IMG/VR virus record: IMGVR_UViG_3300010885_010169
Coordinates: 1-32,564 of that record
DNA from: a virus
Strand: one strand, 5' to 3'
DNA: 32,564 nt
The notes under the pieces were generated by a model. It was not told where the DNA came from. It did not search any database and was given only the letters and a program-made list of their open reading frames with translations. Of this stretch, positions 1 through 32,564 are shown piece after piece. Made by a program: the position numbers and the translations under genes. Within the stretch, counting starts at the first letter, position 1, and every line of letters starts with the position of its first letter.

Positions 1-538
1 CATTTCGGCTACGGAATTCTACCTTACCATCTCTGACGATTGCGTTGAACCTCATCCCGTCCATCTTTAGTTGGGCGTATGCTGGGTACTTTATTTTGTC
101 CACCAACTTCTGCTCGAATCCGCTGCACAACATTACTGGATACTCTCGAATCAAGCCACCCCAAACTGCGTTTGCAGTTGATACTTGGACGCCACATTTT
201 AAATCCTTTTGAATAATACGTTCAATTACTTTAGCATCTTCTGGACTCAGTGCCTCAAGCATTCCCTTTAAATGATTGATTGCCGCATTGCCAGTCACCA
301 AACGAAATGTCAAGTCATGAAGAGAGTCAAGCGCAAACTTCAGCGAGATTGGTTCATTGGGTGAATCGAATGGCGTGTATGCTGGAATCTTTCGAATATA
401 AAACTGAGTGAAGGGGCACAAAGCCATGCGAATAACTTCACGGAGTGTAGCATTGTTCGCATGGGCAGACAACTGCTCAATTTTATAGTTACGAGAAGAA
501 TTTGCGGCAAGATCATTTAAGAATGCGTTTATATTCAT
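1..538 (-). CDS. 30: gp30-like ATP-dependent DNA ligase, N-terminal part (3' end outside window)
   Basis: Seals nicks during replication and recombination. The first ~179 residues are present, starting MNINAFLNDLAANSSRNYKI. The nucleotidyltransferase motif I is clear in AQLKMDGMRFNAIV, with the adenylated lysine at position 158 (T4 gp30: K159), followed by EFRSRN (motif Ia type). The preceding segment CGVQVSTANAVWGGLI is also typical of T4-type ligases. The frame runs off the window at base 1. The ATG overlaps the previous stop by 4 nt. Confidence 0.93.
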   Translation of the reverse strand, partial: MNINAFLNDLAANSSRNYKIEQLSAHANNATLREVIRMALCPFTQFYIRKIPAYTPFDSPNEPISLKFALDSLHDLTFRLVTGNAAINHLKGMLEALSPEDAKVIERIIQKDLKCGVQVSTANAVWGGLIREYPVMLCSGFEQKLVDKIKYPAYAQLKMDGMRFNAIVRDGKVEFRSRN

Positions 539-723
539 TTGCGTTTTAACTCTTTGAATTTGCGGTAACGTGTATCAAATCGAATAGGATTCTTAAACTT
601 CGTTACCGTTTTACTGTCAACATTATAGAAAGCATACATCTTCGACTTATCGTCAGACAAGTAGTAGATATGGTTACTCACACGAGTAGACCAATCACTG
701 GTAGTTTCTTGAAATGCTTTCAT
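535..723 (-). CDS. Small basic protein, 62 aa
   Basis: MKAFQETTSDWSTRVSNHIY, YLSDDKSKMYAFYNVDSKTV, then TKFKNPIRFDTRYRKFKELK. Basic with a short beta-type centre. No ribosome site; the ATG lies 2 nt after the preceding stop, so it is probably re-initiated. Its stop overlaps the DNA ligase start (ATGA). Function unknown. Confidence 0.65.
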   Translation of the reverse strand: MKAFQETTSDWSTRVSNHIYYLSDDKSKMYAFYNVDSKTVTKFKNPIRFDTRYRKFKELKRK

Positions 724-725
724 GG

Positions 726-932
726 TTACACAAAAGACTTCGATGGGAAACCAACAGCAAAGCCAGAAGATCCAGAGATGAAACCACGGGAAGATTTGCT
801 ACGCATGACACCTTTGGGTGCTTTGCGCTTGCGAGTATCGACCTGGATCACACCACCTGACTTCAGGAATTTTTTGAGAGCCTTCTCGGACTCTTGACGG
901 ATTTGTTCTTTGGATTTGTAAATGGTATTCAT
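726..932 (-). CDS. Small basic protein, 68 aa
   Basis: MNTIYKSKEQIRQESEKALK, then KFLKSGGVIQVDTRKRKAPK, then GVMRSKSSRGFISGSSGFAV. Strongly basic with a Ser/Gly-rich C-terminus, suggesting nucleic-acid contact, but no family recognised. The ATG at 932 follows AAAAGGAAATATATT, located right after the preceding stop; a TTG upstream at 950 is unlikely. Confidence 0.7.
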   Translation of the reverse strand: MNTIYKSKEQIRQESEKALKKFLKSGGVIQVDTRKRKAPKGVMRSKSSRGFISGSSGFAVGFPSKSFV

Positions 933-950
933 AATATATTTCCTTTTCAA

Positions 951-1220
951 TTAAGCAACGACTTTGTGGATCTTCTTGGAGTTCTGGCTCAACAGACGAT
1001 CATCCATCATTTCGGAAAGGATGAACTTCGCGATATTGATATTTTTGCGAGCCTGATCAGTTGCCTGAGCATGACCGAAAGACATCAGTTCTTGAGCATC
1101 GGAGAGGACACCCATCGCAACCATTTCCAGACCAGTCATACGAGCAGTGATCCCGTTCATGTATTCTTCGCGGATATCGGCTTCAGTCATACCGTAGCAC
1201 TTGGCTTCAAAATCAGTCAT
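951..1220 (-). CDS. Small protein, 89 aa
   Basis: Reads MTDFEAKCYGMTEADIREEY, then MNGITARMTGLEMVAMGVLS and DAQELMSFGHAQATDQARKN, ending KIHKVVA. Helical and Met-rich; no family that I can name with confidence, though small 'TDFEAKCYG(M/L)T' proteins occur widely in T4-like phages. The ATG at 1220 follows AAAAGGAACTAAAA and is preferred to the upstream ATGs, which would lie at or before the expected transcript start. First gene of the ligase transcription unit. Confidence 0.75.
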   Translation of the reverse strand: MTDFEAKCYGMTEADIREEYMNGITARMTGLEMVAMGVLSDAQELMSFGHAQATDQARKNINIAKFILSEMMDDRLLSQNSKKIHKVVA

Positions 1221-1250
1221 TTTTAGTTCCTTTTCATTCATCATAGTATA

Positions 1251-1279
1251 ATTATACCGCAGGTCTGAATTAAAGGCAA
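1251..1279 (-). promoter_or_regulatory. Sigma70-type promoter for the small genes upstream of ligase
   Basis: Minus strand TTGCCT (1279-1274), 17-bp spacer, TATAAT (1256-1251), 31 nt before the ATG at 1220. Identical over 32 bp to the promoter at 8612-8640. Confidence 0.85.
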
Positions 1280-1378
1280 GGGATTTCTGACATTCCCCTC
1301 AGAAGTTGAGGGGATTCCCACCCTATAGGGAGCACGTAAGTTGTTGATTTGTAAGGGGATTTTTCCCTCTCGAGAGGG
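1274..1378 (-). repeat. Early punctuation module, copy 1, with three further palindromes
   Basis: After the tandem terminators come CCCTCTCGAGAGGG (1365-1378), the 17-mer AAATCAACAACTTACGT (1350-1334), CCCTATAGGG (1321-1330) and the hairpin CCCCTCA/TGAGGGG (1295-1313) containing AATCCCCTCA (1316-1307). The module then enters the promoter -35. The 17-mer and 10-mer recur at 11156-11182; the 10-mer also at 8668-8677. No coding potential. Confidence 0.7.
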
Positions 1379-1381
1379 CTT

Positions 1382-1407
1382 AAAACGTCCTAGGAGACCC
1401 TAGGACG
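1382..1407 (-). terminator. Tandem terminator 2
   Basis: Perfect 9-bp stem CGTCCTAGG / CCTAGGACG with a 4-nt loop, followed on the minus strand by TTTT. A second strong stop 32 bp after the first. Confidence 0.82.
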
Positions 1408-1438
1408 GCAGGGGTGGGGTAACCCTCAAAGGACGCCT

Positions 1439-1469
1439 AAAAACGTCTCTACGGACGTCCTACGAGACG
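1439..1469 (-). terminator. Tandem terminator 1 (overlaps a stop codon)
   Basis: Palindrome with arms CGTCTC/GAGACG (1444-1449 / 1464-1469) around GGACGTCC, all sharing one symmetry centre, followed on the minus strand by TTTTT. The TAG stop of the 1460-1762 gene lies within the stem. Confidence 0.75.
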
Positions 1470-1762
1470 ATTCGCAGTCCCTGTAGGGCACTGGCGGAGA
1501 CAACCTCAATACCCGAGCCAAAGATTCGGTTGTATTCAGTGACCATCTTAGGGTCAGCGTTAGCCTCAGAAGCGATAGCCGAAAGGTATAGGGTAACTTT
1601 ACCTGAAGCATAGGGCATGTATGGCATCAATGCAACACCAACTCCCTTTTCAGTTTGTTGCATCATGATGGTTGCTGGATTATCTAGTTTATATCCACCA
1701 CCACTGTCTTCACATTCACTGATTAGTTCTTCACCACTAATCATCTTAAATACTTTAATCAT
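1460..1762 (-). CDS. Sm/Hfq-like-fold phage protein, 100 aa
   Basis: Reads MIKVFKMISGEELISECEDS, then YKLDNPATIMMQ, VALMPYMPYASG and EYNRIFGSGIEV. The K.iSGEE.i.e ... y.L.nPa.i ... lmPy ... Y pattern is what I associate with Sm-like-fold proteins of marine T4-like phages. A longer relative is encoded at 16111-16590. These are thought to form rings and may bind RNA; that is inferred by fold. The C-terminal codons and stop lie inside the first of two tandem terminators. Confidence 0.68.
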   Translation of the reverse strand: MIKVFKMISGEELISECEDSGGGYKLDNPATIMMQQTEKGVGVALMPYMPYASGKVTLYLSAIASEANADPKMVTEYNRIFGSGIEVVSASALQGLRIVS

Positions 1763-1968
1763 TGGACTTCCCTTGCTAAAAATTCAATATAGTCAGCAGC
1801 TTCATTTTGGTTAGAAAAATGTCTGACTTCAAACATATCATTATCAAAATAATGTTGCGCGACCACCAATACTTCTTTCGTGCGATAGACTGAAATCTTC
1901 ATGACCCAGTTCCCACGTCGTATGGTTACGAACGAGATTAGGTTTGGAGACATCTTTGATTTCATCAT
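1759..1968 (-). CDS. Small protein, 69 aa (start uncertain)
   Basis: The convincing part is the C-terminal 47 residues, MKISVYRTKEVLVVAQHYFD to NQNEAADYIEFLAREVQ, which looks like a small alpha/beta domain. The longer start at 1968 is kept because it sits 5 nt after a CTAAATA element, as for the gene at 19093. An internal ATG at 1902 with a weak GGGAAC upstream is the alternative. No family. Its stop overlaps the next gene's ATG by 4 nt. Confidence 0.6.
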   Translation of the reverse strand: MMKSKMSPNLISFVTIRRGNWVMKISVYRTKEVLVVAQHYFDNDMFEVRHFSNQNEAADYIEFLAREVQ

Positions 1969-1973
1969 ACAAT

Positions 1974-1980
1974 TATTTAG
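1974..1980 (-). promoter_or_regulatory. Candidate late promoter CTAAATA, exactly 5 nt before an ATG
   Basis: CTAAATA-ATTGT-ATG (1968). Same core and same 5-nt spacing as at 19099-19105, again right after a terminator hairpin and again without a Shine-Dalgarno. Confidence 0.5.
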
Positions 1981-1997
1981 GGGAACCGAAGTTCCCC
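1980..1997 (-). terminator. UUCG-loop hairpin (terminator candidate)
   Basis: Minus-strand GGGGAAC-TTCG-GTTCCCC, a perfect 7-bp stem with the extra-stable UUCG tetraloop common in T4 intergenic hairpins, followed by TAAATAATTGT. It separates the Hsp20 unit from the next gene. The 3' arm abuts the CTAAATA element. Confidence 0.75.
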
Positions 1998-2012
1998 ATT
2001 TGTATGATAAAT

Positions 2013-2141
2013 CTATCTTCTATCTAAGTAATAACGATGCATCCAGTAATCTACGTCACCAGCAGATTTTGGATACTTGGAAGCAATATAAAGGTCAATT
2101 GGAGAAGATTGTTTAAATAAATTCTTAAAGAATTCAATCAT
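2013..2141 (-). CDS. Microprotein, 42 aa
   Basis: MIEFFKNLFKQSSPIDLYIA then SKYPKSAGDVDYWMHRYYLD. The ATG follows GGAGAATTGGAAG, a good ribosome site, and overlaps the preceding stop. The DVDYWMHRYY end is typical of short orphan proteins in T4-like phages (DVE.W...Y). No function assignable. It ends 16 nt before a hairpin terminator. Confidence 0.6.
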   Translation of the reverse strand: MIEFFKNLFKQSSPIDLYIASKYPKSAGDVDYWMHRYYLDRR

Positions 2142-2236
2142 CTTCCAATTCTCCTCGCGATCACTTCAGCTTTCGCCTTACGTACTTCGACTACAAGATC
2201 AGACATGAACCAAAAGAATTTCTTAATTGAGTTCAT
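2138..2236 (-). CDS. Microprotein, 32 aa
   Basis: MNSIKKFFWFMSDLVVEVRK followed by AKAEVIARRIGR. It overlaps the Hsp20 stop by 4 nt and the next gene start by 4 nt (ATGA at both ends), which is the junction style of real genes here. The N-terminus is amphipathic and hydrophobic (KKFFWFMSDLVV), the C-terminus basic. No family. An overlap-coupled small protein is likely; function unknown. Confidence 0.5.
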   Translation of the reverse strand: MNSIKKFFWFMSDLVVEVRKAKAEVIARRIGR

Positions 2237-2712
2237 AGAATGTCCTCATTAAGTAATTGTTTTTCAGCTTTTGCCTTGACAGCGATTTTCTTTGGCTTCT
2301 TAGTTTCTGGAATCAAACGCTCCAAGAAGATCTTAAGCATGCCATTGAACATCTCTGCATCTTTGACTTCTACTTCATCATTCAATACGAATGCTCGAGT
2401 AAAGGCACGATTAGCAATTCCTTTGAACAAGAAATTGTTTTCGGCTTCGTCAGCTTTGATGTTACCACGAACAACTAACTTACCATCAATCATCTCAATA
2501 TCGATGTCTTGCTGACCGAAACCAGCTACAGCCAATTCAATGGTGTAACGATTGTCGTCATGCTTAACGATATTGTATGGTGGATAGTTAGGGATGTTCT
2601 TAGTTATATCATCATGCATTTTCTGCATGCGAGTAAACTGTTCATCAAACCCTACAAAGAATTTGTCAAAGTCTTTAGTGTTCCAAATATTTGGAATGAA
2701 GTGGTTCCCCAT
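2233..2712 (-). CDS. hsp20: Hsp20 / small heat-shock protein
   Basis: IbpA-type chaperone that holds unfolding proteins. The alpha-crystallin domain runs from NYPPYNIVKHDDNRYTIELA, through AVAGFGQQDIDIEMIDGKLV, to GIANRAFTRAFVLNDEVEVK and the terminal NGMLKIFLERLIPE. The C-terminal tail includes KPKKIAV, matching the IxI/V oligomerisation motif region. The ATG at 2712 follows AAGGAGATTATC. Hsp20 genes are frequent in aquatic T4-like phages and probably assist virion protein folding. The stop overlaps the next microgene (ATGA). Confidence 0.93.
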   Translation of the reverse strand: MGNHFIPNIWNTKDFDKFFVGFDEQFTRMQKMHDDITKNIPNYPPYNIVKHDDNRYTIELAVAGFGQQDIDIEMIDGKLVVRGNIKADEAENNFLFKGIANRAFTRAFVLNDEVEVKDAEMFNGMLKIFLERLIPETKKPKKIAVKAKAEKQLLNEDIL

Positions 2713-2722
2713 GATAATCTCC

Positions 2723-2947
2723 TTATTGTTTAGCGAATGCTTTTTTAGCATCGAACGTGAATGCTGACATACCCAATGTAGTGAAAAAATCTACATTGGC
2801 TTTAGCAACAGTTTTTGCAAAAGCAGTTTGCGCTGCAATAAATTGATCTAGGGGTTTTTTGAGTTCTTCGTTTTTGACGCAGGTCTCAACGAATTTAGTT
2901 TTGACACCTTGGAAAGTGTCGATTGCTGTATTAATGTTATGTAACAT
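2723..2947 (-). CDS. Small helical, phasin-like protein, 74 aa
   Basis: Almost entirely helical and Ala/Lys/Phe-rich: INTAIDTFQGVKTKFVETCV, LDQFIAAQTAFAKTVAKANV, DFFTTLGMSAFTF. The AQTAFAKTVAKA..DF pattern recalls phasins (polyhydroxyalkanoate granule-associated proteins), though similarity is weak and the protein is short. The ATG at 2947 follows TAGGAGAAAAC. The next gene, Hsp20, starts 11 nt downstream of its end. A role in coating surfaces or membranes is speculative. Confidence 0.65.
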   Translation of the reverse strand: MLHNINTAIDTFQGVKTKFVETCVKNEELKKPLDQFIAAQTAFAKTVAKANVDFFTTLGMSAFTFDAKKAFAKQ

Positions 2948-2978
2948 TGTTTTCTCCTATTAAGCGAGTAGTTAAAAT

Positions 2979-3110
2979 GATACCCCAAATGGGCGTATCC
3001 TAAATCCTGCTTACTGAATGCAGGGACACCATATCGTTGTGCCAGCGTTAGACGCTCCTAAGGTAGTAGAGTCTTTACGTTCCCATCCCGATGGGACAAA
3101 ACTATTTATG
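2979..3110 (-). other. Structured intergenic region with four hairpins and a CATAAATA element
   Basis: In minus-strand order: CATAAATA (3110-3103), then hairpins TCCCATC/GATGGGA (3096-3081), AGCGT/ACGCT (3056-3044), CCTGC/GCAGG (3024-3006) and GATACgCCC/GGGGTATC (2999-2979). No ORF of useful size and no tRNA arms (no GTTC box). The last hairpin ends ~20 nt before the phasin-like gene's ribosome site. Could be a structured 5' leader, a processed small RNA or a run of terminators. Confidence 0.5.
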
Positions 3111-3285
3111 CTTTTTCAGCAGCAGGTGCAGCTTCTTCAGCTGCTGCAGCTAATTTAGCGATTTGTGATTCACCTTGCATTTTGATCTTACCGATCAATT
3201 GCGCAATTTCATCAAAAGGGTGTTTACCCAAACAGCGTAGAACTACGTTTGTTTCTTCAACTGTCAATTCAAGAGTAATGTTCAT
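3106..3285 (-). CDS. Small Ala-rich-tailed protein, 59 aa
   Basis: Reads MNITLELTVEETNVVLRCLG, KHPFDEIAQLIGKIKMQG, then an Ala/Glu-rich tail (AKLAAAAEEAAPAAEKA). The N-terminal part looks like a compact beta-alpha-alpha domain; small proteins with LTVEE.N.vL..L...PF.ev..LI.KI are common in aquatic phages, often with no assigned role. The ATG at 3285 follows AAGGATC. The stop overlaps a CATAAATA element. Confidence 0.7.
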   Translation of the reverse strand: MNITLELTVEETNVVLRCLGKHPFDEIAQLIGKIKMQGESQIAKLAAAAEEAAPAAEKA

Positions 3286-3304
3286 AATAGATCCTTATAA
3301 AAAA

Positions 3305-3724
3305 TTATTTAGTTTTCTTACCAATGTTATATTTAGGAACAAGTTCCCATTCCGCTTTCTCTTTATAAGATACAACCTTAATCTGAGATAGGGATGCTTT
3401 TGGCTCTGCTTTAGATTCAACAACTATCTTTAGTAGTTCCCAATCTTGCAACAAAGCTGTAATTGCATTTCTTCGTTCAATGTCCCCAGATGTAATGTTG
3501 GATTCTTTACCATCTAGGGCGAACAATTCTTTGAAGTGTACGATAAAGTACCTACCTTGCTTATGTAAAATGTGGCAAGATTGATACAGTTTCTTTTCTT
3601 TACGGGAGGCAATGCCAATGCGAGTAAGAGTCTCACGAACCTTCAGAAAGTTATCTGGTTCTGGTAGGGTCACTTCAAGCATGGACTCGGGCGTCCAGTC
3701 ATAGTAGATCATTTCGACAGTCAT
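3305..3724 (-). CDS. regA: RegA-like translational repressor
   Basis: RNA-binding protein that represses translation of early replication mRNAs (in T4 including 44, 45, 62 and its own). Conserved segments: NFLKVRETLTRIGIASRKEK, KLYQSCHILHKQGRYFIVHF, ITSGDIERRNAITALLQDWE and SYKEKAEWELVPKYNIGKK. The strong AAGGTGG upstream supports the ATG at 3724, which gives 14 extra N-terminal residues (TVEMIYYDWTPES) ahead of the T4 start point (MLEVTL). Here gene 43 does not follow, unlike T4. Confidence 0.95.
   Translation of the reverse strand: MTVEMIYYDWTPESMLEVTLPEPDNFLKVRETLTRIGIASRKEKKLYQSCHILHKQGRYFIVHFKELFALDGKESNITSGDIERRNAITALLQDWELLKIVVESKAEPKASLSQIKVVSYKEKAEWELVPKYNIGKKTK
3306..3312 (-). promoter_or_regulatory. 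Candidate late promoter CTAAATA at the end of regA
   Basis: CTAAATA overlaps the regA stop and lies 20 nt before the ATG of the 59-aa gene, with AAGGATC in between. It has the same core as the elements at 1974 and 19099. Function inferred. Confidence 0.4.
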
Positions 3725-4101
3725 TATTTTCCACCTTTTTGTAGTTTTTCTTCAATTATACTCAAATGCTCAACCGAAAGGACAGTCAATGCCTCTTTCG
3801 CCTTCTCATCAGAATACCCGTAGTATTCTTTGACAAGCTGAATAGACTTAGTCTCGGCATCTTTCTTCGCCCACTTACTAAACCTTTTCTTCTTAGGTAT
3901 AGTATTTAGGAAAAAATAAAATTGCCAATCTCTGGGGATACCAGGATATCTATTCATTTCGTTGGCATAGAGTACGGTGTCAGAAAAATATGACAGCCCT
4001 CTATTGATCATGAAAGGTGAATAATCTTTACTTGCTTGAGGATCTTGGAATAGATCTTTCTTGTTATCGTTTATGGAATTTAGAAAATCAAAGGGAGACA
4101 T
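3724..4101 (-). CDS. 62: gp62-like clamp loader small subunit
   Basis: Non-ATPase subunit of the clamp loader. The 125-aa form is shorter than T4 gp62 (187 aa) but like the short versions in aquatic T4-like phages. It shows MSPFDFLNSINDNKKDLF, then PFMINRGLSYFSDTVLYANE, and IPKKKRFSKWAKKDAE, with the motif VKEYYGYSDEKAKEAL near the end. The ATG at 4101 is chosen; an upstream TTG would add six residues. Its stop overlaps the regA start (TAATG). Confidence 0.88.
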   Translation of the reverse strand: MSPFDFLNSINDNKKDLFQDPQASKDYSPFMINRGLSYFSDTVLYANEMNRYPGIPRDWQFYFFLNTIPKKKRFSKWAKKDAETKSIQLVKEYYGYSDEKAKEALTVLSVEHLSIIEEKLQKGGK

Positions 4102-4108
4102 AATATAC

Positions 4109-4429
4109 TCATTTGTCAAATCCGATCTCTCTCAGGTTGGTGGGGCTAGCCAAGAATTTCTTATCAGGAAATCTTTTTGCAAGATTCAATTCAAGTTCTC
4201 CTCTGGTACTACCCTGCGCCATGAATGAGTTATCAGATACATCATATACAAAAAATGCATTGTCGTGTTTCTCGATGTTGATCGGAACCATCTCCTCATC
4301 GAGATCTTCCACTTCAATGCGGTTTATAATTCTATCCAGCGTAATTCTAGCCTGGATCTCTCTTACTTTATATCCCAAGTAGAAAAACCAAATTGATAGA
4401 AAAATTATATCTACGATATCGAATGTCAT
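4109..4429 (-). CDS. Single-pass membrane protein between clamp loader genes, 106 aa
   Basis: No family recognised. The N-terminus has a hydrophobic helix at about residues 4-22 (IVDIIFLSIWFFYLGY), followed by a basic KVREIQAR stretch, consistent with a membrane anchor and a cytoplasmic domain. The rest is acidic then mixed (EVEDLDEEMVPINIEKHDN, FLASPTNLREIGFDK). It overlaps gene 44 by 4 nt and its end is 8 nt from the gene 62 start, so it is translated in step with both loader subunits. T4 has no gene here. A membrane-linked replisome factor is a speculation from context. Confidence 0.7.
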   Translation of the reverse strand: MTFDIVDIIFLSIWFFYLGYKVREIQARITLDRIINRIEVEDLDEEMVPINIEKHDNAFFVYDVSDNSFMAQGSTRGELELNLAKRFPDKKFLASPTNLREIGFDK

Positions 4430-5376
4430 TTGAATTTACAGTGAGCCATGATTTCAGTTAATGCTGCCATAGTATTTAGCTCATGGTCAGCCACGAATGC
4501 TGCTTTATACTGATACTCAGCCAATGTTAAAACCAACTGAGGGATACTCGCTGGCTCCAGCATGGAAGCTGAATTATCATACAACTCTCGGAACAATGAA
4601 ACCGAATCCATGTCTGAATTCTTACCCACCCACTTACGAACCTCGCTGAAGTTTTTATCCTTCATGAGATTAATAAGATCTTTATATGAATCTGCACTTG
4701 CGTTTACAAGAATGCCTGAATCAATCTTACCCGAAACTGAGTAGCGTTGAAGTTCATTGAGAACCCTACGGTAATCTGGAAAGTGTTTTGTTACAACTTC
4801 TGCCACTACCTTTGGATCAAACTCAATTTGTTCTTGCTTCAGAATCTGAGTTGCACGCTTAAAGAATTCTGCGGCAGTTTGTTGTTTGTCTTTATTATCG
4901 ATCTTGAAATCAATAACTGAACAACGACTATGCAATGGCTCAATGATTCTATTCTTGAAGTTACAAGTGAAGATGAATCGGCAGTTGGCAGAGAATTCTT
5001 CAATGAATGCTCGCAACGCTGGCTGAGTTGAATTAGGATTTAGGTAATCCGCTTCGTCGAGGATTACAACTTTCTTTGCGTCAGTAAGTGATACTGAAGA
5101 AGCAAAAGATTTAATCTTTGTACGCAGAACATCAATGCCTGATTCCTCAGAACCATTAATGAACATGTACTCAGCACCGATCTCATTACACAATGCTTTG
5201 GCCACAGTAGTTTTACCTACACCTGCAGTGCCACAGAACAGGAATGTAGGAAGTTCTCCCTGAGAAATATACTCACGAAAGGTCTTCTTCAAAGACTCAG
5301 GGAGAACACAATCTTCAATCTTTTGTGGGCGATACTTCTCTACCCACAAAAACAATTCATCACGACTATCGATCAT
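4426..5376 (-). CDS. 44: gp44-like clamp loader ATPase subunit
   Basis: ATPase subunit that with gp62 loads the gp45 clamp. The 316-aa protein (T4: 319) opens with FLWVEKYRPQKIEDCVLPES, Walker A GTAGVGKTT (49-57), Walker B VVILDEAD (103-110), sensor 1 FIFTCN and the SRC motif (150-152) that supplies the arginine finger. The start follows TGGAGTTATT. Its stop overlaps the next small gene by 4 nt (ATGA). Confidence 0.97.
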   Translation of the reverse strand: MIDSRDELFLWVEKYRPQKIEDCVLPESLKKTFREYISQGELPTFLFCGTAGVGKTTVAKALCNEIGAEYMFINGSEESGIDVLRTKIKSFASSVSLTDAKKVVILDEADYLNPNSTQPALRAFIEEFSANCRFIFTCNFKNRIIEPLHSRCSVIDFKIDNKDKQQTAAEFFKRATQILKQEQIEFDPKVVAEVVTKHFPDYRRVLNELQRYSVSGKIDSGILVNASADSYKDLINLMKDKNFSEVRKWVGKNSDMDSVSLFRELYDNSASMLEPASIPQLVLTLAEYQYKAAFVADHELNTMAALTEIMAHCKFK

Positions 5377-5392
5377 AATAACTCCATAATAT

Positions 5393-5426
5393 AAAAAAGA
5401 AGGAACAGGGAATTATCCCTGTCCTT
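5393..5426 (-). terminator. Rho-independent terminator between genes 45 and 44
   Basis: Minus-strand stem AGGACAGGG / CCCTGTTCCT with loop ATAATT, then TCTTTTTT. It begins at the clamp stop codon and ends 17 nt before the gene 44 ATG. Partial termination here would lower loader relative to clamp expression. Confidence 0.88.
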
Positions 5427-6089
5427 TTAGAAACCGAATACGGAATCTGCTTCAACTGCAACGTAATAAACCAAATCGCTAGATGTTGCTTTGAATCGAG
5501 AGATCTTCTTGCTGGAAATACTAACGAGGTAATCTCCAGGTAGCATCTTTAGGTTTTCTACCTTCAAGTTTACCTTGAATTCTTTTGTAGTTGAACCGAC
5601 CTGTGCGTTATAGGTATTACCAGTGGCGTTCTTTTTATCGCCAACTTGAATAGACATCTTACCATCTGCACCAACAATCTGAAGATCAGTTGCACGTAGA
5701 ACAGAAGCAGTCTTTTGAATCATACTGAGCATGGTTGCGGTCAATGTGAATTCAATATCTGAGTCTGGGAATGTGATTGCCTTTTGTGGAGCAGTCAATA
5801 CGCTTGCGTCAGCAGCAAAATACTTAATGCTATTTCCACCTTCTTTGATGGTAACAAACTTTTCTGCAAAATCCAATTCTGGATCATCAAACAAACTCAT
5901 TGCGCCAAGGAATTCGTTTAGGTCATAGATACCAAAATCAGAAGGGAATGTTTCAGTCACAACTGTGTCGGACATTACATTCTTCTGGGCTGAGATTGTG
6001 GCGATCTTATTACCTTGCTTCAATAACAAATTGCTATTGATTCCAGCAAAGTTCTTAAAGATACCAACAGTTTCTTTACTTAATTTCAT
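5427..6089 (-). CDS. 45: gp45-like sliding clamp
   Basis: Trimeric processivity clamp for DNA polymerase; also couples gp55-dependent late transcription to replication in T4. The 220-aa protein (T4: 228) starts MKLSKETVGIFKNFAGINSN and has IYDLNEFLGAMSLFDDPELD, then LKMLPGDYLVSISSKKISRF, and ends VYYVAVEADSVFGF, all matching T4 gp45. The ATG at 6089 follows GGAGAAATTA, preferred to a start four codons upstream. It has its own consensus promoter and is followed by a terminator before gene 44. Confidence 0.95.
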   Translation of the reverse strand: MKLSKETVGIFKNFAGINSNLLLKQGNKIATISAQKNVMSDTVVTETFPSDFGIYDLNEFLGAMSLFDDPELDFAEKFVTIKEGGNSIKYFAADASVLTAPQKAITFPDSDIEFTLTATMLSMIQKTASVLRATDLQIVGADGKMSIQVGDKKNATGNTYNAQVGSTTKEFKVNLKVENLKMLPGDYLVSISSKKISRFKATSSDLVYYVAVEADSVFGF

Positions 6090-6129
6090 TAATTTCTCCA
6101 ATCAATTAAACACATTACTATGTATAAAC

Positions 6130-6158
6130 ATTATACCCCAAAATAGGGTTTTTGTCAA
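6130..6158 (-). promoter_or_regulatory. 45: Consensus sigma70 promoter for gene 45 (sliding clamp)
   Basis: Minus strand TTGACA (6158-6153), 17-bp spacer, TATAAT (6135-6130): a perfect match in both boxes and spacing, 41 nt before the clamp ATG. It should be among the strongest early promoters in the window. Confidence 0.92.
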
Positions 6159-6160
6159 AT

Positions 6161-6496
6161 TTATTTTTCAACAGAATACTTTACATCATGTTCATACAAG
6201 AACATTAGGCAACACATTGCATGTGCCAAGTGATTCCTACCAGTTTCAGGATCATCCTGTTCGCCTTCTTTCCATGCCCACAAATGTCTTTGCATGGCGT
6301 CAAAGTATCTGCGTTTAGAATCTGGGACTTGTTTCCAATTATCTGGTTCATATTTTTCAGCACCGAAAGTAAGAATCTCTACGGTCGCCTTTAATGCGAG
6401 TGGAGGCAGTAAACCATATTGCAGTTTACCACCATCAAATTTTCTACCACCTGTCGTGGCCAGTTGGGATGCTTTAACTTCTTCTAAAGTCGCCAT
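6161..6496 (-). CDS. DUF5664-type dNTP pyrophosphohydrolase-like protein
   Basis: A 111-aa protein with the pattern GGRKFDGGKLQYGLLPPLAL, then TVEILTFGAEKYEPDNWKQV, and RHLWAWKEGEQDDPETGRNH followed by LAHAMCCLMFLYEH. I recognise this as the phage DUF5664 / dATP-dGTP diphosphohydrolase N-terminal family (MazG-like all-alpha fold), whose characterised members hydrolyse purine dNTPs to monophosphates. It may adjust the dNTP pool next to the replisome genes; substrate is inferred. The ATG at 6496 follows TTATGGAGATATA. It reaches almost to the gp45 promoter. Confidence 0.78.
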   Translation of the reverse strand: MATLEEVKASQLATTGGRKFDGGKLQYGLLPPLALKATVEILTFGAEKYEPDNWKQVPDSKRRYFDAMQRHLWAWKEGEQDDPETGRNHLAHAMCCLMFLYEHDVKYSVEK

Positions 6497-6510
6497 TATA
6501 TCTCCATAAC

Positions 6511-6545
6511 AAAAAGGGAACTGGATGTTCACACCACCCAGCCCC
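6511..6545 (-). terminator. Rho-independent terminator after the HTH gene
   Basis: Minus-strand stem GGGGCTGG / CCAGTTCCC (one G-U pair and one bulged base) followed by TTTTTG, between the HTH gene and the nucleotide hydrolase gene. The next ribosome site follows immediately, so readthrough must feed the next gene. Confidence 0.72.
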
Positions 6546-6554
6546 TAAACTCAC

Positions 6555-6824
6555 TTAGGCTGTACGCTGTGCTGTGAAAGCAGAAGCACCTAGGATTGCG
6601 TTAGCAATGCGAACCATGCGCTTGCTTGGCTTTCCGATTTTGTACCTAGTGGTAGCAGTACCATCTGCCAACTTAGCACGATTTGCATAAATGCAATGAC
6701 CCTGTGAACGCAATTGGAAAATTGCATCGTGAGGATTCTTCAAACCAAAAGAACCAGCAATCTGGCGTGCAGTAACTTCAGCACCAGTGGACAAATAACT
6801 CAACAACTTTGCTTGTTTGGACAT
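6555..6824 (-). CDS. Small helix-turn-helix protein, 89 aa
   Basis: Reads SKQAKLLSYLSTGAEVTARQ, then IAGSFGLKNPHDAIFQLRSQ, then GHCIYANRAKLADGTATTRY. This is a winged-helix/HTH layout: recruiting helix, turn at SFGLKNP, recognition helix DAIFQLRSQG, then a beta wing ending YKIG. The C-terminus is basic. Likely DNA-binding, perhaps a regulator of the accessory cluster, but no target site is evident. The ATG at 6824 follows TATGGAGATATT and is preferred to the upstream extension, which would cover the preceding terminator. Confidence 0.72.
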   Translation of the reverse strand: MSKQAKLLSYLSTGAEVTARQIAGSFGLKNPHDAIFQLRSQGHCIYANRAKLADGTATTRYKIGKPSKRMVRIANAILGASAFTAQRTA

Positions 6825-6848
6825 AATATCTCCATAATTTACCATCAT

Positions 6849-6885
6849 TAAAAAAAGAATAGTGGGGAGATGGCGTTCCCCACTA
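6849..6885 (-). terminator. Rho-independent terminator after the 6895-7356 gene
   Basis: Minus-strand stem TAGTGGGGA / TCCCCACTA (plus-strand arms 6860-6868 and 6877-6885) followed by TTCTTTTTTT. Confidence 0.88.
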
Positions 6886-6894
6886 CTCACTAAA

Positions 6895-7356
6895 TCAAAC
6901 CTCGATTCCGTTCTCGCGAAGGATCTGGTTGAAGTCTTCTACATCTTCATCGTGAGGAGTTGACTCATCAATAATTGATTGGAGTCGTGTCTTGTCAGCG
7001 ATCGAGTCAGTAGTTTTCGCTACGGTCTTAGCCTTTGCAACTTTGACCTTAGCGACCTTCTGCTTCACAGCAGTAGTTTTCGTCTTGGTAGACGAGGATT
7101 GAGCATAGTCGCTCAATTCTTTTTCAGTTGGAAGTGGCAGTTGATACAAACCACGTTCCAACTTATTGCTCTTGAAGAGCCAGTTGGGATAACCGATCTT
7201 CACAGCACCTTTGCTACGTTTTGCAGCAAGATCTTGCGTGATGGCAACAACTTCTTTCAAAGAAATTTTACCATCTTTTTTCAGGGAAGATGTATGTTCA
7301 ATAAGAGCAACAACACACTTCTTCTGAGACATAGAGAGAGCAGAGAATTTCAACAT
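6895..7356 (-). CDS. Basic small protein sharing the CobS-like N-terminal domain
   Basis: A 153-aa protein. Residues ~1-75 contain GYPNWLFKSNKLERGLYQLP, which lines up with PRWLMVNKVGRGLYSID in the N-terminus of the neighbouring AAA+ ATPase: P-x-W-L-x(3)-N-K-x(2)-R-G-L-Y. The middle (about 85-120) is Lys/Ala/Val-rich (VKQKVAKVKVAKAKTVAK), likely a flexible nucleic-acid-binding linker. The end is acidic (STPHDEDVEDFNQILRENG). It may be an adaptor or substrate-targeting version of the ATPase domain, or a DNA-binding protein; both are inference. Start: AAGGAACTTATT precedes the ATG at 7356. A strong terminator follows. Confidence 0.75.
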   Translation of the reverse strand: MLKFSALSMSQKKCVVALIEHTSSLKKDGKISLKEVVAITQDLAAKRSKGAVKIGYPNWLFKSNKLERGLYQLPLPTEKELSDYAQSSSTKTKTTAVKQKVAKVKVAKAKTVAKTTDSIADKTRLQSIIDESTPHDEDVEDFNQILRENGIEV

Positions 7357-7385
7357 AATAAGTTCCTTTTCAAGTTTCAAATATA

Positions 7386-7414
7386 ATTATACCGCAAGAT
7401 TGAATTAAAGTCAA
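7386..7414 (-). promoter_or_regulatory. Sigma70-type promoter for the 6895-7356 gene
   Basis: Minus strand TTGACT (7414-7409), 17-bp spacer, TATAAT (7391-7386), 30 nt before the ATG. The spacer (TTAATTCAATCTTGCGG) resembles those of the promoters at 1251 and 8612. Confidence 0.85.
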
Positions 7415-7416
7415 GT

Positions 7417-8565
7417 TTAAAATGGCACCTCGTCTGTTGGATTTTGCATCGGAATTACTTCAGGTGCAACTTCAACAGCAGGGTTTGATACCTTCTCAAA
7501 CAAGTCTTGGAATGCAACTTTCGTTGCGGTGTCAAAACGATTGCAACAAAGTTCAACTGCTTTCTTGCGATCCTTGAAGATTGCAAAAGCACGAACAATG
7601 TGAATCATACGACGAGTCGTAATTGTTTCATCCACACCACCATCCTCGAAAGTGCGACGAATTGCTTCAGCCCACTTCACAAGGGTCTCTGCGAATTCTT
7701 CATCCAGACAGTTGAAGGATTCCATCAGATTCTTAATAATCTTTACTTCTATTTTCGCTGAAGGATATTCTTGTTCAAAAGTTACAGCGAATCGTTCCAA
7801 AAATGCTTCGTTCAATACGTTGGTACCGATGTAACGACCATCATCGCTACCCTTACCTTTCGTGTTCGCAGTTGCAACGATATTGAAACCAGTTGCAGGA
7901 ACGATCATCTCATTCTTGAGTTTGAAGTAGTATGGCTTACCCTCAAGGATTGGTTGCAAGCAAAGCAAAGTATTTGCTGAACCAGCGTCAATCTCATCAA
8001 GAAGCAAAGTGCAACCAGTGCGCATTGCGATCAGGACTGGACCTTCCACAATCTCTACGTTACCGTCTTCAAGGGTTTTTGAACCAACAAGTTGTTCCTC
8101 ATCGGTCATCATGTTCAGGTTAATACGAATTAGTGGACGCTTATGCTTCGCACAAATCTGTTCAACCATCGTTGACTTGCCATTCCCAGTGGGACCACTG
8201 ATATAGGCAGGGTAGAAAATCTTTGACTTGATAATATTTTCCAAGTCAGGATAGTTGCCAAAGGGAACGAAATTCGCATCTTTGACAGGAATCAATGATT
8301 CAGTATTATTAAAATCCACAGTGAATGATTCTTGGGGTTTAAGGGCAGTATTGCCAATGACCGTAGGTTTTGTACCATCGATCGAGTACAAGCCACGACC
8401 AACTTTGTTAACCATCAGCCAGCGAGGTGACTTGGATGTACCCAACTCACGCATAGTTGCAAGAAGCTGAGAATTTTCAACAGTGCCATTTGTTTTGGCA
8501 TCGGGGAACATCTCAAACAACTTTGCTTCGAAAGTCTCAACGAACGCAGTATCAGTCTTACTCAT
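7417..8565 (-). CDS. CobS/MoxR-like AAA+ ATPase
   Basis: AAA+ ATPase of 382 aa. Counting from a GTG one codon upstream of the chosen ATG, Walker A is SGPTGNGKST (124-133), Walker B is TLLLDEID (187-194), sensor 1 is ATANT (~232-236), and the arginine region is EAFLERF (~254-260). The N-terminal ~65 residues form a separate small domain ending PRWLMVNKVGRGLYSID, which is also found in the next gene's product. In MoxR/CobS systems this ATPase drives a VWA partner, here the 8686-10851 product. The last residues (VAPEVIPMQNPTDEVPF) look like an unstructured tail. Start: GGAGAAATGTG places the ATG at 8565. Own early promoter. Confidence 0.9.
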   Translation of the reverse strand: MSKTDTAFVETFEAKLFEMFPDAKTNGTVENSQLLATMRELGTSKSPRWLMVNKVGRGLYSIDGTKPTVIGNTALKPQESFTVDFNNTESLIPVKDANFVPFGNYPDLENIIKSKIFYPAYISGPTGNGKSTMVEQICAKHKRPLIRINLNMMTDEEQLVGSKTLEDGNVEIVEGPVLIAMRTGCTLLLDEIDAGSANTLLCLQPILEGKPYYFKLKNEMIVPATGFNIVATANTKGKGSDDGRYIGTNVLNEAFLERFAVTFEQEYPSAKIEVKIIKNLMESFNCLDEEFAETLVKWAEAIRRTFEDGGVDETITTRRMIHIVRAFAIFKDRKKAVELCCNRFDTATKVAFQDLFEKVSNPAVEVAPEVIPMQNPTDEVPF

Positions 8566-8611
8566 CACATTTCTCCATCATAAAATTTACAACTCAACCG
8601 AACATACACTA

Positions 8612-8640
8612 ATTATACCGCAGGTCTGAATTAAAGGCAA
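8612..8640 (-). promoter_or_regulatory. Sigma70-type promoter for the CobS/MoxR-like gene
   Basis: Minus strand TTGCCT (8640-8635), 17-bp spacer, TATAAT (8617-8612), 47 nt upstream of the ATG. A 32-bp stretch including both boxes and the spacer is identical to the promoter at 1251-1279. Confidence 0.85.
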
Positions 8641-8677
8641 GCGATATTTTGCATTCCCCTACGGACTTGAGGGGATT
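8635..8677 (-). repeat. Early punctuation module, copy 3 (between CobT-like and CobS-like genes)
   Basis: Minus strand AATCCCCTCA (8677-8668) begins a hairpin AATCCCCT / AGGGGAAT (plus-strand arms 8653-8660 and 8670-8677). It leads directly into the sigma70-type promoter at 8612-8640. Copies of the 10-mer occur at 1307-1316 and 11156-11165. Confidence 0.7.
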
Positions 8678-8685
8678 GCAAATCG

Positions 8686-10851
8686 TCAGGCTACGTAGCC
8701 GATGAACTGGTTCAGAAGGACTCGGGAAGTCTTCTTACCATTTAGTAGTTTACCGAAATTACGAGCAATTTTAGAAGCACTATCTTTCTCGCTTACCTCC
8801 ATGTTATTATTAGTTTCCACATTAAGTTTATTAGTAGGAACGATAAACAAATCGTCACGACCAGTATTCTTAAGTGAAGCGAATCCTTTATCTCTAAACT
8901 CACCACGCATAATATCAACCATATTTAAATATGAACCTTGGAATCCAGGGATATTAGTTTTTACAACTGATTCTAAAGCACGTTTATTATTTGGGGTAAT
9001 ATAAAAACCAACACTATTAATATTATAGCGATCTTTTATTAAACGCAGAATCGCCTCAGTTTGAGAAGAAGCATCTCTAAACATCTCATATGATTTCTTA
9101 GTAATAGGATCTTGTAAAAAATGTTTCTGATTAATACGTTTATAGGTTTGTTTATTTTCATCACGCTCATACGTTTGGGATTCCAAATAAGTATGACCAC
9201 AAGATAATGTACCACCTTCGCCATCAGTCAAAGTAATGAGAGAAAGTTTCTCAATATTATGTGATTTAGTAAATGTGGGGATATATGTAGCAATATAAGA
9301 TAATGCTTCACTTAATGGAGTACCACCAGTACCAAATTGTCTATCTGATCTAGTAAACCGATAAGGGTTAATCAATCGGCGAATCATAGTATTGAATTCA
9401 ACATTACTCATTTTACTTGAAAACAATTCCATCAAACCGAATGCAGTAACCGCATTGGATAATTTTTTATTCTGTTCATAAAATTCACGACGAACATTAG
9501 ATAATGCACATTCTTCTTCTTTGGAAAGAACATCGTATTGAGTGGTAAACGCAAATACCTGATAAGGAATTTGTGCACGTTGGCAGAACATGGCAAGGTT
9601 AATAACCTGTTGCACAGTTTCTCTCAATACGTGATCCATTGATCCCGACCAGTCAAGTAAGAAAATCATTCCATGGTTCTTACCGATAGGCAAAGTAGTT
9701 ACACGTTTGAACAAATCGTCATTGAGTTTATACGCCCAGACTTTCTTCATATCGAGTGAACCGATCTTAGAAGTTTGAGCACGTTTATAAAGAGTTGCAC
9801 TCTTACGCATCTCAAATTCTTTGACCAGATAATTAACAACACGAGAAGAATCTGTTTTGAACTGAACTAATTCTTTCAAGTCATATTCAGTCAATTCATC
9901 TTCAATTGATACAGTACCTGCAATAACTTTCTTGTATGAAATAATGGGGTTGAAAGTAAACTTCTCATCCAGATTGTAGTAATTGTAAACAGTTGATTCA
10001 TCGGCTAGTTCTTCAAGTTTCTTGGAGAACATTTCCTCAGTCTTCGATTCAAGTTGTTGTTCCAACTCAGCTTCTTCAGCTTCTTGTTTGTCTTCACTAC
10101 GTCCACCTGCTCCACGTTTTTCCCGTTGATCTTTAAAATCATCTTCTTCATCTTCTAGACCATCTTCATCAAAGTCATCATCGTCATAATCTGATTCACC
10201 ATCGATGTCGTCATCGTCATAACCATATTCTTCGTCTTCGAGATCCTCATCATCATCTTGTTCTTCATGATCCTGAGAGATTTTCTCTTTGCGTTTCTTA
10301 ACTTGGTCTTTACTGAATTCGTAAATTTCTTGAGCCAGCTGGATTACGTCGTCAACAGTCTCAGTCTTTTCTGCACGAACAACGAATGGTTTTTCCTCAG
10401 ATGTAAATTTTACACCGCAGTTGAAACCAGCTTTGAAGTAGAGATTGATTTTATCAATGAGAATCAAAGCATCCATTGAGGGGATCTTTGATACACCAAA
10501 GAAGTCGCGATCGTTGAGTTGTTTGTATCCTTCGTTCATGGTCTTGCGCAGACCTGGATATTTGCGTTTGATAAGTTTCTCGATACGCACATCCTCGATC
10601 ACGTTGAGGTATTGCATGATACGACGATTGTCATCGATCGGCTTGAGGTATTCTTCGTCAGTGTAAAGTGCGTGACCGACTTCATGACCCACCAACATTT
10701 CTTCGACCTCGGGTGTCATATCCTTCCACTGGGGCAGGGTCAACACACGTGACTTGATGTCAAACGATGCGGTGCGTGTACGATTGCGCACCACAGTGAT
10801 ATTTTCCGTAGCCAGAAGTTTGGCTCCGAGGTCAGTTGCATTCAGTTTCAT
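8686..10851 (-). CDS. CobT-like VWA protein with N-terminal HExxH metallopeptidase motif
   Basis: A 721-aa protein of three parts. The N-terminus has HEVGH at 56-60 in EMLVGHEVGHALYT, followed by NVIEDVRIE at 83-91, whose Glu/Asp could complete a zinc site. Residues ~190-265 are extremely acidic (long Asp/Glu runs). The C-terminus is a von Willebrand A domain with an intact metal site: DWSGS (D400, S402, S404), GTGGTPL (T511) and LTDGEG (D543). VWA proteins paired with MoxR/CobS-type AAA+ ATPases form chelatase- or remodelling-type complexes, and the matching ATPase is the next gene. Phage annotations usually say 'cobalt chelatase CobT', but true metal chelation is not shown by sequence. Start: AAGGAAC upstream, stop-start overlap with the 75-aa gene. 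Confidence 0.88.
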   Translation of the reverse strand: MKLNATDLGAKLLATENITVVRNRTRTASFDIKSRVLTLPQWKDMTPEVEEMLVGHEVGHALYTDEEYLKPIDDNRRIMQYLNVIEDVRIEKLIKRKYPGLRKTMNEGYKQLNDRDFFGVSKIPSMDALILIDKINLYFKAGFNCGVKFTSEEKPFVVRAEKTETVDDVIQLAQEIYEFSKDQVKKRKEKISQDHEEQDDDEDLEDEEYGYDDDDIDGESDYDDDDFDEDGLEDEEDDFKDQREKRGAGGRSEDKQEAEEAELEQQLESKTEEMFSKKLEELADESTVYNYYNLDEKFTFNPIISYKKVIAGTVSIEDELTEYDLKELVQFKTDSSRVVNYLVKEFEMRKSATLYKRAQTSKIGSLDMKKVWAYKLNDDLFKRVTTLPIGKNHGMIFLLDWSGSMDHVLRETVQQVINLAMFCQRAQIPYQVFAFTTQYDVLSKEEECALSNVRREFYEQNKKLSNAVTAFGLMELFSSKMSNVEFNTMIRRLINPYRFTRSDRQFGTGGTPLSEALSYIATYIPTFTKSHNIEKLSLITLTDGEGGTLSCGHTYLESQTYERDENKQTYKRINQKHFLQDPITKKSYEMFRDASSQTEAILRLIKDRYNINSVGFYITPNNKRALESVVKTNIPGFQGSYLNMVDIMRGEFRDKGFASLKNTGRDDLFIVPTNKLNVETNNNMEVSEKDSASKIARNFGKLLNGKKTSRVLLNQFIGYVA

Positions 10852-11078
10852 TACAAAGTTCCTTCTTCAATACTATAATTATACGTCAAGTCTGAATTAA
10901 AGGCAAGCGATTTTTGTGGGAATGCAAGATCGTGTTCGTACGCAGTCAAGAGAGTCTCCAGAAGTGAACGATCCTTGAGGGTCAGGTCGAAGTTCCAAGC
11001 ACTTTCCTCAACTTGGTCTTGCAACCCATATTGATAGGCTAACTCGGCTAGTTCAAAGTCCGTAAAATCATCCCACAT
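10851..11078 (-). CDS. Small acidic protein, 75 aa
   Basis: Starts MWDDFTDFELAELAYQYGLQ, preceded by AAAAAGGACTAAAA. It is acidic and helical at the N-terminus. No family recognised. The last ~17 codons run through a second sigma70-type promoter (10878-10906) and the stop overlaps the start of the CobT-like gene (TAATG). The C-terminal residues (LAFNSDLTYNYSIEEGTL) are therefore partly dictated by promoter sequence and are likely dispensable. It is transcribed with, and coupled to, the HExxH/VWA gene. Confidence 0.7.
   Translation of the reverse strand: MWDDFTDFELAELAYQYGLQDQVEESAWNFDLTLKDRSLLETLLTAYEHDLAFPQKSLAFNSDLTYNYSIEEGTL
10878..10906 (-). promoter_or_regulatory. Sigma70-type promoter inside a coding sequence, driving the CobT-like gene
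   Basis: Minus strand TTGCCT (10906-10901), 17-bp spacer, TATAAT (10883-10878), 27 nt before the ATG at 10851. Most of its spacer matches those of the promoters at 1251 and 8612 (TTTAATTCAGAC). It lies within the 3' end of the 75-aa gene. Confidence 0.8.
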
Positions 11079-11108
11079 TTTTAGTCCTTTTTATCCATCA
11101 TAACAGGT

Positions 11109-11137
11109 ATTATACGCCTAAAATGAATAAAAGTCAA
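11109..11137 (-). promoter_or_regulatory. Sigma70-type promoter for the 75-aa gene and CobT-like gene
   Basis: Minus strand TTGACT (11137-11132), 17-bp spacer, TATAAT (11114-11109), 31 nt before the next ATG. Only one mismatch to consensus in total. Confidence 0.85.
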
Positions 11138-11182
11138 GCTAAACCCATTTTAGCCTGAGGGGATTACGTAAGTTGTTGATTT
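11132..11182 (-). repeat. Early punctuation module, copy 2 (upstream of the accessory cluster)
   Basis: In minus-strand order: the 17-mer AAATCAACAACTTACGT (11182-11166), then AATCCCCTCA (11165-11156), a GCTAAA/TTTAGC hairpin (plus-strand 11138-11154) and the -35. The 17-mer is identical to one at 1334-1350, and the 10-mer to ones at 1307-1316 and 8668-8677. All three lead into sigma70-type promoters. Confidence 0.75.
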
Positions 11183-11194
11183 TAAAGGGTATTT

Positions 11195-12910
11195 TCACCC
11201 TACTATTACGGAAAAATCGTTTCTTTTCTCAAATTTGATAACTGACCTAAACTTATCAAATAGCTGATCACCTTTATGGGAGATAACAAAGATGTTTGAC
11301 TTGTCGCCAAACTGATTCATTAGGTTCAGGAAGTAATCAGTTCCTGCAGTATCGAGAGACGAATCAAAGATCTCATCGAGAAGTAACAGATTTGTATTGA
11401 CCGAGTTCTTCATCTTGGCAATTTGACGCCAAGTAAAAAGGATAGCCAGATCGATACGCATCTTTTCACCTTCAGAAAAACTAGCGTAGGTAAACTCATC
11501 ACGGAAACGAGAACGAATCTTTTCGTTGAATGCCTCATCAAGTTCAAAGTGGATATAAGTATCCATGGCGTTCAGATATTTATTGATCAACTTGTTCATC
11601 ACTGGAAGATACTCACGAATGATTGCAGTTTTGATACCAGTATCTTTGAGTAGGATAGAAGCGACTTCTTCCAGATTTCGATGCTCAGATAAAGCAGTCT
11701 TTTGATTGATCTTGTTCAAAGCATCTTGTGCAAGTTCTTTCAGCTTACGTTTCTCTTCATCAACATTAGTTGTGTCTGCTTTCGATGATTCAATTTCAGA
11801 TTGCAATTGAGAATTCTGTTTATTGAGTAACGTGATTGTACTGTTGTGTGTAGATAACTCAATATTCTTATCAGTAATCTTACCGAGGATTACATTGATA
11901 TCAGATAATTGAGTATTGAGATTCGTCAGAATCTTATCAAGTTCTTCTGCCTTGTTGTTAGTTTCAAGGATCTTGGAGTTGAGGTCGTCGATAACCTTTT
12001 GTTTATAGGCATCATCGATACTTTGCGAGCATGACGGACATACATCATTCTCGGTAAAGAATTCCGAATGGGTTTCGCAGTGCTCAAGTTTGGCGTTGAG
12101 TTTACTTCTAATGTTTTTGGCTTGCTCAATCTCAGCATCAATCTCAGCTTTGATGTTAGTTTGTTTTCTAAGTGTTTCGATTTCAGCCGAAATTGTGCCG
12201 ATGTGATTTTGTGACTCGCCAATTGATATCTCATTTGCTCCGATTTTATCAATAAGACCTTTAATGCTTTCAGATTTTGCTTCTGTGAGAGTTTTGATAA
12301 TAGCCGTTTGACTGTCCACTTGCCCTTTGGCGATTTTAATTTCTGACTCAATCTTCGATATGCTATCTTTTGTTTCACTCGCCTTCTCCTTCAATAACTG
12401 ATTCATTGTAGAAAAGATTTTGATATCAAGAATATCTTCAATCACTTCCCTACGTTGTGTAGTTGGCAACTGCATAAAAGGCACAAAGGAAGCAGAGCCA
12501 AGGATAACTACCTGAGTAAATGTTTTGTAGTTTAACTTCAGGATTTGTTGTTCAAGAACCTTTTGATAGTCACGAACAGCTGCATCTTGATTTACCAAAT
12601 CGCCATTAATCCAGATCTCAAACACATGTGGTTTAATTCCACGAATGATCTTGTACTCTCTGCCACTGATATCAAACTCAATGGTGACCAGACAATTTTT
12701 ATTATTAATAGAATTGACTAACTGACCTTTATTGATGTTACGGAATGGCTTGCCGAATAAGGCAAAGCAGAGGGCATCTAGAATTGTAGACTTACCTTCA
12801 CCATTCTTACCAATAATTAAAGTAGTTGTTGATTTATCAAGAAGAACTTTGTTTGCTGAATTGCCAGTTGATAAAAAGTTTTTCCATTCAATACTTTTAA
12901 ATACGATCAT
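11195..12910 (-). CDS. 46: gp46-like recombination ATPase (Rad50/SbcC family)
   Basis: ATPase partner of gp47. The 571-aa protein has Walker A GKNGEGKST (34-42), two long coiled-coil arms around a zinc-hook CPSC (291-294), the ABC signature FSEGEKMR (478-485) and Walker B LLLLDEIFDS (508-517). Length matches T4 gp46 (560). It starts with a 4-nt overlap on the preceding gene. A weak hairpin (11186-11201) overlaps the stop codon, and a sigma70-type promoter lies downstream for the accessory cluster, so the recombination operon probably ends here. Confidence 0.96.
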   Translation of the reverse strand: MIVFKSIEWKNFLSTGNSANKVLLDKSTTTLIIGKNGEGKSTILDALCFALFGKPFRNINKGQLVNSINNKNCLVTIEFDISGREYKIIRGIKPHVFEIWINGDLVNQDAAVRDYQKVLEQQILKLNYKTFTQVVILGSASFVPFMQLPTTQRREVIEDILDIKIFSTMNQLLKEKASETKDSISKIESEIKIAKGQVDSQTAIIKTLTEAKSESIKGLIDKIGANEISIGESQNHIGTISAEIETLRKQTNIKAEIDAEIEQAKNIRSKLNAKLEHCETHSEFFTENDVCPSCSQSIDDAYKQKVIDDLNSKILETNNKAEELDKILTNLNTQLSDINVILGKITDKNIELSTHNSTITLLNKQNSQLQSEIESSKADTTNVDEEKRKLKELAQDALNKINQKTALSEHRNLEEVASILLKDTGIKTAIIREYLPVMNKLINKYLNAMDTYIHFELDEAFNEKIRSRFRDEFTYASFSEGEKMRIDLAILFTWRQIAKMKNSVNTNLLLLDEIFDSSLDTAGTDYFLNLMNQFGDKSNIFVISHKGDQLFDKFRSVIKFEKRNDFSVIVG

Positions 12911-13224
12911 TCACTTTTCCATTTCATACCCAATGATTTATATATGAATTTCATTATAAAATTAGGTTTCTTTTTAGACACAATAGTAATAGGCATCGCA
13001 TCAACATTAATAGTAAACGATGGATTACCAAGATTATTAGAAATAGTAGCCCAAGAAGTACCTGTTCCGCCATTACTAATCAAAAAACTACCACTAGTAA
13101 CAGAATTCTTCAAATGTTCATTTCGTTTATCTAGAATATACTTTTCAGTTAATGTATAATCTAAATCGAGTTCAATCTGTTCTGTAAGTGGAAAGAAAAA
13201 CTTAATCTCTTCTTGATACATCAT
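12907..13224 (-). CDS. Small protein between gp47 and gp46, 105 aa
   Basis: No family recognised. It starts MMYQEEIKFFFPLTEQIELD and ends with a basic IYKSLGMKWKSE, with a Gly/Ser/Thr-rich centre (SGSFLISNGGTGTSWATISN) that looks like a beta segment. Both junctions are 4-nt overlaps (ATGA), placing it firmly in the 47-46 translational unit. A small gene at this spot is common in aquatic T4-like phages. A partner role with the nuclease complex is inferred from stoichiometric coupling only. Confidence 0.7.
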   Translation of the reverse strand: MMYQEEIKFFFPLTEQIELDLDYTLTEKYILDKRNEHLKNSVTSGSFLISNGGTGTSWATISNNLGNPSFTINVDAMPITIVSKKKPNFIMKFIYKSLGMKWKSE

Positions 13225-14276
13225 ACCACCTCTACGTTAACTGCCTCTGTATAAAGAGATTTCATAAAATTCTTAACCTGTTCTTTATCAACATCAGTCT
13301 CGACTGAATCGATGTAATTCGATAAGACAGATAATGTATCTTCAAGATTGATTTCCTCACTAACCTCTCCATCTTCAAACTCAGAGAGATCTTCAACAAT
13401 CTTAATTTCATAACAGCCTTTAGTATACAGCTTTTGAATAAATTTATCAAATTTATAGTAGTCAGTTTTGTTTACAACAATCAGCTTTACGTATTTGCCA
13501 TTTAAGTCGAAGGCATCAAGATCGATGGGCTCAATTTCTTTGTCGTCGTATTCGAGTCTTGTAAACATTGTATAAGGATTACTAATGAATTCGAGTTCTC
13601 TTGTTGAGAGATCGAACAGGTGAAATCCTCGGGGATCGTTAAAGTCCTGCCAAGTAAGTTCGTATGGATTGCCGAGATAATAAATGTGCTTGTCATCAGA
13701 GCGATGGTGGTAGTGGCCACTAAAAACAAGATCAAACTTATTAAAAATTTCTTTAGAAAACCCATCATGAGATTCCATCCCTCTATACATTGAGAAGCCA
13801 GCTATCTCAAAATGCCCCATGCAAATTTCAGCTTCAGTTGAATTAATAGTATTAATACTATCCGTATAATTCTCGGCACATATCCAAGGAACCATACAGA
13901 TTTTAGTATCATCGATAATGATATCTTTTGGGCTATCGATTACATTAATGTTTAAATATTCTTTTAGCAATAAGTCTGGAGAGTTTACGTCATTAGTGTT
14001 CTTATAGTAAGTGTCATGATTCCCAGCCAGCATATGAACGCTGATACCCATGGCTTCCAGTTTATCAAAGAACATTTCTTTGGCTCTTTGGAGAGAGTAG
14101 AAATTAACATACTTGCGTCTATCAAAGGTGTCACCAAGTATAAGAACAGTAGTGATCCCATGAAGTTCAAGAGCAGGAAAGAAAGTATTGTCGTAAAACT
14201 TTTGAAAGAAATCTAGAAAGGCTATACTATCATTTCGAGCACCGAAATGCTGATCAGTGATAATTGCTACCTTCAT
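13221..14276 (-). CDS. 47: gp47-like recombination nuclease subunit (Mre11/SbcD family)
   Basis: Forms the gp46-gp47 complex that resects DNA ends for recombination-dependent replication and host DNA degradation. Calcineurin-type phosphoesterase motifs are complete: D8-x-H10 (TDQHFGA), GDTFDRR with D49, GNHD with N86/H87, GHFE with H155 and GHYHH at 187-191. At 351 aa it is close to T4 gp47 (339). The start overlaps the previous stop. It is separated from gene 46 by one small gene with overlapping junctions on both sides. Confidence 0.95.
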   Translation of the reverse strand: MKVAIITDQHFGARNDSIAFLDFFQKFYDNTFFPALELHGITTVLILGDTFDRRKYVNFYSLQRAKEMFFDKLEAMGISVHMLAGNHDTYYKNTNDVNSPDLLLKEYLNINVIDSPKDIIIDDTKICMVPWICAENYTDSINTINSTEAEICMGHFEIAGFSMYRGMESHDGFSKEIFNKFDLVFSGHYHHRSDDKHIYYLGNPYELTWQDFNDPRGFHLFDLSTRELEFISNPYTMFTRLEYDDKEIEPIDLDAFDLNGKYVKLIVVNKTDYYKFDKFIQKLYTKGCYEIKIVEDLSEFEDGEVSEEINLEDTLSVLSNYIDSVETDVDKEQVKNFMKSLYTEAVNVEVV

Positions 14277-15436
14277 TATACGAAGCCCATCTTTCTTTCC
14301 TTTGGTTTGTTAATTTGTTTGTTAAAGATTTCAGCGATAGACCATTTAGGTTTGATGCCATCAAGTTTAACATCTAATTTCTTTGCTAGTTTTGCAGCGT
14401 CTTCTTGTGTGAGTTCATCGAACGTAAGGATGTCAAAGCAACGACCTGGACGAACCAAAGCAGAATCGATATCACGGATAGATGGTAGATTGGTAGAGAA
14501 AATCATTTTCTTACCTTTCGTTGTAACAAGACCATCACCTACATTTAGGAAACGATGCATCATTGTATTTCCTTCACTACGAGACTTAAGAAATGCGTCA
14601 CTGTCCTCGAGAATCATAATACTTTCATCACCCTCAATAAAACGAGCAAAGAAACCATCCTTCTCAAGAATTTGAGAATCATAAGAAACGATAGCGGAAG
14701 AATTTGTAGATGCAAGTAGACCACGGATGAAAGTAGTCTTACCAGTTCCAGGTGGACCGATCAACAAAAGAATATTTGCAGATGAAGCCATGTAGCGTTC
14801 ATAGTAAGACTCTAGAGATTCACCATTTAAGAAAGGATACATTTCTTCAACTGGGAGACGATCACGATTTAGGGGTACGTTGACAGAATTACCATCAGCA
14901 CCATAAACCCATTCAATGTGAGAAGTTACAATGTCAAACTGGTCTTCAACAAGATCAATGATAGAATCACAATACTCAGCGTCACCAAACGCACGAACAG
15001 TTGTAGTATTGCTATCGACATCGAATCTAATATAGTTATCAGTTTTGGTATCAATAACAAATCCATTTGAGGAATTGCCTTGCACAAAAAGATAATCTTG
15101 GAAATAACTCTCAGCCCATTCTGCCCAGTGAGCACGATTGCAGAGAACAGTGGTTTGACGATGTACGGTATTTTTACCACCATCAACACGTCGCTTTAAA
15201 ACTTCTGATGTAAATAAGTCATCAATATCAGAAACACCTAAAAATATTTGTTCGTTGTTTTCCATAGTATTTTTCAAGTTAAATTGGTTATCGAAAGCAT
15301 CAAATGTAAATCTTCGTAAAGTTCTTTTTGAAGTTCGTCTTTTACTTTTAGATTTAAGACTTCTATATCTACGCACGTCTTCCCTCACAGATCTGAGGAA
15401 ATCGCCAAGATTATCGTAGTTCCTCGTTATTGTCAT
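14276..15436 (-). CDS. AAA+ ATPase between gp55 and gp47
   Basis: AAA+ protein with a divergent N-terminal ~215 residues and a C-terminal ATPase. Walker A is GPPGTGKTT (227-235), Walker B is IMILEDSD (273-280) with Glu-Asp instead of the usual Asp-Glu, sensor 1 is FSTN (~313-316) and the arginine pair is RPGR (329-332), as in Bcs1/proteasome-type ATPases. Function unknown; remodelling of a replication or recombination complex is inferred from its place between genes 55 and 47. The start is uncertain: the ATG at 15436 overlaps gp55 by 26 nt, and an internal ATG at 15265 would shorten the basic N-terminus by 57 residues. The stop overlaps the gp47 start (TAATG). Confidence 0.85.
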   Translation of the reverse strand: MTITRNYDNLGDFLRSVREDVRRYRSLKSKSKRRTSKRTLRRFTFDAFDNQFNLKNTMENNEQIFLGVSDIDDLFTSEVLKRRVDGGKNTVHRQTTVLCNRAHWAEWAESYFQDYLFVQGNSSNGFVIDTKTDNYIRFDVDSNTTTVRAFGDAEYCDSIIDLVEDQFDIVTSHIEWVYGADGNSVNVPLNRDRLPVEEMYPFLNGESLESYYERYMASSANILLLIGPPGTGKTTFIRGLLASTNSSAIVSYDSQILEKDGFFARFIEGDESIMILEDSDAFLKSRSEGNTMMHRFLNVGDGLVTTKGKKMIFSTNLPSIRDIDSALVRPGRCFDILTFDELTQEDAAKLAKKLDVKLDGIKPKWSIAEIFNKQINKPKERKMGFV

Positions 15437-15965
15437 CTACTTCACCTATAAATTCATCAAGATTAGATTGCACTTTTTTCTTACGCTTTTCTTTTTTGCG
15501 TTCAATGAAATCATCAAACTGTTGATTACTTTGCATGAAGTCTAAGTAAGCATTATGAAAGTGACCATCTTCATCGTGTTCTTGAATTTCAAATTGATCG
15601 AAGGACATGTTCTGGATAAGTTTATTCTTGATATAAGAATGTTTCTTTTCCTTGGCGATCCTACGAATGAAAGCATAGTAAATAATTTGCGTAAAGTATG
15701 CAAAAGGATTACTGGATTTTGCTGGGTCAAAATTATCAATGTAGTGAATACAGTTTTCAATACCATCGAGGATCATATCATCTTTGTAGGTATAGTTGAT
15801 AAAGTTGGGTTTGTAAGAAAGATGGTTTGCTATTTTTAGAATGCAGTCACCAATGTAATTACTTACAATTGGTTTTGGTAAACCTTGCTCCTTAGCAATT
15901 CTTACTTGTTCTCTATAGTCTTTGATTGCTGCTAAGAAATCAGCATTGTTTACGTAATGTGCCAC
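15411..15965 (-). CDS. 55: gp55-like late sigma factor
   Basis: Recognises the TATAAATA-type late promoter -10 element with host core polymerase; coupled by the sliding clamp in T4. The 184-aa length equals T4 gp55 (185). Conserved regions: YVNNADFLAAIKDYREQV, YTYKDDMILDGIENCIHYID, NFDPAKSSNPFAYFTQIIYY, AFIRRIAKEKKHSYI. The start is GTG at 15965 with AAAGGA 7 nt upstream. The ATG two bases earlier is out of frame and hits a stop after five codons. An independent sigma70-type promoter precedes it, and the next gene overlaps its end by 26 nt. Confidence 0.93.
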   Translation of the reverse strand: MAHYVNNADFLAAIKDYREQVRIAKEQGLPKPIVSNYIGDCILKIANHLSYKPNFINYTYKDDMILDGIENCIHYIDNFDPAKSSNPFAYFTQIIYYAFIRRIAKEKKHSYIKNKLIQNMSFDQFEIQEHDEDGHFHNAYLDFMQSNQQFDDFIERKKEKRKKKVQSNLDEFIGEVDDNNEELR

Positions 15966-15996
15966 ATTGAAGTCCTTTCATAACTCACATACTAGT

Positions 15997-16025
15997 ATTA
16001 TACCCCATACAAACAAAAAAAGCAA
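15997..16025 (-). promoter_or_regulatory. 55: Sigma70-type promoter for gene 55
   Basis: Minus strand TTGCTT (16025-16020), 17-bp spacer, TATAAT (16002-15997), about 32 nt upstream of the gp55 GTG start. The -35 forms one arm of a nested inverted repeat. Confidence 0.8.
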
Positions 16026-16076
16026 ATATAAATGACTTGCATTTTTGCAGTCAAAATTTACTTGCTTTTTATTTGC
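16017..16076 (-). other. Nested inverted repeats overlapping the gp55 promoter -35
   Basis: On the plus strand AAAAAGCAA (16017-16025) pairs with TTGCTTTTT (16062-16070). GCAAATA (16022-16028) pairs with TATTTGC (16070-16076). An inner hairpin TGACTTGCA / TGCAGTCA (16033-16041 / 16046-16053) sits between. On the minus strand the outer arm is the -35 region and is followed by a T run. It could be a terminator for the upstream gene, an operator, or both. Confidence 0.5.
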
Positions 16077-16110
16077 CGAACCTGTATACTTACTGTGTAG
16101 AGGGTTGATG

Positions 16111-16590
16111 TTAATGTTTAGTATTATTTCCTTCTATGAAATATCCTTTTTCTTCCTTTTCTGTCTCTGTTACTGGGGCATCTATAATTGCCTCCAGCAT
16201 TTCAATTCTTTTATTGATTTCTTCAACAGTAATGACTTCAGCCTCATCATTTAATTCTTGTACTTCTGAGTAGTTCCCATCATGATCATGGCGAACTAAA
16301 ACAGATTCATCATGCTCAGAAACAATTCGATTGTAATGAGGAATTAATACTTTGTGCAATTTCTTGACAAACATTACGTTACGTTTTAAGATTTTAAAAT
16401 TAGTATCTGATGCAAATTGACAAAGAGGCACTGCTGTTACATGTTCATGTGCTTTCCCTCTTTCAATAAAGGGAATCATTTTTATAACCATGGGTTTGTC
16501 TAACTCAATAAAAATCTCATCTTCATTAGTTAGAGTTGCCATGACTTGTTCACCTGAGACAAGTTTTAGTATGACGAATTGTTCGTTCAT
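16111..16590 (-). CDS. Sm/Hfq-like-fold phage protein, 159 aa
   Basis: Starts FVILKLVSGEQVMATL, continues IELDKPMVIKMI and ends its core with KVLIPHYNRIVSEHD. This 'K.(I/V)SGEE(.)ia ... l.nP..i ... Y..' pattern is what I associate with short Sm-like proteins of marine T4-like phages. A second copy of the pattern is encoded at 1460-1762. The C-terminal ~50 residues are acidic and helical (EVITVEEINKRIEMLEAIID). It lies between uvsW (4-nt overlap) and gp55, hinting at a role in nucleic-acid handling. RNA binding is inferred, not shown. Confidence 0.65.
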   Translation of the reverse strand: MNEQFVILKLVSGEQVMATLTNEDEIFIELDKPMVIKMIPFIERGKAHEHVTAVPLCQFASDTNFKILKRNVMFVKKLHKVLIPHYNRIVSEHDESVLVRHDHDGNYSEVQELNDEAEVITVEEINKRIEMLEAIIDAPVTETEKEEKGYFIEGNNTKH

Positions 16591-18068
16591 ATATCTACCT
16601 CCACTAATTTAATATCAAACTGCTCTTCAGCATAAGTTTTGTAACGCTCTGCAGCATGATTTAACGTATGGTTCTTCCATGACTTCCAATGCAGATCGTC
16701 TGCAAGATCATAAAGATTACAATGAGTTTTGCCTTCTTTCAAACGCAACCCACGACCAATACTTTGTAAGTTTCTTATCTTACTTTTTGAAGGAGACGCA
16801 AATACCACATTTTCAATCGAAGGTATATTAATACCAGTCGAAAAAGTCCCAAACGATGCAATAATGATAGCATCCGACTCACCTTCGGTGATATGTCGAA
16901 TCGCTTCACGATCACTGGTATCAGTACCCCCATAGACGAAAAATATCTTTCGCCCATCTTTCGCTTTTTCTTTAATAAGGTCATACAAGATCTTCCCGTG
17001 TTTTTCAACGTATTGGAAAAGAACTAAAGTATTTCCTTCAGACTTAATGGCAAGATTGCGTATAAATTTGTTTCTCGCTTCATTGCTAACAATAAAATCC
17101 ATCTCGTCTTGATAAGTCATATTCTTGTTTGCTTTGCGCACCTCTTCAGAATACTTCAGTATCACGCACATTATATTTAGGTTGGAAAGTCTTCCTGAAT
17201 CCATGAGTGCTTTGGTAGTTGTAACTCTATGGACTGGACCAAACATACCCTCAAGAACTAAACGATGAACCTTTTTGTTATCAAGAGTTCCTGTAGTGCC
17301 GATACGATAACGTATGTTATCCATCTTTTCCATTACGCTTGTGAGGGACTTGGCTTTAAATTGGTGTGCTTCATCACCAAAGATAACATCAAATTGTTTG
17401 AACCAATTTTTTGGTTGTAGATAAACCGACTGCCATGTGGTAATTAAAACTTCTTTGGTGAAGTCTTTAGTGAATCCGCTGTAAAGTTTTTGACACGAGT
17501 CTTTAACACTCCAACCATTTGCGCTAGAGTAGTCTTCAAAATCAGTGTATAATTGTTCAACCAGAGAAGTTGTTGGTACAATAATAATACATTTGCGTCC
17601 AGCATTTACATGCCAACGCATGGTCGTATAGATAATAAAAGATTTGCCTGAGGCAGTTGGAGATAGTAGAAGGGTGCGTTCTTTGTCAAGGGCTGACTGC
17701 ACTGCATCTAATTGATAATCACGAATCTCAATTGGTTTGCCACGACCATAAGGATTGAGAGACTTTGCGAATTGCTCTACAATATCAGAAGTAATATTGT
17801 TTGTTTTGTGTATTGGTGTTTTGAATTCAACTTCGTATCCATTGCGGATACAGAATTCTTCAACGTATGATACAAGACCTACGTAAAGAGTTTTTCGTAT
17901 TTGGTCATAAAGGCGAACCTTTCCATCCCACAACCTTGCTTTGTATTGTGGGGTAAAACGTGCGCCTGGATATTCGTAGGTAAAGAAGTCTGCTAGTTCT
18001 TGTTCAATGCTTGGATCAGAAAAGATTCTAACATAGACTTCATCAAGTTTTTCAATATTTACAATCAC
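16587..18068 (-). CDS. uvsW: UvsW-like SF2 helicase
   Basis: ATP-dependent helicase that branch-migrates and unwinds recombination intermediates and R-loops. Visible motifs (493-aa form): Walker A SPTASGKS ~136-143, IIIVPTTSLVEQ, Walker B DEAH ~232-235, GTTGTLD, then GTFSTGINIPSIENVVFASP, and QSIGRGLR near the end. The N-terminal FFTYEYPGARFTPQYKARLW and WDGKVRLYD match the T4 UvsW DNA-binding domain. I chose the GTG at 18068: it gives a 4-nt GTGA overlap with uvsY and aligns residue-for-residue with the T4 N-terminus up to VRI. An ATG at 18092 would add 8 residues. The stop overlaps the next start. Confidence 0.94.
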   Translation of the reverse strand: MIVNIEKLDEVYVRIFSDPSIEQELADFFTYEYPGARFTPQYKARLWDGKVRLYDQIRKTLYVGLVSYVEEFCIRNGYEVEFKTPIHKTNNITSDIVEQFAKSLNPYGRGKPIEIRDYQLDAVQSALDKERTLLLSPTASGKSFIIYTTMRWHVNAGRKCIIIVPTTSLVEQLYTDFEDYSSANGWSVKDSCQKLYSGFTKDFTKEVLITTWQSVYLQPKNWFKQFDVIFGDEAHQFKAKSLTSVMEKMDNIRYRIGTTGTLDNKKVHRLVLEGMFGPVHRVTTTKALMDSGRLSNLNIMCVILKYSEEVRKANKNMTYQDEMDFIVSNEARNKFIRNLAIKSEGNTLVLFQYVEKHGKILYDLIKEKAKDGRKIFFVYGGTDTSDREAIRHITEGESDAIIIASFGTFSTGINIPSIENVVFASPSKSKIRNLQSIGRGLRLKEGKTHCNLYDLADDLHWKSWKNHTLNHAAERYKTYAEEQFDIKLVEVDI

Positions 18069-18502
18069 ATTCCCGCCAAAAATTTCTTCCATTCTACGGC
18101 AGTTTTAATTTGCCAGTCACGTGCCTTTATCTGACCGAGAACAGATTCTAAAAAATAAATCATAGTTTCAAGATAATCAATCTTCACCCTCATAGTATTT
18201 AGTTCAGTGTCGCCAGTGAGAAATTCATCCATCTCATTCTTGAGTGGTTTGATTCCCTGCCACTGAACCCATCCCAATGACTCTAATTCATCGCGAGAAA
18301 GTTCACCACGATAGTAGCGAAACTTTGCTTTACGCAACATATTGTAATCTGATTGGAGTTTGGTGTGCTTCAACTTAATGTTAACAAGTAGCTTAACATA
18401 CTTTGCGTGAAGTTTTGGTGTAGCTGTGGATTGTTCGCCGAGATAGTTGTCATCGATTTGACAGTCAGCGTCCCACATCTCTTGCATTTGCTCTAAGTTC
18501 AT
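18065..18502 (-). CDS. uvsY: UvsY-like recombination mediator
   Basis: Loads UvsX recombinase onto ssDNA coated by gp32 in T4. The 145-aa protein is close to T4 UvsY (137 aa) and shares layout: an N-terminal MNLEQMQEMWDADCQIDDNY segment, a basic helical centre with RKAKFRYYRGELSRDE (T4: KARLDYYSG), and a C-terminal helix FLESVLGQIKARDWQIKTAV (T4: GALDAIKSRGFAIKH). The ATG at 18502 follows GAGGTATATT and is preferred over an extension to 18514. The stop overlaps the likely GTG start of uvsW, the same pairing as in T4. Confidence 0.85.
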   Translation of the reverse strand: MNLEQMQEMWDADCQIDDNYLGEQSTATPKLHAKYVKLLVNIKLKHTKLQSDYNMLRKAKFRYYRGELSRDELESLGWVQWQGIKPLKNEMDEFLTGDTELNTMRVKIDYLETMIYFLESVLGQIKARDWQIKTAVEWKKFLAGM

Positions 18503-18528
18503 AATATACCTCAATTAGTCGTAGTAAC

Positions 18529-18557
18529 ATTATACTACGTTTCTGCAATAAAATCAA
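18529..18557 (-). promoter_or_regulatory. Sigma70-type promoter for uvsY-uvsW
   Basis: Minus strand TTGATT (18557-18552), 17-bp spacer, TATAAT (18534-18529). It lies just past the preceding gene's end and 27 nt upstream of the uvsY ATG. The perfect -10 and exact 17-bp spacing indicate host-polymerase early transcription of the recombination genes. Confidence 0.8.
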
Positions 18558-19093
18558 ATAAATTTGTAGTAAGAGTAGCGGAAGGTTGCATTACCAACGA
18601 TGTATGTTACATCTTGGTTCGTTGATTGAAAGTTTAATGACTCCAGTGCAGAAGGAAACAAGTCAACGAATTGAACTGTTTGAATCGGAGTATTTGACGA
18701 GCCAAGTATTTCTAGAGTTGCGTCAGAATAATTCTTTGCCAATTCACTTAATGCAAGAGCAGTAGTATCTGAACTAATAAAATTAACATACTGGTCATAA
18801 CTTTGTGGGAAGCCCAATGCAATAATCCAGTTGTAGATCGCTTGATAGTTCTGCATATTCTCATCAACGAGAAACTGCACATTCAAAGAGTCATACGTCA
18901 AATGATCACCAGGAATTGGAACAGATGCAAATGGGTTGGCGAATAATGGATCGCCAAAAGTAATACCAGGAAGATTTACCGTTTGACAAAAGAAATTTAT
19001 AGAAGGAATCTTTTGAATGGTAAAATTAAACCCATTCGGTGAGAGTGGATTAATATTGTTTGGTATCGGACAGGAAATAGTAGTGTTTGCCAT
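18554..19093 (-). CDS. Tail-tube-fold protein at the gene 3 (tail completion) position
   Basis: A 179-aa structural protein with gp19-superfamily features: NGFNFTIQKIPSINFFCQTV, LPGITFGDP, then VPIPGDHLTYDSLNVQFLVD, ENMQNYQAIYNWIIALGFP, ending TFRYSYYKF. In related T4-like phages the gene after 23 and before uvsW is usually annotated as tail completion protein gp3, which fits a tube-end protein. The assignment to gp3 is by position. It has no Shine-Dalgarno; only the U-rich terminator tail and CTAAATA precede the ATG, suggesting a leaderless transcript. Confidence 0.75.
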   Translation of the reverse strand: MANTTISCPIPNNINPLSPNGFNFTIQKIPSINFFCQTVNLPGITFGDPLFANPFASVPIPGDHLTYDSLNVQFLVDENMQNYQAIYNWIIALGFPQSYDQYVNFISSDTTALALSELAKNYSDATLEILGSSNTPIQTVQFVDLFPSALESLNFQSTNQDVTYIVGNATFRYSYYKFI

Positions 19094-19098
19094 AAGAT

Positions 19099-19105
19099 TA
19101 TTTAG
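19099..19105 (-). promoter_or_regulatory. Candidate late promoter CTAAATA, exactly 5 nt before an ATG
   Basis: CTAAATA then ATCTT then ATG (19093), just after the gene 23 terminator. In T4 late promoters the start site is ~6 nt past the last A of TATAAATA. By that spacing the mRNA would begin at the A of the ATG. No Shine-Dalgarno is present. Confidence 0.55.
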
Positions 19106-19111
19106 TAAAAC

Positions 19112-19138
19112 AAAAAAGGGGAACCTAAGTCCCCCTTT
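19112..19138 (-). terminator. Rho-independent terminator after gene 23
   Basis: Minus-strand stem AAAGGGGGA / TTCCCCTTT around a CTTAGG loop, followed by a T run (TTTTTTG). This is the cleanest terminator in the structural block. It separates the 13-23 unit from the downstream tail-tube-fold gene. Confidence 0.88.
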
Positions 19139-19178
19139 AAATTACTGCTTCTACGTCAGTTTCGTAATAACCGATGGA

Positions 19179-20483
19179 TTACATCAAGTTAGTAACACGA
19201 ACCTTACGGTAGTAGTAGTTTACACCAGCAGTCAAAGCACCATCAGAGTCAGAGTTATCCAACTGAACGAATGGGTTAGCAACTAGACCGTAACGAGTCT
19301 TGAAGCCAATTTTTGGCTGGAAACTGTTAGGATCAACTGCGCGAACCATTTGCAATGGAACGTATGGGCAATAGAACAAACCAGCATCAAAAGCAGATGC
19401 GCCTTTGTAACCCATGCAGAAGAACTGAGTGCTAGATTGGTTAGCAGTATATGGATCAACATATACTTTGTACTTACCATTCAATACACCAGCGAAAGTA
19501 GTGCTTGCTTCGTCAACATTCAAAGAATTGTTTAGAGCAGGAGCGTAGTCAAGAACACCAGCCATTGCCAAAGCACTTGCAACATCTGAAGAACAGATGA
19601 GGAAGTTACCACGACCACGACGTGTTTGCTGAGCGATAGCATTGGCTTCACGTTCGATTTGGAACATTAGACCTTTGAATTTCTCAACAGACCAACGACC
19701 ATTAGAATCAGTATCTAGGTCGAAAGTGCCAGCAGTAGTAGTACCTACTTGAGCACCAATTTTAGCTGTCTTGTAGATTGTACGAATAACTTCGCGATTG
19801 ATTTCTGAAAGAATTTCAGTTGAAAGAATGTTGCTCAATTCGCCTTCAGCGTCAAGACCATGAACAGATTTCATGTCTTGTGCTAGTTCGATTGAGTATT
19901 CTGCTTTCAAAGCACGAGTCTTAGCAGTTACTGAACGCTTTTCGATAGAGAAAGCCATAGCACCGAAAGTACCGTCATCAGTACCACCTTGGCCAAGACG
20001 CTCACCAGCAGCAGTTGAAAGACCACGACCAACAGCAGTAGAGTTACCTTCAAATGCGGAACCAGCATTGCTAGTACCATCACCAGAGAAACCAGTTGCA
20101 GCTTCGTTGAACAATGCTTCGTCACCACCTTGTGTGGAATACTTGCTCTTCATTGCGAAGATCAAACCAGTTGGCTGAGTCATTGGCTGAACACCAGCAA
20201 CGTCATAAGCGATCAATTGTGGCATTGCACGACGAACCAAGCTGATCAATACTGGATCAAACTTAGCGAAACCGCCAGTGTCACCGTATGCACCAACAGC
20301 GTTAGCTGGTGCAGCTTCGTTCAACTCGCCCATTGCTTGGCGTGCTTGACGCATTTCGCGTTCTTGGTTTTCTAGAAGAACAGCAGTAACTTCGCGACGA
20401 TACTGTTCCTTGATTGGGGCTGCGCCCTCGTGGTCCAATACAGGAGCCCACTTTTTAACTAAATCTTGACGTAAATTTGTCAT
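19179..20483 (-). CDS. 23: gp23-like major capsid protein
   Basis: Hexamer-forming capsid protein (HK97 fold in T4), 434 aa against 521 in T4. Diagnostic regions include KFDPVLISLVRRAMPQLIAY, then DVAGVQPMTQPTGLIFAMKS, AEYSIELAQDMKSVHGLDAE, the segment GRGNFLICSSDVASALAMAG, and KIGFKTRYGLVANPF. LNE at 54-56 followed by AAP is a good gp21 cleavage site that would remove a ~56-residue N-terminal peptide (inference from the L/I-x-E rule). The ATG has AAAAGGAAAT upstream. A strong terminator follows the gene. Confidence 0.97.
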   Translation of the reverse strand: MTNLRQDLVKKWAPVLDHEGAAPIKEQYRREVTAVLLENQEREMRQARQAMGELNEAAPANAVGAYGDTGGFAKFDPVLISLVRRAMPQLIAYDVAGVQPMTQPTGLIFAMKSKYSTQGGDEALFNEAATGFSGDGTSNAGSAFEGNSTAVGRGLSTAAGERLGQGGTDDGTFGAMAFSIEKRSVTAKTRALKAEYSIELAQDMKSVHGLDAEGELSNILSTEILSEINREVIRTIYKTAKIGAQVGTTTAGTFDLDTDSNGRWSVEKFKGLMFQIEREANAIAQQTRRGRGNFLICSSDVASALAMAGVLDYAPALNNSLNVDEASTTFAGVLNGKYKVYVDPYTANQSSTQFFCMGYKGASAFDAGLFYCPYVPLQMVRAVDPNSFQPKIGFKTRYGLVANPFVQLDNSDSDGALTAGVNYYYRKVRVTNLM

Positions 20484-20494
20484 TTTATTTCCTT

Positions 20495-21523
20495 TTATTT
20501 GTTGCGGTTAAGGATACTTGTGTAAGCAGCCATTGTTGGATCCAATTTCTTTTCTTCAGACAATGTTTCTACTGGAGTATCTGTTACAACAGACTTAACA
20601 TCTGCTTGCGCTTTAGTAGTGAAGTAATTTTCACGGATAGTTTGTATTTTAGATTTGAAAGACTCTTCATCTTCGTAAGAAAGTTCTTCAGCCAATGCTT
20701 TCAACTTTTCAGATTCGGTATCAGTTAAACCACTAGAAGTTTCTTGAACTAATTCAGCACGCTTCAAACCACCGATTGTTTTATTCAATTCGACATTTGA
20801 TGCAACTTGTTCATTCAATTTTGCTTCTAACTCTTCAACCTTTTCTTCTAGAGTACCTAGTACATCGAATTTCTCTTCAGGAATATCGATATAGTGCTCT
20901 ACAAAAAGTTCTTTCATACCAGATACGAAACCTTCAAGAATTTCAGACTTCATACCATGCTCAAGGGCTATTTCATTCTGTGCAATCCACTGCTCGACAA
21001 CGTAGTCGAGGTATCCATCAACTTTTTCAACAAGACCCTCTTTGATTTCTTCAACTTGTTCAACAAGTTTAGATTCAAACTCTTCTTCGATTCGTGCAAC
21101 TTCTTCTTTGACACGAGTCATGACAGCTGCTTCATAAATGGTTGTTGCCTTAGCACGGAACTCTTCAGAAAGTTCTTCACCATTCATAAGTGCGTCGATA
21201 TCTTCTTTAACACCCTTGACTGCATCGCCTGTGCGAATTACAGCTTGGTCGCCAGCTGCTGCGTTTGCAGTAGCACGATTGGCTTTCTTAGATGTAGCAT
21301 TAGCTGCTTCATCTTCGTTGTCTACGTTATTGCGTGCGCTATCTGGGTTTGGTGTTTCACCACCATTTGGTACAGTATTAGTAGCAGTGCGCATAACTGA
21401 TTTATCACCAGCCTGTGCTCCATCTTTACCTGTATCCATACCACCCTCTTTACCTGAAACCTTAAACTCATCTAGCTGGCTAGACTCGGCTAACATCTCG
21501 GCGATTTTTTGTTCGATTGACAT
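20495..21523 (-). CDS. 22: gp22-like prohead core scaffold protein
   Basis: Main internal scaffold of the prohead, degraded by gp21. The 342-aa protein is highly acidic and coiled-coil-prone in residues ~105-260 (VKEEVARIEEEFESKLVEQV, LGTLEEKVEELEAKLNEQVA), with a low-complexity Ala/Asn/Gly segment at ~25-95. It ends with LDPTMAAYTSILNRNK, where the MxxYTxxL..N pattern is typical of T4-like gp22 C-termini. It sits directly between protease and capsid genes, 11 nt from gene 23. Confidence 0.92.
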   Translation of the reverse strand: MSIEQKIAEMLAESSQLDEFKVSGKEGGMDTGKDGAQAGDKSVMRTATNTVPNGGETPNPDSARNNVDNEDEAANATSKKANRATANAAAGDQAVIRTGDAVKGVKEDIDALMNGEELSEEFRAKATTIYEAAVMTRVKEEVARIEEEFESKLVEQVEEIKEGLVEKVDGYLDYVVEQWIAQNEIALEHGMKSEILEGFVSGMKELFVEHYIDIPEEKFDVLGTLEEKVEELEAKLNEQVASNVELNKTIGGLKRAELVQETSSGLTDTESEKLKALAEELSYEDEESFKSKIQTIRENYFTTKAQADVKSVVTDTPVETLSEEKKLDPTMAAYTSILNRNK

Positions 21524-21555
21524 TTGTTTTTCTCCTAACTGGAATAGTTCTATAT

Positions 21556-21570
21556 TATTTATTATTTATC
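21556..21570 (-). promoter_or_regulatory. Candidate late promoter(s) upstream of gene 22
   Basis: Overlapping GATAAATA (21570-21563) and AATAAATA (21563-21556), each one mismatch from TATAAATA, at the end of gene 21. They lie 33-47 nt before the gene 22 ATG, whose ribosome site is TTAGGAG. Either could drive the abundant scaffold and capsid genes 22-23. Confidence 0.5.
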
Positions 21571-22225
21571 TGATTTTACTCAGGAAATTTTGAAAAGCGA
21601 TAACTTTCGCTTCTTCTAGATTGCGTGAAGACGTTTTCTTAATAAAAGAAGCTGTTTCTTCGATATGCTTTTCCACAAACTTTCCATCAACAAAAATCCA
21701 TTCCCTACTTTCCATGATACCTCTTACGAAAGCATCAGGGGCAGAAGGATCAGCAACGATATCAGCTGCCGTGGACAGCATGAAGTCGTCTTGAACAACT
21801 TGAACACCCTCATTATTTGTTTTGAGAGAGCCGAGTGCTCGACTAGAAACGCCAAGGTTTGCGCCACCATCGAGAAGACCCATAGCGATCTTACCCATAG
21901 GTGTGTCTAGAATCTTTGCTTTACCAATGTAATTGGTACCATCTTTCTTCAAAGATGTAATCATATGAGAAACACGATCCAGATTAATCTGTGGATTTTC
22001 TGGGTGTCCCAATTCACCGTATGCACGATTTTTCTGAACGTACTCTTTAATGTAACGAGCAACTTCGTTATCCATCACCTTCTCAGTATACATACGTCCA
22101 TTGCGATTAACAAGTTCTGATTGAAGAAATACACCTTCAATAAAGTGTTGTTTAGGTTTGCCGATTTCTCGGCTCTCTATAACTAAACGAACTGGGTTAT
22201 CTAAAACTTCTCTAATAAGTCTCAT
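21566..22225 (-). CDS. 21: gp21-like prohead maturation protease
   Basis: Serine protease that cleaves scaffold and capsid proteins during head maturation. The family's catalytic regions are visible: His in YGELGHPENP (H74) and Ser in GVSSRALGS (S127/S128). The opening VRLVIESREIGKPKQHFIEG and the segment NGRMYTEKVMDNEVARYIKE are also typical. At 219 aa it matches the T4 gp21 length. Substrate sites of the type L/I-x-E occur in gp23 (LNE at 54-56). The start overlaps the previous stop and has GGAGAATTCT upstream. Confidence 0.94.
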   Translation of the reverse strand: MRLIREVLDNPVRLVIESREIGKPKQHFIEGVFLQSELVNRNGRMYTEKVMDNEVARYIKEYVQKNRAYGELGHPENPQINLDRVSHMITSLKKDGTNYIGKAKILDTPMGKIAMGLLDGGANLGVSSRALGSLKTNNEGVQVVQDDFMLSTAADIVADPSAPDAFVRGIMESREWIFVDGKFVEKHIEETASFIKKTSSRNLEEAKVIAFQNFLSKIR

Positions 22226-22965
22226 TAGAATTCTCCTGGATCAACATAGTCTGGGCTACCAAGAATATTAGTTCTAGCACCAACACGTAGTGGATCATCG
22301 TATGCGCCATAAGTAGCATTTTCGATCTTAGTTTTAAATCCAGAAATCTTACGCAGAACAATCCAAGATTGGCAATTAGAATCTGGATAAGTAACATCAT
22401 TAGAAAGACCATGACTAATAACCAGATCTTCAGTATTGTTTACGCTTTCGCTAATACCATACTGATTGAATTGAATTGCTGGAGAGTTTTCTGGGGCACA
22501 AGTAAATACGTTAAAATCACCACGAGTAATAGTATATTTGGAACCCAACCAACCAGAAGCAATTACAGAAACAATGTTAACTGATGGAGTACCGTCAATT
22601 ACTTGTGTTGTGAATTTAACATAAGCATCTGCGCCAGATACTGTTTCTGGAGAATTTGCTTTTAGAGTTGCGTTAGTATCAGTATTAACAGATTCAATAA
22701 ATCCTAAAGAGATAAATGCGTCACCATCTTTGTAGAATACTTCAGCGTTTGTAAAACGATCAATATCAGTTTCAACGAATTGATCATATCCACCAATTGT
22801 TAACTGATCACTACCGCTACTTGCTGTCCAAGTAGCATCAATTTGAACCATAGAACCATAAGTTAACAAATCTGTTAAAGCGACAGTTGCTGAATCATCA
22901 GTACCATCTGTCTTAATGATCACTTCTTGCGCAGTGTTCTTAAGTATAGTTACGTTTAAAGCCAT
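22225..22965 (-). CDS. Putative beta-rich virion structural protein, 246 aa
   Basis: Not recognised. Gly/Thr/Ser/Asp-rich with alternating hydrophobic strands (SSGSDQLTIGGYDQFVETDI, VKFTTQVIDGTPSVNIVSVI), typical of capsid decoration or other all-beta virion proteins. No signal peptide or membrane segment is visible. The stop overlaps the start of protease gene 21 (TAATG), so it is co-translated with the head maturation genes. T4 has no equivalent between 20 and 21. A head-surface role is a reasonable guess only. Confidence 0.6.
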   Translation of the reverse strand: MALNVTILKNTAQEVIIKTDGTDDSATVALTDLLTYGSMVQIDATWTASSGSDQLTIGGYDQFVETDIDRFTNAEVFYKDGDAFISLGFIESVNTDTNATLKANSPETVSGADAYVKFTTQVIDGTPSVNIVSVIASGWLGSKYTITRGDFNVFTCAPENSPAIQFNQYGISESVNNTEDLVISHGLSNDVTYPDSNCQSWIVLRKISGFKTKIENATYGAYDDPLRVGARTNILGSPDYVDPGEF

Positions 22966-22968
22966 TTC

Positions 22969-23517
22969 TTATTCCTCTATTCTTTCAAGCACATGAAGGA
23001 AGTTATCTTTACCTTCTCTCATGTACTCGATAATTTCTTTTTGGTTTGCCAATAAGTTATTTAGTAATACTTGCGTGGACTCACTAATTGCAACTATAGA
23101 ACCATCAGCTAAGTCGTAGTGTAGCTTACCTTCAACTACAACATCAACTTTATTAAGTTTACGAATTTCTTGAACGACTGGATCGATTGTAAATATGTTA
23201 GAAGAAGCAAGTTCGATATATGATTCTATTAATGTATCTGTTACTTTTACGTCGTGATATTCTCTAATAATATTAGCGATACGATTTGAAGTTAATTCTT
23301 CGTATATTTCTTTAGTTATCGTTTCTTCTAAGTTGTCTGAATGTTGTTTAGTTTTAATATATGTTCTTGCTTCTTCTAAACTTTTAAATTCGGTTTCATC
23401 ACCATTGATTAAAATTAAATCGTCTGTAGTTCTCTCAATCAAATTGCCATATGAGCGAATGCTTTCAACAATATCAAACGCATTGTTTATTGATTTAGAG
23501 AATTGACCATAGTACAT
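22969..23517 (-). CDS. Unknown protein between portal and protease genes, 182 aa
   Basis: No confident family. Mostly acidic and helical N-terminal two thirds (SLEEARTYIKTKQHSDNLEE, IANIIREYHDVKVTDTLIES), with HYDLADGSIVAISESTQVLL near the end. It starts one base after the stop of the 57-aa gene and is followed 3 nt later by the next gene. T4 carries core gene 68 in this interval, so this could be a prohead core protein or an assembly factor; that is inference from position. Confidence 0.6.
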   Translation of the reverse strand: MYYGQFSKSINNAFDIVESIRSYGNLIERTTDDLILINGDETEFKSLEEARTYIKTKQHSDNLEETITKEIYEELTSNRIANIIREYHDVKVTDTLIESYIELASSNIFTIDPVVQEIRKLNKVDVVVEGKLHYDLADGSIVAISESTQVLLNNLLANQKEIIEYMREGKDNFLHVLERIEE

Positions 23518-23518
23518 A

Positions 23519-23692
23519 TTAGCACTTATCCATTTTCTTTTTCTTGGCTTCTTCTAATTCGGCTTCAGTCATACCAGTTTCTTGCACGTCAGTTGCAGCT
23601 GGAGTTTTGAGTTCATCTACTTGACGAAAGATGTTAGATGATGCATTGGCTTGATCCAATGCTTGTAATACTGAGTTTACTAGATCAGACAT
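23519..23692 (-). CDS. Small prohead-locus protein, 57 aa
   Basis: Reads MSDLVNSVLQALDQANASSN, then a Glu/Lys-rich C-terminus MTEAELEEAKKKKMDKC. It overlaps the previous gene by 8 nt and ends just ahead of the next start (TAATATG junction), so it is part of one tightly packed translational unit between portal and protease. I do not recognise a family. Location suggests a small core or scaffold factor, but a role in assembly is only inferred. Confidence 0.6.
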   Translation of the reverse strand: MSDLVNSVLQALDQANASSNIFRQVDELKTPAATDVQETGMTEAELEEAKKKKMDKC

Positions 23693-23876
23693 TTTCGGTA
23701 TCCATTACTTCGGCTTCAACAGACTCTGGTTCTTTAAACATGTTCTGTGCGACTTCTGCTCGCATTGTTTCTAGACGAGAAGAAATCTTTTCAGCCATGG
23801 CTGTATTAAAAGAACTCTCAGTTTCTAGAGCATTACCAGTTGAGATGGCATCAATTAAATTTTTAACATTACTCAT
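23685..23876 (-). CDS. Small prohead core-type protein (gp67-like candidate)
   Basis: A 63-aa protein immediately after the portal gene, where T4-like phages carry prohead core gene 67. It contains FNTAMAEKISSRLETMRAEV-type sequence that I recognise as common in short proteins at this locus, then an acidic tail (EPESVEAEVMDTE). The start has AAGGAGATAT upstream. A role as internal scaffold component, possibly cleaved by gp21, is inferred from position and composition. Its end overlaps the next gene's start by 8 nt. Confidence 0.6.
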   Translation of the reverse strand: MSNVKNLIDAISTGNALETESSFNTAMAEKISSRLETMRAEVAQNMFKEPESVEAEVMDTENV

Positions 23877-23886
23877 TTATATCTCC

Positions 23887-25464
23887 TTATTTCGCAGGTG
23901 TCTGTTGTGGTTGTTGCTGATTTGGATCAGGTAGCGCATTCTGAACAACATAATTCTGTTGAGCAGTTTGTTGTGTGCCAGCTACTGTTCCTTCAAGTTC
24001 AGCATGACCAAGTTTATCTTTATTGTCTTGTTCCATTTCTTTTTCCATCTGTTCAATGTCTGCATCAGTTTGCATTAGGACATTTTTACGAACCCAGTTG
24101 GATGAATAGTAACGACCAATATATGGCTCAAGTTGTTGAAGAATAGTAATACGACCTTGCAACAACTCAGCATCTTTTAATTCATTAAAGTGGTTATCTT
24201 CTTGATAATCATAAGTAATGAACTGGGACATATCTTCCCATTCATCAGCACGAATAATACCTTTGGCGATTAACTGGACACGTAATGTGTCAGAGAAAAG
24301 CACTGAGAATTTTTTACGAAGTCTAGAAATAAACTTACTAAACTTAATCTCATCACGAGTAATTTCTTGCGAACGTCCAAGGCTAAAACCCTGTGACTGT
24401 AACATACGAGACATGGGCACATTCAATGCCTGATAAAGTTTCTTCTGGAAGTATTCGATATCTTGAATATCGCCAAGGTTTTGACCACCTGGTAAAGTAG
24501 TAATCTCAGTACCTTTACCACCCTCGCGACGAGGCATCCAGAAATCTTCCATCATTGATAGGTGACGACGATCATCTCTTGTCTCACCAGTAACTGCATC
24601 ATAAACAACTTTATTTCTAAACTTATTCATGATATCATTAACGTATTGTTCTGCCTTCAATTTAGGAAGGTTACCAACGTCAACGTAAAACACTCTGCGC
24701 TCTGGCGCACGAGAGATACGGTAAATAACAACCGCATCTTCAATCATCTTTAACTGATTTACTGGCTTAATTGCTTTATGCAATGGGGAAAGTGTCATTC
24801 CCGTAGTTGAGTCCATTAAACCAGAAGGGCAAAAAACAATCGAATCAATCGATAACTTTACACCCTGTGTAGATTGTTCAGTAATACCTTTATCATTATA
24901 AAGAAAATATTCATCAACTTTCTTTATAATCTCAACTCCTTGTGGAGATCGTTCTTTGGTTACATTTTTAATGCGACGGATCTTTCTTGGATCCACATAA
25001 CGCATTTCAACGATACCATTTTTAATATTGTTCTCATCGATAAGAATATGATAATAAATTCTTCCATCGATATACCATGAACGAAAGATATCATGACCTT
25101 TAACATTAAACTTAAAGAGTCTCAGAACCTCAACAAATTCATCACGAATTTTTTTCTTGATAGAGTCTGAGACTTTAAGTTTGTCTAGATTAACCTTAAC
25201 AGTATTTTCATGCTCATCAGATATAATGGCTTCATTAATAATGTCTTCAATTGCAGCGTCGCAATCAGCATACTGTGATGCCTCGCGATATCTGCGAATT
25301 AAATCGTTTTCATTTTTAACAACACCTTCGACATCCATTACCATGCCATAATAGGCACTAGCACTGGCGACTACAGTGGAACCATCATCGGATGAGGGAG
25401 TTACTACACTCCCAACATCCAACTTCTCATTTTTACGTTTAATCTCAAAGCCAAAAACCTGCAT
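23887..25464 (-). CDS. 20: gp20-like portal protein
   Basis: Dodecameric portal at the head vertex; initiates prohead assembly and is the dock for terminase. The 525-aa protein shows NENDLIRRYREASQYADCDA, EDIINEAIISDE, then YIDGRIYYHILIDE, VDPRKIRRIKN, and the region RISRAPERRVFYVDVGNLPK, all diagnostic of T4-type portals. The C-terminus is Gln/Pro-rich (QQQPQQTPAK). The start is preceded only by a distant TAGGT, so initiation may be weak or coupled. Confidence 0.96.
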   Translation of the reverse strand: MQVFGFEIKRKNEKLDVGSVVTPSSDDGSTVVASASAYYGMVMDVEGVVKNENDLIRRYREASQYADCDAAIEDIINEAIISDEHENTVKVNLDKLKVSDSIKKKIRDEFVEVLRLFKFNVKGHDIFRSWYIDGRIYYHILIDENNIKNGIVEMRYVDPRKIRRIKNVTKERSPQGVEIIKKVDEYFLYNDKGITEQSTQGVKLSIDSIVFCPSGLMDSTTGMTLSPLHKAIKPVNQLKMIEDAVVIYRISRAPERRVFYVDVGNLPKLKAEQYVNDIMNKFRNKVVYDAVTGETRDDRRHLSMMEDFWMPRREGGKGTEITTLPGGQNLGDIQDIEYFQKKLYQALNVPMSRMLQSQGFSLGRSQEITRDEIKFSKFISRLRKKFSVLFSDTLRVQLIAKGIIRADEWEDMSQFITYDYQEDNHFNELKDAELLQGRITILQQLEPYIGRYYSSNWVRKNVLMQTDADIEQMEKEMEQDNKDKLGHAELEGTVAGTQQTAQQNYVVQNALPDPNQQQPQQTPAK

Positions 25465-25484
25465 AATTTAAATTTACCTAAAGA

Positions 25485-26078
25485 TTAGATATTGATTGGG
25501 AAGTTACCAATCGGTGTATCAATAGTAACATTAACGCCAAACGCATTACCTTCAGTAGAGTTGCTAGTGAAGTAGTTGTATTGGAATTCTACGTCGAATG
25601 TTTCAATTTGGTTTTGTTGTTCATAGTCAAGAGCAATCGCACCAATGGTCAATGGGTAAGCATCTTTAAAGTTGTAAACCTTAATATCTGCGCCATTACG
25701 GTCAAGTTGGTGAACCTGAACGTCAACTTGGTAGTCACGTGGGTTTGTGCGACCAGTTGTTGCAGAGTAGTTCTGAATGCCTGCTTGCCATTGTTCGAAT
25801 GCATTACGAATATTAAACGATGTGTCGTTATATACGGTAATAGTCCAAGGTTGGAAAGTTCTTTCGCCAGCGAAGTTTACTGGGCGACCACGGTATAGAA
25901 TACCAATGTTCTCAACAGTAGACGCTGGAAGCTGAGCAGCCTTGCACAAAAATTGTGCTTGTTGTCCAGCAACGATACCACCACCAACATAGCTTGGGAA
26001 ACTTAGTGTAACACGGAACTGATTTGGGCGAGCACCGCCACCCAATAGTACCGCTTTAAAGTCAGCAATATTTGCCAT
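25485..26078 (-). CDS. 19: gp19-like tail tube protein
   Basis: Major tail tube subunit. Along its length it matches the T4 gp19 pattern: ARPNQFRVTL, FLCKAAQLPASTVENIGILY, RGRPVNFAGERTFQPWTITV, then VYNDTSFNIRNAFEQWQAG, and LDYEQQNQIETFDVEFQYNY near the C-terminus. It is 197 aa against ~163 in T4, with a longer C-terminal tail (TEGNAFGVNVTIDTPIGNF). The ATG has AAAGGAG at good spacing. It lies between sheath 18 and portal 20, as expected. Confidence 0.95.
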   Translation of the reverse strand: MANIADFKAVLLGGGARPNQFRVTLSFPSYVGGGIVAGQQAQFLCKAAQLPASTVENIGILYRGRPVNFAGERTFQPWTITVYNDTSFNIRNAFEQWQAGIQNYSATTGRTNPRDYQVDVQVHQLDRNGADIKVYNFKDAYPLTIGAIALDYEQQNQIETFDVEFQYNYFTSNSTEGNAFGVNVTIDTPIGNFPINI

Positions 26079-26097
26079 TTGTTATCTCCTTTATCTT

Positions 26098-26105
26098 TAT
26101 TTATC
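26098..26105 (-). promoter_or_regulatory. Candidate late promoter GATAAATA upstream of gene 19
   Basis: GATAAATA lies in the 18/19 junction, 20 nt before the tube ATG, with an AAAGGAG ribosome site between them. The expected start would fall just ahead of the Shine-Dalgarno. Independent late expression of the high-copy tube protein would make sense (inference). Confidence 0.5.
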
Positions 26106-26109
26106 TAAA

Positions 26110-27783
26110 TTACTGACCGATCTCGCTGAATGCTACGCTAGAGCGAGCAGCAACGAAGTTCAGAGTAATGTAGTTGATAGAACGATTTGGCTTAACAAAG
26201 ATGTCAGCTACAAATTCGTTTGCGTCGATAACTTCCCCAGTGTTGTTAGTTGCATCGCACTTAACAACGAAATCAGTAATACCACGACGACCCTGAACAT
26301 CACGTAGGAATGGCTCTACCAAATTCTTGAACTGCGCACGAGTAAACGTGTCATTGAATTCGAACAACTGGAATTTAGCAGCTGTAGAAATTGTTTTCTC
26401 AAGAACGATGAATAGACGACGTACATTGATACGATCAAACGCACTTGGCTTAGCCAACAATGTTTTGTCACCGAATAGAACAGTACCCTGACCTGGGAAT
26501 GTAACAACTGGGTTAACACCATTCTTGTAAAGAGCGTCACGATCAGTCTTAGTTGGGTTGTGTGCCAACTTAACAACATTCTTAATCTGACCACGATTAA
26601 AACCACCTGGAGAGAACCAAGCATCAGCTTGATAATCAGTGCGTGCACATAGACCAGCTACGTCACCATTCAATGGGATCCAACGATATTTGTCATTGTA
26701 ACGATCGTATTGATATTTATAACCAGAATCCATTACTGCATAAGAAGTAGATGGGAGGTCATCACGATAAGCATTAATTGCATCAGTAGCATCTGAACCA
26801 GAACCGATAATGACATCGCCACCATCATTTGGGGAAACAAAAGCTACGCAATCAAGACGTGATTCTGCAACATTACTGATAACATAGTTAGCAACAGTAG
26901 TACTTACTGCACCGAGTGGCAGTAAACGAATGTCATATTGATCAGCATCAGAGAATAAGAACCAAGCTGTTTGTAGATTACCATCACCTGGAATGGCATC
27001 TACACCACCCGATAAAGTGGCAGTAACTGCAGTAGCAAGAACATCAAACTCTTCATTAGCAGCAGGAACACCCCACGTCATGGCAGAAGGATGATCCATC
27101 CACCATACGTACTTAGAACGACTGTTGATTACATCTTTATAATAGTTGTTTGTTCCATCTGGTTGTTTAGCGTCACTAGCTTTAGAAACAAAAGCAAATT
27201 TTTCTAAAATAGTTCCAGCAGATCCAGTAAAAGCACCATTTTTATCGATAACAACAATATGCAGTTCATCATCAACTGCATTACTATTTTCACCATATAC
27301 AGATGTTCCAGGGGCAGTATCAAACTGCCCTTTATATGTCCAAATACTAAATGAGTTACTATCTGCCATTTGAACTTCAAGAGAGTTCCCTAGTGTTCCA
27401 GGCCACTTGGCAGCAAATTCACCATGGGTAGTTTCACCTGAACCACCAACGTAGGTAGACAAATATTCATCAGTATTTTTAATTTTAACGGCAGTTCCAT
27501 CAGCAACAGCGTTTCTTAGAGCACTTGCGTCTGCACGAACAACCAATAGGTTATTAGTATAAGCTAAAAAGTTTGCGGCAGTGAAAAACGAGGTTGCATT
27601 TGTATCAGTTGGCTTACCGAATCTTGAAACAAGATTGTTTTCAGAATCGATAGTTACTGGATCTAGAACTGGACCCCATTGGAAATCGCCAGCAAAACCA
27701 CCAGTTGAGGTAGCTACAGCAGGAACGATTGAGGTAAAGTCTTTTTCTACGACTGCAACGCCAGGACTTAGTTGAAAAGGCAT
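26110..27783 (-). CDS. 18: gp18-like tail sheath protein
   Basis: Contractile tail sheath subunit, 557 aa from the chosen start. The N-terminus MPFQLSPGVAVVEKDFTSIV is typical of myovirus sheaths. The C-terminal third has the conserved VRRLFIVLEKTISTAAKFQL helix, followed by FNDTFTRAQFKNLVEPFLRD and the closing beta strand NYITLNFVAARSSVAFSE. The ATG at 27783 follows AGGAG, so it is preferred over a longer in-frame reading that runs back to 27828. It lies directly upstream of the tube gene 19, as in T4. Confidence 0.96.
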   Translation of the reverse strand: MPFQLSPGVAVVEKDFTSIVPAVATSTGGFAGDFQWGPVLDPVTIDSENNLVSRFGKPTDTNATSFFTAANFLAYTNNLLVVRADASALRNAVADGTAVKIKNTDEYLSTYVGGSGETTHGEFAAKWPGTLGNSLEVQMADSNSFSIWTYKGQFDTAPGTSVYGENSNAVDDELHIVVIDKNGAFTGSAGTILEKFAFVSKASDAKQPDGTNNYYKDVINSRSKYVWWMDHPSAMTWGVPAANEEFDVLATAVTATLSGGVDAIPGDGNLQTAWFLFSDADQYDIRLLPLGAVSTTVANYVISNVAESRLDCVAFVSPNDGGDVIIGSGSDATDAINAYRDDLPSTSYAVMDSGYKYQYDRYNDKYRWIPLNGDVAGLCARTDYQADAWFSPGGFNRGQIKNVVKLAHNPTKTDRDALYKNGVNPVVTFPGQGTVLFGDKTLLAKPSAFDRINVRRLFIVLEKTISTAAKFQLFEFNDTFTRAQFKNLVEPFLRDVQGRRGITDFVVKCDATNNTGEVIDANEFVADIFVKPNRSINYITLNFVAARSSVAFSEIGQ

Positions 27784-27852
27784 TGGTATTCTCCTTATTA
27801 CATTTACATTGTTATTTTGTTTTGACAAGCATGGGCATGGTCATCACTAATT

Positions 27853-27860
27853 TATTTATG
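27853..27860 (-). promoter_or_regulatory. Candidate late promoter CATAAATA upstream of gene 18
   Basis: One mismatch to the T4 late -10 element TATAAATA, in the 90-nt gap between genes 17 and 18 and about 70 nt before the sheath ATG. The phage encodes gp55, which recognises such elements. Position and sequence are seen; function is inferred. Confidence 0.5.
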
Positions 27861-27873
27861 AAAACCCACATTT

Positions 27874-29454
27874 CTAAAAGTTTAAAGGGGCAGTTTCTTC
27901 AGTATTCCCATCATTATAAACCCCAAATGGCGTTAGTTCATCCTCAATTGCTTGCATCTGCTTCTTATACATAATTTCCCTAAGGTTTATATTATTTAGG
28001 TCTTTAAAATAAGGGTTAGTTGTTAACCAACTAAACAGTACTAAACTCATTACTAAGTCATCATGATAACCATCATCCGCCTGATAAGTTCCCTTAGTCT
28101 CGATGAAGGTTGATATTTCGGATATTGTATCTGCGTCTTGTATTAATAGTTTCTTTTCTTCTACTAAAGATTTGAAGTTATGGCAGCCGATACGTTTGAC
28201 TTTCTTATCCGTATTGACGCCAAGCTGTGTTTTACCACCACCAAATCCACCAGAGACCACTTGTGATCCCGTAGTTCTAGTCACAAAAAGTATGTTTTCA
28301 TATTCTAATTCTTGGTATAAAATATGAGGAACCTGTTCGCTAGAGTTAACCTCTACCAGTACGTATGCGTTGTTATATTGTTTACCAGTCTCATAAATCA
28401 CATTTGGATATAAAAGAGGACTGATTGTATTGTTTCTATATTTGCCGATAAGTTTGTATGGTACTTCTGTAATATCTATAATAGTAAAAGCTGAGTAATC
28501 GCCACCAACACCTTTTGCAGTATCGGCAACCATTACATATGTATGTCCACGCTGAGGTTTCTCATATATATCTAAACCATCTTTGCTGTAAACAGTTTGA
28601 GCCAAAGACATATTAGCAATTGTATCAGCATTGATAAGGGTAAGACTAGAACCAAGGAATTTACAAAGAACCTCTTGGTTATACTTTAACTCACCAAGCT
28701 GACGCTTCTGCGCTTCAGCCCATTTCTCATCACGTCCAGGAATTTTCCAATAAGGAATAAACAGTGGAACGAAATCGTTTCTTTTATTTTCAGCATCATT
28801 CCAGAACTTCCAGAAGTGATTGTAACCTAATGGTGTTGAAGATAAAAGAATCTTTGTAGTTTCACCAGCAGAAATAGTTGGGTAAACTGAAGTAAAGAAA
28901 TCATCGGCAACTGTGTTTGGGATAATGGCAGTTTCGTCAACGTAAAGCATGTTAACAGATTTACCACGAATACCAGAAGCAGTTGTAGCTGCAGTAAATA
29001 CCAGTGACTTGTTTTCTAATTCAATGTCACCTTTGTTCCAAGTAATAACACCCTGCTGTAACCAGTGAGGTAAATTCTCATACATCAATTGATAACGATG
29101 AAGAACCTCTCGTGCAGCAGTTGCTTTGTTTGCAAGGATAGCCACTGTTTTAGATTCTTGGAAAATAGTATACCAAAGAATATATGCAGCTGACGTAGTC
29201 GTCTTTCCTTGCTGACGACCTTCCATGAGAATAACTTTACGATTCTCATGAATAATTTTAACCTTTTCTACTTGACATTCATAAAGTTTAAAAGGAATTA
29301 AACCATGGTCAAGCGAAACAATCTTACAGTGGTTCTCAATAAAATAAATTGGGTCTTGAGCGCACTTAAGCCATTCTTGAACTTGCTCTGGTGTAAATTG
29401 AACTTTGACACCAGCTGCCTTTAAGTTCACATTCGCATTATAAATCTGTGCCAT
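27874..29454 (-). CDS. 17: gp17-like large terminase (packaging ATPase/nuclease)
   Basis: DNA packaging motor and headful nuclease, docking on portal gp20. At 526 aa it is shorter than T4 gp17 (610 aa). The N-terminal ATPase has Walker A GRQQGKTT at 79-86 and Walker B MLYVDE at 169-174, followed by the coupling-type SSTP segment near 205-208. The C-terminal RNase-H-fold nuclease shows acidic residues D311 (VADTAKG), E368 (VLVEVN) and D466/D467 (GYHDDLV). No Shine-Dalgarno is evident at the ATG, consistent with coupling to gene 15 two bases upstream. Confidence 0.96.
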   Translation of the reverse strand: MAQIYNANVNLKAAGVKVQFTPEQVQEWLKCAQDPIYFIENHCKIVSLDHGLIPFKLYECQVEKVKIIHENRKVILMEGRQQGKTTTSAAYILWYTIFQESKTVAILANKATAAREVLHRYQLMYENLPHWLQQGVITWNKGDIELENKSLVFTAATTASGIRGKSVNMLYVDETAIIPNTVADDFFTSVYPTISAGETTKILLSSTPLGYNHFWKFWNDAENKRNDFVPLFIPYWKIPGRDEKWAEAQKRQLGELKYNQEVLCKFLGSSLTLINADTIANMSLAQTVYSKDGLDIYEKPQRGHTYVMVADTAKGVGGDYSAFTIIDITEVPYKLIGKYRNNTISPLLYPNVIYETGKQYNNAYVLVEVNSSEQVPHILYQELEYENILFVTRTTGSQVVSGGFGGGKTQLGVNTDKKVKRIGCHNFKSLVEEKKLLIQDADTISEISTFIETKGTYQADDGYHDDLVMSLVLFSWLTTNPYFKDLNNINLREIMYKKQMQAIEDELTPFGVYNDGNTEETAPLNF

Positions 29455-29456
29455 AG

Positions 29457-30200
29457 TTAAAAGTTATCTGTCCACTCTTGGGAAATAATAGTTGCATCAG
29501 TAGAGTCCCCAGTTGCAGAATAAACTCTATTTGGATTATCGACATCATTAATTCCAATATTAGCATTGACTGTATTAATAATACCTCCACCGCTAACTGC
29601 ACCATAAAGATTAGTCTTAAGTGTAAACGTCAGTGTATGTGTAACAAAACGACGAGTTTGAAAATCTCCATCATAGTCATCTTGAACTGTAATACTATTT
29701 AAAATAACTGGAATGTCCTGTTTTACATTCATGTCAGGAACTGCATTAATTGTCAATGTATATTCTGGCGTAAAGGTTGGAAGAATTTGCTCAATGATTT
29801 GCATGGCATCTTCTTGAGTTTTTGTTAAAATATACAAAGAGATATCAACATTATACGGCACTGGAGAGTACATGAAGGAAGCAGAATTTGATCCATCACC
29901 GCATGTAATCTTTTGCATTCTAGTAGTTTTTCTTGCGGAGTCATATGTATAACCAGTAATCTCAAATGACATTCTTGGCAATGAAACGTATGTATGATTT
30001 TCTAGATTTGGATCTTGTTCCAAGCGCACAATCCATTTTTCTTTTGGTGCATAAGCAAGAGGAATCTGCAGACGCTGAACAGTCTCTCCTGTAACAGACC
30101 CATCTTTTTTTCTGTCGATATAGATGTCGCTGAATAGACTACCAAAAGAAACAATAGTCTTTCGTATAATCCCATGATAGAAAACATTACTATTTAACAT
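29457..30200 (-). CDS. 15: gp15-like tail terminator / sheath stabiliser
   Basis: Tail completion protein that caps the tube and sheath and joins the tail to the neck in T4. The 247-aa protein (T4 gp15 is ~272 aa) starts MLNSNVFYHGIIRKTIVSFG and contains the family-type VRLEQDPNLENHTYVSLPRM segment. A long central domain is followed by FQTRRFVTHTLTFTLKTNLYG near the C-terminus. The start has AAGGTAAT upstream. It ends 2 nt before the terminase gene, so the two are probably translationally coupled. No gene-16-like ORF lies between them. Confidence 0.87.
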   Translation of the reverse strand: MLNSNVFYHGIIRKTIVSFGSLFSDIYIDRKKDGSVTGETVQRLQIPLAYAPKEKWIVRLEQDPNLENHTYVSLPRMSFEITGYTYDSARKTTRMQKITCGDGSNSASFMYSPVPYNVDISLYILTKTQEDAMQIIEQILPTFTPEYTLTINAVPDMNVKQDIPVILNSITVQDDYDGDFQTRRFVTHTLTFTLKTNLYGAVSGGGIINTVNANIGINDVDNPNRVYSATGDSTDATIISQEWTDNF

Positions 30201-30201
30201 A

Positions 30202-31119
30202 TTACCTTGAGGTATCTACTTCGCCGAATGGATTCAGTGCACTGAATAATACATCTGCAGCTTCAGTTTTAAATTTATTATTATCACCAAAGGATTGAGG
30301 CTTATCAATATTAGCATCAATAATTGCAGTGGCAGAAGCATCATCACCATCTCCACTAATGCTAACTATTGGAGCAGTTTTATATCCAGTTCCAGGATTT
30401 GTTACAATAATATCAACAACCTTATCTGAAGAACTATCAGTTCCTAAAACAGCCACGGCTGTTGCGCCAGAACCTGAAGTTGCTGTAAAAGATATTGTTG
30501 GAGGCACAGTATATCCAGAACCTTGATTAGTTATATCAATGCGAATTAGTTCCCCATAAGCAGAACGAGATGTATTGGTAGTGAAAGTTTTTAATGATTC
30601 AAATGCATCTATATCAGCAACTCCAGTATCAATAAACTCAGAAGCATATTGAAAGAGTTCAACTTGTAGTTTAAAAACATAAAGTTTGCCAAGTTGATAG
30701 AATGGATCTTGGTGTTGTACGAATTTAATTTCAAACAAACCTTTAGTCAATGGGAAATAAAGAAGATCACCTTCGTTAGGTCTTATTGGTATTTGAGTTT
30801 TTTTATAACGTCCAACTAACTGTTCCCAACGTCTACGAGCAACAACCAGTGTTGCAGACTGTTCCATCATTAAACCAAACTTCTGAATAAACGCACCCTG
30901 ACCAGCAAAGCTGTCTACGTTTTCGAAATACATTTCAATAGGAAATGCATTTTTAAATTGGCTTAAACGATCTTCTCCTAAGATTTCATCTTTTGCAATT
31001 AATGTTCTTGGAATATAAAACATTTCCTGACCATAAATCCTCAAAGATTCAATGATCAAGTCTTCAACTAGATATTGTTCGTTCCTAGTTCCCTGAGAGA
31101 AATAAACATTGGTTGGCAT
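30202..31119 (-). CDS. 14: gp14-like neck protein with C-terminal GxGYxxPP repeats
   Basis: Second neck protein, partner of gp13. Residues 1-190 and ~270-305 carry the family pattern: MPTNVYFSQGTRNEQYLVED, then FYIPRTLIAKDEILGEDR, then GDLLYFPLTKGLFEIKFV, and a terminal ADVLFSALNPFGEVD. Between them sit two tandem repeats at about 192-226 and 234-267. Each has a GxGYxxxPxI core (GSGYTVPPTI at 200-209, GTGYKTAPIV at 243-252) followed by a Gly/Ala-rich strand. T4 gp14 is ~256 aa, so the 305-aa length fits an insertion of about 75 residues. The repeats resemble beta-strand repeats of other marine phage virion proteins and may be surface exposed (inference). Confidence 0.88.
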   Translation of the reverse strand: MPTNVYFSQGTRNEQYLVEDLIIESLRIYGQEMFYIPRTLIAKDEILGEDRLSQFKNAFPIEMYFENVDSFAGQGAFIQKFGLMMEQSATLVVARRRWEQLVGRYKKTQIPIRPNEGDLLYFPLTKGLFEIKFVQHQDPFYQLGKLYVFKLQVELFQYASEFIDTGVADIDAFESLKTFTTNTSRSAYGELIRIDITNQGSGYTVPPTISFTATSGSGATAVAVLGTDSSSDKVVDIIVTNPGTGYKTAPIVSISGDGDDASATAIIDANIDKPQSFGDNNKFKTEAADVLFSALNPFGEVDTSR

Positions 31120-31122
31120 TAA

Positions 31123-32079
31123 TTATCCCATGAAGAAGTCTAATGGAGCAGACTTTGTCATTAGGTCATCTTCTAGATGTTGAATTTCATCCATGGCTTC
31201 TTGATACAATTTATCACCATCAAGAGTTACTCCACCTGGAAGTTGAATGCCAGAAAACTTCTTGAGGTTAGTCCCCCACTGGCGTTTGAATTGAGCGATT
31301 ACATATTTCTTTAGCCAAGTCTCATTCCAGACTTTGGAAAAATCAGCTGGATTCAATGCACGATATGCTTCAACAACGATATGATCACCGAGTGGAATAT
31401 CAGTTTCCCAGTTAATGTCTAAGTATAAACGACCTTGTAAACGATTGAATCTATAAAGCGGATAACCATTCAACTCTAAGTCGAGCATGGCTAAGTGAGA
31501 CATTACAGTTTTAAAATAAACGATTGAAGTTGAAGACAAGTCATACAAATCATTCAAACGCAATTGATATTGTAAGTCAAATAGATTCTTTGAAGAAGAA
31601 GCCTGAGCAAAAGGAATTACACGTGTAACACCATAAACCCAATCATCAATCTCAATATACTTGTTATCATATTCACGTTTAGTAGCTGACACAAGAGTTG
31701 CACTTTGGCCATGGCCAGCAACAATGGTTTCACCAGCTTCAAATGTTCCAGTAATACTTCTAACGAGAAGCAAAGTTCCTGTCGATGGACGACCATATTC
31801 TTTGGAGACTTTTGCTGTTGCTCCAGAAGATTGACCAGTTACGATATCCTCAAGATCAAAAGTTTCTGCAATAGATTCTTCAATGACAATTTCTGAAGCA
31901 CGAATTTTCTGCTTCATGTAAAGTTTTTCAATACCGTCATAATGATACAGACGCCAGTATTCTAGCGACTGATCAATACGATCTTCCAATTGATCATCGT
32001 CTACGTTAATCTCAAGGACAGGTGCTCCTAGATCACGTAGACAATACTGTTTTAATTGTTCTCTAGTAGCGACTGCCAT
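31123..32079 (-). CDS. 13: gp13-like head completion/neck protein
   Basis: Neck protein that in T4 assembles with gp14 at the portal vertex after DNA packaging. The N-terminus (about residues 1-60) and C-terminus (about 140-318) read as gp13, with LRDLGAPVLEINVDDDQLED, the SLEYWRLYHYDG segment and a conserved WETDIPLGDHIVVEAYRALNP-type region. Residues ~64-134 look like an inserted beta-rich module containing TGQSSGATAKV and GTFEAGETIVAGHGQSAT, of the GE.i.g.sSGA.A type scattered through phage virion proteins. The start at 32079 has AAGGAT a few bases upstream. Gene 14 follows after 3 nt, matching the T4 13-14-15 order. Confidence 0.88.
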   Translation of the reverse strand: MAVATREQLKQYCLRDLGAPVLEINVDDDQLEDRIDQSLEYWRLYHYDGIEKLYMKQKIRASEIVIEESIAETFDLEDIVTGQSSGATAKVSKEYGRPSTGTLLLVRSITGTFEAGETIVAGHGQSATLVSATKREYDNKYIEIDDWVYGVTRVIPFAQASSSKNLFDLQYQLRLNDLYDLSSTSIVYFKTVMSHLAMLDLELNGYPLYRFNRLQGRLYLDINWETDIPLGDHIVVEAYRALNPADFSKVWNETWLKKYVIAQFKRQWGTNLKKFSGIQLPGGVTLDGDKLYQEAMDEIQHLEDDLMTKSAPLDFFMG

Positions 32080-32088
32080 AGTTATCCT

Positions 32089-32564
32089 TTATACCGCAAT
32101 CATTGATACCATACCTTTTACGGTAGCTGTACCAGATGCAGCAGTTACTAACAATCTTACATTCCCGCCAGAAATATCAAACGTGTATGTTGTATTCTGA
32201 GTTCCAGTTCCAACTTCAACGTCATCAATATAGGCATCACTTTGTGTTGCAGTTGTGCCATCATGCACAACTAATACTTTTACTACTTTGTAGAATGTAC
32301 CATTTGTAATCTGGAACAAGTAAGAAGCTGACCGATAAGTCGCAATTGGGAATGTATGAACTGCAGTGGCAGTAGTAATACTTCCCTGACTAAATGTAGT
32401 TTCATAAACAATAGAATTATTATTCTGAGTTCCAGTTACAACTGGACTTGTTAATGATTTATTAGTTAGTGTATCAGTAGTTGCTTTACCAACCAAAGTA
32501 TCTGTAGCGACTGGTAATGTTAGTACGCTAGTACCAGCAATTGCGCCAGAAATAATCTGAGTAG
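32089..32564 (-). CDS. Fibre-like virion structural protein, C-terminal part (5' end outside window)
   Basis: The reading frame stays open to the window edge, so only the last ~158 residues are present. An in-frame TTG at 32496 is not the real start, because the residues before it continue the same low-complexity, Thr/Ser/Val-rich pattern. The visible part contains ATDTLVGKATTDTLTNKSL, of the 'LTNKTLTSP' type that recurs in phage fibre and other elongated structural proteins. A beta-rich C-terminus follows. It lies 9 nt upstream of gp13, in the virion block. The exact role (fibre, whisker or baseplate appendage) cannot be read from this fragment; the fibre-type call is inference from composition and context. 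Confidence 0.6.
   Translation of the reverse strand, partial: TQIISGAIAGTSVLTLPVATDTLVGKATTDTLTNKSLTSPVVTGTQNNNSIVYETTFSQGSITTATAVHTFPIATYRSASYLFQITNGTFYKVVKVLVVHDGTTATQSDAYIDDVEVGTGTQNTTYTFDISGGNVRLLVTAASGTATVKGMVSMIAV

Follow-up and report, generated by a model that had tools for sequence, protein, structure and literature searches.

In the viral DNA analysed here (the window: the whole 32,564-nucleotide stretch of IMG/VR record IMGVR_UViG_3300010885_010169), two adjacent genes probably encode an ATP-driven protein-remodelling machine of the MoxR AAA+/VWA type, whose VWA partner carries a zincin-like N-domain with an HExxH motif. The AAA+ clade, the pairing of the genes, the VWA fold and the conserved N-domain all favour such a remodelling or processing machine over a cobaltochelatase, in line with the preliminary description of this locus. 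The pair as such is already known: it is annotated in phages, and PMC7824862 describes, in group 2.2 jumbo phages, a MoxR AAA+ protein whose vWA cochaperone has a metallopeptidase domain joined to its N-terminus.

Gene order, promoters and neighbourhood

The genes under study were all recovered as minus-strand ORFs at the place originally noted, together with a small upstream ORF and the following signals.

8686..10851, minus strand: VWA partner protein (PHROG 459, 'peptidase'), 721 aa, ATG start
7417..8565, minus strand: AAA+ ATPase of the MoxR/CobS/NorQ/CbbQ clade (PHROG 249), 382 aa from the ATG at 8565
6895..7356, minus strand: third protein, 153 aa from the ATG at 7356
10851..11078, minus strand: 75-aa ORF upstream of the VWA gene, its stop codon overlapping the VWA start
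10876..10906, minus strand: sigma70-type promoter of the VWA gene, TTGCCT-17-TATAAT, inside the end of the 75-aa ORF
8610..8640, minus strand: sigma70-type promoter of the ATPase gene, TTGCCT-17-TATAAT
7384..7414, minus strand: sigma70-type promoter of the third gene, TTGACT-17-TATAAT
6857..6888, minus strand: intrinsic-terminator-like stem of 12 pairs with a T-run, directly after the third gene

The ATPase ORF extends over 7417-8568, with the in-frame ATG at 8565 as the likelier start; that of the third protein covers 6895-7380 and more likely begins at the ATG at 7356, which is preceded by an AAGGA-like site. The 75-aa ORF encodes a small protein conserved in many relatives and is tied to the pair by position only. 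The locus does lie between genes 46 and 45, as first described, though not as an insertion, since gp46-VWA-AAA-gp45 is the usual order in most relatives; an insertion unique to this phage is ruled out by the same conservation.

Each of the three genes is preceded by its own near-consensus sigma70-type site, within a 31-base unit that contains an exact TATAAT, recurs once more at 1249-1279 and is expected zero times in shuffled sequence. Promoter-like sites also stand upstream of the same genes in relatives. These sites bear out the early-type promoters proposed for all three genes, and the cyanophage late motif (PMC2984593) was absent near them. A literature search on cyanophage transcription timing yielded no paper that also names cobS, and no experimental work on a phage member of the family came to light.

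Both proteins match their PHROG families over the full length (E 1e-181 for the VWA protein against PHROG 459, 5e-104 for the ATPase against PHROG 249) and thus correspond to the 'cobS-peptidase' pair, which is core in most T4-like cyanophages, shares the gp46-VWA-AAA-gp45 order and is annotated in hundreds of phages as 'porphyrin biosynthesis/CobS' and 'peptidase'. In 99 of 115 loci the VWA gene is followed within 3 kb by the AAA+ gene, and cyanophage record counts are equal for the two proteins (365/61/24). DNA-replication genes surround the pair in three phage lineages: it sits at gp46/gp45 in T4-like phages, near a DNA ligase and/or a DnaE-type polymerase in SSU5, RHEph10, nickie and ANB28, and near a primase, a helicase and a polymerase in ICP2. 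Little or no replication neighbourhood is annotated around it in Woes, TIN4 and CRP-810, and replication genes of phages tend to be clustered in any case. According to PMC10665884, cobS is missing from T4-like cyanophages of cluster C, so not every T4-like phage needs the pair to replicate. A related ATPase is also encoded by Staphylococcus phage GH15, but the protein encoded downstream of it shows neither MIDAS nor HExxH motifs, and GH15 was therefore left out of the pair count.

Promoters and context also bear on a virion-assembly chaperone that would process structural proteins by peptidolysis, as proposed for the jumbo-phage pair. The published proposal concerns the same domain architecture, and that source further cites an AAA+/VWA pair in archaeal virus tail assembly (PMC7824862). 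However, sigma70-type promoters, the missing late motif and a position among replication genes make this role unlikely here, even if late use of the pair is conceivable because T4-like early genes can be needed late too. The same early-type promoters and replication context in three lineages lead us to suggest, more tentatively, that the machine's target is a replication- or recombination-related protein rather than a component of corrin metabolism.

The ATPase and its HExxH-VWA partner

The ATPase comprises an N-domain (about residues 1-66), a Walker A motif at 125-132 (GPTGNGKS, with K131) and a Walker B motif at 188-192 (LLLDE). Both motifs are complete, as anticipated, and G128, K131, D191, E192 and R259 do not vary among 21 homologues. 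Its AAA_5-type core (65.1 bits against a cut-off of 22, E 9e-18), together with the Walker motifs and a CbbQ/NorQ-type C-terminal region (CbbQ_C, 25.9 bits, above the cut-off of 20.6), places it in the MoxR class. Profile matches to solved structures were led by midasin (E 1e-76), followed by CobS (7e-39) and by CbbQ and NorQ (down to 9e-16).

The partner protein consists of an N-domain (1-198), an acidic linker (about 199-253), a helical region (254-360) and a VWA domain (about 390-721). The linker, already noted as very acidic, is predicted to be disordered (pLDDT about 40). The MIDAS residues D400, S402, S404, T511 and D543 are the same in all of 21 homologues, whose identity goes down to 21%, and the metal-site residues originally quoted (DWSGS, T511, D543) are therefore correct. 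In a wider set, D400, S402 and S404 occur in 131/131 sequences, D543 in 130/131 and T511 in 125/131 (S in two, E in three and a gap in one). Among solved structures, the predicted VWA domain, which contains a hairpin insert at about 559-580, came closest to NorD as seen bound to NorQ (9qh6_G; Z 16.1, rmsd 6.8 over 255 residues), alongside the MDN1 MIDAS domain (Z 15.6, rmsd 3.6 over 223 residues). At the sequence level, neither the single VWA protein nor a profile built on it retrieved a relative from the PDB.

Within the N-domain, the HEVGH and neighbouring NVIEDVRIE motifs pointed out earlier map to residues 56-60 and 83-91. H56, E57, H60, N83, E86, D87 and R89 are invariant in the same 21 homologues, and HExxH together with NxxEDxR is found in 29 of 29 complete phage homologues of an unbiased set, from which loci L062-L140, fetched partly with the peptide HEVGHAL, were excluded. 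At this composition, chance would yield about 0.003 HExxH motifs in 130 residues; the observed figure is 29/29 at one place. Carriers include phages SSU5, RHEph10, CMS-2020a, OC, CRP-810, ICP2, Woes and TIN4; nickie and ANB28 keep the pair and have lost the motif, so catalysis is not needed everywhere. The domain is predicted (pLDDT about 87-95) to run strand-strand-strand-helix-helix, the first helix bearing HExxH and the second NxxEDxRIE (that is, ExxRxE). This order fits a zincin-like layout, and the downstream residue conserved in all 29 homologues, E86, is a candidate third zinc ligand; the N-domain is probably zincin-like. Searched within the whole protein, it resembled no PDB or Pfam family with a useful score, and the Pfam putative metallopeptidase family DUF2201_N was matched in only 1 of 66 members (E 0.003). 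DUF2201_N proteins were too rare in the sampled class to provide comparison sequences. HExxH as a general trait of MoxR VWA partners was rejected, the motif being absent from 26 CobT proteins and from one NorD-like neighbour.

These features weigh on the published view, held for cyanophages and haloarchaeal viruses, that the pair represents CobS and CobT subunits hijacking host CobN to raise cobalamin output. In its support, few solved structures are closer to the ATPase than CobS, the ExxRxE helix of the CobT N-domain aligns weakly with the phage helix (P 2e-4), and PMC8651126 argues for viral CobST and deems the peptidase label mistaken. On the other hand, the ATPase scores 81.6 bits against the 558.55 cut-off of the CobS equivalog model TIGR01650, and the window VWA protein has no CobT match in Pfam or NCBIfam up to E 1. 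PF06213 (CobT) likewise found nothing in S-PM2 or HTVC008M, a phage VWA profile failed to pick up CobT in any of 190 genomes from a class where CobT is common, and hhalign against 19 CobT proteins returned weak local similarity. HExxH occurs in 0/26 alphaproteobacterial CobT proteins, in contrast to its constancy in the phage family. CobN was detected in 0/22 phage records searched, although host CobN could substitute, so that its absence alone is not decisive. Moreover, phages of Pelagibacter and E. coli carry close pairs, and these hosts are generally considered unable to synthesise the corrin ring de novo. We consequently regard this role as very improbable, and the original view of the locus as less like a plain cobalt chelatase is upheld.

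Proposed action and the third protein

By analogy with NorQ/NorD, for which twisting is the mechanistic precedent (PMC13036017; PMC9976466), six AAA+ subunits of the favoured remodelling machine would form a ring on which the VWA domain docks with an extension in the pore. ATP hydrolysis would then turn the VWA domain against the N-domain, stretching the acidic linker. A target gripped by the N-domain on one side and the MIDAS site on the other could thereby be unfolded, and perhaps also cleaved or loaded with metal at the putative zinc site. Alternatively, the zinc site might be structural or a metal shuttle and no peptidase, the pair metal-loading or reactivating a phage or host metalloenzyme as NorQD does with nitric oxide reductase. 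NorQD inserts iron (PMC13036017), NorD is the closest solved VWA protein, and some family members dispense with HExxH while keeping the pair. Yet NorD and CobT serve metal insertion without HExxH, which is strictly kept in the phage family (29/29), and we hold this alternative to be credible but doubtful.

The third protein combines a winged-helix-like N-domain, a Lys-rich disordered linker and a conserved C-terminal peptide, EDFNxILRxNGIxV. Its N-domain is related to that of the ATPase (profile E 1e-8), which makes the protein a clade-specific free copy of that domain; the adaptor-like character first ascribed to it is plausible for this reason. Its probable role is that of an adaptor, decoy or regulator that engages the same target or partner. 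Foldseek gave nothing significant: winged-helix domains featured among the best rows, with E values of 1 or more (VIA Z <=4.2), and tblastn found no copy in the named phages.

Reported as one of the commonest auxiliary metabolic genes of marine viruses, cobS underlies claims that phages boost host B12. Our data suggest that the T4-like pair remodels proteins and bears a zinc-protease-like arm, so these metabolic inferences may be wrong; the 'peptidase' label, once called a mistake, may be the better one. We would venture, as a bolder and doubtful possibility, that phage 'cobST' are no B12 genes at all: they would encode a metalloprotease or remodeller, driven by ATP and working at the replication machinery of phage or host, and one T4-like clade would have split off the ATPase N-domain as a free, redirecting adaptor. 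A related gene pair in coliphage PhiR41_1 (recorded host E. coli K-12) makes the question testable.

Comparison with known systems

The cyanophage cobS/'peptidase' genes are the orthologous pair at the same place between gp46 and gp45, with identities to the window proteins of about 33% (VWA) and 44-50% (ATPase); the third protein is present in the window and absent from the named phages searched. In the jumbo-phage system (PMC7824862), the AAA+ gene likewise adjoins one for a VWA protein that begins with a metallopeptidase-like domain; virion assembly is the role proposed there, the available text mentions no free N-domain protein, and the likeness is one of architecture. Aerobic cobaltochelatase CobS/CobT shares the AAA+ protein with a VWA partner, the MIDAS and a weakly similar ExxRxE helix, whereas the phage proteins fall under the family cut-offs, CobT lacks HExxH and the phage records searched contain no CobN. 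NorQ/NorD belongs to the same AAA+ clade, has the same layout of N-domain, disordered linker and VWA domain, and provides the best VWA structural match; it differs in that the examined NorD-like protein lacks HExxH, conservation is reportedly lacking in the published N-domain and the target is a host membrane enzyme. Finally, midasin (Rea1/MDN1) offers in its AAA+ modules the strongest sequence match to a solved structure, along with a similar MIDAS domain, but is a single giant eukaryotic protein for ribosome assembly and not a two-gene pair.

A conserved gene pair between gp46 and gp45

Among the T4-like genes of this 32.6-kb T4-like phage fragment (IMG/VR), we identified gp46, gp47, a DNA helicase, gp44, gp45, a RegA-type repressor, the major head protein, a scaffold protein and a terminase. 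Between gp46 and gp45 lie the following features:

8686-10851, minus strand: VWA protein
7417-8568 (ATG at 8565), minus strand: AAA+ ATPase
6895-7380 (ATG at 7356), minus strand: third protein
6555-6890, minus strand: small winged-helix protein (HTH_39)
minus strand: 75-aa ORF
minus strand: dATP/dGTP-pyrophosphohydrolase-like protein

The HTH_39 gene is conserved directly after the third protein and is flanked on both sides by terminator-like stems. Directly upstream of gp47, a 386-aa protein of unknown function (PHROG 14322) is encoded at 14276-15436.

The preliminary description had regarded the VWA, ATPase and third genes as inserted between genes 46 and 45. Their position held, but an insertion of the VWA-ATPase pair is ruled out by an old gp46-VWA-AAA-gp45 arrangement common to S-PM2, P-HM1, S-CAM1, an ACG-2014f isolate, Ochrobactrum phage OC and ~45 IMG/VR relatives, with additional genes in some of them. 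A 2010 comparison of 16 T4-like cyanophages placed cobS among their core genes (PMC3037559); cluster C cyanophages are reported exceptions without it (PMC10665884). Equal record numbers for both proteins in named cyanophages (365 + 61 + 24) suggest strict co-occurrence, as judged from record totals rather than record-by-record overlap. Of 115 loci, 99 have the ATPase gene no more than 3 kb behind the VWA gene, and in L152 and L153 it comes first. In one subclade (L104, L111, L090, L136, L097, L122, L098, L129), the VWA gene comes after 5'-nuclease-like genes and the ATPase gene is not adjacent; a search of four contigs located it away from the VWA gene on one of them. A phage-type pair also occurs on a 188-kb contig (L150) assigned to the cultured bacterium Nonlabens xiamenensis, possibly a co-sequenced phage.

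In T4-like phages the pair adjoins gp46/gp45; SSU5, RHEph10, nickie and ANB28 have a DNA ligase and/or a DnaE-type polymerase next to it, and ICP2 has primase, helicase and polymerase there. No clear replication neighbourhood was seen around it in Woes, TIN4 and CRP-810. As a functional hint this is no more than suggestive, because phage replication genes cluster.

That each gene has its own sigma70-type promoter, as proposed from the sequence, was borne out by a 31-base unit, TTGMCTTTAATTCANNCYTGNNGTATAATTA, present in four copies in the window and in none of 100 shuffles:

10876-10906, minus strand: just upstream of the VWA gene
8610-8640, minus strand: just upstream of the ATPase gene
7384-7414, minus strand: just upstream of the third gene
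1249-1279, minus strand: outside this cluster

Beyond the sigma70 hexamers, the copies are near-identical in the spacer too. Among relatives, sites with at least 10 of 12 promoter bases were found upstream of the ATPase gene in 39/43, the third gene in 37/48 and the VWA gene in 10/33, versus 7% of random stretches. Early expression of the cluster is likely because these promoters are present, the cyanophage late motif TATAAATA was searched for and not found near the three genes, and early genes of cyanomyoviruses have been credited with sigma70-type sites (PMC2984593).

The HExxH motif and the CobT question

The motifs originally reported were recovered at the quoted residues of both proteins. 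H56, E57 and H60, together with N83, E86, D87, R89 and all five MIDAS residues, were invariant among 21 homologues of the VWA protein, down to 21% identity. Both HExxH and NxxEDxR[IL][ED] occurred in 29/29 complete proteins of an unbiased set (loci fetched via the third protein, other VWA peptides or tblastn), chance expectation being ~0.003 HExxH per protein in the N-terminal stretch concerned. In a larger set, partly fetched with the HExxH-containing peptide HEVGHAL, only the protein of phage nickie lacked HExxH among those extending that far. The 'CobT' of SSU5, CMS-2020a, RHEph10, OC, CRP-810, ICP2, Woes and TIN4 carries HExxH at residues 64-98, and those of nickie (L059:2439-4523) and ANB28 (L204:5992-7977) have lost it (SEISK and REVST instead) while keeping the VWA domain and ATPase partner.

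An AlphaFold2 model (66 sequences; mean pLDDT 82.6) predicted that the N-domain combines three short strands with one helix bearing HEVGH (47-63) and another bearing NVIEDVRIE (76-97), in an order matching that of zincins. The linker behind it is predicted to be disordered and leads into a helical region, after which comes the VWA domain. This last domain matched NorD in the NorQ complex (Z 16.1, rmsd 6.8 over 255 residues) and the human MDN1 MIDAS (Z 15.6, rmsd 3.6 over 223). From this order of elements we infer a putative working zinc site in the N-domain.

HExxH was absent from all 26 alphaproteobacterial CobT proteins compared, many of which have RHHD...H and EQARxEA at the corresponding place, and from the one NorD-like neighbour of a NorQ-type gene examined. 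Whole-protein alignment with CobT was weak, and when just the two helical motifs were compared as profiles, the second helix alone scored (P 2e-4). These data would fit a possible distant common N-domain that lacks the canonical site in CobT. CobN was found in 0/22 phage records searched. These data therefore lend no support to the published view of phage cobT as 'mistakenly annotated as a peptidase' (PMC8651126), peptidase activity itself being putative.

The ATPase and the third protein

The ATPase matched both Pfam AAA_5 and CbbQ_C, and a profile of 21 phage sequences retrieved midasin, CobS, CbbQ and NorQ among solved structures. Among MoxR-class AAA+ proteins it is a member of the CobS/NorQ/CbbQ branch and is not CobS itself, whose equivalog cut-off it misses by a large margin. 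ATPase N-termini vary: those of cyanophages differ from that in the window and look HTH-like by eye, and OC lacks the domain. In SSU5-type ATPases (L058:4494-5729, L199:6468-7703), a possible N-terminal zinc finger, CKWCGKSFHY...H...C, takes the place of the winged-helix-like domain.

In one clade, which a first scan put at 44 loci, the third gene comes immediately after the ATPase gene, and a profile search detected its product in none of seven named phages. Its N-domain resembles that of the ATPase (pairwise E 1e-4; profile-profile E 1e-8, probability 96%, versus a best E of 0.006 for 30 column-shuffled controls). The structural model is confident for residues 1-92 only, with winged-helix-like order there, and gave no significant match to solved folds. 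After that region the protein continues through a Lys-rich linker into a conserved tail, D-x-EDFNxILRxNGI. A free ~107-aa protein (L152:1968-2291), 43% identical to the N-domain of a nearby ATPase (L152:2957-4408; E 9e-14), shows that a second, distant lineage has a free N-domain copy. The third protein may act as an adaptor, decoy or regulator.

Comparison with known systems

Cyanophage genes of the pair already bear the labels 'cobS' and 'peptidase', and PMC7824862 describes a jumbo-phage MoxR AAA+ with a vWA-metallopeptidase partner, for which a role in virion assembly is proposed. New relative to the literature searched are the explicit failure of cobaltochelatase tests, the HExxH contrast between phage proteins and CobT/NorD, the free N-domain protein, and a replication neighbourhood that three lineages have in common.

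In NorQ/NorD, a VWA finger sits in the AAA+ pore, and ATP turns the VWA domain against the N-domain, so that the linker is stretched and the target opened (PMC13036017; PMC9976466). On this template, the finger of the phage partner would enter the pore, and ATP-driven rotation of its VWA domain against the N-domain would stretch the linker and open a target, which might then be cut, metal-loaded or merely remodelled. True peptidase activity is less likely than not, commanding roughly half the confidence we place in the machine class as such. The phage partner shares the three-part layout of NorD but has a zincin-like N-domain where NorD has its own. We moderately favour a NorQ/NorD-type remodelling machine with a zincin-like partner N-domain.
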